Positions 1 through 41,638 of a stretch of DNA of 41,638 bases are shown here, piece by piece. The position numbers and the translations under genes were made by a program. The stretch lies in IMG/VR virus record IMGVR_UViG_3300045741_000222, positions 1 through 41,638 of that record; one strand, given 5' to 3'. Source of the DNA: a virus. A model generated the notes under the pieces. That model was not told the DNA's origin and ran no database searches. It worked only from the letters and a program-made list of their open reading frames with translations. The first letter of the stretch is position 1. The number at the start of each line of letters is the position of its first letter.

Positions 1-39
1 GGGCGACCCCGCTACCGGCCCCCCCCCCCCTGATCGACG
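1..39. other. contig end with poly-C run
   Basis: A run of twelve C residues (19-30) sits just before the end of the first gene. With the long G and C homopolymers at the opposite end it looks like a sequencing or assembly artefact. No cohesive end or terminal repeat can be read here. Confidence 0.6.
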
Positions 40-234
40 TCAGTACGAGCTGATCCACTCGGCCTTCGTCGACTGCCTGACGACCCACTCCCCCGGCACT
101 TTCGGGTCGTCGCAGGTGATCGACAGCGACTCGACGTCGGGGTGCTCGTCGAGCCAGTGCGCTGCGCGTCGCTGAGCGGCGTACGGCGTCCGCTCAGCGA
201 CGACTTCGACGCCCGCGTGGAAGGCGCTGAACAT
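40..234 (-). CDS. small hypothetical protein (64 aa)
   Basis: The product is 64 residues, starts MFSAFHAGVEVV and ends KAEWISSY. Its ATG overlaps the stop of the DUF932 gene upstream (TGATG), so translation is probably coupled. The central part (WLDEHPDVESLSITCDDP) has an alternating hydrophobic pattern consistent with a small alpha/beta protein. I do not recognise a family. The stop lies ten bases from the contig-end homopolymer, so it is the last readable gene of the leftward early operon. Confidence 0.6.
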   Translation of the reverse strand: MFSAFHAGVEVVAERTPYAAQRRAAHWLDEHPDVESLSITCDDPKVPGEWVVRQSTKAEWISSY

Positions 235-1199
235 CACGCCTCCAGCAGGATCGTGCGGGCCTTGCCGAACAGCGCGCCGTCCTCCTCCAGCAGCGCCTCG
301 AACCGCTTCTCGACGCTCCGGCGCACGACGTGCTGCTCGTACTCTCCGACGGCCTGCAGCCACCCGTACTTGTTGCCGCGGATGTTCTCCAGGTTGTCGG
401 CCGTCATGTACAGGTCGTGCAGCGCCATCCGGCGCTCCTCGACGTTCTTCAGCGTGCGTTCGGTGACGTCGCCCTGCTTCGGCACCGGCATCAGCCGCTT
501 CGTCAGCTTCAGCGCGTCGGACGGCGTGATCGACTGTCGAGCGAGCACCTCGGCCTCCTCGGCGATCGCGTCGCCGAGCTTGATCGTCAGCGCGAGCGCG
601 TCGCGGGCCTCGCGGATGCGGCCGCCGACGCTCTCGGTGTGCCGGAGCGACCACTTGCGCGACGCGCCGCCGACCGCCGCCTGCCAGGTGTTCATGCACA
701 CCGTGCGCACGTAGCTGGCGGAAGCGACGACGCCGGTCGAACCGTCGAAGCTGTTGCCGAGCATGATGTACGCCTCCATCGTCTCGGAGTCCATCCCGAG
801 CACCTTCAGGTCGTCCGGGAGCTTCATGCAGCCCCAGACGTACTTGCCGTCGCGGAGCGTCCCGGCGGTGTCCCAGATCGCGCCGCCGACGTCGACGATG
901 TCCTCGCCGAGCTGGAACAGCTCCGCGTTCTGAACGATCCGGTAGCGGTCGGAGACGATCCCGAGCAGCTTGCCGTCGAGCGAGCGGACGTTCGCGGCGT
1001 AGCCGTCGGCGATCACGGCCTCGTCGCCGTAGATGGTGAACACGGGCTGCGACTCGACGGGGCTCGCGATCTCCGGGATCAGCTCGAAGATCCGCTGTGT
1101 CGTCAGCGCGTCGTCGGGGAGGACGATCCCGAGCTTGTGCCACGCGGCGCGACTGCGCGCGTAGACGGCGGAGCGGTCGTGCTCCAGTTCGTGTGCCAT
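234..1199 (-). CDS. DUF932 / phage-plasmid-like protein
   Basis: This 321-residue protein matches the DUF932 'phage/plasmid-like' family in length and pattern: an N-terminal AWHKLG segment, a central YGDEAVIADGYAANVRS region, then a VCMNTW segment and a charged helical C-terminus. The family is common in phages and plasmids, is often found near recombination genes, and has no settled biochemical role. I chose the ATG at 1199 because AGGAGG lies six bases upstream; longer frames reach into the VRR-NUC gene without a ribosome site. A candidate promoter (TACGCT at 1256-1261) lies 57 bases upstream, inside the 3' end of the VRR-NUC gene, so this gene may have its own transcript as well as readthrough from the ERF promoter. 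Confidence 0.8.
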   Translation of the reverse strand: MAHELEHDRSAVYARSRAAWHKLGIVLPDDALTTQRIFELIPEIASPVESQPVFTIYGDEAVIADGYAANVRSLDGKLLGIVSDRYRIVQNAELFQLGEDIVDVGGAIWDTAGTLRDGKYVWGCMKLPDDLKVLGMDSETMEAYIMLGNSFDGSTGVVASASYVRTVCMNTWQAAVGGASRKWSLRHTESVGGRIREARDALALTIKLGDAIAEEAEVLARQSITPSDALKLTKRLMPVPKQGDVTERTLKNVEERRMALHDLYMTADNLENIRGNKYGWLQAVGEYEQHVVRRSVEKRFEALLEEDGALFGKARTILLEA

Positions 1200-1224
1200 G
1201 CTGGCCTCCTGGCCGTGGTGGTGG

Positions 1225-1623
1225 TCACGCCCCGGGCGCGCGGGCGCTCCCGCTGAGCGTAGCAGCCCCCCGGGAGCGCCCGGGCGCGCCGCCAGGGCGG
1301 AGAATCCGCTCGACCTCGGCGAAGTCGCCGGGACGCCACACATAGCACTCCTGGCCCGCCCGCTCGAGCCGCCGGACCCATTCGACCTGGTCCGCGGAGA
1401 GCCGACCCGTCTTCGACTTCAGCTCGGCGTAGATGACGCGGTCGCGGACGAGGACGAGGTCGGGCCAGCCCTTGCCGTCCGCCTCGACGGGTGTGCGCCA
1501 CCCCTTCTCCGTCAGCGCGGGGCGGAAGTGCGCGACGCGCCAGCCGAACGCGTGCGCGGCGTCGACGACGACGCGTTGCCAGTCGGCCTCTAACGCGTCA
1601 TGTCGACCTGGCCCGCGCCGCAC
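1225..1623 (-). CDS. VRR-NUC family nuclease
   Basis: The 132-residue product has the compact VRR-NUC (PD-(D/E)XK) fold typical of small phage nucleases. The readable motifs are an N-terminal EADWQ helix, GWPDLVLV with the catalytic Asp, then YAELKSKTG with the catalytic Glu and Lys, followed by a Q-x-x-W helix and a YVWRPGD strand. Such nucleases usually act on branched or flapped DNA during phage replication or recombination, which fits the ERF gene in the same operon. The GTG at 1623 is chosen because GAGGAGGTG lies just upstream; this start overlaps the end of the preceding small gene by 34 bases. The C-terminal 25 residues are low-complexity and overlap the DUF932 promoter. Confidence 0.8.
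   Translation of the reverse strand: MRRGPGRHDALEADWQRVVVDAAHAFGWRVAHFRPALTEKGWRTPVEADGKGWPDLVLVRDRVIYAELKSKTGRLSADQVEWVRRLERAGQECYVWRPGDFAEVERILRPGGAPGRSRGAATLSGSARAPGA
1256..1261 (-). promoter_or_regulatory. -10 box and early leader of the DUF932 gene
   Basis: TACGCT fits the TANNNT actinobacterial -10 pattern and lies 57 bases before the ATG at 1199. The leader then contains GACCACCACCA and AGGAGGCCAGCATG, both nearly identical to the leader of the gene at 41266. No good -35 box is visible. The matched spacing in four early leaders is the main support. Confidence 0.45.
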
Positions 1624-1721
1624 CGCCGACACCTCCTCGTCGTCCACCCGGACGGGCCGACGGACCAGCGCTGCCACTGGTGGCCCCGGAGCAGCCAGCA
1701 GCGCCAGCGCTGGCCCGCCAT
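1590..1721 (-). CDS. small Cys/Trp/Arg-rich protein (43 aa)
   Basis: A 43-residue frame starts at ATG 1721. It carries CWLLRGHQWQRW and a CRRCG pair, the pattern of a mini zinc ribbon or knuckle seen in many uncharacterised actinophage proteins. It fills the gap between two other small genes and overlaps the nuclease start. Function unknown. Composition fits coding DNA, but shortness limits confidence. Confidence 0.5.
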   Translation of the reverse strand: MAGQRWRCWLLRGHQWQRWSVGPSGWTTRRCRRCGAGQVDMTR

Positions 1722-1731
1722 CCCGCGCGTG

Positions 1732-1896
1732 TCAGCGATCTTCATCGAGGATGCGTTCGCGGATGCGACGCGCCGTCTGCGCGTCGTACTCCGTCAGGAC
1801 GCCTTCGACGACGAGGAACGCGAGCGCGTCGTCGTCGAGGCGCGACCAGACGCGCACGGAGTCTCCGTGCAGGCTGTCGTCGATGATGTCGAGCAT
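1732..1896 (-). CDS. small acidic hypothetical protein (54 aa)
   Basis: The product reads MLDIIDDSLHGDSVRVW and ends RIRERILDEDR. AGGTGG lies four bases before the ATG at 1896. It is amphipathic and helix-rich with an acidic N-terminus. No family recognised. It sits in tandem with neighbouring tiny genes of the leftward early operon, which supports it being real. Confidence 0.55.
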   Translation of the reverse strand: MLDIIDDSLHGDSVRVWSRLDDDALAFLVVEGVLTEYDAQTARRIRERILDEDR

Positions 1897-1904
1897 ACGG
1901 CCAC

Positions 1905-2153
1905 CTATGCGGAAGGGTAGTGGCGTGTGACCTCCGTCGCAAGGACGCTGATGTCGTGGCCGCGGCGTGCAGCGGCGTACGCGATGTCCTTCTGCATCCC
2001 GAGCAGCCTGTCGATGACGGCGTCGGCCCTTGCCGTTGCAGCCTTCCGGGTGTGCCGCGTGCCCTCCTCGATCAGGTGCTGGTCCGTGACGACGCAGTAC
2101 GACCAGAGGAAGATCGCCCTGCGTTCGACGGCGGCGACGATCATGATCGGCAT
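1905..2153 (-). CDS. hypothetical protein (82 aa)
   Basis: I chose the ATG at 2153, which overlaps the stop of the upstream winged-helix gene as TGATG, so coupled translation is likely. The 82 residues start MPIMIVAAVERRAIFLW and continue as a long charged helix (ARADAVIDRLLGMQKDIAYA). A longer frame to 2195 exists but lies inside the upstream gene. No known family recognised. Confidence 0.6.
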   Translation of the reverse strand: MPIMIVAAVERRAIFLWSYCVVTDQHLIEEGTRHTRKAATARADAVIDRLLGMQKDIAYAAARRGHDISVLATEVTRHYPSA

Positions 2154-2596
2154 CAGATCGCTGCGGCGATGCGGCCGCGCTCCGTCAGTGCCCACACGAT
2201 CGACGGCTCTCCCGTCGTCGACGGCCGCGTCGCTTCCGTTGCGCGTACCCAGCCGCCGTCGACCAGCTCGTTGCGGCGGGTGCGGTGCGCGGTGTCGGAG
2301 ATGCCGGGGACGCGGCCGATCTCGTCATCCGTCAGGCCGATGCGGTCGTCTCTCCATGCCTGCGCGATCGCGTCGAACACGCGTCGACGCTGCGTCCCGG
2401 AGCGTGGATAGGCGCTGATCGCTGCGTTCCTGGCGGTCGTCTGCGCCCCGGCCTGGAAACGGCCGATCCGCCGCTTGTCGATGCTCGACGTGTCGATGTC
2501 CACGTCGATCAGCGCGACCAGGTCGTCGACGAGCCCGAACGGGACGCGGTCGAGGTGGTCGTAGAGGACCCGTTCGACGTCATCCCTGGCCGTCAT
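2153..2596 (-). CDS. probable winged-helix DNA-binding protein
   Basis: The 147-residue product has a C-terminal winged-helix pattern: IGLTDDEIGRVPGISDTAHR (helix-turn-helix), then TRRNELVDGGWVRATEATR (recognition helix and wing) and a final strand IVWALTERGRIA. This 'condition-dependent winged helix' layout is common in phage regulators and small DNA-binding proteins. The N-terminal half is helical and unrecognised. It starts within the end of the upstream 65-residue gene and its stop overlaps the next start. It could regulate the early operon or act in replication; the sequence does not decide. Confidence 0.6.
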   Translation of the reverse strand: MTARDDVERVLYDHLDRVPFGLVDDLVALIDVDIDTSSIDKRRIGRFQAGAQTTARNAAISAYPRSGTQRRRVFDAIAQAWRDDRIGLTDDEIGRVPGISDTAHRTRRNELVDGGWVRATEATRPSTTGEPSIVWALTERGRIAAAI

Positions 2597-2777
2597 GGCC
2601 CCGCCTCAACGCGTCGAAGTACGCCATCGACGCATCCGTGGTGATCAACGCGTCGAACACTGCCACCCGGCGCTCTGCGAGCGCAGCGACGCTGTCGGCG
2701 TGGCGGCGAGCCTCGGCTGCGACTTTCGCCTCGACCGCCGCCAGCTCGGCGAGCCAGTACTCCAGCTGGTCGCTCAT
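2580..2777 (-). CDS. small coiled-coil protein (65 aa)
   Basis: The product (MSDQLEYWLAELAAVEAKVA...) is one long amphipathic helix with heptad spacing over about residues 5-45, followed by a short loop. Its ATG overlaps the stop of the 46-residue gene upstream (ATGA). It overlaps the next gene by 17 bases. Function unknown; an oligomerising or bridging role is possible. Confidence 0.6.
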   Translation of the reverse strand: MSDQLEYWLAELAAVEAKVAAEARRHADSVAALAERRVAVFDALITTDASMAYFDALRRGHDGQG

Positions 2778-2914
2778 GGCTTGCCCCTGCGGGCATGGCG
2801 GACGAACTCCACTCGCTCCTCGGCGGCGCGGACCTGGACCTCGACGTAGTGCCTGATCACGTCGCGTGTTGCCCGGATGTAGGGACTCCAGCCGCGGTAG
2901 GAGTGCGCGGTCAC
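2774..2914 (-). CDS. small basic hypothetical protein (46 aa)
   Basis: A 46-residue product starts from GTG 2914, which overlaps the upstream stop as GTGA, and ends ARRGKP with an ATGA overlap into the next gene. It is helical and basic. The double overlap in an otherwise gap-free operon is the main support. No family recognised. Confidence 0.5.
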   Translation of the reverse strand: MTAHSYRGWSPYIRATRDVIRHYVEVQVRAAEERVEFVRHARRGKP

Positions 2915-3420
2915 GACTTCGCCAGCTTCACGATCCGGCGCGGCTTTGACACGTACTCGGTGATCGCCGCGGCGACCTCCGTCGCGACGGCGGGCCGCTT
3001 CATCGCTCGCCTGAGCGCGAACCCGTCGACCTTCCACGTCTGCACGATGATCTCCGCGCCCGCCTCCTTCGACAGGATGCCCTGCTTGACGAGGCGCTTC
3101 ACGATCGCCGCGAGCTTGTCGTCGTCGTAGATCGGCTTGTCGCCCGCGCCGTCGACGGTGATGATCCACTCGTCGCCGACGATCTGCGTGCGGTTCTGCA
3201 GGTCGGCTCGGTGGCACGCCTCGATCGTGATCTCGCGGATCGCGGCGTCGATCTGCTGCTTCTGGTCGCGGAGCGCGTCGACGAAGCTGGCGAGCAGGTC
3301 CGTCGGCGCCTTGTCGAGCGCGACGACTTCGCCGGTGTCGGTGTCGAAGATGGCGGCGGGGATGTCGCGCACGCCCGCGCTCGTCACCTCCGTGATGTAC
3401 GGGATCAGTTCCAGTGGCAT
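2911..3420 (-). CDS. hypothetical phage protein (169 aa)
   Basis: The 169-residue protein starts MPLELIPYITEVTSAGVRDI, with GGGAGG about six bases upstream of the ATG. The middle is helical (DLLASFVDALRDQKQQIDA) and is followed by GDEWIITVDG and a basic C-terminus ending PRRIVKLAKS. It lies between the ERF gene and small operon genes, so a DNA-metabolism role is plausible, but I recognise no family. Similar-length unknowns beside annealing proteins are common in actinophages. Confidence 0.65.
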   Translation of the reverse strand: MPLELIPYITEVTSAGVRDIPAAIFDTDTGEVVALDKAPTDLLASFVDALRDQKQQIDAAIREITIEACHRADLQNRTQIVGDEWIITVDGAGDKPIYDDDKLAAIVKRLVKQGILSKEAGAEIIVQTWKVDGFALRRAMKRPAVATEVAAAITEYVSKPRRIVKLAKS

Positions 3421-3432
3421 GGTGGTCCTCCC

Positions 3433-3645
3433 TCAGGAGTCGTCGGGCCAGCGGCCCGTGGCGGTGAAGTACAGGTAGTCGGACGATTCGCACGTCGACG
3501 GTAGGTCGGCGGCGCTGGGCGTGCCGAACGGCGCGAGTGGCCTGCGCGGCGTGGCGGTGCCGTTCGCGTGGGACGCGGTGGGGAGCAGCGTGCGCGGCTC
3601 GCCGAGGTAGGGTCGGCGCTCCGCGGACGTGTCGTGGTACCTCAC
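3433..3645 (-). CDS. hypothetical protein (70 aa)
   Basis: The product starts MRYHDTSAERRPYLGEP from GTG 3645, which overlaps the upstream stop as GTGA. It is Pro/Thr/Ser-rich and probably unstructured, ending DYLYFTATGRWPDDS. No family recognised. Operon position and the start overlap support it. Confidence 0.45.
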   Translation of the reverse strand: MRYHDTSAERRPYLGEPRTLLPTASHANGTATPRRPLAPFGTPSAADLPSTCESSDYLYFTATGRWPDDS

Positions 3646-3833
3646 CGGTACTCCTTCACCCACGCCTCGCGCCGCGTCGCCTCCGCGACGGCGTTCAGGC
3701 GGCGTTGTTCCGCTTCGAGGCGTACGGCCATGCGGATGCCGTACACGCCGAGCGCCTGATTGCGGATGAAGCGGGCGGCGTCGCCGAGCAGGTCGGCGGC
3801 GGACGCGATCACATCGTATGCGTCGTTGTCCAT
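3642..3833 (-). CDS. small helical hypothetical protein (63 aa)
   Basis: A 63-residue, mostly helical protein (MDNDAYDVIASAADLLGDAA...) ends in a basic segment RREAWVKEYR. It begins two bases after the ERF stop and overlaps the next gene as GTGA. No family recognised. Confidence 0.6.
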   Translation of the reverse strand: MDNDAYDVIASAADLLGDAARFIRNQALGVYGIRMAVRLEAEQRRLNAVAEATRREAWVKEYR

Positions 3834-4721
3834 CTAGAAGGGGACGTCGGCGTCGTCGGGGTCGGGTGGGAGGTCGGTCGGTTCGGGCGTCTTCGTCTTC
3901 ACCATCTCCGCGACCGCTTCGGCGACGGGCCTTCCGTACTCGCCCGCGTCTGCCTCTGCCATCACGGCGGCGTCGACCTTCGCCTGCATCTTCGCGAGCG
4001 CGTCGACCTTCGCGTCGTCCGGGCCCGCCTCGATGAAGTCCGAGACCTTCTCGTACGTCGCCTTCGATGGGATGCGGTGCGGGTTGTCGGTCCCCGTCGG
4101 CTGCGCCTTCGTGCGCGTGAAGATGCGCGTCGCGAGCTTCACGACGTCGCGGTAGTCGAGGCCCCACTCGTGCTGCTTGGCGAGCGCGAACAGCCGCTTC
4201 GACTGGCCTTCGGAGACGGCGAACGCGGCGTCCCGCATCGACGGGGCGTGTTCGACGTGCGGCGTCGCTTCCGGGTCGTCCCCCGTCGAGATGAGGAACG
4301 TGTTCGTCAGGTACGACTTCTTCGCCGCGGTGATCGCCTTCAGGAGCGCCTTGTCGCCGAAGTCGGTCGACTCGCCCATCCACCGCACCGTCTCGACCTC
4401 GTTCTTCTCTGTCGAGAGCGTGAACATGAGGTCGACGAGCATGCCGGTGCCGCGCGTGCCTTTCGCCGACGTGATCTCCCACCGCTGCACGTCGTTCATC
4501 TGCACCGTCAGGCTGATGCCGTTCTCGGCGAGCAGCGTGCGGAGCGCGTCGACGATGTCGGACTCGCGCGCGAACGGGTAGCCCTGCTCCTTGTTGATGC
4601 CGAGCTTCGGGATGCGCTCGACTCCGGCGAGCACGCGCGCCTTGCGTGCGTGCAGCGAGTCGGGCAGGCCCGCGTCTTCGGCGGGCTGCGCGGCCTTCGG
4701 CCGCGTCTGCGTGGTGGTCAT
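3834..4721 (-). CDS. erf: ERF-family single-strand annealing protein
   Basis: The 295-residue product fits the ERF superfamily of phage single-strand annealing recombinases. An N-terminal charged linker is followed by IPKLGINKEQGYPFARESDI and a core containing a long strand-rich segment, then TDFGDKALLKAITAAKKSYL, the family's DKA...KA.T.A.KY signature. ERF proteins anneal complementary DNA strands and help circularise or repair phage genomes. The C-terminus ends PPDPDDADVPF, close to the acidic tip of bacterial SSB proteins. I chose the ATG at 4721 because AGGAG lies five bases upstream; a GTG at 4727 overlaps that site. It heads the leftward early operon and has a promoter-like TATGCT 57 bases upstream. 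Confidence 0.85.
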   Translation of the reverse strand: MTTTQTRPKAAQPAEDAGLPDSLHARKARVLAGVERIPKLGINKEQGYPFARESDIVDALRTLLAENGISLTVQMNDVQRWEITSAKGTRGTGMLVDLMFTLSTEKNEVETVRWMGESTDFGDKALLKAITAAKKSYLTNTFLISTGDDPEATPHVEHAPSMRDAAFAVSEGQSKRLFALAKQHEWGLDYRDVVKLATRIFTRTKAQPTGTDNPHRIPSKATYEKVSDFIEAGPDDAKVDALAKMQAKVDAAVMAEADAGEYGRPVAEAVAEMVKTKTPEPTDLPPDPDDADVPF

Positions 4722-4777
4722 CGACACTCCTGGTCGTCGTGGCTGGCCCGGGAAGGCTCCCGCGCCCTTGCCAGGGC

Positions 4778-4783
4778 AGCATA
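4778..4783 (-). promoter_or_regulatory. -10 box and leader of the ERF operon
   Basis: TATGCT lies 57 bases before the chosen ATG of the ERF gene, the same distance as TACGCT before the DUF932 start. The leader is GC-rich and ends in GACGACCAGGAG. No clear -35 box is visible. Confidence 0.45.
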
Positions 4784-4911
4784 GCGGAGCGCTCCAGGGC
4801 CCCGACCGGCTCGCTCGAGCCAGCGTCGATCACGCGAGCTCGACGGTCGTTTCAGTGGGGCTGAGGACGGGCCGCGTGCCCGGGTCCCGGTCTGCTAGGG
4901 TCTCCCCGCGC

Positions 4912-4926
4912 TCAGGGACCCCCTGA
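4912..4926. repeat. inverted repeat, possible operator
   Basis: TCAGGG and CCCTGA are perfectly complementary with a three-base spacer. It lies in the divergent control region and could be an operator or a small hairpin. Confidence 0.35.
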
Positions 4927-4934
4927 ACGTCGAA

Positions 4935-4966
4935 GGCACCCTCTACACCTGGCCGGTGCGGGTGCC
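4935..4966. other. two-tier hairpin in control region
   Basis: GGCACCC (4935-4941) pairs with GGGTGCC (4960-4966), and inside the loop CACC (4946-4949) pairs with GGTG (4955-4958). The stacked stems suggest a structured RNA or cruciform. There is no U-tract on either side, so a simple terminator is unlikely. Confidence 0.4.
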
Positions 4967-4994
4967 TCCGAGTGAACAAAACAGAACGGGGTAG

Positions 4995-5004
4995 AGCCTA
5001 GCAT
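4995..5004 (-). promoter_or_regulatory. leftward promoter-like motif ATGCTAGGCT
   Basis: The ten-base sequence ATGCTAGGCT (minus strand) is identical to the one just upstream of the Xre gene at 39949-39958. It contains TAGGCT as a TANNNT -10 box and is followed by a T-rich stretch. No gene starts immediately downstream, so it might drive a non-coding leader through the hairpin at 4935-4966. Confidence 0.35.
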
Positions 5005-5076
5005 ACGCAACGGATAGCTCGTCGATAGCAGCCCGAGAAGTGCATCGACGGACGGAGTGGGCACCCCCCTTCACCT

Positions 5077-5105
5077 GTAGCCCGCGGACACGCGGGGATG
5101 GGCCC
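5077..5105 (+). CRISPR. solitary type I-E CRISPR-like repeat (candidate)
   Basis: A 29-base element has the layout of a type I-E repeat: a short 5' flank, CCCGCG (5081-5086), a four-base loop GACA, CGCGGG (5091-5096) and a 3' handle starting GATGGG. The segment CGCGGGGATGG is what actinobacterial I-E repeats typically carry at this position. No second copy occurs at repeat-plus-spacer distance on either side and no cas gene is present, so it is not an array. Phage-borne solitary repeats are known to act as RNA anti-CRISPRs; that role is inference here. Confidence 0.4.
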
Positions 5106-5327
5106 CCGGGAACCTTCGCCAAGCGGAACTGGCGAGAGCGGGCGATCAGCACCGCCGAGGACACCGCAGCAGACGACAGACCGGGTACGCCGCGGGGGTG
5201 GCGGACTTCATCCGCTGGGCCGACGTCGATGCCGGGTAGGGGTGAGGCGGTGGGAGAAGGCCCGTCGCCAAGGAAGGCCCGCTCGGTGCTCACGCTCCCA
5301 TCAGGAGCCCCATTGGTACACCTACAG

Positions 5328-5345
5328 GAGGGGAAGCACCCCCTC
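5328..5345 (+). other. hairpin upstream of early rightward operon
   Basis: GAGGGG (5328-5333) pairs with CCCCTC (5340-5345) across a six-base loop. It lies about 70 bases before the rightward promoter-like box. It could end a short transcript from the control region; no U-tract is present. Confidence 0.3.
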
Positions 5346-5413
5346 AGAAGCACGCTGGACTCAGAGCATCGACATCGACACCGGCGAGCGCCCGGGAGCC
5401 TTGCAGCGCATGC

Positions 5414-5430
5414 GCTACGCTAGGCGTAGC
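5414..5430 (+). promoter_or_regulatory. -10 box overlapped by inverted repeat, rightward operon
   Basis: GCTACGC and GCGTAGC form a perfect seven-base inverted repeat with spacer TAG. TACGCT (5416-5421) inside it fits a TANNNT -10 box and lies 54 bases before the ATG at 5475, the spacing seen in other early leaders. A repressor bound to the repeat would block the promoter. A related TACGC/GCGTA repeat precedes the holin gene at 10434-10447. Confidence 0.45.
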
Positions 5431-5474
5431 CAAAGGGCCAGGGCCCGCCCCCGGCCAGGAAGGAGACCACCACC

Positions 5475-5795
5475 ATGCCCGACCTCCCCGCCAGGCGCAA
5501 CGCGACGTGGGACGCCGTCGTCGCAGCAATCGGCTGGCAACCCGAACGCGGCGACAAGGCAGCCGCCAGCCGCATCGGCAAGTGCGTGAAAGCACTCGAC
5601 GCCGTCGAAGCGACCCCGGCAGAGATCGACCTGCGCGCCGCCCGCTACCGGCTCCGCTTCGCAGGCTGCATGCTCACCCCCGAAGCGTTCGTCAAGCACT
5701 GGTCGTCGCTCGGCACCGGCCCCGCGCCGACGAGCCTCTTGTCCCGCTCGACACGCGACGCGATGGCGATCATGGAGTCCGACCTTGACAGCTGA
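5475..5795 (+). CDS. hypothetical early protein (106 aa)
   Basis: The first gene of the rightward operon starts MPDLPARRNATWDAVVAAIG and has GGAAGGAG nine bases before its ATG. It reads as a small helical protein with a segment like replication-initiation winged helices (GDKAAASRIGKCVKALDAVE, then TPAEIDLRAARYRLRFAGCM). That middle part resembles regions of phage primosome proteins that precede a helicase loader, and the next gene looks like such a loader. The relation is tentative. It overlaps the next gene by eleven bases. Confidence 0.65.
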   Translation: MPDLPARRNATWDAVVAAIGWQPERGDKAAASRIGKCVKALDAVEATPAEIDLRAARYRLRFAGCMLTPEAFVKHWSSLGTGPAPTSLLSRSTRDAMAIMESDLDS

Positions 5796-6144
5796 CGAGT
5801 TCCGGCCGATGGCGGCGCAACTACGACTCATCTACCCGTCCGCCAGCTTCGACGCGCAGAACGCGAAGGCGTACTTCCACGCGCTGCGCGACATCGACGG
5901 CGGCTACATCTCTGCCGCGCTCGGCGACATCGTGCGCCTCCAGGACCGCTTCCCCAGCGTCGCCGAGATCCGCCGCTGCGCCGTCGGCTACCGCGACCGC
6001 GACCGGCCGCGCGAGCTACGCCCCGGCGGCATGCTGACGCGCCGCGAATGGTTCGACATCGGCTGTCCCGGCATCGACGAGCACGACTACACGCCCGCCG
6101 AAGCGGAACGCATCTGGGCCCTCCCGGCGGTGCGCGAGCTATGA
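5785..6144 (+). CDS. possible replicative helicase loader (G39P-like)
   Basis: The 119-residue protein has an N-terminal helical block (FRPMAAQLRLIYPSASFDAQ, then AYFHALRDIDGGYISAALGD) that ends FPSVAEIR. This order, an approach helix followed by a Pro-Ser-x-x-Glu-Ile motif, is the pattern of phage helicase loaders and inhibitors such as SPP1 G39P. The C-terminal 50 residues are polar and would be the helicase-binding tail. The TTG at 5785 has GGAG seven bases upstream; the ATG at 5809 is an alternative. No helicase gene is visible in the window, so the protein may load the host helicase. The family call is from pattern only. Confidence 0.5.
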   Translation: MTADEFRPMAAQLRLIYPSASFDAQNAKAYFHALRDIDGGYISAALGDIVRLQDRFPSVAEIRRCAVGYRDRDRPRELRPGGMLTRREWFDIGCPGIDEHDYTPAEAERIWALPAVREL

Positions 6145-6455
6145 GACGCACCTGGGTCACCGCCAGAGGCAAGGTCGAAGCGGAAGGTGTGTGCCGCCTG
6201 CACCTCGCCACCATCTACGGCGCGTGCGACGGACCGCTCGAGGCGGCACACGTCGTCGGCCGCGTCCACGACCAGGAAGGCGACGTAGTCGGCGAGGACA
6301 TCGTGCCGCTCTGCCGCCGCCACCACGCGATGTACGACGCGCGCTCGGTCGACCTCTTGCCATTCCTCACGATCACCGAGCAGACGCAGGCCGTCTGCCA
6401 TGTCGGCATCGTCCGCGCGTACCAGCGCACGACCGGGCAGCGCCTCGATGCGTGA
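6141..6455 (+). CDS. HNH-type endonuclease-like protein
   Basis: The product of 104 residues starts MRRTWVTARGKVEAEG from an ATG that overlaps the upstream stop (ATGA). It carries CRLHLATIYGACDGPLEAAH, with Cys and the first His of an HNH core, then a GR.HD segment and IVPLCRRHHAMYDA, the typical Cys-x-x-His-His end of the motif. It probably cuts or nicks DNA with a single metal ion. Small HNH proteins in early phage operons can act in replication, packaging or as selfish elements; position among early genes favours DNA metabolism. Confidence 0.7.
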   Translation: MRRTWVTARGKVEAEGVCRLHLATIYGACDGPLEAAHVVGRVHDQEGDVVGEDIVPLCRRHHAMYDARSVDLLPFLTITEQTQAVCHVGIVRAYQRTTGQRLDA

Positions 6456-6696
6456 TGTCAAGCACGACGCGCACTCGGCCATGACTGATGACGAGCGCGC
6501 CGTCCGGATCGCGGCCGCGAATCACCACTACCTGCGCATGAACGGCGAAGCGGAAACGGCGAAGGCCGCGTGGCACGTCGCCCGGTCCCGCGCCGTCGCG
6601 GCATACGCCGAGTACATGCGGATCGTCAACGACGGACGCAAGACCAGCCCGCCCGGCGACCCCGCCGCGCGGCACACCCCGAAGGAGAAGCGATGA
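6448..6696 (+). CDS. hypothetical helical protein (82 aa)
   Basis: The ATG at 6448 overlaps the HNH gene by eight bases; a second ATG at 6481 (MTDDERAVRIAAANHHYLRM) is an alternative start. The central 50 residues form one long helix with an Ala-rich face (AETAKAAWHVARSRAVAAYA), then a polar tail ending HTPKEKR. No family recognised. The stop overlaps the next start as ATGA. Confidence 0.6.
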   Translation: MRDVKHDAHSAMTDDERAVRIAAANHHYLRMNGEAETAKAAWHVARSRAVAAYAEYMRIVNDGRKTSPPGDPAARHTPKEKR

Positions 6697-6866
6697 AGTG
6701 GTACGCAGGCCCACTCGCCGACGAGCTACGCGACGCCGCCTACGGCGGGCGACCGTCGATCTCGCGCTGGAACGAAGCGAAGGAGCTGATGCTCGCCGCC
6801 GCCGACCTGCTCGACGAACAGTTCCACCAGCTCGCGATGCAGGAGATCGAGGAGGCGGGCCGGTGA
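6693..6866 (+). CDS. small hypothetical protein (57 aa)
   Basis: The product starts MKWYAGPLADELRDAAYGGR and continues as an amphipathic helix ending EIEEAGR. AAGGAG lies seven bases before the ATG at 6693, and both ends overlap neighbours. Function unknown. Confidence 0.6.
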   Translation: MKWYAGPLADELRDAAYGGRPSISRWNEAKELMLAAADLLDEQFHQLAMQEIEEAGR

Positions 6867-7237
6867 CGCGCATCCTGATCGTCGCCTACCTCGTCATCTG
6901 GGTCAGCATCCTCGCATGGCTCGTCGGCGTCGTCTCCGACGCCGTCGCCGCTCCTCCACGCTGCAACCGCTCCGGCGACTGGACACCCCGCGAGGTGCGC
7001 TGCCAGATCCTCCACACCTTCCCCCGCGCCACCCGCGCCGGAGCTGTCCGCGTCGCCCGCTGCGAGTCGGGACTCCGGCGCTGGGCGCGCTCGGGCCGCT
7101 ACCACGGGATCTACCAGATCGACCCCGCCTCGCACCCCGACGCGCCCGACCCCTACAACGTCCCCGCGATCACCCGCTGGGTCGAGCAGATCACGCGCGG
7201 CGGCCGTGACTGGTCGAGCTGGAGTTGCCGACCATGA
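6863..7237 (+). CDS. secreted or membrane-anchored lysozyme-like protein
   Basis: The 124-residue product begins with a strong hydrophobic segment (about residues 4-28) ending SDAVAA before PP, which reads as a signal peptide or anchor. The exported part has the lysozyme/transglycosylase-like pattern: VRVARCESGLRRWARSGRYH with a likely catalytic Glu68, then GIYQID, a Pro/Asn segment, and a C-terminal WSSWSC. Proteins of this fold cut peptidoglycan glycan strands. It is encoded in the early rightward operon, away from the endolysin and on the other strand, so it may act in wall remodelling, exclusion of other phages, or lysis. Start is GTG 6863, overlapping the upstream stop (GTGA). Confidence 0.65.
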   Translation: MTRILIVAYLVIWVSILAWLVGVVSDAVAAPPRCNRSGDWTPREVRCQILHTFPRATRAGAVRVARCESGLRRWARSGRYHGIYQIDPASHPDAPDPYNVPAITRWVEQITRGGRDWSSWSCRP

Positions 7238-7527
7238 CGCCCAACCAGATCGCCGACGAAACCCGTGAACTGGCGATCGGCGTGCCCGAGTGGCACCCCC
7301 CGGAAGGACGCATGATGGCCCACCTGCGCAACATCGAGCGCGACTGCGCATGGCCGGGCTGCCCGGCGCGCGCCGTCGAACAGCTGTACTCGAACCGGAA
7401 CGACGCGCTCGGTTTCTACTGCCGCCGCCACGCGAAACAAGCGTTGAAGCGTCGTGAAGAGTCCGAACGGTCGCTTCAAGGAGCGAGCGCCTTCTTCGAC
7501 CACGGTCTACCCGGGGAGGAGCCGTGA
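7234..7527 (+). CDS. small zinc-ribbon-like protein (97 aa)
   Basis: I chose the ATG at 7234, which overlaps the upstream stop (ATGA). The 97 residues contain two metal-binding pairs: C38 and C43 in DCAWPGC, and C63 and H66 in FYCRRH, followed by a basic helix KQALKRREESER. This resembles short phage zinc-ribbon proteins that bind nucleic acid or other proteins. No named family can be assigned. The stop overlaps the next GTG. Confidence 0.6.
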   Translation: MTPNQIADETRELAIGVPEWHPPEGRMMAHLRNIERDCAWPGCPARAVEQLYSNRNDALGFYCRRHAKQALKRREESERSLQGASAFFDHGLPGEEP

Positions 7528-7853
7528 AGCTCCGCGAGGTCCCATTCAGCGCCTTCGACGGCGCGCACGGCACGCGCTTCTTCGAGACGTCCGACGGCGT
7601 GACCGTGATCTGCCAGCGGACGCACCGCTACGGCTACCACCTCTCGATCGCGCACCCGAAACGGCTCCCGACCTGGGAGGAAGTCCGCGACATCCGCTAC
7701 GAACTCGTCCCCGACGAAGCGGTGATGGCGATGCTCCTCCCGCCCCGCGCCGACTACGTGAACGTGCACGACTTCTGCCTCCAGATGATCGAGGTGCACG
7801 ACGAGCACGGCACGCTCGGCAGCCGCTTCACCACGCGGGACGACGCGCCGTGA
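7524..7853 (+). CDS. hypothetical protein (109 aa)
   Basis: The product starts MKLREVPFSAFDGAHGTRFF and looks like a small beta-rich protein with TVICQRTHRYGYHLSIAHP followed by PTWEEVRDIRYELVPD. The latter segment recurs in uncharacterised actinophage proteins of this size. Both termini overlap neighbouring genes as GTGA. Function unknown. Confidence 0.6.
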   Translation: MKLREVPFSAFDGAHGTRFFETSDGVTVICQRTHRYGYHLSIAHPKRLPTWEEVRDIRYELVPDEAVMAMLLPPRADYVNVHDFCLQMIEVHDEHGTLGSRFTTRDDAP

Positions 7854-8062
7854 TCACGCCCGAAGATCTGTGCGGTCCGTGGAAGGCACACTCGAGCGAG
7901 GCGCTCGCGCGATTCGCCGTTGAGATCGCAATCGAGCTGGCATTGCGCAGCGGCGACATCCCTCCGAGCGTGATCCTGACGGAGCTTGCCCGGGCCGCGT
8001 CACTGATCGACTCGACAGTGGCCGACTGGCAGGCCATCCAGGCAGAGCACGCCCCCTCCTAG
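7850..8062 (+). CDS. small hypothetical protein (70 aa)
   Basis: The last gene of the rightward operon starts at GTG 7850, overlapping the upstream stop. It is an alpha-helical protein (ALARFAVEIAIELALRSGDI, ILTELARAASLIDSTVADWQ). Its stop codon shares the CTAG sequence with the stop of the oncoming minus-strand gene, so the two operons converge with no spacer. Confidence 0.6.
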   Translation: MITPEDLCGPWKAHSSEALARFAVEIAIELALRSGDIPPSVILTELARAASLIDSTVADWQAIQAEHAPS

Positions 8063-8316
8063 GCCCCAGGGCGCGTCGAGCGCCCCAAGGGCAGGATTAC
8101 CCCCCCCTGGGACATCGACGCACCAGAACGCCTCCCAGTGGCCTTCCCTGGCTCGTGATCGCCAGCCGCGACGCGCGCCTCGTCATACGACGCGTGGAAC
8201 GACGACCACTCACAGTCGATGCACGCCGCGACCCACCGCGTCGCCCACCGCTCCCGCTCGACGCTCGACACGACGACCGTGTGGTCTACCACGACCAGTG
8301 CCGCCCCCCCGGCCAC
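8059..8316 (-). CDS. hypothetical protein (85 aa)
   Basis: The frame starts at GTG 8316 inside the end of the methyltransferase gene; later GTG codons are possible starts. The core WATRWVAACIDCEWSSFHAS has Cys-x-x-Cys and is followed by YDEARVAAGDHEPGKA, a layout of small phage proteins with a Cys pair and a His that may bind metal. The C-terminal part is low-complexity. It is the last gene of the long leftward late operon. Confidence 0.5.
   Translation of the reverse strand: MAGGAALVVVDHTVVVSSVERERWATRWVAACIDCEWSSFHASYDEARVAAGDHEPGKATGRRSGASMSQGGVILPLGRSTRPGA
8069..8085. terminator. hairpin at operon convergence
   Basis: GGGCGC (8069-8074) pairs with GCGCCC (8080-8085) across a five-base loop just after the point where plus and minus operons meet. 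There is no U-tract, so termination is uncertain, but the location fits a bidirectional stop. Confidence 0.35.
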
Positions 8317-8870
8317 TCCTGCCGCGCCGGACCCGAGACGACGCCGAGGCCGAGGAAGCCCGCGTACATCCGCACGTCACGCATCGCGCCGCTCGAACAC
8401 GCGTACTCGCAGACCGGTTCCCACACGCCGCGCTCCCGCGTGTCGTGGATCACCACCACCGGCGATGACCCCCACACCGCGAGCTCGGCCCGCACATGCT
8501 CGGCGTCGTGCTTCGAGTCCATGAACACGACGTCCGGCTCGCCGAACCGCGCGACGACGTCCTCCCGCACACCCGCGTCAAGGCTCGACCCGACGATCCG
8601 CGTCCACCGCCGGTCATCCTCATCGACGATCACGACCGGCTCGTCCGCCTGCCGCTGACGGTCCCGACTGTTCAGCTGGAACTCGACGTCGACACTGACG
8701 AGGCACCCGTCCGGGCCGAGCGCGTCGAGGATCAGCGCCGCGCCATGCCCGAACCGGCACCCCAACTCGACGACGACCTCCGCGCCGCGGCACGCATCCC
8801 ACAACACCAACCCGTTCCCGCCGAGGTCGTAGTGCCCCGCGACGGGGTCCCACCTAGACGTTGTACGCAC
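8286..8870 (-). CDS. class I SAM-dependent methyltransferase
   Basis: The product shows a Rossmann-type methyltransferase core: VVVELGCRFGHGAALIL is motif I (SAM binding), followed by CLVSVDVEF with the acidic residue that contacts the ribose, then PDVVFMDSKHDAEHVRAEL and VVVIHDT. The FMDSKHDAEHV segment is typical of Methyltransf_24 and CmcI-like enzymes that modify sugars or small molecules. The GTG at 8870 overlaps the endolysin end by 17 bases and keeps the WDPVAGHYDLGGNG segment; TTG 8810 or GTG 8807 are alternatives. Being downstream of the lysis genes is unusual. It could complete the virion glycan pathway started by the glycosyltransferases at 27-29 kb, but this is inference. Confidence 0.7.
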   Translation of the reverse strand: MRTTSRWDPVAGHYDLGGNGLVLWDACRGAEVVVELGCRFGHGAALILDALGPDGCLVSVDVEFQLNSRDRQRQADEPVVIVDEDDRRWTRIVGSSLDAGVREDVVARFGEPDVVFMDSKHDAEHVRAELAVWGSSPVVVIHDTRERGVWEPVCEYACSSGAMRDVRMYAGFLGLGVVSGPARQEWPGGRHWSW

Positions 8871-10167
8871 GGGCCTGGTTGAAGTCGGGCCGGTAGGAGT
8901 AGTGCAGGTACGACGGCCCCGACTCCGAGCCGTGGCTGACGACCATGCCGCCGCCGACATAGAGCGCGACGTGGTCGACCGGGTTGCCGTAGAACACCAG
9001 CGTCCGCCCCGGCTTCCACCACCGCGTCGACGTGTGCCGCTTCCCGTGCTGGAGCAGCGTCCCCGTCCACCCGCTCGACCAGTTCGCGCCGTTCATCACG
9101 TCGACACCGGCCTTGCCGCGGTGCTTCACCCGTGCCTGCCAGACGCACCACGTCACGTACGCCGAGCAATTGTGGACGAGTACTCCGTTCGCGAAGAACT
9201 CAGGTGATCCCTGGATCGTCAGGTCGTACACGTCCGAACGTCCCGCCTTGTAGACGGGTGCGACTAGTCGCATGACAGCGATTGGAACACCATGTCCCTG
9301 GTCGGTAGCGATTCGTCTGGAACGCTCGGTGACAGGCGGGGCAGATCGCATCGACCAGATCGACGCCCTGCTGGCGACGCCATCGCTGCGCGCAGGCGGG
9401 CGTGCAAAAACGGCGTTCCCCACGAGTGCCAGCGATGGACTCGTAGCGAATACCGCACCCATCGCAGACGACGGAGAGAGGAAGCCGGGCGGTCGCCGAC
9501 TCGCGGCGATGATCCGAGCGAAGAACGCAGACCAGGTTCGCCAGGTCGTTGTTGAGTGGATCGTGGTCGGCGTGATGGATCTCGTGGCCGTCGGGAATCG
9601 GGCCGTGCGCTTCGACCCAGACGAAGCGGTGAAGGTAGCCAACTGTCCGGGACTGGAAGTAGGCGCGGTGATGCCGCTTCGGTGCGTCCGGGTAGCGGAC
9701 GAATGAGTATCCGGCGTGGACGATACGTTCGGGTGTTCCGAGGACTCCCATCCATGTAGCATATCACCTGCGCGCAGGGTCTGCATTCGCTTCCATCCAC
9801 GTGACGTCCAGACACGGTGATCCCCCGTCCCGCGGAGAACCCGCCCGTTCGGCAGGTCGATCTGGAACACCTCAGCATCTCGCCGAGCGAGCCATGCCGC
9901 CTCGACACGCCGGAACCCGTCACGCGTCAACGCCATGTCGCCGACCACGACCTCCTCGATCGGAACCTCGCCACGGTCAAGCATGACGAGCGTCCCCGCT
10001 ACGAGGCAGTCCGCGTAGCCCGGCTGGTCCGGGCCGAGGATCTTCCCGCGGATGCCGGACCAGCGCGCGAGCGCGTCCTGCGAGTAGTGCACCGCCGCTG
10101 AGCGCGTCACGCCCGCGAGCGCCGCGCGCCGCGCGCTCGACGCGACTGTGCGCATCAACACGATCAC
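8854..10167 (-). CDS. endolysin (NlpC/P60-like peptidase) interrupted by an intein
   Basis: The open frame encodes 437 residues: N-extein 1-53, intein 54-333, C-extein 334-437. Joining the exteins gives a 157-residue peptidase with ILGPDQPGYAD followed by CSAYVTWCVWQAR, the catalytic Cys motif of NlpC/P60 peptidoglycan peptidases, and VDHVALYVGGGMVVSH with the catalytic His. Such endolysins cut peptide stems of the cell wall at the end of infection. The intein sits directly before the catalytic Cys, so the enzyme should be inactive until splicing. The GTG at 10167 overlaps the holin stop (GTGA); an ATG four codons later is an alternative. The gene follows small membrane proteins, as expected for a lysis cassette. 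Confidence 0.85.
   Translation of the reverse strand: MIVLMRTVASSARRAALAGVTRSAAVHYSQDALARWSGIRGKILGPDQPGYADCLVAGTLVMLDRGEVPIEEVVVGDMALTRDGFRRVEAAWLARRDAEVFQIDLPNGRVLRGTGDHRVWTSRGWKRMQTLRAGDMLHGWESSEHPNVSSTPDTHSSATRTHRSGITAPTSSPGQLATFTASSGSKRTARFPTATRSITPTTIHSTTTWRTWSAFFARIIAASRRPPGFLSPSSAMGAVFATSPSLALVGNAVFARPPARSDGVASRASIWSMRSAPPVTERSRRIATDQGHGVPIAVMRLVAPVYKAGRSDVYDLTIQGSPEFFANGVLVHNCSAYVTWCVWQARVKHRGKAGVDVMNGANWSSGWTGTLLQHGKRHTSTRWWKPGRTLVFYGNPVDHVALYVGGGMVVSHGSESGPSYLHYSYRPDFNQARAYNV
9169..10008 (-). mobile_element. intein in the endolysin (280 aa)
   Basis: The element starts at Cys54 (CLVAGTLVMLDRGEVPIEEV, block A), has block B GTGDHRVWTS with the TxxH motif, a LRAGDML strand, and ends DVYDLTIQGSPEFFANG plus GVLVHN (blocks F and G) before the +1 Cys. 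All residues needed for standard Cys-type splicing are present: Cys1, block-B Thr and His, penultimate His, terminal Asn, +1 Cys. Residues of about 90-240 are a Ser/Thr/Arg-rich low-complexity linker with no recognisable endonuclease domain in this frame. The same DNA encodes an HNH endonuclease in another frame. Confidence 0.9.
9200..9751 (-). CDS. HNH homing endonuclease overprinted on the endolysin intein
   Basis: A 183-residue frame on the same strand as the endolysin but in a different register lies wholly inside the intein, covering intein residues of about 86-270. It reads as an HNH_3-type endonuclease: HRFVWVEAHGPIPDGHEIHH (residues 41-60) followed by LNNDLANLVCVLRSDHRR, then two zinc fingers with Cys96/99/116/120 and Cys137/140/155/159. 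Such proteins cut a homing site and spread their host element. The ATG at 9751 is the first start after an in-frame stop; AGGTGA lies about 14 bases upstream, a loose site. The stop overlaps the intein block F/G junction. Probably translated by internal initiation on the late mRNA. Confidence 0.8.
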   Translation of the reverse strand: MGVLGTPERIVHAGYSFVRYPDAPKRHHRAYFQSRTVGYLHRFVWVEAHGPIPDGHEIHHADHDPLNNDLANLVCVLRSDHRRESATARLPLSVVCDGCGIRYESIAGTRGERRFCTPACAQRWRRQQGVDLVDAICPACHRAFQTNRYRPGTWCSNRCHATSRTRLQGGTFGRVRPDDPGIT

Positions 10168-10415
10168 GACGCCACCGGCTTCGTGTCCTTGCCGTCCGGC
10201 GTCACGACCGACACCGGCGGCACCGGCTCGTTCGACCAGTCACCGCTCGACCTCGCGTACCCCGCGACGAGCGGCGTCACCAGCCCGACGACGACGAGCG
10301 CGCCACGCGCCCACGTCGAGTCGGGGTACGCCTTCGCCAGCTCGCCGACGAACGCGAGTACCGCGACCGCGAGCGCCGCCCACGCACTCGCCGCTACCTT
10401 CGGGTGAAGATTCAC
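10164..10415 (-). CDS. holin-like two-helix membrane protein (83 aa)
   Basis: The product starts MNLHPKVAASAWAALAVAVL from GTG 10415, with GGGAGG four bases upstream. Two hydrophobic segments (about residues 8-25 and 38-54) are separated by a short turn, and the C-terminus is polar (SNEPVPPVSVVTPDGKDTKP). That is the layout of class II holins. It ends in a GTGA overlap with the endolysin gene, the classic holin-endolysin pair. Function inferred from topology and position. Confidence 0.65.
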   Translation of the reverse strand: MNLHPKVAASAWAALAVAVLAFVGELAKAYPDSTWARGALVVVGLVTPLVAGYARSSGDWSNEPVPPVSVVTPDGKDTKPVAS

Positions 10416-10433
10416 CGCGCCTCCCAGGATCGT

Positions 10434-10447
10434 TACGCCGAAGCGTA
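10434..10447 (-). promoter_or_regulatory. promoter-like TACGCT with UUCG hairpin before the holin
   Basis: On the minus strand TACGC-TTCG-GCGTA is a perfect five-base stem closed by C and G around a TTCG loop, the very stable cUUCGg type in RNA. Its first bases also form TACGCT, a TANNNT -10 box 27 bases before the holin GTG. It resembles the TACGC/GCGTA repeat at 5414-5430. It may be a promoter/operator or a 5' RNA hairpin controlling lysis. Confidence 0.35.
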
Positions 10448-10461
10448 GACCCCAGGCTGGA

Positions 10462-10501
10462 CGGCTCGCCGAGAGAGCGGGTGAAGGGACGCGGCGAGCC
10501 G
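10462..10501. repeat. ten-base inverted repeat upstream of the holin
   Basis: CGGCTCGCCG (10462-10471) and CGGCGAGCCG (10492-10501) are perfectly complementary with a 20-base loop. It sits between the EPEA gene and the holin promoter-like site, so it may be a terminator or attenuator for the upstream late transcript. Confidence 0.4.
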
Positions 10502-10510
10502 CCACCGCCT

Positions 10511-10538
10511 GGGTGTCATCCGGGCAAGGAGGACACCC
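10511..10538 (-). terminator. hairpin after the EPEA-repeat gene
   Basis: GGGTGTC (10511-10517) pairs with GACACCC (10532-10538) directly after the stop at 10544. There is no T-run after it on the minus strand, so it may attenuate rather than fully terminate. Confidence 0.35.
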
Positions 10539-10543
10539 GGATT

Positions 10544-10678
10544 CTACTCCGCCGGAGCCTCCGCCTCGCCCTCCGGCTCGGCCTCCGGCTCGGCCTCCGG
10601 CTCGGCCTCCGGCTCGGCCTCCGGCTCGGCCTCCGGCTCGGCCAGCTCGTCCGGGGCCTGCGCCTCGTCGTCGCTCAT
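10544..10678 (-). CDS. 44-aa acidic Glu-Pro-Glu-Ala repeat protein
   Basis: The product starts MSDDEAQAPDELAEPEAEPE and then repeats Glu-Pro-Glu-Ala several times before ending GEAEAPAE. GGAGGA lies four bases before the ATG at 10678, a strong ribosome site, and TAGGCT (10706-10711) could be a -10 box. The protein is almost all acidic and probably extended. It sits among small membrane proteins of the lysis cassette. Its function is unknown; a cationic-partner binding or antiholin-like role is conceivable. Confidence 0.65.
   Translation of the reverse strand: MSDDEAQAPDELAEPEAEPEAEPEAEPEAEPEAEPEGEAEAPAE
10571..10642. repeat. six tandem copies of a 12-base unit
   Basis: The unit CTCCGGCTCGGC (plus strand) repeats six times without interruption, encoding the Glu-Pro-Glu-Ala repeats of the minus-strand gene. 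Copy number is likely to vary between relatives and in assembly. Confidence 0.9.
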
Positions 10679-10705
10679 CGCGTCCTCCAATCGTCGGGGA
10701 CCAGA

Positions 10706-10711
10706 AGCCTA
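10706..10711 (-). promoter_or_regulatory. -10-like TAGGCT before the EPEA gene
   Basis: TAGGCT overlaps the stop codon of the upstream membrane-protein gene and lies 28 bases before the EPEA start. The same hexamer occurs at 11175-11180 and 39949-39954. Confidence 0.3.
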
Positions 10712-10975
10712 ACGGGGCCGGATCGCGTACACGACGAAGCCGAGCGCGAGCAGCACGATCGCGAGGTGCGGCACCGCCTCCAGCCACGGCACCGCGTCCG
10801 ACCACTCCGTGAACGCGTCGTAGAGCGCGTCCGCGGCGATCGCGAGCAGGCACCAGTCGAGCAGCCGCTCGGCGTAGTGGTCGACGTTCGTCATCCGGTA
10901 CACCGCGAGCCGCGCCGAAGCGCCCAAAAGCAGCGCCGCGCCGACGACCGTCAACGTGACGATGACGGCGCTCAC
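10709..10975 (-). CDS. small membrane protein of the lysis cassette (88 aa)
   Basis: The product has an N-terminal hydrophobic helix (MSAVIVTLTVVGAALLLGAS), a middle amphipathic helix (LLDWCLLAIAADALYDAF) and a C-terminal membrane helix (LAIVLLALGFVVYAI) followed by RPR. It starts at GTG 10975, overlapping the upstream stop. Several small membrane proteins next to an endolysin usually include holin, antiholin or spanin-like factors; which one this is cannot be told. Confidence 0.6.
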   Translation of the reverse strand: MSAVIVTLTVVGAALLLGASARLAVYRMTNVDHYAERLLDWCLLAIAADALYDAFTEWSDAVPWLEAVPHLAIVLLALGFVVYAIRPR

Positions 10976-11169
10976 CGCCGCAACCAGCCCTGCACGACGA
11001 GGACGCCGGTCCCGGTGATCAGCGCCGTCGCGACGACCTGGAGGACGACGCGGTCAGCGGTCTCCGCGACCGTCTCGTAGATCAGGATGCCCGCCCCGAC
11101 AGCGAACGACAGCATCGGCGCGAGCACACGCCACCACGCCGCCCAATCCTCCGGCCTCTGCGTCACCAC
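10972..11169 (-). CDS. small two-helix membrane protein (65 aa)
   Basis: The protein starts MVTQRPEDWAAWWRVLAPML and has two hydrophobic segments (about residues 15-33 and 41-60), ending GWLRR. Like its neighbours it could be a holin component. TAGGCT lies five bases before the GTG at 11169, so the transcript could be leaderless. It overlaps the next gene by four bases. Confidence 0.6.
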   Translation of the reverse strand: MVTQRPEDWAAWWRVLAPMLSFAVGAGILIYETVAETADRVVLQVVATALITGTGVLVVQGWLRR

Positions 11170-11174
11170 GCCGA

Positions 11175-11180
11175 AGCCTA
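11175..11180 (-). promoter_or_regulatory. -10 box for a leaderless lysis transcript
   Basis: TAGGCT followed by TCGGC and then GTGGTG places the start codon five to eight bases after the -10 box, the arrangement of leaderless actinobacterial genes. The 19-base gap after the tail gene allows a promoter here. Confidence 0.4.
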
Positions 11181-11188
11181 CGAATTCG

Positions 11189-12838
11189 TCACCCCTGGTA
11201 CAAGCGGAGGCGTTCCAGGAGCGCGTCCATGATGTCGCGCCGCGAGTCGATCGCGACCTCCGCGGTGTCCGTCGCCGAGTCGTACTTCACGCCCGCGATG
11301 ATCCCGAGCGTCCCCGTCGCCGACGTGTCCGTGTTCACACCCGGCAGCAGCACGGCGTCGCCGACGTGCTGGCCGACGAGGCTCGCGGGGAGCGGCGCGC
11401 CCGCGGTGTACGTCAGCATCGCCGCGTCGCCGCGCACGACGAGCGACCCGCGCGTCGGCGTCGTCTGGTGCGACTGCAGGAACACATCGCCGAGGCGCTG
11501 CGCGCTCTGCCAGTCGAGCTTCATCCCGGCGGACAAGAGCCGCGGGTTCTTCACCCCGGCCCGCTCCGCGACCGTCGCCGGTCGACCCGCGACGTAGTAC
11601 GGCTGGTCCGACTGCTGGCGGCGCACGACGAAGCCGTTCCCGACGGCGTCCTGGAACTCGACGTAGCAGTCGGTGAACACCTCCGACCCGTCGTTGCGGC
11701 TCGCGTTCGACCAGACCGCGCCGCGGCCCGGGACGAGGCTCGGCGTCGTCGGCACCGGCCGGTAGAACAACCTGCCCGGTTCGCAAGCGGCCTGGTCACG
11801 CACACCGTACTGCCACACCTCGTACGCGTTCGCCGCCTCGATGTAGCCCCGCGGCGTGTCCCACGGCCCGACGAAGTGCGGGATCGACCACGACGACGCC
11901 TGCACCAGGCTCGTCGACGACGACAACTCCGTCGCCTGCGCAACGCCCCACGCGACGACGTCCGACGCCTTCAGCACCGACGTTCCGCCCGACTGGTACG
12001 CCGCGTCGCCGAACAGCTGCAAGCTCTTCACCTTGACGCCGTACTGCACCGTCCCCGCGACGATCGTGCCGCTCCGCATCGCGACGTGCGCGACGCGCGC
12101 CGACGGCCCCGCCGCTCCCAGCGCCGTCCCACCACTCGTCGTCGACAACGTCCCCGCGAGGCACTGCTGCGCCGTGAAGTTCCCCCCCGCGTTGTAACCC
12201 GTGTCGAACGCCTGCGGGTTATAGGAGTCCGTCGCGGAGATCCCGCCGAACAACGCGACGGTGCCAGCGAACGCCGCGCCGACGCGCTCCCACGTCCACA
12301 CGCCGTACGCCCACGTCGACGCCGTGCCGAGGTCGAGGTACGCCGCGACGTCGCTGTTCAACGGCGCGACCTGGCCCGCCGGGACCTGCAACAGGACAGC
12401 GCCCTGCCCCGTCTCGGCGCTCGCGATCGCCCGCGTCGCCGTCACCGTGCCCGCGCCGCCGCCGATCAGCTGCGGCTGGTACAACGCGTACTGGTCCTGC
12501 CACGCCGACAGGTCGTTATGCACGAACATGCGTTGCACGAGCGCGCGGTCGAGCGCGGCCTGCTGGCCGTCGAGGACAACGTCGAGCGACTCGTCGCTCG
12601 TCGGCGACTCCTGCACACGGCCCGCGAACACGCACCGGCCCTGCTCCATGATCCACACCTTCGACCACGCCTGCACGTCGGGCCAGTCGACGCCCGGGTC
12701 GCGCCGCAGCGTGAACCGCGCCTGCTTACCGCCATGCTCGTCGAAGTCGAGCACGTACGACTCCGGCCAGACGCCGCGCGCGAGCATCGCGCCGTACTGG
12801 TCGTACCCGTTCGCGGTCTGCGCGAGGATCGTCGTCAT
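11189..12838 (-). CDS. distal tail / hub protein (549 aa)
   Basis: The gene lies immediately after the 950-residue tail protein and overlaps it (ATGA). The N-terminus (YVLDFDEHGGKQARFTLRRD, then VWIMEQGRCVFAGRVQESPT) has the pattern of phage tail-hub proteins of the gp27/prophage endopeptidase-tail type: a beta-barrel with a V-F-x-G-x-V turn. The middle is Ser/Gly-rich and the C-terminal part (GDAVLLPGVNTDTSATGTLG, then SRRDIMDALLERLRL) is beta-rich with a closing helix. In siphoviruses the protein after the distal tail protein forms the tip that contacts the host. Function inferred from order and pattern. Confidence 0.65.
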   Translation of the reverse strand: MTTILAQTANGYDQYGAMLARGVWPESYVLDFDEHGGKQARFTLRRDPGVDWPDVQAWSKVWIMEQGRCVFAGRVQESPTSDESLDVVLDGQQAALDRALVQRMFVHNDLSAWQDQYALYQPQLIGGGAGTVTATRAIASAETGQGAVLLQVPAGQVAPLNSDVAAYLDLGTASTWAYGVWTWERVGAAFAGTVALFGGISATDSYNPQAFDTGYNAGGNFTAQQCLAGTLSTTSGGTALGAAGPSARVAHVAMRSGTIVAGTVQYGVKVKSLQLFGDAAYQSGGTSVLKASDVVAWGVAQATELSSSTSLVQASSWSIPHFVGPWDTPRGYIEAANAYEVWQYGVRDQAACEPGRLFYRPVPTTPSLVPGRGAVWSNASRNDGSEVFTDCYVEFQDAVGNGFVVRRQQSDQPYYVAGRPATVAERAGVKNPRLLSAGMKLDWQSAQRLGDVFLQSHQTTPTRGSLVVRGDAAMLTYTAGAPLPASLVGQHVGDAVLLPGVNTDTSATGTLGIIAGVKYDSATDTAEVAIDSRRDIMDALLERLRLYQG

Positions 12839-15687
12839 CGCACGACGGCGTAGCGCGGCGTCACGTTCACCGCCACGACGAGGGTCGACGGGAACCCGCC
12901 CTGCGTCGAGGTCACCGTCGCGTCGTTCGGCACCGTCGTCTCCGCCGTCACGACGAGGTCGCTCGACGGGGCGTGCAGCACGACCGCGTCGCCGATGATG
13001 CCGCCCGCCGCGCCGAACCGGCCCCGCGTCGACCCGACGCCCGTCGCGAGGTCGTGCTCGACACGCCGCGTGCGCGTGCCCGACGCCGCGCCGGTGTCGA
13101 GGAACGGCGGGTACAGGTTCGCCGTCGCCGGGACGCCCGTCGGCGACGCGAGCCGCTGCGAGTGCGCGAGGATCATGTCATCCGCGTAGATCGCGGTGCC
13201 GTTCCCCGTCGACAACTGCACGAGTAGGCCCGAACGCGGCGCGGTCGGCGAGTCGTCGAGGCGCATCGCGACGGAGTCGACGCGGTGACGCCGCCAGACC
13301 AGGCTCGTCGCGTTCGGCAGTGGCAGCGCGTACCCGGCGGTGCCGTTCTCCAACCCGGGCCGGTACCCCGCGCCCTCCTCGTACGCCGTCTGCAGCATCA
13401 CCGTCGGCAGCGTCGCCGAACCGTTCAGCAACAGCCGCGGCCAGCACTCCGAGACGATGTCGTCGTTCGCCGCCTCGCGCGGCAACGAGACGGCGTTCTG
13501 GTCGATGTAGTACACGCCCGTCGCGATCGACGACGTCGTCTGCAACCCGTACCCGTTCGACCCGACCGTGCCGTGCGCGCCCGTCGTCGTCGACGCGCCG
13601 CCACCCGTCACCGTCGCCTCCGGCGTCGCCGACGCCGCCGCCGCGGGGCGTGCGAGGCCGAGGATGTCCGTCGGCGTCGCGTGCACGCCTTCACGGCCCC
13701 ACAGGCGCGGCAGGACGACGACGGGGTCCTTGTACGTCAGCGTCGCGACCGTGCCCGACGCGGACGACGCGACGCGCACGAGGTTGTCCGCCGAGGAGTT
13801 CACGGCGCGTTCGAGCGCGAGCACGGTGCCACCCGTCACAGCCGTGACCTTCATGATCTCGACCGTCAACCGGCCGCTCGAGATCCCCGCGATGTAGAAC
13901 GGCGTCGCGGGCCACCCCGCCGGGGGCTGCGACGCGACCGTGCCAGACGCGAAGCTCGCCGAGACGGTGCCGCCCGACGCCCACGTCGTCACGAACGGCG
14001 CCTCGCCCGCGCAGAGCTGGTCGGTGTAGACCGTCTGCGCGGTGCCCGTCGCCACGTTGTTCGCCCACCCGAAGCTCCACACCGGGTAGTCGGCCGTGCC
14101 GATGTAGTAGTTCGCGAAGTTCGCCCAGCTCCCCGACAACGTGCCCATCGCGATCCGCGCCGCGTCGTTCGATTCCGGCCCGAGGATGTGCCGCATCGGC
14201 ACCGTCCCGCCGCCACCCGCGACACTCCAGACGCCCGCCATCACCAGCGGCTGGCCCCGGCGCGCGCGGCGCCAGACGCGGAAGAACGCGCCGGACTGGC
14301 TGTTCGTGTACAGGTCAGTGCGGAACGACGCGGTGCCGCCCCACCCCTTCGAGAACGCCGACGTGTCGAGGACGATCTGCGTCGCCGTGCCGAACTGGTT
14401 CGCGCCCGCGACGGACCACCCGGTCGTCGTCGACGACAGGACACCACCCGCCTCGCCGAGCGCGTTCCAGCACAGGTTCGTCTTCGCCTGCGCCGGGCAC
14501 CACCAGGCCGCGCCGAAGTTCTGCACCGTGCCCGCGGACGGCGCGGAGAACTCGATCGACGCGAGCGCGGGCGAGTCGCCCGGGATGTACGGCAGCGTCA
14601 CGATCCCCGGCGGCCGGTCGATCACATACACGAACGGCTCGCAGCGGAACGGGCCGTACTCGTCGTTCGCGTTCGAACTCGTCGCGCCGAACTGCGGGCT
14701 GCCGGACACGATCTGGCCCGCGGCGATCGTCGTCGTCACGTCGAGCGCGACGCGGACGCTCGACGTCGGCGTGTCCGCGAGCGTCGGCTCGGAGTTCTGC
14801 GCGAACCACTCGGCGGTGACGAGCATCCCTTCGCGGCGGAACCGGAGCCAGTACTGCTGGTCCGCCGTGATCGCTGAGATCGCGAGCGACGCGAGCGTGC
14901 CGCCGCCGTCCGGCACGGTCGCCGCGATGATCGCGAGCGTCCGCGTCCCAGCGTTGTCGTACGAGCGCGCGAGGATGTACGTGTTGGAGTTCGCGTTGTC
15001 GCCGATCCCGACGCGCACGTCGCTCGTCGAGCTTGCCGCGCCCGCCTTCCACCCGACCGTCAACTGCACGTCGGTATACGCGTAGCCGCGGTCGGAGCGG
15101 CCCCAGCGGCACTGCGTCGCGGTGTTCACAGGCCTGAGCCGGTCACGCGTGACCTGGTGCGCCGAGCCGTTCTGCACCGCCGCCCACGCCGGTGACGCCG
15201 ACGACGGGCCGTTGTCGACGCTGAACGTGTCGAGGAACCCCATCGGGTCGCCGAGCGCGAGCGGGTCGACGAGCAGCTCCAGCGTCCCCATCGCGCGCTG
15301 CTTCGCGTCGAACCAGAAGTCGACGGGGACGTGGTACACGGCATGCAGGACCCGGAAGTAGACGGGGTACGACGCGCCCGTCTTCACCCACCGCAGCGTC
15401 CCGCCGCTCCGCGAACAGTCCTGCGCCTCGTCGATGACCGCCTGCACCGCCGCCGCCGCCGTCGCATGGTCCGGCCCGAACGCGTCGATGCCGAGCATGA
15501 TCGTGCGCGGCTTCACCGTCGTCCCCGTCAGCGTCGAATAGCCGTCCTGCTGGCGCGTGACGAGCTGCGCGTCCGGCGCGAACGCGCCGAAGTCGGTACG
15601 GTCGAGCACGAAGTCGTACACGCCGGACGGGTCGAGCGTGACGCCGCCCTGGTGGCCGCGCCGCGCCTGGAAGCTGAGCGTCGTCAC
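12835..15687 (-). CDS. large distal tail protein (950 aa)
   Basis: It follows the tape measure gene, as a distal tail (Dit) protein does. The N-terminal 140 residues (DFVLDRTDFGAFAPDAQLVT, and YPVYFRVLHAVYHVPVDFWF) match the pattern of actinophage minor tail proteins with a Dit-like N-domain. The remaining 800 residues are a chain of beta-rich, Thr/Ser/Gly-rich segments with several WSFGWANN and WSVAGG motifs typical of carbohydrate-binding or concanavalin-like modules. The protein probably forms the baseplate and contacts cell-surface glycans. It overlaps both neighbours by four bases. Confidence 0.65.
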   Translation of the reverse strand: MTTLSFQARRGHQGGVTLDPSGVYDFVLDRTDFGAFAPDAQLVTRQQDGYSTLTGTTVKPRTIMLGIDAFGPDHATAAAAVQAVIDEAQDCSRSGGTLRWVKTGASYPVYFRVLHAVYHVPVDFWFDAKQRAMGTLELLVDPLALGDPMGFLDTFSVDNGPSSASPAWAAVQNGSAHQVTRDRLRPVNTATQCRWGRSDRGYAYTDVQLTVGWKAGAASSTSDVRVGIGDNANSNTYILARSYDNAGTRTLAIIAATVPDGGGTLASLAISAITADQQYWLRFRREGMLVTAEWFAQNSEPTLADTPTSSVRVALDVTTTIAAGQIVSGSPQFGATSSNANDEYGPFRCEPFVYVIDRPPGIVTLPYIPGDSPALASIEFSAPSAGTVQNFGAAWWCPAQAKTNLCWNALGEAGGVLSSTTTGWSVAGANQFGTATQIVLDTSAFSKGWGGTASFRTDLYTNSQSGAFFRVWRRARRGQPLVMAGVWSVAGGGGTVPMRHILGPESNDAARIAMGTLSGSWANFANYYIGTADYPVWSFGWANNVATGTAQTVYTDQLCAGEAPFVTTWASGGTVSASFASGTVASQPPAGWPATPFYIAGISSGRLTVEIMKVTAVTGGTVLALERAVNSSADNLVRVASSASGTVATLTYKDPVVVLPRLWGREGVHATPTDILGLARPAAAASATPEATVTGGGASTTTGAHGTVGSNGYGLQTTSSIATGVYYIDQNAVSLPREAANDDIVSECWPRLLLNGSATLPTVMLQTAYEEGAGYRPGLENGTAGYALPLPNATSLVWRRHRVDSVAMRLDDSPTAPRSGLLVQLSTGNGTAIYADDMILAHSQRLASPTGVPATANLYPPFLDTGAASGTRTRRVEHDLATGVGSTRGRFGAAGGIIGDAVVLHAPSSDLVVTAETTVPNDATVTSTQGGFPSTLVVAVNVTPRYAVVR

Positions 15688-18380
15688 CCGAACGCCACCC
15701 GTGTCCGCGGACCCGTGATCTGCCGCCGCCGCGCCGTGTCGTTCCCCGCGTTCGCGAGCTGGCTCGACGCCGACTGGTTCTGCTGCGTCGGCGCGACCGC
15801 CATCGTCTTCACGTTCAGGACGAGGTCGCCGGACTGTGCGAACACCGCCGCCAGCATCCTGCCGAGGCCCTGCGAGTACGCCTGCTTCTCGGCATTCGCC
15901 TGGATACGCGGGTCGACGCTCGCCGCCGTGACGCCGCTGGTCTGCTGGTCAGCGATGTCCTGCGACAGGTCGAGGATCGAGTTGCGCACGCCGCGCGCCT
16001 CGTCGTTCAGCTTCTTCTCCAGCAGCCTGCGCCGGAAGTGCTCCTCGAGCCGCTTCAACCGTTGCATGCGCCACACCAGCGCGTCGTTCTCGCGCTTCGT
16101 CACGGTGCCGTCCCGCTCGAAGTAGCGGCGCCACCGCCCCGTCTGCTGCGAGTAGTCGTCGATGTAGTTGCGCATCGTGTCCGGGTCGAGCTTGTCGAAG
16201 CGGCTGATCGGCATGCTCGACTGCGCCGTCCCGCTCGGCCTGCCGCGCACACCGCCACCTGCGAGCATGCCGAGGTCGACGCCCGCCATCCGCCAGAGCG
16301 CCCTGCCCCGGTCCCTGTTCGCGCCGGTCACGGGCACGACGTACTCGGTGCCCTTCTCGCCGATGATCGCGACCTCGGCGCCTGATGTCCGCGTGCCCGC
16401 CGCTCGCTTCGGCATCAGCCCTGCGAGCGCGACGGCGAACGCGCTCTGCGACACGCCACCGGGCAGGTCGAAACGCGGGTCGATCACGATCGGAAGCTGC
16501 GGCGGGTGCTCCCGGTTGATCTCCGACTGGATGAACGCGACGATGTCGGTGATCGGCTTGCCGTCGGCGAGCATCTGGAAGGCGATGTTGATGTCCTGGT
16601 TCTCCGGGACCTGCTGCATCTTCATGATGATGTCGCTGATCGACACGCCGAGCTGCTTCTCGTCAGCGGTCGCGCCCTCGACCATCGCGCCGTAGTTGCG
16701 GTACGCGTCGGCGACTGCCGCGATCGACGACGCCTTCGCCGCTGCGCGCGCCGCGGCCTGCGCCTCCGGGCCGTTCGCGCCGCTCGTCATCATCCACGGC
16801 AGGTCCTTCATCACGGCGTCATAGCCCGCGTTCGACGCCGCCGCCGTCATCGCGGCCCGCGCCGTCTGCGCCACGTCGACCTTCTTCGCGGCGTCCCTGG
16901 CTGCCTTCACCGCCGCGTCATACACCTCCTTCGCCTTCCCAAGCGTCACGACGGCCTGGTGGTGCTGGAAGTTCGCCTGGTCGAGCGCGAGCTTCGCCTG
17001 CGCGATCGCCGCCTTGTCGCCGCTCGCGAGTGCCTGCTGGTACGCCGTCTTCGCGCCCGCAACGCCCAGCCTCGACTGTCGAAGGCCGAGCCGCGCCTCG
17101 TCAATGGCGTCCTTCGACCCGGCCGCCGTCGCCCGCGCCGCCTTCAGGTTCTGGATCGCCGACACCTGGTCCGCCATCGCCTGTGACGCGCCGCGCGTCT
17201 TGCGTTCCAGGTCAGACTCCTGCGTCGACAGGTAGTAGATCCCCGCCGCTGCGAGGCCGACGGCGGTCGCGATGGCGAGGATCGGCCCGCCCGAGCCGAG
17301 CGCAGCAGCGATACCACCCGCAGCGCCGATCTTCGTCATCAACCCGCTGATCGTCGTCAACGCCTTGATCGTGCCGTAGAACGCGACGCCGCCCGTCAGC
17401 AACGGCCCGAGCGCGCCCGCGCTGTTCAACGCGCCCGCGGCGTTCACGATCGACCCGAGCGCGCCGACCGCTGTCTCGCCGAGATGCAGGAAGCTCGTCG
17501 CGAGGTTCGCGAGGTTCGCCTGAAGCTCCTGGCCCTTCGCGGTGCCGAAGAAGTCGTTCAACCGCTGCGCAGCCTTCGTCAACGACGGCATGAACACCGC
17601 CATGATCGACCCGCTGATCTGCTCGAAGTTGTCCTTCAGGTTCGACCACTGGCCCTCGAACGTCTTCGACAGCTTCTGCATGTTGCCGCCAAACGTGCGC
17701 TCCATGCCCTTCTGGATGATGTCGATCGCCTTCGCAGCGGGCAGGAGGCCCTGCTCCGACAGCTTCATCACTTCCGGCACCGTCTTGCCCATCGACTTCG
17801 CAAGCATCTGCCAGCCCGGGATGCCCGCCTCCGTCAAGCGACGCATCTCCTCGCCCGTGACCTTGCCCTTCGCAAGCATCACGCCGAGCGCCGACGTCAC
17901 CTGGTTCACACCCTCCTCGCCACCGCCGAGCGCCGCCTCCGCATCGCCGACCGCAGTCAGCATCGGGATCACCTGTTTCGCAGCGAAGCCCATCGCCATC
18001 ATCCGCTGCGCGACGGGGATCAACCCCTGGAAGCTGAACGGCGTCTTCGCAGCGAACACCTGCAGCTGCTTGACGAACACCGTCGCCTTCTGCGTCGAGT
18101 GCATCATCGTCCCGAACGCGACCAGCGCACGCGTCTTCGTCATCTCGAACTGGATGCCGGTCTTCGCGACGATCCCTCCGAGTGCCGCCATGCCAGCGCC
18201 GAGCGCGAGCAGCCCGACCTTCAGGCCCGTCTCGAGCGACCTGCCGAGCGTCCCGAGCGCCGACGTCTGACGACGCGCGACTGCAGCACCGGTCGAGTCG
18301 ACCTTCTGCATCTTGCGCATGTAGTCGGTGATGTCGGCCGTGACGAGCGCGCGAAGCTCAGCGGCGTCGCTCCCGAGCAT
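15684..18380 (-). CDS. tail tape measure protein
   Basis: The 898-residue protein has the marks of a tape measure: an N-terminal helical region, a hydrophobic segment (LKVGLLALGAGMAALGGIVA, residues about 54-73), the conserved block LQVFAAKTPFSFQGLIPVAQ followed by LTEAGIPGWQMLAKSMG, several further hydrophobic stretches and long Ala/Lys-rich helices (about 400-520). It sets tail length and helps DNA pass the membrane. At about 1.5 angstrom per residue it predicts a tail near 135 nm. The start codon lies inside the frameshift product of the tail chaperone genes, as usual. Confidence 0.9.
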   Translation of the reverse strand: MLGSDAAELRALVTADITDYMRKMQKVDSTGAAVARRQTSALGTLGRSLETGLKVGLLALGAGMAALGGIVAKTGIQFEMTKTRALVAFGTMMHSTQKATVFVKQLQVFAAKTPFSFQGLIPVAQRMMAMGFAAKQVIPMLTAVGDAEAALGGGEEGVNQVTSALGVMLAKGKVTGEEMRRLTEAGIPGWQMLAKSMGKTVPEVMKLSEQGLLPAAKAIDIIQKGMERTFGGNMQKLSKTFEGQWSNLKDNFEQISGSIMAVFMPSLTKAAQRLNDFFGTAKGQELQANLANLATSFLHLGETAVGALGSIVNAAGALNSAGALGPLLTGGVAFYGTIKALTTISGLMTKIGAAGGIAAALGSGGPILAIATAVGLAAAGIYYLSTQESDLERKTRGASQAMADQVSAIQNLKAARATAAGSKDAIDEARLGLRQSRLGVAGAKTAYQQALASGDKAAIAQAKLALDQANFQHHQAVVTLGKAKEVYDAAVKAARDAAKKVDVAQTARAAMTAAASNAGYDAVMKDLPWMMTSGANGPEAQAAARAAAKASSIAAVADAYRNYGAMVEGATADEKQLGVSISDIIMKMQQVPENQDINIAFQMLADGKPITDIVAFIQSEINREHPPQLPIVIDPRFDLPGGVSQSAFAVALAGLMPKRAAGTRTSGAEVAIIGEKGTEYVVPVTGANRDRGRALWRMAGVDLGMLAGGGVRGRPSGTAQSSMPISRFDKLDPDTMRNYIDDYSQQTGRWRRYFERDGTVTKRENDALVWRMQRLKRLEEHFRRRLLEKKLNDEARGVRNSILDLSQDIADQQTSGVTAASVDPRIQANAEKQAYSQGLGRMLAAVFAQSGDLVLNVKTMAVAPTQQNQSASSQLANAGNDTARRRQITGPRTRVAFG

Positions 18381-18567
18381 CAGTCACCTCCCGGTGCATC
18401 TTCGCGAGCCACCAGATCAGCTCGCGCGCAGGCATCTCCGCATGGAGATGGCGGACCGTGATGCCGAGGCGTTCGGCGACGGTGAAGTCGAACGATTCCG
18501 GTGGGAGCTGGAAGACGACGCCCCACGGCCTATGCGCCACCTCGAAAGGCAGCCGCCGCAAGGGCAA
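18358..18567 (-). CDS. tail assembly chaperone, frameshift extension
   Basis: This frame (LPLRRLPFEVAHRPWGVVFQ...) overlaps the end of the upstream chaperone gene and has no properly spaced ribosome site: GGAGGAG abuts the only early TTG. Its content (ELIWWLAKMHREVTDARERR) is typical of the second tail assembly chaperone of siphoviruses, made by programmed ribosomal frameshift. The register here corresponds to +1 or -2, not the common -1. The shared open window runs from an in-frame stop at about 18591 to the stop at 18530-18532. Coordinates given are for the extension frame only. Confidence 0.6.
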   Translation of the reverse strand: MPLRRLPFEVAHRPWGVVFQLPPESFDFTVAERLGITVRHLHAEMPARELIWWLAKMHREVTDARERRR

Positions 18568-18892
18568 GCTCCTCCCCGTTCGCGCCGCTCAGCTCCGTGA
18601 TCGTCGTGCCGAGCTGGCGGATCACCAGCGGCGGCAGGTTCAGCAGCAGCGGCACCTCGTCACGGCCGATCACCGGGTCGACCGCGCCATACGCGACGGC
18701 GAGGACGGCGGCCATCAACTCGCCGCCGTCCTCCGACTCGACGGAGCGCAGGATGTCGCGCACCTCGCCCGTCGTCAACGCACGCACCTTCACCTTGCCG
18801 AGGCCAGGCACGTCGACGACCCGCGTCGGCAGGTCATCCGCGAATGCGCGAAGTTGGTCAATCGTGACCATCGCCCCAGGAGCCTTCGGCAT
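18530..18892 (-). CDS. tail assembly chaperone
   Basis: The 120-residue protein lies between the tail-tube and tape measure genes, the invariant place of the tail assembly chaperone (lambda G counterpart). It contains VVDVPGLGKVKVRALTTGEV, a pattern seen in actinophage chaperones, and a helical C-terminus. Its ATG overlaps the stop of the upstream gene (TAATG). Some ribosomes probably shift frame near its end to make the longer G-T type product that recruits the tape measure. Confidence 0.75.
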   Translation of the reverse strand: MPKAPGAMVTIDQLRAFADDLPTRVVDVPGLGKVKVRALTTGEVRDILRSVESEDGGELMAAVLAVAYGAVDPVIGRDEVPLLLNLPPLVIRQLGTTITELSGANGEELALAAAAFRGGA

Positions 18893-19302
18893 TAGAGCAC
18901 CGCGCGCGTGATGACGCCCGTGTTCTGGAGCTCGCCGGTGATCTTGACGACATCGCCCACGTCGGGCCTGACCTCGTACCGCGTCAGGATCGCGGAGCCC
19001 GACAGCTTGATCAGGCCCGTCGCGGACCCCATCGGGTAGATCTCGTAGTTCGCGGGCGTGCCGCCGAGGATGCCGACGAGGTAGCCGTCGACGGTCGGGT
19101 CGGCGAAGCCCTCCAGCGGGATCGTCGCGTCCCTGAGGCCAGCGATGTACGCCTTGTCGTTCAGGCCGAACGTCGTCACCTCTGCCGTGTCAACGCTCCG
19201 CGCGAGGCCCGAGACATGGGCGACGTTCGAGATGTCGCGCAGCGTCGAGCCCGAGTCTGCGATCTTCACGACGGCTGCCTTGCCGTGCGCGAATGTGGGC
19301 AT
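18892..19302 (-). CDS. tail-tube-like protein, short paralogue
   Basis: This 136-residue protein is a clear paralogue of the next protein upstream: both start MP-F-HGK and share VDTAEVTT-G--DK-YI-GL-DAT--EGF. The tail-tube fold would be a small beta sandwich. One of the two probably builds the tail tube and the other may cap, end or vary it. AGGAGG-like sequence precedes the ATG at 19302. Confidence 0.7.
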   Translation of the reverse strand: MPTFAHGKAAVVKIADSGSTLRDISNVAHVSGLARSVDTAEVTTFGLNDKAYIAGLRDATIPLEGFADPTVDGYLVGILGGTPANYEIYPMGSATGLIKLSGSAILTRYEVRPDVGDVVKITGELQNTGVITRAVL

Positions 19303-19325
19303 CGGTTCCTCCTATCTGGGGGGGG

Positions 19326-20075
19326 TTAGCGTCGGGCGAGGCCCGCCGACATGACGATAGCGCCACCCGTGACGACGGTCGGGTTGACGCGGACCCAGCG
19401 GTTCAACGGGTTCACGGTCCCCGCGATGTCGCCGTACGCCGCGTAGAGGCCCTGCAGCGGCGACGCGATCGTGCCGGAGAACTGGACGGTGCCGATCGGC
19501 ACGTACGCGCCGCCCTGCGTCGCTGAGTGCTCGATCAGCAGCGTGCACGCCGACACCGTGCCGCTGAACACGTGCACGTACCACGCGCCGCCGAACGTGC
19601 TCGACGCGCCGTTATCAGCAGCGGGCACCGTCCCCGCCGCAGCGACCGCGCCCTTCGCATAGAGGCTCTGGAGCCGGTCGACGCCGACGCTCGACTGTGC
19701 CTCGAACGTGAACGTCGAAGCGGAATCCGTCTGTGACCGCACCTCGTACCGCGTCGAGTCGCAGCGCATGCCGAAGCCGTACGCGGCGAGCGTGTCGCCC
19801 GACTCGGTCCAGAGCGAGATGATCTGCTTCGCGGTGCCGCCGAGCACTGCCGCTGCCCACTGGTCGAACTCCGCCGACCCGCCCGAGTAGAAGCCCTCGA
19901 AGCTCTGCGTCGCGTCGACCAGGCCCGGGATGTAGACCTTGTCCGATGAGCCCCACGTCGTCACCTCGGCGGTGTCGACCGTGGCGGCGTACGCGCCGGT
20001 CTTGATCGACGCGGAGAAGTCGTACGCATCCAGGTACGCCTTCGTCTGCTTGCCGTGCACGAACGCGGGCATCAC
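19326..20075 (-). CDS. major tail protein
   Basis: The 249-residue product lies after the connector genes and before the tail chaperones, where the major tail protein is found. The N-terminal 130 residues form the tube domain with DTAEVTTWGSSDKVYIPGLV and TRYEVRSQTDSASTFTFEAQ. The C-terminal 100 residues (GGAWYVHVFSGTVSACTLLI, GGAYVPIGTVQFSGTIASPL) look like an extra surface domain of the Ig-like or carbohydrate-binding kind. GTG start at 20075 overlaps the upstream stop. Confidence 0.75.
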   Translation of the reverse strand: MMPAFVHGKQTKAYLDAYDFSASIKTGAYAATVDTAEVTTWGSSDKVYIPGLVDATQSFEGFYSGGSAEFDQWAAAVLGGTAKQIISLWTESGDTLAAYGFGMRCDSTRYEVRSQTDSASTFTFEAQSSVGVDRLQSLYAKGAVAAAGTVPAADNGASSTFGGAWYVHVFSGTVSACTLLIEHSATQGGAYVPIGTVQFSGTIASPLQGLYAAYGDIAGTVNPLNRWVRVNPTVVTGGAIVMSAGLARR

Positions 20076-20464
20076 GTCACCTCGATCTGGTAGAGAGCGC
20101 CGACATGGTGGATCACGGTAGCGCCGTCACGCTCCGGATAGTCGATGCCCTGCTGGCGGCGGCAGATCAGCAGGCGGTACGGCGCGACGTTCAACGCGGC
20201 GTCGGTCAGCGCCAGGTCGCACGCATCGTCGATCGCTTCGGCATCGGCGTGGGTGGCGGCGATCGCCTTCACCATCCACATCGTCTGCCGCGCGACGCGG
20301 CCCCCGAAGCTGTACAGCTCGCCGCCGGACTGTTGCTGCATGACGATGTACGGGAACACGGCCGATTCGGGCGCGAGGCGGTGGTAGACGCCCTGGCCGA
20401 CGAGCGCGGCGACGCCCGCGTTCTGCGTCAACGCGGTGTAGACGCCCTGCCTGATCGCCTTCAC
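20072..20464 (-). CDS. tail completion / tail terminator protein (DUF3168-like)
   Basis: The 130-residue protein starts MKAIRQGVYTALTQNAGVAA and shows GQGVYHRLAPESAVFPYIVM, the pattern of DUF3168 and gpU-like tail terminator proteins that stop tube growth and join tail to head. It lies between the minor connector and the major tail genes, as expected. GTG start with GTGA overlap. Confidence 0.7.
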   Translation of the reverse strand: MKAIRQGVYTALTQNAGVAALVGQGVYHRLAPESAVFPYIVMQQQSGGELYSFGGRVARQTMWMVKAIAATHADAEAIDDACDLALTDAALNVAPYRLLICRRQQGIDYPERDGATVIHHVGALYQIEVT

Positions 20465-20817
20465 CGCAGCCGCCTCACGGCGTCCGCCCAGATCGGCGAG
20501 AACAGCGACAAGCCGTGGTCGAAGAACGGCCTGGCCTCGACGTACGACTTGCGGCCGACGGTGAAGTGCCCGTAGTTGACGAAGTGCGCGTAGTCCGCCC
20601 CGACCCAGACAACGGCGTGGCCGGGGAACACGTTGCGGCTCTGCACGCTGTTCAGCATGTTGCCCGTATCGACAGCCTTGTGCTGCACGATCGACAGCTT
20701 GATCAGCCCCGCGAGCGTGACCGCGCCCCAGCGCACCAGCGCCTTCGTCTGCGCATCGACGCGGCTCATGTGCTCGGGCAGGTGCGACACGTACGTCATC
20801 CGCGGCACCTCGTTCAC
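20461..20817 (-). CDS. HK97-gp10-like neck protein
   Basis: The 118-residue product starts at GTG 20817, which overlaps the upstream stop. It carries VDTGNMLNSVQSRNVFPGHA and ADYAHFVNYGH, then ARPFFDHGL, which match the gp10 neck-protein pattern (D-T-G-x-L-x-x-S ... Y-A-x-F-V-E-x-G-T). These proteins form part of the head-tail connection. An ATG six codons later is the alternative start. Confidence 0.8.
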   Translation of the reverse strand: MNEVPRMTYVSHLPEHMSRVDAQTKALVRWGAVTLAGLIKLSIVQHKAVDTGNMLNSVQSRNVFPGHAVVWVGADYAHFVNYGHFTVGRKSYVEARPFFDHGLSLFSPIWADAVRRLR

Positions 20818-21179
20818 ACCGCCACCTCGATCACGACGGCCCGCTTCGTGATCTGCCAGCTCTGCGCATCGTCGACGCCGACGACCTCCAGGATGCGGGC
20901 CCCGACCATGATCCGGTCGCGGCTCGTCACGTCGACGCTCGCGGGCATCGTCACGTAGAACGTCATCACGTCCGCGACGCGCTCCGCATAGGGCCGCTCG
21001 GACAGGTCGTCCGAGCCGTACGTGACGTCGACCCGGCAGCGCGTCGTCGCGACGATCCGCCACGTCTTCGACACATCGCCGTGGTCGTTCACCTCCGTCC
21101 CACGGCTGATCGAGCACCACGACGGCAACGCGGCCTCCGCCGCGGCCTCCATCTCGGCGAGGTCACGGTCCGACAGCAT
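20814..21179 (-). CDS. head-tail joining (head completion) protein
   Basis: The 121-residue protein has a helical N-terminus and a beta-rich core (CSISRGTEVNDHGDVSKTWR, AERVADVMTFYVTMPASVDV, SRDRIMVGARILEVVGV). This is the pattern of phage head-tail joining or head-closure proteins. Position between the adaptor and the neck protein supports it. Confidence 0.7.
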   Translation of the reverse strand: MLSDRDLAEMEAAAEAALPSWCSISRGTEVNDHGDVSKTWRIVATTRCRVDVTYGSDDLSERPYAERVADVMTFYVTMPASVDVTSRDRIMVGARILEVVGVDDAQSWQITKRAVVIEVAV

Positions 21180-21182
21180 CGG

Positions 21183-22118
21183 CTAGACCCGGTGCTCGGA
21201 GTCGCGCGCCTGGCCGTGAACGACGACCTTCTGGCGGTAGATGCCCGCCTCGTCGCCGCGGTAGATCCGCGCCGTCTGCAAGCTGCCCTGCGAGCGCAGG
21301 TGGTTCGCGAGGTCGCGAAGCTGCTTCACGCGCACCGAGCGGTTGAACGTCTGGCGGCCCGTCGCGAAGTCGAACTCGCGGCTATACCGCGCGATCAGCC
21401 GGTCGCACAGGTCGGCGGCGCTCTTGTGCGCGTCGAACACCTGGCCCGTCGCGAAGTACGCCGACCCGCGCTGGTCAGCGGCGAAGTTGACGACGCCCCT
21501 GTCAGGGTCGAGCGTGTACCCCGTGACCGTGCCGCCGTTGATGTCGGTGACGACGAACGCCGTCCCCGACTCCCACTCCGTCCCCGGCAGCGGGTAACGC
21601 TTGAACACCGCGAAGTTCGCCGTCGACCGCTTCGCGTCCGGGTAGATCCCAGCGTCGAGCACGTCGACGCGGTGCCGGTCGAGCGCCGCCTGCACCTCGT
21701 AGTCGTCGAACTCCTGGCTCGGCCCCGCCGGGTCGTCGAGCAGGTCGCGCACCCTGGCGATCAGCCAGCCCATCGTGTCACGCGCGCCCGGGCTCGAGCG
21801 GTACGGCGCGGCGTCGACGACGCGCACCGTGAACTCCGGCGTCACCAGCTCGCCCGTCGCGAACACGACCTCGAACCGTGCCCGGTACTCGCCGACCTGC
21901 TGCGTGTCCGCCGTCCCGAACGCATACGCGACGGTGCCCATCGTCACGGTGCCCAGCACCGACCCCGCTGCGTTGATGACGAGCGCCGTGCCGTCGACGG
22001 CGCGCGCCTTGAACGCGATCGACTGCCACCCGGTCAGATCGACGGCGGTCCCGCCCTGCGTGATCGGGTAGACGACGCCTGGTCGTTCCGCGCCTCGCGT
22101 GATCTCGAAGTCAGCCAT
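21183..22118 (-). CDS. fusion: Ig/BppU-like domain plus head-tail adaptor
   Basis: Residues of about 1-100 form a beta-sandwich pattern (RPGVVYPITQGGTAVDLTGW, then EYRARFEVVFATGELVTPEF) like the N-terminal BppU or Ig-like module. Residues of about 110-300 are helical and look like a head-tail connector: MGWLIARVRDLLDDP, then FDDYEVQAALDRHRVDVLDA, and a long C-terminal helix with NHLRSQGSLQTARIYRGD. Adaptors usually lack the first domain. The gene's start overlaps the end of the large surface protein. The combination suggests that part of the connector is exposed and may bind another surface protein. Confidence 0.6.
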   Translation of the reverse strand: MADFEITRGAERPGVVYPITQGGTAVDLTGWQSIAFKARAVDGTALVINAAGSVLGTVTMGTVAYAFGTADTQQVGEYRARFEVVFATGELVTPEFTVRVVDAAPYRSSPGARDTMGWLIARVRDLLDDPAGPSQEFDDYEVQAALDRHRVDVLDAGIYPDAKRSTANFAVFKRYPLPGTEWESGTAFVVTDINGGTVTGYTLDPDRGVVNFAADQRGSAYFATGQVFDAHKSAADLCDRLIARYSREFDFATGRQTFNRSVRVKQLRDLANHLRSQGSLQTARIYRGDEAGIYRQKVVVHGQARDSEHRV

Positions 22119-24807
22119 CTAGCCCTCCCGGAGTGTACGACTCGACCCCCACGACGCTGAACGCGTCGAGCGCTGCCGCGGCCCCGTCGATCGCAGCGAA
22201 CGACGCCTCGTCGATGCTCCCGTACTGCTCGGACTGTCGCCCAGCGGCCAGCACCGGGGCATACGCTACGACGCTGACACCGCTCGACACGGCGACGATG
22301 CGCCATGAAGCGGTCGACGGCGGCGAGGCCGCCGATACACCGGCTGGCCCAGCGGTGACGCTGCGCAGGAACGACGCCGCACCAGCAGACACCGCGACGA
22401 GCGCTGGCGCTGTGACGGTGATCGACGCCGCGCCGCCGAGCGTCGGAGCGCCAGCGTCGACCAGCACCAGCCCTGTCGCTGCGCCAATGGCCCACCCCAG
22501 CCCGGGCACGGCACCAGAGGCGCTCACGGGCGCTGCTGCCGCGACGCTGAGCGCCCTGAATAGGGTGGGCGCCCCCGCAGCGACGCCCACCACAGCAGCG
22601 CTGGTAGCCCCGACCGTCCAGGAAGTCGACGTCGCCAACGCGTCGACAGCGACGGCTGCTGGCGACGACACCACGACGATCTTGCCGGACTGGATCGTCG
22701 GCGCGACGCCCGCGACGCTGACCGCGCCGGTCGCCCCGGCCAGTGCCCACGCGAGGCTCGGAGCGGGAGCGTCAGTGGTGGCGGCGGCGGGCGCGGAGAC
22801 GCTGAGGATGACGCCCGCACTGATCGTCGGCGCGACGCCCGCGACGGTGACGGGCGCAGCGCTCGTCTGCGTCAACGCCCACGCGAGGCTCGGCGCGACC
22901 CCGGCGACGGCGACAGGCGCGGCTGTCGTGATCGTGACTGGGCGCTGGATCGACGCCGCGACGCCCGCGACGGACACCTGCGCGTCCGCGGCGACGCCGA
23001 GCTTCCACGCCGCACCCGGCGACGGCGCGGCGACGACGACGGGCGCGGCGGCCGATACCGTCAACGACCAGCCGATACTCGCAGGCGCGACGCCCGCAAC
23101 AGCGACAGACGCCGCAGCGGAGACGGCGAGCGGGCGCTGAATCGACGGAGCGGGAGCAGCAGCCGCGACCGGTGCCGCCGATGTCTGCGTGAGCGCCCAG
23201 CCGAGGCTCGTCGGCGCGACGCCTGCGACGGCGACGGTCGCGGCGGCGGTGACGGTGACGGTGACGGGGCCGCCGCCGCCGCCCGTCGTGAACGTCGGCG
23301 CGGGCGCGTCGTCCGTGACCGGCGCGGCGGCGAGGAGCGTGATCGTCTCCGTCGCGGCGTACGTGAGCGCCTTCAACACGACGAGCGCGCCGACGTTCAC
23401 CGTCGAAGCACCAGCCCCCGTGATCGTCGCGGTGCGCGTCCCCGTCGCCGCCGTCGACGCGCGCACGCCGTACGCGACCGCGCCGCCGATCTCGTTCGAC
23501 CCGCCCTCATACGCCGAGTCGTCGACCTCCGTCCAGCTCGCCGGGTCGGCGCCCGAGTACGACGCCCACGTCGGCGCGTTCGACGTGTCGGCGTTCGTCG
23601 CCTCCGACCCGACGAATACCAGCATCGAGTTCGCGACGCTCGGCGTCACCGTCGGCGCGGTGCACGTCGTCGTCGACGCGTTGCCCTGCGCCGCGATCTG
23701 GTCGACGCCGTCCGTCGCCGCCGTGTCGACGTTGCGGAACGCGAAGATCCGCGCCTTGACCGCGTTTCCCGCGGCGTGCGTGACGAGCGGCGCGGAGTCG
23801 CCCGACGTGTACACGTCCGACGCGATCGTCTGACGCAGGTACGTGCCCTGATTCGTCTCCGCCCGCTTCGTCCAGCCCGCGGGCAGCGTCGACGTGACGT
23901 TGTCCGCCGACTCCAGGCAGAGCAGCAGCACGTCGCCCGTCTGGATACCGGCGGGCAGCGCGGGCGTGACGTTGCCCGACGCGGCCTGCGCGACCGCGCC
24001 CGCAGCGACGTACGACACGGCGGGGGCGGCGGGCGTCAGGTACGGCGTCACCGTCGCCGCCGGGCTCGCGACCGCGACGGTCGCGGCGAGGTCGACCGGG
24101 AGGATCGTGCGCCAGTGATGCCACGGCTGCCAGACGGGGCGTACGCGCTGGAGCTGGTACGGCTCGTCAGTCGACGTGCCCGGGCTGTTCGTCAGCGTCA
24201 GCCCCGGCGTCTGGCCCCAGTCGACCTCCGTCGAGTGGAAGCCCGACGCGGGAATGTAGTGCTTCAACGCGTCGGGGCGGACGAGCAGCGGCGACATGCC
24301 CGCGGCGAGGTTCGCGATGTCCGTCGCGGACAACGCGACGTTCCAGACGCCGACCTCGCAGATGTCGCCGTCGGCGTACTCGCCGAGCGTCGCCGCCGTC
24401 GTCGGGTAGCCGACGCCGACCTGGAAGCCGTTGATACTCGTCGGCGTCGTCGAGGTCGTGTTCGACTGCTTATCGGCCCCGTCGGTGTAGATGTCGCGGC
24501 TCGCGACGCCCGTGAACACCGCGCAGCCGTGGTGCCAGACGCCGGTGCCGACAGAGACGGTGCCGGTCGCGAGTGATCGCGTCGTCGTCAGGCACGTCTC
24601 GGCGCGGAAGAAGCCGCCGGTCGTGACGCCGAGGTTGAAGAACGAGACGGCGGTCGTGCGCCGACCGAGCGACGCGATCATCTGCGCCGTCGTGTAGCTC
24701 CCCGTGCTCTTGTACCACGCCGCGATCGTCAACGGCACCGCGACGACGGCGGGCGTCGTCGTCTTCAGCATGTACCGCGACGACGCTCGCGCGAACGAGC
24801 GCGCCAC
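22111..24807 (-). CDS. large repeat-containing surface or fibre protein (898 aa)
   Basis: Three parts are visible. Residues of about 20-180 form a LamG/concanavalin-like domain (TIAAWYKSTGSYTT, VGTGVWHHGCAVFTG, DICEVGVWNVALSATDIANL). Residues of about 260-480 form a jelly-roll-like domain (IQTGDVLLLCLES, GWTKRAETNQGTYLRQ, ARIFAFRNVDT). Residues of about 514-855 are some 16 repeats of about 21 residues with a core like AAPVAVAGVAPSLAWAL. The C-terminus is short and polar. It probably binds glycans on the host and uses the repeats as a stalk. It sits between head genes and the connector genes, so a head-attached fibre is as likely as a tail fibre. Confidence 0.7.
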   Translation of the reverse strand: MARSFARASSRYMLKTTTPAVVAVPLTIAAWYKSTGSYTTAQMIASLGRRTTAVSFFNLGVTTGGFFRAETCLTTTRSLATGTVSVGTGVWHHGCAVFTGVASRDIYTDGADKQSNTTSTTPTSINGFQVGVGYPTTAATLGEYADGDICEVGVWNVALSATDIANLAAGMSPLLVRPDALKHYIPASGFHSTEVDWGQTPGLTLTNSPGTSTDEPYQLQRVRPVWQPWHHWRTILPVDLAATVAVASPAATVTPYLTPAAPAVSYVAAGAVAQAASGNVTPALPAGIQTGDVLLLCLESADNVTSTLPAGWTKRAETNQGTYLRQTIASDVYTSGDSAPLVTHAAGNAVKARIFAFRNVDTAATDGVDQIAAQGNASTTTCTAPTVTPSVANSMLVFVGSEATNADTSNAPTWASYSGADPASWTEVDDSAYEGGSNEIGGAVAYGVRASTAATGTRTATITGAGASTVNVGALVVLKALTYAATETITLLAAAPVTDDAPAPTFTTGGGGGPVTVTVTAAATVAVAGVAPTSLGWALTQTSAAPVAAAAPAPSIQRPLAVSAAASVAVAGVAPASIGWSLTVSAAAPVVVAAPSPGAAWKLGVAADAQVSVAGVAASIQRPVTITTAAPVAVAGVAPSLAWALTQTSAAPVTVAGVAPTISAGVILSVSAPAAATTDAPAPSLAWALAGATGAVSVAGVAPTIQSGKIVVVSSPAAVAVDALATSTSWTVGATSAAVVGVAAGAPTLFRALSVAAAAPVSASGAVPGLGWAIGAATGLVLVDAGAPTLGGAASITVTAPALVAVSAGAASFLRSVTAGPAGVSAASPPSTASWRIVAVSSGVSVVAYAPVLAAGRQSEQYGSIDEASFAAIDGAAAALDAFSVVGVESYTPGGLDG

Positions 24808-24810
24808 GGC

Positions 24811-25305
24811 TCAGGCTTCCTTCACGACCGCGTAGACGAGGTTCGCATCGCCCGCCGCCGTGTCGTTCGCGACGTCGCGCCTGACCCGGAGCCGGAACGG
24901 GTCGCCCGCCGCGACGCTATCAGTGCCCGTCGACCCCGCCGTGCACGTCACCTGCGTCGCCGAGCGGACGCCGGACGTGCCGGACACGGTCGCGGCGGTG
25001 ATCGTCTGCGCCGTCGCAAAGCTGTCCGCGTCGACGTCGAGCGTGCCCGCGTCCTGACGCTCGAACGTGACGTCCCACCCGATCGTGCCCGTCGTCGCCG
25101 TCGCCGCGTCCCAGACGCAGATCACGACGAGGTTGCCGCCCGCGTAGTTCGCTGGCATGTAGCCCTCGAAGTAGACCGTCTCCTGCGTCGTCGTGTCGAA
25201 CGCGAGGCACGGGTGCAGGTTCCGCATCACGAACTGCGGGTAGTTCGTCGTCGGCATCACGGCCATGCGCGCGTCGAAGATCGCGAGGACGTCGCCGGAC
25301 GCCAC
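24811..25305 (-). CDS. small beta-rich virion protein (164 aa)
   Basis: The product (FEGYMPANYAGGNLVVICVW, WDVTFERQDAGTLDVDADSF, DSVAAGDPFRLRVRRD) matches a small jelly-roll-type structural protein found beside fibres in several phages of high-GC hosts. It lies three bases before the large surface protein gene. It may be part of the same fibre. No catalytic motif is seen. Confidence 0.6.
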   Translation of the reverse strand: MASGDVLAIFDARMAVMPTTNYPQFVMRNLHPCLAFDTTTQETVYFEGYMPANYAGGNLVVICVWDAATATTGTIGWDVTFERQDAGTLDVDADSFATAQTITAATVSGTSGVRSATQVTCTAGSTGTDSVAAGDPFRLRVRRDVANDTAAGDANLVYAVVKEA

Positions 25306-25309
25306 GGCG

Positions 25310-25744
25310 TCAGCTCACCGTGAACGTGGCGATGCCGCCCGCGGCCCAGACGATCGTGAAGTCGACGGCGGACAGCACCTGGTCAGCGCCGAAGTCGACG
25401 TACGCGATCAGCGGGCTCGTCGCGGCGTTGCCGGTGTCCTTGTAGATCACCGCGTACCGCGCCGTCCCGGACAGGCCCGTCCACGCCGTATCGGCCGCGT
25501 CGAGCGTCGTCACCGTCGTCGCCGTCGCCTTCGTCTTCGACCCGAGCGTCGCACCACCCGCGGAGTAGTTGCCGCCATACGTGTGCTCCTGCGCCTGCGG
25601 CGTCGACCAGAACTCGTCCGTGTTCTGCGTCGGCGTGTACGTCGGCTTGCACAGCGCGCACTTGATCGTGTCCGTCTGGAACGCGATCGAGCCGCCGACG
25701 AAGTACCCGTTCGCCTTCGAGTAGACCTTCGCTGTCGTCGCCAC
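25310..25744 (-). CDS. virion structural protein (144 aa)
   Basis: The protein reads KANGYFVGGSIAFQTDTIKC, ALCKPTYTPTQNTDEFW, GNYSAGGATLGSK and ends VDFTIVWAAGGIATFTVS. This layout recurs in uncharacterised phage structural proteins next to tail fibre genes. It contains two Cys residues close together and a Gly-rich middle. It lies directly before the 164-residue gene and may be its partner. Confidence 0.6.
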   Translation of the reverse strand: MATTAKVYSKANGYFVGGSIAFQTDTIKCALCKPTYTPTQNTDEFWSTPQAQEHTYGGNYSAGGATLGSKTKATATTVTTLDAADTAWTGLSGTARYAVIYKDTGNAATSPLIAYVDFGADQVLSAVDFTIVWAAGGIATFTVS

Positions 25745-25747
25745 GTC

Positions 25748-25840
25748 CTACTCCTCCGGGTCGCTGGGCTCGGCCGGTCCCGTCCCGGCAGAGGCGGGCG
25801 CGTCGACCACGACGACGACGCCCTCGTCAGGTGTGCTCAT
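25748..25840 (-). CDS. possible 30-aa acidic peptide
   Basis: ATG 25840 overlaps the end of the epimerase gene and gives a 30-residue acidic, Val/Pro-rich peptide ending EPSDPEE. There is no ribosome site, but re-initiation after the epimerase is possible and the gap before the next gene is only three bases. It could be noise. Confidence 0.3.
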   Translation of the reverse strand: MSTPDEGVVVVVDAPASAGTGPAEPSDPEE

Positions 25841-26798
25841 GCGCAGAGCGTACCGCGCGCGCCTCCCTGCGCTCCTCGACCGCGGTGCGGATGATCGACG
25901 CTAGCGGCCGCTGCGGCCACCACCCCGTCAGCGTCGTCGTCTCCGAGATGTCCGGCAGCTTCGTCATCCCATCCGCCTCCTCGAACGCGTAGCCGTGCAA
26001 CGCGACCGGGTCGACGACCTCGACCGGGCTCGTCGCCCCCGTCTGCGCCTCGACCTCGTCGCGTACCGCCAGCGCGAGGTCGCGCATCGTCGTCTCGTTC
26101 GACGGGTTCCCGGCGAGCAGCACGCGCCCACCGGGCCACGCGTCGTCGATGAGGATCTGGACGAGGCGCGCGAAGTCGCCGACGTCGAGCAGCGCGCGCC
26201 GCTGCGTCCCCGGCTTGTAGACCGTGATCGGCCTACCCGCGAGGGCCTGGTCGACCATGCGCGGCACGACGAAGCCCTTCGCGGCGTCCTGCGCGGGGCC
26301 GGTGACGTTGAACGGCCGGATCGTCACGCACCGCTCCCCGAGAGTGCTCATGATGTCGTTCTCCGCCGCGAGCTTCCCCGTCGCGTACGCCAACCGGCGG
26401 CTCCAACGGTAACCCGGTGCCGAGCAGCGCGTGAACGGGTGGTAGACACCGCCGACGCCGTACACCTCGGACGTCGACACGTTGATGACGCGGCAGGCTG
26501 GGTGGCGTTCGGCGAGGCGGATCACGGCGGCGGTCGCGGACATGATCTGGCTCGCGACGGGGGAGCCGGTGAGGATGCCGAGCGGCCCGACGGGCGACGC
26601 GAGGTGCACGATCACGTCCGGGCCAGGGTCGTACCACGATCCCAGCTCGACGTAGCCCTCGACGTCGCCGCGCCACGCCGAGCCCTGCCGCGCCTCCTGC
26701 ACGCGCGGGTCGACGACGAGGACGTCATGTTCCGCGTCGAGGAGGCGGGTGACGGCGGTGCCGATCAGGCCCGCGCCGCCCGTGATCAGCACGTTCAC
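25827..26798 (-). CDS. NAD-dependent sugar epimerase/dehydratase (extended SDR)
   Basis: The 323-residue protein starts MNVLITGGAGLIGTAVTRLL with the TGGAGLIG Rossmann motif, has NVSTSEVYG with the catalytic Ser/Thr and YATGKLAAE with the catalytic Tyr-x-x-x-Lys, and RPFNVTGP and a DVGDFARLV segment typical of the GalE/RmlB group. It changes the sugar part of a nucleotide-sugar. It lies with two glycosyltransferases within the structural operon, so it most likely makes a sugar donor for modifying virion proteins or competing host glycans. GTG or ATG start overlaps the upstream gene. Confidence 0.85.
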   Translation of the reverse strand: MNVLITGGAGLIGTAVTRLLDAEHDVLVVDPRVQEARQGSAWRGDVEGYVELGSWYDPGPDVIVHLASPVGPLGILTGSPVASQIMSATAAVIRLAERHPACRVINVSTSEVYGVGGVYHPFTRCSAPGYRWSRRLAYATGKLAAENDIMSTLGERCVTIRPFNVTGPAQDAAKGFVVPRMVDQALAGRPITVYKPGTQRRALLDVGDFARLVQILIDDAWPGGRVLLAGNPSNETTMRDLALAVRDEVEAQTGATSPVEVVDPVALHGYAFEEADGMTKLPDISETTTLTGWWPQRPLASIIRTAVEERREARAVRSAHEHT

Positions 26799-27049
26799 TC
26801 GTCCTCCTCTGTCGGCCAGGTCGCGCTCATCGAGTGGTGCAGGTAGCCGTCGCCCTGCCAGATGGTGATGCCATCCGGGTCGCCATCGCCATCGCCGATG
26901 TAGCGCGCGAGCCAGCGTGTCCCGGAGGGAGTCGTGAACTCGGCAGCGCAGATGAAGCCGATCAGGATCGCCGACTCGTCGTCATGCCCCGGACCAACCT
27001 CGCGCAGCGTTTCGGCGAGTGCCGCGCAGCGCTCACGGTACGTCGTCAC
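26795..27049 (-). CDS. hypothetical protein (84 aa) in the glycan island
   Basis: The product (MTTYRERCAALAETLREVGP..., then RWLARYIGDGDGDPDGITIW and QGDGYLHHSMSATWP) has no recognisable domain. It overlaps both the glycosyltransferase and the epimerase, so it is co-translated with the glycan genes. Confidence 0.55.
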   Translation of the reverse strand: MTTYRERCAALAETLREVGPGHDDESAILIGFICAAEFTTPSGTRWLARYIGDGDGDPDGITIWQGDGYLHHSMSATWPTEEDE

Positions 27050-27651
27050 GACGGGAACGGGTCGAGGCCCGCCGCTGCTCGTAGGAACGCCTCGCGGTCA
27101 CGCATCGCCCGCGCCTGCATCTCCTGCCGCCCGACCGGGTTATGGCCGTGCGCGAACGCGAAGCCGTGGCACACCTGGACCAGCCAGCCCTGCTTGCGCC
27201 ACCGCCATGACCACTCGTCATCGGAGTAGTAGTGGATCGGCAGGAACGGGCCGGTCCTGCGCCACGCCTTCGCGTCGACGAACACCAGGCCCGCGCTGCG
27301 GCACTCGACGCCGTCCGCGGCGAGCGGCAGGAACCCGCCGAACCCCATCGTGCCCGCCCCCTCGAGCGACCCGTCGGCGAACCACAGCGTCGGCGATGGC
27401 AGGACGCCGCGTTTCACGCACAGCATCCCCGCGTCGTACCAGCCGGGTTGCGGCACCGCGTCGTCGATCGCGAACAGGAACGTGTCGCCCGACGCCTGTA
27501 ACGCGCCAGCGTTCCACGCCTCGCCGACCGTCATGTAGTCGAGTGGCGTCACGACCTCGTACTCGACGTCGAGCGTCGCGCTGTACGCCGCGCGGCACTC
27601 CCGGTAGGAGTCCTCGCGGCCCGTGATCGTCGGCAGGATGATCGACAGCAT
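27046..27651 (-). CDS. GT2-like glycosyltransferase
   Basis: The 201-residue product starts MLSIILPTITGREDSYRECR, the opening strand and loop of GT-A glycosyltransferases, and has DTFLFAIDDAVPQPGWYDAG, where the DD pair sits in the DxD-like metal site. Then come GVECRSAGLVFVDAKAWRRT and the HYYSDDEWSWR acidic segment. It transfers a sugar from a nucleotide donor. It is shorter than many GT2 enzymes. Its start overlaps the GT4 stop (TGATG), so the two are co-expressed. Confidence 0.75.
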   Translation of the reverse strand: MLSIILPTITGREDSYRECRAAYSATLDVEYEVVTPLDYMTVGEAWNAGALQASGDTFLFAIDDAVPQPGWYDAGMLCVKRGVLPSPTLWFADGSLEGAGTMGFGGFLPLAADGVECRSAGLVFVDAKAWRRTGPFLPIHYYSDDEWSWRWRKQGWLVQVCHGFAFAHGHNPVGRQEMQARAMRDREAFLRAAAGLDPFPS

Positions 27652-28844
27652 CACGCGCCCGCCTCGACAGCGACGGACGCGACGCGCGCTACCGGTCGGA
27701 TGCGGCGCTCGATCTCGGCGAGCACCGGCACGCAGAACCGCTCCATCACCGTGTCGATCTCGTATGCCTGCGCGGCGCGGTACGCCAGGTCGCGCACGTC
27801 CGGCTCGCGCGCCATCACGATTGCCTGCCCCATCGCTTCGGCGAGCGCATCGACGTGGGGAAGGTACTGGTTCGCGCCCTGTGCGGTCCAGAAGCGTTCG
27901 GCCTCCGATTCGCGGTCGAGCTTCCACCCGGAGAAGCACAGCTCGCCCATCGCCGTCCAGTCGCCGACGATCACCGGGCAGCCACACGCCTGCGCCTCCA
28001 GGATCGGCACGCCGAACCCCTCGCCCATCGACGGGTTGACGAGCACGTCGAGCGCGTTGTAGATGCCGCGCATGAAGTCGGCGTTCATCAGCCCGCAGAT
28101 CGACCGGTACTGGTCAGCGGCCTTCACGCGGTCAGCGATGCCGAGCCGTACCAGCATGTCCGCGACGTTGACGCCCTGCATCAACCCGCCGACCTCGGTG
28201 TGGAGGTACAGGTACGCCGTCGGGTGGTCGGCTGCGATCCGCGCGAACGCCTCCAACACCTGCGGGATCGACTTGCGGCTCGGGTAGCCGCCCTTGTTCG
28301 CAGCGACCATGCCGAACAGGAACGCGTCGTCGGGCAGACCCATCCATGCGCGCGCCGCGTCGCGCTGCTCAGGGTCGGGGTGGAAGAACTGGCGCGAGAA
28401 CGCGTGCGGCATGTAGAGCGTTTCGACACCCGCGTCCGCCATCGCCTGCTGGCCATGACGGCTCATCGTGATCCCGATCGTCGCTTCGCGTGCCCGCTCC
28501 AGCACCATCGGCGGCACCGGGTCGTGATCGACGGGGAACCACGGCACCCACGGCATCCGCCCTTCAGGGTCGGCGTTCATCACCCACGCGTCGATCAGCG
28601 TCAAGAGCGCGTCGGCACCAGCTGCGCGGGCATGCAGGTACATGACGTCGTTGCCGTACGGAGCGATGCCCGTCGGGTAGACCTCCATGCCGTTCCACCC
28701 GAGCACGTTCCCCATCAGGCCCCAGAACGCCGAGATGTCGACGTTATAGCCGTCGATGGCGTTGATGCGCGGCGTGAACAGCGCCGTCTGCGCGCCGTAC
28801 CCCGTCGCCGCCCACGGCGCGTTACTGTGCCAAAGGATCTTCAC
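27651..28844 (-). CDS. GT4-family glycosyltransferase
   Basis: The 397-residue protein has the two-Rossmann GT-B pattern. The N-domain starts MKILWHSNAPWAATGYGAQT; the C-domain contains LFGMVAANKGGYPSRKSIPQ and NPSMGEGFGVPILEAQACG, the E-x7-E motif of GT4, followed by CPVIVGD. It transfers sugars from activated donors, usually onto a growing glycan or protein. It opens the glycan island directly after the capsid genes, from a GTG with GGGGG six bases upstream, after a hairpin at 28882-28913. Confidence 0.85.
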   Translation of the reverse strand: MKILWHSNAPWAATGYGAQTALFTPRINAIDGYNVDISAFWGLMGNVLGWNGMEVYPTGIAPYGNDVMYLHARAAGADALLTLIDAWVMNADPEGRMPWVPWFPVDHDPVPPMVLERAREATIGITMSRHGQQAMADAGVETLYMPHAFSRQFFHPDPEQRDAARAWMGLPDDAFLFGMVAANKGGYPSRKSIPQVLEAFARIAADHPTAYLYLHTEVGGLMQGVNVADMLVRLGIADRVKAADQYRSICGLMNADFMRGIYNALDVLVNPSMGEGFGVPILEAQACGCPVIVGDWTAMGELCFSGWKLDRESEAERFWTAQGANQYLPHVDALAEAMGQAIVMAREPDVRDLAYRAAQAYEIDTVMERFCVPVLAEIERRIRPVARVASVAVEAGA

Positions 28845-28881
28845 GTCGAACCCCCAGGATCATCCCCAGGACCAGGTTGAA

Positions 28882-28913
28882 GGCCCGCCGCCTCCTGGGG
28901 GGGACGGCGGGCC
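28882..28913 (-). terminator. hairpin between capsid and glycan genes
   Basis: GGCCCGCCG (28882-28890) pairs perfectly with CGGCGGGCC (28905-28913) across a 14-base loop. It lies between the decoration gene and the GT4 gene. On the minus strand it is followed by TTCAACC, only weakly T-rich, so it may attenuate. It could lower glycan-gene expression relative to capsid genes. Confidence 0.45.
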
Positions 28914-28933
28914 ATCGAAGCGTACGGGGTCGA

Positions 28934-29359
28934 TCAGACGCTCTGGCGGCCCATCACGTAGGTGATGGAGAAGTCGGAGCGTGGGCAGACGGTGCCCGAG
29001 TTGACGGCGGACGCGTCGACGAGGATCGCGTCGCCCGCTGCGAGCCAGACGCCGTTCAGCGCAGGGCCGTTCACGGAGCCGCGAAGCTCGTTCAGGACGG
29101 TGCCGACGCCGGGTGCGCGCGAGCCGGTGGCGGTGCCGCCGCAGACGGCGACGGTGCCCGCGTTCGTCGTGCCGCCCGTGTACTTGACGAGGTTCACGGC
29201 GAACCCCGCGGTCGTCACGGCCGACCCGTTTGTCAGGTGCGCCTCGGTGATCGTCAGCCCGCCGCCGCCCGCGGCCTTCGGGGCCTGGACGAGGAGCACG
29301 GCGGTGCCGCCGACGATCGGCGTGTTGATCGTGACGGTGTGAGCGTTCATTGCGGTCAT
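28934..29359 (-). CDS. probable head decoration protein (141 aa)
   Basis: The gene immediately follows the major capsid protein. The product is beta-rich and Gly/Thr-rich (VTINTPIVGGTAVLLVQAPK, AAGGGGLTITEAHLTNGS, GVWLAAGDAILVDASAVNSG), typical of decoration or stabilisation proteins that sit on capsid surfaces. ATG 29359 is chosen; an in-frame ATG three codons later is possible. No catalytic motif seen. Confidence 0.6.
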   Translation of the reverse strand: MTAMNAHTVTINTPIVGGTAVLLVQAPKAAGGGGLTITEAHLTNGSAVTTAGFAVNLVKYTGGTTNAGTVAVCGGTATGSRAPGVGTVLNELRGSVNGPALNGVWLAAGDAILVDASAVNSGTVCPRSDFSITYVMGRQSV

Positions 29360-29374
29360 GGTGTCACCCCCTCA

Positions 29375-30235
29375 TCACGCGCCGGTCGGAGCGACGCCGG
29401 TGCCGATCACCTGGACGCCCCACTCTGGGCGCCAGACGCCGTGCGCGTAGACAGCGCTCAGGTTCAGCTCGAAGCCGCGGCGCGACGCGTCGCGCTCCGG
29501 CTCGATACGGGGGCTGCGGCGCGTGTCGAACGCGAGCGCGTCGCGGGCGAACATCGCGCCGACAGCAGCGGTGCCAGCGGCGATGTTCGCGGTCGTGAAG
29601 ATGTCGACGTTCCCGATCGACACCATCATCCCGGGCCGCGGGTTCACGGAGTCGTGGATCTGCGCCTGAAGCTGCTGGTCGTTGCGCGCCAGGCTCATGA
29701 TCGACGGGACGGTGCCGAGGCTGTAGAACTGGAACGGCGACAGGACGAGCGAGTAGCGCCCAGGCGCGTTCGCCTGCCGCAGGATCGCTTCGGCCGCGAA
29801 CACGTGTCCCCACGTGATCGTGCCGCCCGCGGTGCCGACGGTGCCACCGTTCAGCGATGAGAAGTCGCTGAGGATGTCCTTGTCGATCTTCTGCGACATC
29901 GCCTGGCCGAGCTCCATCGACGCGTCGGCCTCTGCGCCGAACGGGTCGTTGTCGCGGCGCCGGTCAGTGATGAAGAACTGGGCCGCGACCTCGCCAGGCG
30001 TCAGGGTCTTGTACGCCACCGGCGTGAAGGCCTGGCTGGAGAGGTCGTCGGTCTCAGCGACGGACTGCATCGTCGCCGTCCCGTACAGGCTGTTCGTGCG
30101 GGCCGCGTCCGTCGTTCGGTCGTTGAAGCCGCGCACCAGCGGCACAGCGAGGTTCTGGTCGCGTGCGACGAGCATTGCCTGCTCGTACACGGTCACGACG
30201 AACCCGCTGATGTCGCTGTAGGTGTTCATCGGCAT
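29375..30235 (-). CDS. major capsid protein
   Basis: The 286-residue protein lies after the scaffold gene and has the HK97-fold capsid pattern: an N-terminal helical arm, TPVAYKTLTPGEVAAQFFIT (start of the core), a spine helix AMSQKIDKDILSDFSS, then RYSLVLSPFQFYSLGTV and a C-terminal strand region ending VYAHGVWRPEWGVQVIGTG. Length and order fit a small siphovirus capsid protein. Ribosome site AGGAGG precedes the start at 30235. Confidence 0.85.
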   Translation of the reverse strand: MPMNTYSDISGFVVTVYEQAMLVARDQNLAVPLVRGFNDRTTDAARTNSLYGTATMQSVAETDDLSSQAFTPVAYKTLTPGEVAAQFFITDRRRDNDPFGAEADASMELGQAMSQKIDKDILSDFSSLNGGTVGTAGGTITWGHVFAAEAILRQANAPGRYSLVLSPFQFYSLGTVPSIMSLARNDQQLQAQIHDSVNPRPGMMVSIGNVDIFTTANIAAGTAAVGAMFARDALAFDTRRSPRIEPERDASRRGFELNLSAVYAHGVWRPEWGVQVIGTGVAPTGA

Positions 30236-30268
30236 GGTGCAGTCACCTCCTAACTATCGTGAGTGGGG

Positions 30269-30916
30269 TTAGCCCTCGACGCCCAGCTGGCGCGGGCCGC
30301 CGGGGATGACGACGCCGCCGCCACGCAACGCGGCCTGCTCAGGGTCGAAGAAGGAGACGCCCTGGCCGTACATCTGCTGTCGGCGCTCAGCGTCGGTCAT
30401 CTTCTTCGTCTGTGCCTGCCCGCCGTTCGCGGACGAACCGGTCCCCGCCGCCTGGACGAGAAACGGCTTCTCCTTCAGCAGCGCCTTGACAGCGGCGTCG
30501 ATGTTGGAGTCAGCGGTCAAGTCGTCCTTCAGGAGCGCGTACACCGTGGAGGGGTCGACGGCCTTCGCCTTCAGCGCGGCGTCGACGACCTGCTGGCGCA
30601 TCTCGACGGCGGCGAGCTTCGACTCCAGCTCCCTCGCCCGAGCCTCGGCGTCGGCGGCGCGCTGTGCGGCGCGCTCCTCCGCTGAGAGCTTCGCTTCGTC
30701 GATCTCCCTGATCCGCGCGGCCTGCTCTGCGAGCAGCTTCTGTGCCTCTCGGAACTGGGTCCGCCACTTCGCCGCCTCCGCGGCGAGCTTCGCGTCGTTC
30801 CCCTGGGACGACGTGTCGGTGCTGGCCCCCTGGGCCGGATCAGCGTTCGACGACCCCTGGTCGTCTGCCCCGTCCGCGCCGCTGGCGTCGGACAGGGTGT
30901 CGCTCTGATCGCTCAC
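30269..30916 (-). CDS. capsid scaffolding protein
   Basis: The 215-residue protein has an acidic, Ser/Gly/Asp-rich N-terminus (SDASGADGADDQGSSNADPA), a long coiled coil (AKLAAEAAKWRTQFREAQKL, then AEERAAQRAADAEARARELE) and a short C-terminal capsid-binding region. This is the standard form of a phage scaffold, and it directly precedes the capsid gene. Start is GTG 30916, overlapping the upstream stop (GTGA). Confidence 0.85.
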   Translation of the reverse strand: MSDQSDTLSDASGADGADDQGSSNADPAQGASTDTSSQGNDAKLAAEAAKWRTQFREAQKLLAEQAARIREIDEAKLSAEERAAQRAADAEARARELESKLAAVEMRQQVVDAALKAKAVDPSTVYALLKDDLTADSNIDAAVKALLKEKPFLVQAAGTGSSANGGQAQTKKMTDAERRQQMYGQGVSFFDPEQAALRGGGVVIPGGPRQLGVEG

Positions 30917-31083
30917 TTCGTGCTCCCTGCGTTGCCTTGACGCTTTGAGGGTACACCTATGGTCGGCTCGACGTCGATCTCGGGGACGTCGCGCGACTCC
31001 GCGAGCCAGCGCAGGAAGCCGATCTTGAAGCGGTCCTGCTCGTCCTTCGTCGTCAGCTCGTAGATGCGTTCCCTCGTCATCAT
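30913..31083 (-). CDS. small hypothetical protein (56 aa)
   Basis: The product reads MMTRERIYELTTKDEQDRFK and ends KRQGNAGSTK. GAAGAAG lies four bases upstream. It links the MuF region to the scaffold gene by overlaps at both ends (ATGA, GTGA). No family recognised; a small head-assembly factor is possible. Confidence 0.6.
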   Translation of the reverse strand: MMTRERIYELTTKDEQDRFKIGFLRWLAESRDVPEIDVEPTIGVPSKRQGNAGSTK

Positions 31084-31229
31084 CGCTTCTTCGCTTCCGC
31101 TGCCCAGCGTGCCTGTTGTTCGCGTTGAATCGCTGCCTTCTCCGCTGCGAGCTGTCGAGACTCGTCGGCTGTCATCCCTGGACGTGCTTTGCGCTCCAGT
31201 GCGATGAGGCGGGTAATTAGAGGTTCCAT
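31080..31229 (-). CDS. small helical protein (49 aa)
   Basis: The product (MEPLITRLIALERKARPGMT..., ending ARWAAEAKKR) is one long basic helix. Its ATG lies inside the end of the MuF gene and its stop overlaps the next start as ATGA, so it is translationally coupled on both sides. It is too short for most annotation thresholds. Function unknown. Confidence 0.6.
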   Translation of the reverse strand: MEPLITRLIALERKARPGMTADESRQLAAEKAAIQREQQARWAAEAKKR

Positions 31230-34200
31230 CGTCGATCCCAGAGGTGTTCGTCGGTGAGGTGGATGTCCTTGCCTGCGCGGACTTCGGCGCGCAGAACGGG
31301 GTGGTCGACCATGACCAGTGCGCCGCGGTTGAGGATGACGCGCGTTTCGCCCGGGAGGAGACGGTAGCGGCGCGCTTCGACGGTTGGCGGCCAGAAGTAG
31401 CCGTCGTACCCCAGCATCGCGGCGAATCGTCCGTCGTCATGCATGAGCCAGCCGAGTTTGTAGTCACGCGATGATTCCGGCATCTCTTGCCAGAGCGGGT
31501 TGATGTTCAGCTTCCCATACCATGAGCGGCGCTGGTTGGCTAGGTCGGTCTTAGTCGCGATCTTCGCATCGTTCTTGATTACGCCGCGAACGATTCCGCG
31601 GGCGTGTTCAAGATGAATAGGTAGCCACTTCTTGTCCCACGCTTTCGCAGCGGAACTACGTCCGAGCGGACGGGTAGGGATCTTCCCTGCCCATTCGTCA
31701 ACGACGGCCGAATATGAGAACGAGCCATCCGCTGCGCGGAACCGTGCAGTGCGAATGGCCTCAGTACGAGGCATCTTGTTTGTGAAGATATCTGTTCTTG
31801 CATCACTCTTGCTCATAGAGAACATGTAGGTTCCGTCGCCATAGATGCCGGTTCCTGCGTAGTGCCGCTCACCGGTCATGAAGTCTTCAATATGGTGACC
31901 GCCTCCGCGCCAGACCTCCTCGAACCCCTCGCCAACAAGCGTATCGACCTGCTCGAACGTCGCATATGTAGGCTTTGCATGCGCACCGACGCGATCATAG
32001 ATGGCTGCCAAGAGCGAATCTTCCTCTGCGTGTGCAGGGTGGCGCCCTGCCTCACCCCCCTTCTTGATCCAATCGTTGAGAAGCGTCTCTGCCTCGTAAG
32101 GCTGCATCGGCTTCAGCCGCACCGTCGTCTTCAGCTCGGCACCAGCCAGCTTGCTAACGGCCTTCGCCTCGACCTTCGACTCGACCGTCTTCATCGGCAG
32201 CACGCCGAGCCCATCGAGGTACTTGTCGAGCAGCGGCTCCAACCGCTTGAACTCCACGTCCGAGAAGAACCGGCCGTTGTCGATCCGCCAACGGTCAACC
32301 TTCATGCCCGATCGGACCGCAGCCTTCTGCGCGAACAGGCGCGCGATCATCTCGTTGTCGCTGGTGTAGTACTCGATCTTGTCCTTCGGCAGCTTCCGCA
32401 AGCCCATCGACGCCCAGGGCGAGTCGCCGCCGCGAACCGTGACGATCGTACGCGTCTGCAGCATCTCCCTGACGAGAAGCTCGCGGGGCGAGCGGTCGTC
32501 GCTCGGCCGCCGCGGACGACCCATGTCGAGATGGTGCCCGAACTCGTGGAAGTACGTCGTGCGCATACTCTCGGCCTGGAACTTCAACTCCTCGAGCGAG
32601 GCCTTGCGCTGCTCCCCCGTCCATGCCGACGCCTCATGCATCAGCTTCCAGTGCTTCTCCGCCTCGGCCCGCCCCATCTGGATCGACGCTGGGCGGTCCA
32701 TGTCCTTGCTGAACAGGTCGCCTTGGCCCGGGAGGTAGCGTCCGCGTGCCCCGCGAAGGTCGTATGGGTAGGCGTGGACCTTGAAGTAGTCCGGCGGCAG
32801 GACGATGCCCATGTTCGCGAGCGCGTCGTCGGCGAGCGTCATCTGCTTGAACAGCTCGTCATACGCCCCACCCGTAGGCCAGTAGTAGAGGGTCGCGAGC
32901 TTGCCATCCACAGAGCCGCCGAGGGGCGACAACTCTGACTTCAGCTTCGGGGGGGTCGGCTTCGGTTGCCCTACCCGTGGCGTTGCACCCGGCGTCAACC
33001 CGGTGATCGTCGTCTTTCCGCTGCGCCTCTGCGCCTTCTCGACCTGGACCTTCCGCGCGATCTCCTTCCACGTGGCGTTCTCGGGAGACTTCACGCCTGC
33101 GACGAAGTCGTCCGTCAGCATCTTCGACGCGAAGTTGCCGAGCGACGTCAACTCCGAGGGCGTGAGGTTCGCGATGTTCGCGCCGCCGGTGCGTAGCGCC
33201 TCGTCGATATGGGACGGGATGCCGCCAGGGGCCTTCGGCACGGCCTTCGGCGCGGGGATAGGCGCGGCCCTCGTCGTCGTGCGGCGGCGGTGCTTGACCA
33301 GCACCTTCGTCGTCACCTGCGACCCGTCCGGTCCTGTCGTCGTCACGGTGCGGTAGCGCGGCTTGCGTCGCTTCGTCTTGCCAGGCGTCGGACTGGCCGC
33401 GTCGAGGAATCCCTGCAGGTGCTCGTCGGGCAGGCCCGCGAGCTTGCGCATCTCCTTGACGGGGCGCAGGTTGCGCTGCGTGCCGTAGACGCCGTGGTGC
33501 GTCGACTGCACGAAGTCGCTGAGCGCCATGTTCGACTGCTGGTAGACGTCGAAGCGGCCCGGGCCGAGCATCGCCAGTTGCCGATCCCGCGGGAGCTTGG
33601 AGAACGCGTCGTCGCCAGGCTCGGGGTAGAGCGACGCCATCTGTGGCAGGTACGGCACCTGCGTACACCGACAGTTGCTAGCTATGATGCCATTGGCGCT
33701 GTGCCATCCCCCTAGGGTTTCCAAGGAGAACACCGGATGACCTGGCGACCACTCGACATCGACACCGACCACATAGTCAAGCTCTACCAGGCCGGGACGA
33801 GCGAACAACGCATCGCGCAACTTCTCGGCATCAGTCGAACCCCCATCCGCCGCGTCCTGCGCGAAGCGGGCATCGAACGTCGCGGGCGCGACGATGCGAA
33901 CCGCCTGATGTCGAGCCAGCGCACGCCCGAGCAGCACATCGCCAACACCGCCGCTGCCCATGCCGCCCGACGCGGATCGACGGCCAGCATTGCTGAGCTG
34001 GAGCGACGCGCGCTCGGCACACAGCGAGCACAGTCGAACACCTCCACCGCTGAACGCCTGATCGCCACCTGGCTCCGCGAGCGCGGCGTCGAACCCGTCC
34101 ATCAACAGGCCGTGGGCCCGTACAACGTAGACCTCGCTGCCAGCCCCGTCGCCGTGGAGGTCTGGTCGGGAAGCTGGCACTTCGCGGGCGCGCACGCCGA

Positions 34201-35191
34201 ACGCGCCGCTCGCCGCTCGCGCTACATCCTCGACGCGGGCTGGACGCTGGTGATCGTCGCCAGCGATGCGCGCCAGAGCCCGCTCGTCCCCGACGTAGCG
34301 GACCGCATCGTCGCCCTCCTTGAGCGTGCGCGCCTTGCGCCAGCCAGTCGATGTGAGCAGTGGGTGATTGGGGGTGCAGGTGAGCGTCGACCCCGACTGG
34401 AAGCGAAGGTGCAGGAGCTGACCGGTATACCCACGCTCGGTTGACGCGACGACGCGCGGCCCGCTCACGACGACGCCGCCAGGGAAACAGTTCGGGTGGC
34501 TGTCGAGCGGCACGCCGACGGGGAAGCGGTTGCCGCTCATCGCGAAGCACGTCGCGCAGGTGCGCTGGTCGCGGATCGACAGCCACACCCACTCGTCGAT
34601 GCCCGCGTCCTGGATCGCGGCTTGCGCGCCGGAGCGGTACGCGCGCAGCATCTCGGTGCGCGCGACGAGGTTCGCGCGGTACACCGTCATGTCGGCCTGC
34701 TTGCGCATCTCGCGCGCGACGACGCTCGGGTGCTTGCCGAGCGCGACGCCGTTTGCCAGCGTCGTTTTCAGCATCGACGCGTTCTCGCCCGCGATCGACG
34801 CCATCAGCGGCGCGAGCTGGTGCGACAGCGTCGTCGTCAACGCCGCGAGCGCGCGGTCGGGCACGCCGACGAAGCTCGACGACACGCCGATCGCCTCCTC
34901 CATCGCGTCCGCGCCCGCCTTCACACCCGACTTCTGCAGGCCCGTGATCGGCGTTGTCGAGCGCTGCGCGGCCTGCGTCATCTGCTCGTCGATGACCTGG
35001 CGTAGGTCCTGGAGGCGCTGCGTCTCGTATGCCGCTGCCTCCGTCATGCCTGGGCGTGCGAGCGCGTCGATGCGCTGATTGATCCGCTTGCGGGCGTTGA
35101 TCCAGGCCTGCACGACGCGCAGCAGGGCTGGCCCGCTCGACGTCTCGAAGTCGCGGATAGCGGCGAGCGCCTGCTCCGCGATCGTCGCCAC
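31217..35191 (-). CDS. giant MuF-type head protein with intein, zincin motif and ART-like tail
   Basis: The frame encodes 1324 residues. Residues 1-234 plus 507 onward form an SPP1 gp7/MuF minor head domain: VARTEMLRAYRSGAQAAIQD, DQRTCATCFAMSG, and, after splicing, DSHPN joined to CRCTQVPYLP. Residues 235-506 are an intein. After a basic linker (605-760) comes a zincin-like region with HEFGH (H882, E883, H886) and E947 as possible third ligand. Residues of about 1080-1324 resemble an ADP-ribosyltransferase: VWRGG with Arg1095, then HYAGTGIYGDGTYMFSMSKS. MuF proteins enter the virion, so the C-terminal enzymes may be injected with DNA. The final 900 bases are visibly less GC-rich than neighbours, suggesting transfer. 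The ART call rests on pattern and is less sure than the zincin. Confidence 0.8.
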   Translation of the reverse strand: MATIAEQALAAIRDFETSSGPALLRVVQAWINARKRINQRIDALARPGMTEAAAYETQRLQDLRQVIDEQMTQAAQRSTTPITGLQKSGVKAGADAMEEAIGVSSSFVGVPDRALAALTTTLSHQLAPLMASIAGENASMLKTTLANGVALGKHPSVVAREMRKQADMTVYRANLVARTEMLRAYRSGAQAAIQDAGIDEWVWLSIRDQRTCATCFAMSGNRFPVGVPLDSHPNCFPGGVVVSGPRVVASTERGYTGQLLHLRFQSGSTLTCTPNHPLLTSTGWRKARTLKEGDDAVRYVGDERALARIAGDDHQRPARVEDVARAASGAFGVRAREVPASRPDLHGDGAGSEVYVVRAHGLLMDGFDAALAEPGGDQAFSGGGVRLCSLCAERASLQLSNAGRRSASGGMGSGGVGDVLLGRALARHQAVRIVAPATFDARFAQDAADGGSTDAEKLRDALFARPGLVELDYVVGVDVEWSPGHPVFSLETLGGWHSANGIIASNCRCTQVPYLPQMASLYPEPGDDAFSKLPRDRQLAMLGPGRFDVYQQSNMALSDFVQSTHHGVYGTQRNLRPVKEMRKLAGLPDEHLQGFLDAASPTPGKTKRRKPRYRTVTTTGPDGSQVTTKVLVKHRRRTTTRAAPIPAPKAVPKAPGGIPSHIDEALRTGGANIANLTPSELTSLGNFASKMLTDDFVAGVKSPENATWKEIARKVQVEKAQRRSGKTTITGLTPGATPRVGQPKPTPPKLKSELSPLGGSVDGKLATLYYWPTGGAYDELFKQMTLADDALANMGIVLPPDYFKVHAYPYDLRGARGRYLPGQGDLFSKDMDRPASIQMGRAEAEKHWKLMHEASAWTGEQRKASLEELKFQAESMRTTYFHEFGHHLDMGRPRRPSDDRSPRELLVREMLQTRTIVTVRGGDSPWASMGLRKLPKDKIEYYTSDNEMIARLFAQKAAVRSGMKVDRWRIDNGRFFSDVEFKRLEPLLDKYLDGLGVLPMKTVESKVEAKAVSKLAGAELKTTVRLKPMQPYEAETLLNDWIKKGGEAGRHPAHAEEDSLLAAIYDRVGAHAKPTYATFEQVDTLVGEGFEEVWRGGGHHIEDFMTGERHYAGTGIYGDGTYMFSMSKSDARTDIFTNKMPRTEAIRTARFRAADGSFSYSAVVDEWAGKIPTRPLGRSSAAKAWDKKWLPIHLEHARGIVRGVIKNDAKIATKTDLANQRRSWYGKLNINPLWQEMPESSRDYKLGWLMHDDGRFAAMLGYDGYFWPPTVEARRYRLLPGETRVILNRGALVMVDHPVLRAEVRAGKDIHLTDEHLWDRRWNL
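33683..33728 (+). promoter_or_regulatory. possible -10 box and ribosome site for the antisense endonuclease
   Basis: TATGAT (33683-33688) is a good -10 box lying nine bases inside the intein boundary. AAGGAG (33723-33728) lies eight bases before the ATG at 33737, an ideal Shine-Dalgarno spacing. Both face the plus strand and lie in DNA that encodes the last residues of the intein on the other strand. No clear -35 box is seen. Confidence 0.55.
33737..34444 (+). CDS. DUF559/Vsr-like homing endonuclease encoded antisense to the MuF intein
   Basis: The 235-residue plus-strand product lies wholly inside the minus-strand intein, antisense to intein residues of about 16-251. It begins with a resolvase-type helix-turn-helix (about residues 10-46: SEQRIAQLLGISRTPIRRVL). 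A nuclease domain follows: STAERLIATWLRERG (E106), VGPYNVDLAASPVAVEVWSG (D132, E141), SWHFAG (H148), then GWTLVIVASD. This matches the DUF559/Vsr-like fold and the EDxHD pattern of homing endonucleases such as I-Bth0305I. A strong ribosome site precedes the ATG. All surrounding genes for 25 kb run the other way. The intein frame over the same DNA is low-complexity, so the plus strand is the one under protein-level constraint. Confidence 0.8.
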   Translation: MTWRPLDIDTDHIVKLYQAGTSEQRIAQLLGISRTPIRRVLREAGIERRGRDDANRLMSSQRTPEQHIANTAAAHAARRGSTASIAELERRALGTQRAQSNTSTAERLIATWLRERGVEPVHQQAVGPYNVDLAASPVAVEVWSGSWHFAGAHAERAARRSRYILDAGWTLVIVASDARQSPLVPDVADRIVALLERARLAPASRCEQWVIGGAGERRPRLEAKVQELTGIPTLG

Positions 35192-35192
35192 G

Positions 35193-36542
35193 CTAGCCCA
35201 TCATCGACGGCCCGGGCATGCCCTGGCTCCATGCCTGTGCCTGGGCGTTGAACGCGTTCTGCGCCTCTGCCTGTGCGGCGTCGACCTCTGTCTGCGCGTC
35301 GTAGCCGAGCTGCGTCAGGATTGTCTGCTTCGACGCTCCCAGGGCGGCGTCGATCTGCGCGACCTGGCGCTCCTGCAGCGGGTCGCCCGGGACGATCTCG
35401 GGCCATGTCGTCGTCACGTCGACGGTGTGGCCCATCAGCAGCATCACGCGGCGGATCATCTCCTCGACCATCGGGCCGTATGTGAGTCGCTTCTGCTCGA
35501 TCTGCTGCACGAGCGGGCCGTAGAGGATGCGTAGCGCGACGCCTGAGAGCTGGCCGGTGTTGTCGAGCTTGCCCGTCGCGACTGCTGGTAGGCGGTTCGT
35601 TTCGTGGAACGCGTCGAGGAGCTTGTCGTGGAAGCTGATCGACGACGCGAGGTCGCTCGACATCTCGATCGCGCTGATCTTCGCCTCGGGGTTGGAGAGC
35701 GTCACCATCTCGTCCGGGCCGAGGCGGACACTTTCGGCGTCGAAGCCGGTGCCGATCAGCTTCGGGTGGGCGTGCAGGCGGATGATCTTGTTCGTGTTCG
35801 ACATCACCCGGTTGATGCCGTAGCAGGTGTCGATAGCGGCGATCGTGAGGTCGGGCTTGCCGTAGCAGCCGCGCGGCGCGGGGAGGTTCTGGCAGCACCC
35901 GATCGGCGGCCAGTCGTAGGGCCAGGTGATCGGCGCGGCACGCTCGGCGTAGCGCCCGCCCTGGTCGCGCGCCTCCTCGTCGCGGATCGTCCAGCTGGTG
36001 CTCGACGTGCGCTCGATGATCTGGCGGCGGTACACCTTGCGGCCATCCGTGTTGATCGTCTCCCACTCGATCAGGTACGCCCAGCAGTCATCGTCGTCGT
36101 CGGGGTCGCAGAACATCTGCACGCGTGCCGGGTCGAGCACCTTCACTTCCGGCATCGGGTCGTCCGGCTCGACGTCGATCTTGTAGAACGCGGTGCCTCC
36201 GATGCCGCCCGCCGTCGCGATGCGCTGCAACGTGACGAGCAGCCCCTGGTCCTCCTCCCACGCTTCGAACGCGACGGCCTCTGGCGACTCTGACTCCTCG
36301 CCCTCGCCGTTCAGCTTCCACTCGGGCTCCGTGCCGAACAGCGCCATCACGTTCGTATCGACGAGGAGCTCCGGGTAGGCGAGGCGCAGGTTGTCGTCCG
36401 GCGCGTCATCGGCGAGCATGAGGCTCGCGGGGTGCAAGCCGTCGTACGCCTTCCACGCGTTCAGGATCAGCGTTCGCCGTGCGCGTTCCGTCGGTGCGTA
36501 GGCCCGGATCAGGTTGTCGCTGAGGGTGCCGTAGACCGTCAC
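35193..36542 (-). CDS. portal protein
   Basis: The 449-residue protein follows the large terminase and precedes the MuF gene, as in SPP1-type head modules. It has the SPP1 gp6-like portal pattern: an N-terminal helical region, the wing (LQRIATAGGIGGTAFYKIDV, DDDDDCWAYLIEWETIN), the clip region with LPAVATGKLDNTGQLSGVAL, and the C-terminal helical crown rich in Ala and Gln. The portal forms the dodecameric DNA gate and motor dock. It overlaps the terminase by four bases. Confidence 0.85.
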   Translation of the reverse strand: MTVYGTLSDNLIRAYAPTERARRTLILNAWKAYDGLHPASLMLADDAPDDNLRLAYPELLVDTNVMALFGTEPEWKLNGEGEESESPEAVAFEAWEEDQGLLVTLQRIATAGGIGGTAFYKIDVEPDDPMPEVKVLDPARVQMFCDPDDDDDCWAYLIEWETINTDGRKVYRRQIIERTSSTSWTIRDEEARDQGGRYAERAAPITWPYDWPPIGCCQNLPAPRGCYGKPDLTIAAIDTCYGINRVMSNTNKIIRLHAHPKLIGTGFDAESVRLGPDEMVTLSNPEAKISAIEMSSDLASSISFHDKLLDAFHETNRLPAVATGKLDNTGQLSGVALRILYGPLVQQIEQKRLTYGPMVEEMIRRVMLLMGHTVDVTTTWPEIVPGDPLQERQVAQIDAALGASKQTILTQLGYDAQTEVDAAQAEAQNAFNAQAQAWSQGMPGPSMMG

Positions 36543-37924
36543 CGCAGGATGCTCCTCATCTTCGTCACGCGGCTCTGCGCGAGTCGGCGTAGGCCCTGGC
36601 TCATCGCGTCAACCTGGTCGTCGTTCAGCGCGTTCGGGAAGGCGGCACACTCCTCGATGAAGTCTGCCACCCACGGTTCCCGGCGCGGCTCCGGCAGGTA
36701 GACCTGTCCAGCCTCGATCATGCCGCTGACGGACGCGACGCGGGCCTCCTTCGACCCTACGGGGGGGACGCCGATGATGCCGGGGACGTGGTCGCGTAGG
36801 GATGCGATCACCGCTTCGCCGTTCGCGGCTTTCTCGACGATGTGCGTCGTGATCGCGGGCCAGCGCTCGCAGAGCGACGTGAACGCCTGGATCGTCTCGG
36901 GGAAGTTCCACGGACCCCTGACCTGGTCGAGCAGGTAGTAGCGGCCCTGGTGTCGGCCCCAGACCTGGCCGACGACGTAGTCGCTCCCGGGGCCTCCGCG
37001 GAAGTTCATGTCCCACGACGCGATGATCGCGTCCCACTCGTCGGCGTCCGTCACCGGGTCGTCCGTCCAGTAGCGCCACCATGTGCGGTTCAGCATGCCG
37101 CCTTCCGGTGGCGATGGGCGCTGCTGGTAGAGCGCGTTCCACCAGTACGGGCCGCTCGACACCTTCAGCTCCGCGAGCCTGTCGAGTCCGTACCGGTCGG
37201 GCCAGAGCGGTTCGCCCTCGCTCCTGCCGAGCGGGTCGTCCGGCTCGGCGAGTGCGGGGAGCCGTAGGCGCGTCCACTTGCCTCCCTCGTCGATCACGCC
37301 TTCTTCGCGCAGCAGGTAGCCGACGAGGTCGTCTTCGTGCCAGCGCGTCATCGTCACGATCGCGGACCCGCCCGGTTCGAGGCGGGTGTACGCCGTTGAG
37401 CGCCACCACTCCTTCATCCGTTCGCGCGTTTTCGGCGAGAGCGCTTCGCGGTCGTTCTTCACGGGGTCGTCGACGAGCAGCACGTCTGCGCCCTTGCCGG
37501 TGATCGGGCCGCCGACGCCCGCGGTGACCATGCCTCCAGCGCCGATCAGGTTCCACGCGTCGCGCGCCGCGGTGCGCTGGTCGACTTCGACGCCGAGCCA
37601 GTCCTGGTTGGAGATCACGGCGTCGCGCGCCTTGCCGCCCCACGTCGCGGCGAACTGTGCCTCGTACGACGTCAGGATCACCCGTTTGCGGTATACGCCG
37701 ATCGCCCAGGCGGGGCCCCAGTGCGAGCCTAGCTCGCTCTTGCCGTGTCGTGGCGGCATCTCGACGATGGCGTGGATCGGCTCCGTCATCGCGCGCAGCC
37801 AGAGGTCGTCGATCAGGCAGAGGTGGGGTTTCGGCACCCAGAGGCCGTGCGATGCCGCCATCGCGAACATCGCCGGGGTGGCGCGCGCGATGCTACGAGG
37901 AATCTCGACTCGGCTGGTCGTCAC
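36539..37924 (-). CDS. terL: terminase large subunit
   Basis: The 461-residue ATPase/nuclease that packages DNA. The Walker A motif is MPPRHGKSE (about 56-64), Walker B VLLVDDP (148-154), and a coupling motif TMTRWHEDDL (191-200). The nuclease domain has D305 in SWDMNF, E364 in VEKAANGE and D435/D439 in NDDQVDAM. All key residues are present. The N-terminal HGLWVPKPH segment is common to this group. Start is GTG 37924, overlapping the small subunit by 32 bases. Confidence 0.92.
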   Translation of the reverse strand: MTTSRVEIPRSIARATPAMFAMAASHGLWVPKPHLCLIDDLWLRAMTEPIHAIVEMPPRHGKSELGSHWGPAWAIGVYRKRVILTSYEAQFAATWGGKARDAVISNQDWLGVEVDQRTAARDAWNLIGAGGMVTAGVGGPITGKGADVLLVDDPVKNDREALSPKTRERMKEWWRSTAYTRLEPGGSAIVTMTRWHEDDLVGYLLREEGVIDEGGKWTRLRLPALAEPDDPLGRSEGEPLWPDRYGLDRLAELKVSSGPYWWNALYQQRPSPPEGGMLNRTWWRYWTDDPVTDADEWDAIIASWDMNFRGGPGSDYVVGQVWGRHQGRYYLLDQVRGPWNFPETIQAFTSLCERWPAITTHIVEKAANGEAVIASLRDHVPGIIGVPPVGSKEARVASVSGMIEAGQVYLPEPRREPWVADFIEECAAFPNALNDDQVDAMSQGLRRLAQSRVTKMRSILR

Positions 37925-38381
37925 TGGACGCCTTCAGTCCGAGTTTCGCCATCTGGTCGCGTGCTGAGCGTGCAGCTTCGACGTCGGTGTGCGTGACGCG
38001 TACCTCGAGCGGCGATTCGGCGTCGCCCTTGATCTGGAGGCGCTGTGTCGAGCCCCACTTGCCCGGCTCGGTCCGTTCGAGGTACCACGCTGCGGCTCGC
38101 CAGTCGCCGTTCTGCCCTGCTATGCGGATCTGTACGACGCTCTCCAGCCTTGCACTTGCCCTCGCCTGCTCTACAGCGTCGCGGAATGCGATGAACCGCT
38201 TCTGGTACTTGCCTGGCCGTTCGGAGTACTCGCCCATCCACTTGTGTGCGGTCTGTGGGTGGATTCCCGCTGCTCGACAGGCGTCTTCGAAGTAGGCTCC
38301 GGCGCGGCAGGCGTCGACGATCCGGCGGTGGACGGTGTCGTCGAGCAGGGTCGGGCGTCCGGCTGTTTTTCGCGTGGTCAC
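37893..38381 (-). CDS. terS: terminase small subunit
   Basis: The 162-residue protein starts from GTG 38381, overlapping the methyltransferase stop (GTGA), and reads MTTRKTAGRPTLLDDTVHRR. A helix-turn-helix (YFEDACRAAGIHPQTAHKWM) is followed by a coiled-coil oligomerisation region (FIAFRDAVEQARASARLESV) and GDWRAAAWYLERTEPGKWG, a signature of many terminase small subunits. It recognises the packaging site and feeds DNA to the large subunit, which directly follows. A longer upstream frame exists but lies inside the methyltransferase gene. Confidence 0.88.
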   Translation of the reverse strand: MTTRKTAGRPTLLDDTVHRRIVDACRAGAYFEDACRAAGIHPQTAHKWMGEYSERPGKYQKRFIAFRDAVEQARASARLESVVQIRIAGQNGDWRAAAWYLERTEPGKWGSTQRLQIKGDAESPLEVRVTHTDVEAARSARDQMAKLGLKASSDDQPSRDSS

Positions 38382-39622
38382 TTGTCGTGGTAGCGCTTGA
38401 TGATGAGGTCGCAGTAGGCGGGGTCGATCTCGATCATTGTCGATGTGCGGCCTGCTTCGTCGGCTGCGATCAGCGTCGTGCCGCTGCCTGCGAACGGGTC
38501 GATGATGTGGTCGCCGCGGTCGGTGGTCGCGAGGATGTACTGCAAGGGTAGGTCGACGGGGAACACGGCGGGGTGGTTCGTGCCGTTGCCGCCGACTGCT
38601 GGCGGGATGCGTTGGATCGTGCCTAGTGCGCGTTCCTTGTGGATGACGCGGTTTCCGCGCACTTTGACGGTGCCATCGGGTTGTCGGTTGCCTGTCGATC
38701 CGACGCTGCCTGATGTGCGGTTGCGCACGATCTTCTTCGTGTCGGCTTTGCGTTCGCCGTAGACGAATACCCATTCGTGTTCGATCGGGAACATCGCCAT
38801 CTGCTGGCCGAGGCTCCATGGCTGGCCGCGGTCCCAGACGTTCCATGAGAGCAGCTTCAGGCCGACGTCGATGGCGTGCTTGGTGTAGGTGTCCCAGTAG
38901 GGGACGACGGCTCCGTCTCGGCGGATCAGGCCGAGGTTGATGCAGATCAGCTCGGCGGTGTCCGCTGCGGGGCTGAGGAATCGCGCGAGGTGCGACGGGT
39001 CGAGGTCTTTGACGTCGTCGGTGTAGTCGCGCACGTCGGAGTAGGGTGGGCTGGTGAAGATGAGCGCGGCGTCGTCGATCTCGCTCCAGACTGCTGGGTC
39101 GGTGCAGTCTCCGCAGATCAGCTTGTGCGGGCCGAGCTGGATGACGTCGCCGTGTTTCGTCGTCGGGTTCGACGTGTCGAGCGGTGGGGTGTCGTCGCGG
39201 CTGGTGGGTTCGCGGCCGAGGTGGGCGATCAGCCGGTCGAGCTCGTCGCCGTCGTAGAGTGAGCCTTCGAGCGTCGATGTTTCGGCGAGGCGGGTGAGAA
39301 TGCGGGCGAGCGCGTCTTCGTCGTTCGTGGCGAGGTCGCTGGAGCGGTTGTCGGCGAGCATGATGCGCAGCGCGGTGTCGTCGTCGACGTCGATCTCGAT
39401 GATCGGCACCTGGGCGAGGCCGAGGTGTCGTGCGGCTTGGACGCGGTGATTCCCGGCGAGGATGTGCTGCGTCGATTTCTGCACGACGACGGCTCCGTAC
39501 CAGCCGTTGGATGCGATCGATGTGGAGATCGCGCCGATGTCGCCCTGACGGGGGTTGTCGGGGTGCAGGACCAGGTCGCTGATCGCTGCTTCGCGGTAGC
39601 GCTGGGCGTAGGCGCTCGTCAC
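38378..39622 (-). CDS. ParB-like domain fused to DNA methyltransferase
   Basis: The 414-residue protein has an N-terminal ParB/sulfiredoxin-like domain (PDNPRQGDIGAISTSIASNG, and ILAGNHRVQAARHLG with the GNHR motif) and a C-terminal beta-class amino methyltransferase with TSPPYSDVRDY (motif IV, residues 190-200) before DPFAGSGTTLIAADEAGR (motif I). It methylates adenine-N6 or cytosine-N4 in DNA, perhaps to protect phage DNA from host restriction or mark packaging. No partner restriction enzyme is visible. ParB-methyltransferase fusions next to terminase genes are known in phages. GTG start overlaps the Xre stop. Confidence 0.88.
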   Translation of the reverse strand: MTSAYAQRYREAAISDLVLHPDNPRQGDIGAISTSIASNGWYGAVVVQKSTQHILAGNHRVQAARHLGLAQVPIIEIDVDDDTALRIMLADNRSSDLATNDEDALARILTRLAETSTLEGSLYDGDELDRLIAHLGREPTSRDDTPPLDTSNPTTKHGDVIQLGPHKLICGDCTDPAVWSEIDDAALIFTSPPYSDVRDYTDDVKDLDPSHLARFLSPAADTAELICINLGLIRRDGAVVPYWDTYTKHAIDVGLKLLSWNVWDRGQPWSLGQQMAMFPIEHEWVFVYGERKADTKKIVRNRTSGSVGSTGNRQPDGTVKVRGNRVIHKERALGTIQRIPPAVGGNGTNHPAVFPVDLPLQYILATTDRGDHIIDPFAGSGTTLIAADEAGRTSTMIEIDPAYCDLIIKRYHDK

Positions 39623-39942
39623 GTGGTCATCTCCGTGATGAAGTCGGGGTGGAGGCCTGCCGCTTCATAGACATGGCGTGCCTGTGGGCTGGTGTGGCCT
39701 AGCTCGAGTCTGGACACGACGCCTCTGCCGACGCCTGCCCTGCGGGCGAGCTGGTCCTGGGTGAGGTGGGAGGCGTGTCGTGCCATCCGTAGGAGCCATG
39801 CCATCTGTTCGTGCCTGTCGATGATCTGGTCGATGGCTGAGCCGATCGCGACCCAGTGGATCGCTGCGGCCCTGTCGGGTACGAACAGTGGGGCTTGCAT
39901 GCCGACCTGGTCGGCCGTGCGTTCTGCGAGTGGGGCGTGCAT
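39619..39942 (-). CDS. Xre-family transcriptional regulator
   Basis: The 107-residue product has a helix-turn-helix over about residues 47-95: LLRMARHASHLTQDQLARRA, then GVGRGVVSRLELGHTSPQAR. This is the Cro/C1-type (Xre) fold. Its N-terminal 45 residues are a helical extension. It heads the late operon containing packaging and structural genes, so it may time late expression. ATGCTAGGCT lies just upstream: TAGGCT is followed by six bases and then the ATG, so the mRNA is probably leaderless. It overlaps the next gene by four bases. Confidence 0.82.
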   Translation of the reverse strand: MHAPLAERTADQVGMQAPLFVPDRAAAIHWVAIGSAIDQIIDRHEQMAWLLRMARHASHLTQDQLARRAGVGRGVVSRLELGHTSPQARHVYEAAGLHPDFITEMTT

Positions 39943-39948
39943 GTGGCT

Positions 39949-39958
39949 AGCCTAGCAT
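39949..39958 (-). promoter_or_regulatory. -10 box of a leaderless late transcript
   Basis: ATGCTAGGCT contains TAGGCT six bases before the Xre ATG, the spacing expected when transcription starts at the start codon. The same ten bases occur at 4995-5004. No -35 box is clear. Confidence 0.5.
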
Positions 39959-40029
39959 TCGGCCCAGGATGCACGGCTTCCAGGGGCGTCTGGGAGGCTT
40001 GTGGTCAAGCCGAAACCGAGCCTTTAGGG

Positions 40030-40318
40030 CCCTAGCTCTGCCCTCGGGGCGTCGCCTTGTGGTGCGTCTGGTGGGCTCTGGTGGCAGGATCGCCCGGGGC
40101 GCTGGTGGCTGTGCGGGCCGGGGGGGCGGCTTGTCGCGTTCGCGACGATCTGCCTTGTCGCGATCGTGACATGGCTGGGCCTGGCGCTGCCTGCCACCAG
40201 CGGCGGCGCGTGGTCGCCCACCGGGTGCGCCAGGATCGAGGCAATAGCCCCCTAGCTGTGCCCTCGGCCGGACGCAACCTGGAGCTTCTGGTGTGCTCCC
40301 GGGGCAGGATCGCCCGGG
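40030..40318. repeat. imperfect direct repeat, two blocks 220 bases apart
   Basis: CCCTAGCTCTGCCCTCGG (40030-40047) recurs with one change at 40250-40267, and GGCAGGATCGCCCGGG (40083-40098) recurs exactly at 40303-40318. The spacing inside each block is the same. The pair may be duplicated control or packaging-related sites. Confidence 0.6.
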
Positions 40319-40421
40319 AGCTTGCGGGCCCTGCGCGGGCCCAGGGCCCCTGGCCGCCCCGGGCCGTTCTGGTCCGGGGCGCTAGGTCCCCCTTGCCGTC
40401 CAGCACGTGCCCGCTCAGCAT

Positions 40422-40451
40422 GAAGCCCCCCCGCCGGAGCGGAGGGGCTTC
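40422..40451 (-). terminator. hairpin with UCCG loop
   Basis: Thirteen bases (40422-40434) pair with thirteen (40439-40451) with one mismatch around a four-base loop that reads TCCG on the minus strand. It lies 60 bases after the stop at 40511. No T-run follows, but the strong stem suggests a terminator. The loop and adjoining pairs match the hairpin at 40832-40855. Confidence 0.55.
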
Positions 40452-40510
40452 AGGTCCTACCTGGCGATCAGGTAGCAGGCGGCGAAGAAGCCGAGCACGA
40501 ACGATCGCGC

Positions 40511-40801
40511 TCAGCGCATCGGCTGCGTTGCGTCGCTCGTGTCGATGCCGATGATGTGGCGGGCGTACACGTTGCCGCTGTAGAGGCGCGGCTCCACGTA
40601 GGCGTTGTACGTCCAGCCCTCGTCGTCGGCTCCGGCGATGATGATCCGTGGGAGCTGGTAGCCGTCCGGCGTGAAGCCGAACGCGAAGTAGTTGGCGGGC
40701 AGCAGTGCGTTCACCCGGGCCAGCTGGTCGTCGGCGTGCTGGCGGTCCATGTCGGCGGCGAGCGCGTTGCGCTCCCACTCGACGGTTGCGATCTGGATCA
40801 C
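40511..40801 (-). CDS. hypothetical protein (96 aa)
   Basis: I chose GTG 40801 because AAGGAG lies five bases upstream. The product (VIQIATVEWERNALAADMDR..., then ANYFAFGFTPDGYQLPRIII and WTYNAYVEPRLYSGNVYARH) is a small alpha/beta protein of unknown family. It lies between two strong hairpins, so it may be its own transcription unit. GACCACCAC occurs in its leader as in other early leaders. Confidence 0.6.
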   Translation of the reverse strand: MIQIATVEWERNALAADMDRQHADDQLARVNALLPANYFAFGFTPDGYQLPRIIIAGADDEGWTYNAYVEPRLYSGNVYARHIIGIDTSDATQPMR

Positions 40802-40831
40802 GATCACTCCTTGTGTGGTGGTCAACGGCAA

Positions 40832-40855
40832 CGCCCCCCGCCGGAGCGGGGGGCG
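40832..40855 (-). terminator. ten-base-pair hairpin with UCCG loop
   Basis: CGCCCCCCGC (40832-40841) pairs perfectly with GCGGGGGGCG (40846-40855); the loop is TCCG on the minus strand, closed by C and G, a UNCG-type stable tetraloop. It lies 13 bases after the stop of the gene at 40868. It is probably the terminator of that gene. Confidence 0.6.
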
Positions 40856-40867
40856 CGGGCCGGAGTG

Positions 40868-41266
40868 TTACGCCTCGACGGTCTCCTTGACCTTCGGCGT
40901 CGTCTTGCCGTAGTGCACCCGGTGGATGTAGCCCAGGTTCGAGATCGACGACCCGCCCCACCTGGCGGACAGCGCGTCGAGGTCGGCGATCAGCTCGGCA
41001 TGCTCGGGCGTGCCGGGGGCGGGGAGCTTGCGGCCCTGGCGGGCGATGTCGATCCCGTTCGCCTCGGCGATCTGCTTCACCTTGCGGGCCGTCGCGCCCG
41101 TCGCCTTCTGCACGGCTCCGAGCGACTGGCCGTCCTGGAGCAGCGCCAGGATGCTCGCGTTGATCTCGAGCTTGGCGGCGGCGAGTGCGTCCCTCTTGGC
41201 GATGGCGTCCGCGAGGACGGACTGCGCCTTTGTCGGGGCGGGCGTGGTGGTGGACTTGGCGGACAT
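40868..41266 (-). CDS. probable helix-turn-helix regulatory protein (132 aa)
   Basis: The product has a Thr/Ala-rich basic N-terminus, a helix (QSVLADAIAKRDALAAAKLE) and a helix-turn-helix-like segment (ILALLQDGQSLGAVQKATGA, then TARKVKQIAEANGIDIARQG). The rest (ISNLGYIHRVHYGKTTPKVK) is unrecognised. It could be a sigma-region-4-like or resolvase-like DNA-binding protein. The ATG at 41266 has AGGAGG six bases upstream within the AGGAGGCCAGCATG shared with the DUF932 gene. As the rightmost gene with an early-type leader it may be an early regulator. Confidence 0.6.
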   Translation of the reverse strand: MSAKSTTTPAPTKAQSVLADAIAKRDALAAAKLEINASILALLQDGQSLGAVQKATGATARKVKQIAEANGIDIARQGRKLPAPGTPEHAELIADLDALSARWGGSSISNLGYIHRVHYGKTTPKVKETVEA

Positions 41267-41319
41267 GCTGGCCTCCTAGGCCTGGTGGTGGTCGCGCCCT
41301 TCGCTTGCGGCGCCCCCGC

Positions 41320-41325
41320 ATTGTA
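41320..41325 (-). promoter_or_regulatory. -10 box and leader of the rightmost gene
   Basis: TACAAT fits TANNNT and lies 54 bases before the ATG at 41266. The leader carries GCGACCACCACCAGG and AGGAGGCCAGCATG, closely matching the leader at 1200-1261. A TTGCCT at 19 bases upstream of the box is a weak -35 candidate. Confidence 0.45.
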
Positions 41326-41427
41326 GCGGCTTGGCGGCGCGCCGAGGCAAGGTTCTGGCCCTGCCACGAGCCATCGATATTGATGGTCTTGCTTGCAATG
41401 TGCAGGCATCGCCCGGACTGCTTGCGT

Positions 41428-41484
41428 CCGGCCCGGTTGACCTGCCCGCGCACTCCCTTGCACCCGGCCCGGTTGACCTGCCCG
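41428..41484. repeat. 21-base direct repeat, two copies
   Basis: Two identical 21-base copies (41428-41448 and 41464-41484) contain CCCGGTTGACCTGCCCG. They are 36 bases apart, near 3.5 helical turns. They lie upstream of both the leftward gene at 41266 and the possible rightward start at 41529, so they could be activator or repressor sites. Confidence 0.6.
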
Positions 41485-41528
41485 TGGCGAGGCGCCCCGA
41501 CGCCCGAGCGGCCCTGCTACCTTCCAGC

Positions 41529-41599
41529 ATGACCACCATCCCCGCACCGCGCCCCGTCGATTCTGTGGTGGTCTCGACCGCGCGGACGGAGACACGGTC
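41529..41599 (+). CDS. possible partial gene cut by the contig end
   Basis: ATG 41529 opens a plus-strand frame (MTTIPAPRPVDSVVVSTART...) that runs into the terminal homopolymer. TACCTT five bases before the ATG suggests a leaderless start. Too short to identify; it would be divergent from the gene at 41266. Confidence 0.3.
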
Positions 41600-41638
41600 G
41601 GGGGGGGGGGGGGGCCCCCCCCCCCCCCCCCCCCCCCC
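41600..41638. other. contig end, poly-G then poly-C
   Basis: Fifteen G residues are followed by 24 C residues. With the C run at the other end this looks like an artefact of two-colour sequencing or assembly, not a natural phage end. Confidence 0.7.

Follow-up and report, generated by a model that had tools for sequence, protein, structure and literature searches.

The window analysed here is the whole 41,638-nucleotide (41.6 kb) stretch of IMG/VR record IMGVR_UViG_3300045741_000222, on the minus strand of which genes for a terminase, a portal protein and a MuF head protein adjoin. The MuF gene includes an intein, and the opposite strand of the intein carries a second gene, for a nuclease-like protein, that lies antisense to the intein codon against codon. 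The features of the locus are as follows.

31217..35191, minus strand: MuF/SPP1 gp7-like head morphogenesis protein, intein included (1324 aa precursor; Phage_Mu_F 6.9e-11, TIGR01641 1.3e-13; portal and terminase genes adjacent)
33674..34489, minus strand: intein, 272 aa, with ordered ends and residues ~130-218 predicted to be disordered
34487..34489, minus strand: intein Cys1 (block A), invariant or almost invariant in alignments
34352..34375, minus strand: block B TPNHPLLT, intein residues 39-46, facing nuclease residues 206-213 (C-terminal strand)
34145..34165, minus strand: intein DLHGDGA (consensus DFHGD), facing the nuclease core VAVEV and conserved in both frames
33719..33739, minus strand: block F HPVFSLE, with the nuclease ribosome binding site and ATG on the opposite strand
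33674..33694, minus strand: block G NGIIASN, with a -10-like box on the opposite strand
33737..34444, plus strand: nuclease gene, 235 aa, ATG start, antisense to the intein; its product has a helix-turn-helix (HTH) at residues ~10-43, a helical linker, a Vsr/EDxHD-like PD-(D/E)XK core at 104-177, and a C-terminal helix and strand
33723-33728, plus strand: ribosome binding site AAGGAG, 8 bases 5' of the ATG
33683-33688, plus strand: -10-like TATGAT, just within the C-terminal edge of the intein
34052..34054, plus strand: nuclease E106, conserved in 46/48 homologues; sense codon only TTC, CTC or GTC
34130..34132, plus strand: nuclease D132, conserved in 48/48; sense codon only GTC or ATC
34157..34159, plus strand: nuclease E141, conserved in 48/48; sense codon TTC or CTC
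34178..34180, plus strand: nuclease H148, conserved in 47/48

The minus-strand insert meets the block criteria for a HINT domain, with C1, TPNHPLLT, HPVFSLE and NGIIASN followed by a +1 Cys. By sequence profile it resembles the Mtu RecA intein (1.7e-9), which is also its top Foldseek match (probability 1.00). The AlphaFold model is confident at residues 1-65 and ~231-272 and falls below 50 through most of 130-218. Its family scores lie below the cut-offs (25.0 versus 35.8 bits for PF14890, 23.1 versus 24.5 bits for TIGR01445); among the relatives, L069 (39.4 bits) and L035 (35.8 bits) reach the PF14890 cut-off, and Intein_splicing was found in 47 of 48. Searches with Pfam and PHROGs revealed no LAGLIDADG or HNH endonuclease in the intein frame, the middle of which is predicted to be disordered, and a canonical intein with an in-frame homing endonuclease was rejected because no such domain was found in that reading frame. 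Blocks, profile, fold and an empty allele (see below) establish that the insert is an intein at a conserved MuF site; its splicing is inferred.

Two further observations concern the host gene. The MuF protein has a long C-terminal extension bearing a zinc-protease-like motif, HEFGHHLD (window 32525-32548, minus strand, residue 882), and this stretch has no Pfam match. In three relatives (L035, L055 and L060) a portal domain and the intein occupy one open reading frame (ORF), which in L060 also includes a MuF domain, suggesting portal-MuF fusions that bear the element.

The nuclease gene is wholly enclosed by the intein, with 63 nt separating its start from one edge and 45 nt its stop from the other. 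Its start codon faces intein residue 251 and its stop codon residue 16, and throughout the overlap the number of an intein residue is 252 minus that of the nuclease residue it faces. In this register the third position of each intein codon is the first position of a nuclease codon, and the reverse. The predicted protein matches HTH_7, a resolvase-type HTH, at 1.2e-5 and the Vsr-like family MTES_1575 (PF18741) at 1.1e-4. The latter match is significant yet sub-threshold (22.6 bits versus a gathering cut-off of 38.2), and the same family was matched in 35 of 48 relatives of the nuclease. The AlphaFold model has a pLDDT of 89.8, and its top match among solved structures in Foldseek is I-Bth0305I (3r3p; probability 1.00, E-value only 2.9e-3). 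The same chain is among the top profile matches, at 7e-4. The core thus meets the criterion for a PD-(D/E)XK (Vsr-like) fold similar to that of I-Bth0305I. When the two are aligned, E106 and E141 coincide with Glu, and D132 and H148 face Ala in the solved chain. The EDxHD label rests on similarity of fold and profile, with two of its four motif positions occupied by Ala in I-Bth0305I, and cutting by the protein is inferred.

An initial annotation of the window, made from the letters alone, had described the intein blocks, the 235-residue ORF, the AAGGAG and TATGAT signals and an overlap spanning intein residues of about 16-251, all of which held. It had also placed the nuclease residues E106, D132, E141 and H148 correctly, and these proved to be conserved as listed above. 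A structural match of the plus-strand protein to a nuclease, which it had named as a test, was found in I-Bth0305I. Its assignment of the protein as a nuclease is thus upheld by fold and profile, with the EDxHD label qualified by the two Ala positions.

An open antisense frame in GC-rich DNA can arise by chance, and for the window alone the probability of encountering no antisense stop, given the usage of Leu and Ser codons, is 0.038. Taken by itself this is weak evidence, and it is the homologues that decide the matter. In AT-richer relatives the chance of an open antisense frame falls to 8e-11 (Vibrio phage 1.197), 3e-11 (PvVp04) and 7e-11 (VaM_H2), and it is 1e-9 in Aaphi23 and ~1e-6 in Jerseyvirus. 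A chance ORF produced by high GC content was rejected on the strength of the AT-rich relatives.

The arrangement recurs widely. Protein searches returned 110 phage records with the nuclease frame, the top-ranked matches lying opposite head or MuF genes, and 122 records with the intein frame. Twenty related inteins were fetched, from phages of Gordonia, Mycobacterium, Rhodococcus, Salmonella, Pantoea, Cronobacter, Pseudomonas, Haemophilus, Vibrio, Klebsiella, Edwardsiella and Idiomarinaceae and from a Chloroflexota plasmid, and every one (20/20) has an antisense ORF of 208-413 codons in the same codon-to-codon register. IMG/VR holds more than 570 loci encoding relatives of the intein; among the viral loci examined, the antisense frame is open in 69/69 and the nuclease motif present in 64/69. 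When viral inteins were picked solely by their first 68 residues, an in-register nuclease was found in all 75, a sample that is not fully unbiased because those residues overlap the nuclease C-terminus. In the reverse search, from the nuclease, the opposite frame was open at 25 of 26 genome loci and at all 43 viral loci (43 of 43). In most deposited records the head protein is the sole annotation here; one record names a 'minor head protein with inserted intein' and omits the nuclease, and the PK1 record lists the antisense ORFs at the element as hypothetical.

Some members of the family depart from the usual form. Shortened elements, with an intein of ~185 aa, still have an in-register antisense nuclease (L236, L248 and L249, from 2501). 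At one locus (L241) a second, partial nuclease-like stretch was reported downstream of the nested copy, ~810-1005 nt past the intein start. On the plasmid NZ_LN890657 (L014), 'Plasmid III' of Candidatus Promineifilum breve, the element is accompanied by genes for a phage head and terminase, and this plasmid may be a phage-plasmid.

Substitution patterns reveal selection on both frames. Among close relatives the ratio of third- to first-position differences is 10.4, 6.9 and 2.7 in the exteins versus 0.79, 0.67 and 0.56 over the nuclease, and across the overlap the antisense protein is better conserved than the intein. In eight Jerseyvirus-type alleles this ratio is 1.45 in blocks A-B, 0.38 in the disordered middle and 6 to 10 in blocks F-G. 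Individual positions show the same division. Opposite E106, Y129 and D132 the intein residue varies (F/L, V/I), using only codons that keep the nuclease residue; in block B, T-P-N-H-P is fixed or almost so and the facing nuclease residue varies (R/W, V/M, I/V); and at A139-V140-E141 both frames are essentially fixed. Resampling of synonymous codons over 234 columns identified 129 with nuclease-frame constraint and 52 with sense constraint, the latter concentrated in the splicing blocks and the nuclease core. These patterns show that the intein determines the sequence of the splicing blocks and the nuclease that of the disordered middle, and that both frames constrain block B and the nuclease core. 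Only part of the overlap, mainly the zones of block B and the nuclease core, is therefore truly dual coding. The idea that the nuclease frame merely shadows conservation of the intein frame was rejected by the codon-position and resampling tests and by free-standing copies of the gene.

Between blocks B and F, the intein motif DFHGD (residues ~110-114) is conserved beyond what the opposing nuclease codons demand. It was considered as a mere shadow of VAVEV and rejected as such, its sense His and Phe being conserved beyond nuclease codon needs.

The splicing blocks nearest the C-terminal edge of the intein also hold signals that could serve the antisense gene. The start codon in most relatives is found at 60 nt from the edge of the intein and faces the His preceding the V-Y-N-L motif of block F, and the N-L-E/Q codons of this block read GGAGG or GAGG on the opposite strand. 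Given the intein residues, such a Shine-Dalgarno (SD) sequence occurs in 46 of 76 loci, versus 15.9 expected (maximum 23 in 200 simulations). The Ile-Ile or Ile-Val codons of block G yield TATAAT-like hexamers on the opposite strand through use of the rare Ile codon ATA. At least five of six bases match TATAAT in 44 of the 76 relatives (11.5 expected, simulated maximum 20), and all six match in 17 loci (1.35 expected, simulated maximum 5). Several loci have an extended -10, TGn-TATAAT; the TATGAT of the window is a 5/6 match. The -10 in block G and the ribosome binding site and start codon in block F thus exceed what synonymous codon choice would be expected to produce. A promoter scan of the window region found no standard sigma-70 promoter. 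Only the -10 part of a promoter is supported; a -35 element would fall in the C-extein, outside the intein, and is unsupported; promoter activity is an inference.

Comparison of related genomes provides evidence for mobility. The Jerseyvirus MuF gene has 349 matching records, of which 58 match over at least 80% of its length and ~290 are short, most of these without the insert. Compared with Ijeoma, FSL SP-101 is missing exactly 816 bp at HPN|C, the flanks being ~95% identical, and more distant intein-less MuF genes were also found. Mismatches between this pair rise beside the insertion site, a pattern that hints at co-conversion, a possibility raised by one pair only.

The intein and nuclease pair can also decay. 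At L133:3001-3453 the nuclease frame is broken by a stop and a deletion and the intein blocks are intact. In Rhodococcus phage REQ3 (L013, 2330-3004) Ala replaces Cys1, and neither the start codon in block F nor the HTH of the nuclease remains; this copy is perhaps decaying.

In two further loci the nuclease stands free of any intein. In a Thermoleophilia MAG (L109) a nuclease gene (2995-3690, plus strand), whose product shares 51% identity with the window nuclease across 199 aa, lies tail to tail with an intein-less MuF gene (3674-4720, minus strand) and overlaps its end. In a viral contig (L331) a nuclease gene (2321-3187, plus strand) is likewise tail to tail with an intein-less MuF-like gene (3131-3676, minus strand) that reads FIHPGCRC. 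The frame opposite the free nuclease has two stops in L109 and five in L331, with no block B. These loci are natural controls, showing that in the absence of an intein the sense frame is not kept open and the nuclease is kept. In the tree L109 falls inside the nested clade (support 91/89), and the free-standing state is probably derived, with the reservation that the clade is moderately supported and that nested copies served as the search queries.

Further claims of the initial annotation can be judged on this evidence. Its proposal that splicing and nuclease residues share DNA held, as there is constraint in both frames. Its view that the gene carries its own expression signals held to the extent that the -10 and SD exceed expectation, transcription being inferred, and its description of a mobile cassette is borne out by the precise empty alleles, with cutting and splicing inferred. 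The caveat it attached, that high GC opens antisense frames by chance, was fair for the window and is removed by the homologues. It had also called for a comparison of homologous inteins with and without the antisense gene, and in that comparison the gene was in register in 20/20 and 75/75.

Several other explanations can be weighed against a genuine nested homing endonuclease gene. One is that high GC content leaves the plus-strand frame open by chance and that its likeness to a nuclease is a shadow of the conserved intein; it draws support from the probability for the window alone. This explanation is all but excluded by stop avoidance down to 3e-11 in AT-rich phages, by the better conservation of the nuclease frame across the overlap, by independent fold and family matches, and by the existence of the gene without an intein. 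Translation of the nuclease from the host-strand transcript or via a frameshift, with no separate antisense transcript, is likewise excluded by strand. Insertions in phage methylases are known to house HNH genes out of frame on the same strand (PMC11855218), but here the two frames are antisense to each other, which rules out a host-strand message as template for the nuclease, and both the -10 and the SD belong to the plus strand, where codon choice favours them more than expected.

The nuclease might instead be real and nested but serve another role, such as exclusion of rival phages by cuts elsewhere in their genomes, and use the intein merely as a shelter. Free copies do persist beside intein-less MuF genes (L109, L331), so the enzyme can be kept without an intein. 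We nevertheless regard this as very unlikely, since intein and nuclease occur together at the MuF site in nearly all loci examined, precise empty alleles exist among close relatives, and the free copies adjoin the MuF gene itself, the expected target. It is equally improbable that the family is as described and the window copy degenerate, with a non-splicing intein or a dead nuclease. Decayed members do exist (L133, REQ3), but the window keeps Cys1, block B, the terminal Asn, the +1 Cys, the four putative catalytic residues, the ribosome binding site and the start codon, and its -10 matches at five of six positions.

Parts of this arrangement have precedents. Like canonical LAGLIDADG and HNH inteins, the element has HINT blocks A, B, F and G, a conserved host site, a nuclease gene inside and precise presence or absence; unlike them, its nuclease is EDxHD/Vsr-like and is encoded on the opposite strand as a separate gene with its own signals and with codons common to the splicing blocks. 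I-Bth0305I (PDB 3r3p) is an EDxHD homing endonuclease of a phage group I intron. It resembles the nuclease core in fold and profile and also has a separate DNA-binding part, but it is intron-encoded, not antisense to a protein-coding intein, and its DNA-binding architecture differs from the HTH found here. Antisense homing endonuclease genes have been published for nuclear group I introns (PMC9548176). There too the gene lies opposite the host strand within a mobile self-splicing element, but it occupies a peripheral loop insertion of a non-coding ribozyme and shares no protein codons. The out-of-frame HNH insertions in the methylases of phages ShiLan and Pacc40 (PMC11855218) similarly hide a nuclease, out of frame, in an insertion through which the host frame stays open; these are on the same strand, encode HNH nucleases and lack intein splicing domains.

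No antisense nuclease in an intein was found in the open-access literature searched, which did not cover bioRxiv 10.1101/2025.01.02.630785. That preprint, cited in PMC11855218, has a title on actinobacteriophage inteins with 'non-canonical architecture', and it may have priority for the MuF inteins of Gordonia and Mycobacterium phages. The suggestion in the initial annotation of a new intein architecture thus holds, as a new architecture within the known mobile inteins, only as far as the searched literature goes, related out-of-frame and antisense nuclease genes having been published.

We conclude that the locus is very likely (probability about 0.86) a mobile intein with its homing endonuclease encoded by an independent gene on the other strand, in exact register with the intein codons. 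The anatomy, recurrence, two-frame selection and precise presence or absence are shown; splicing, antisense transcription and expression, cutting of the empty site, and homing by repair copying are inferred, and no experiment shows these. In the proposed mechanism, the host strand would be transcribed and translated as part of the MuF head protein, and the intein ends would form a HINT domain that splices out and restores MuF. The middle of the intein protein would be a linker, with its sequence imposed by the nuclease frame. From the plus strand, the promoter-like -10 in the block G codons and the ribosome binding site and start in the block F codons would direct expression of the HTH and EDxHD/Vsr-like nuclease. 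The nuclease most likely would cut the intein-less MuF site (HPN|CRC codons) in a prophage or in another phage infecting the same cell, and repair of the break would copy the 0.8-1 kb element into the site, a step inferred from its precise presence or absence.

A bolder reading, which we consider likely, is that these loci represent a widespread class of phage inteins with an antisense, in-register homing endonuclease gene, in which block G doubles as the -10, block F as the ribosome binding site and start, and block B as the last strand of the nuclease, and from which the nuclease can escape to a position beside an intein-less host gene. The nuclease of an intein is expected to be encoded in frame, which ties its expression to that of the host protein. 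The arrangement described here would be a way to express the nuclease independently of protein splicing, with one stretch of ~700 bp coding for a folded enzyme on each of its strands in many phages. An unannotated gene would then be present in many of the phage head genes deposited so far, and the empty, decayed and freed copies allow direct tests of how antisense overlapping genes originate and what they cost.
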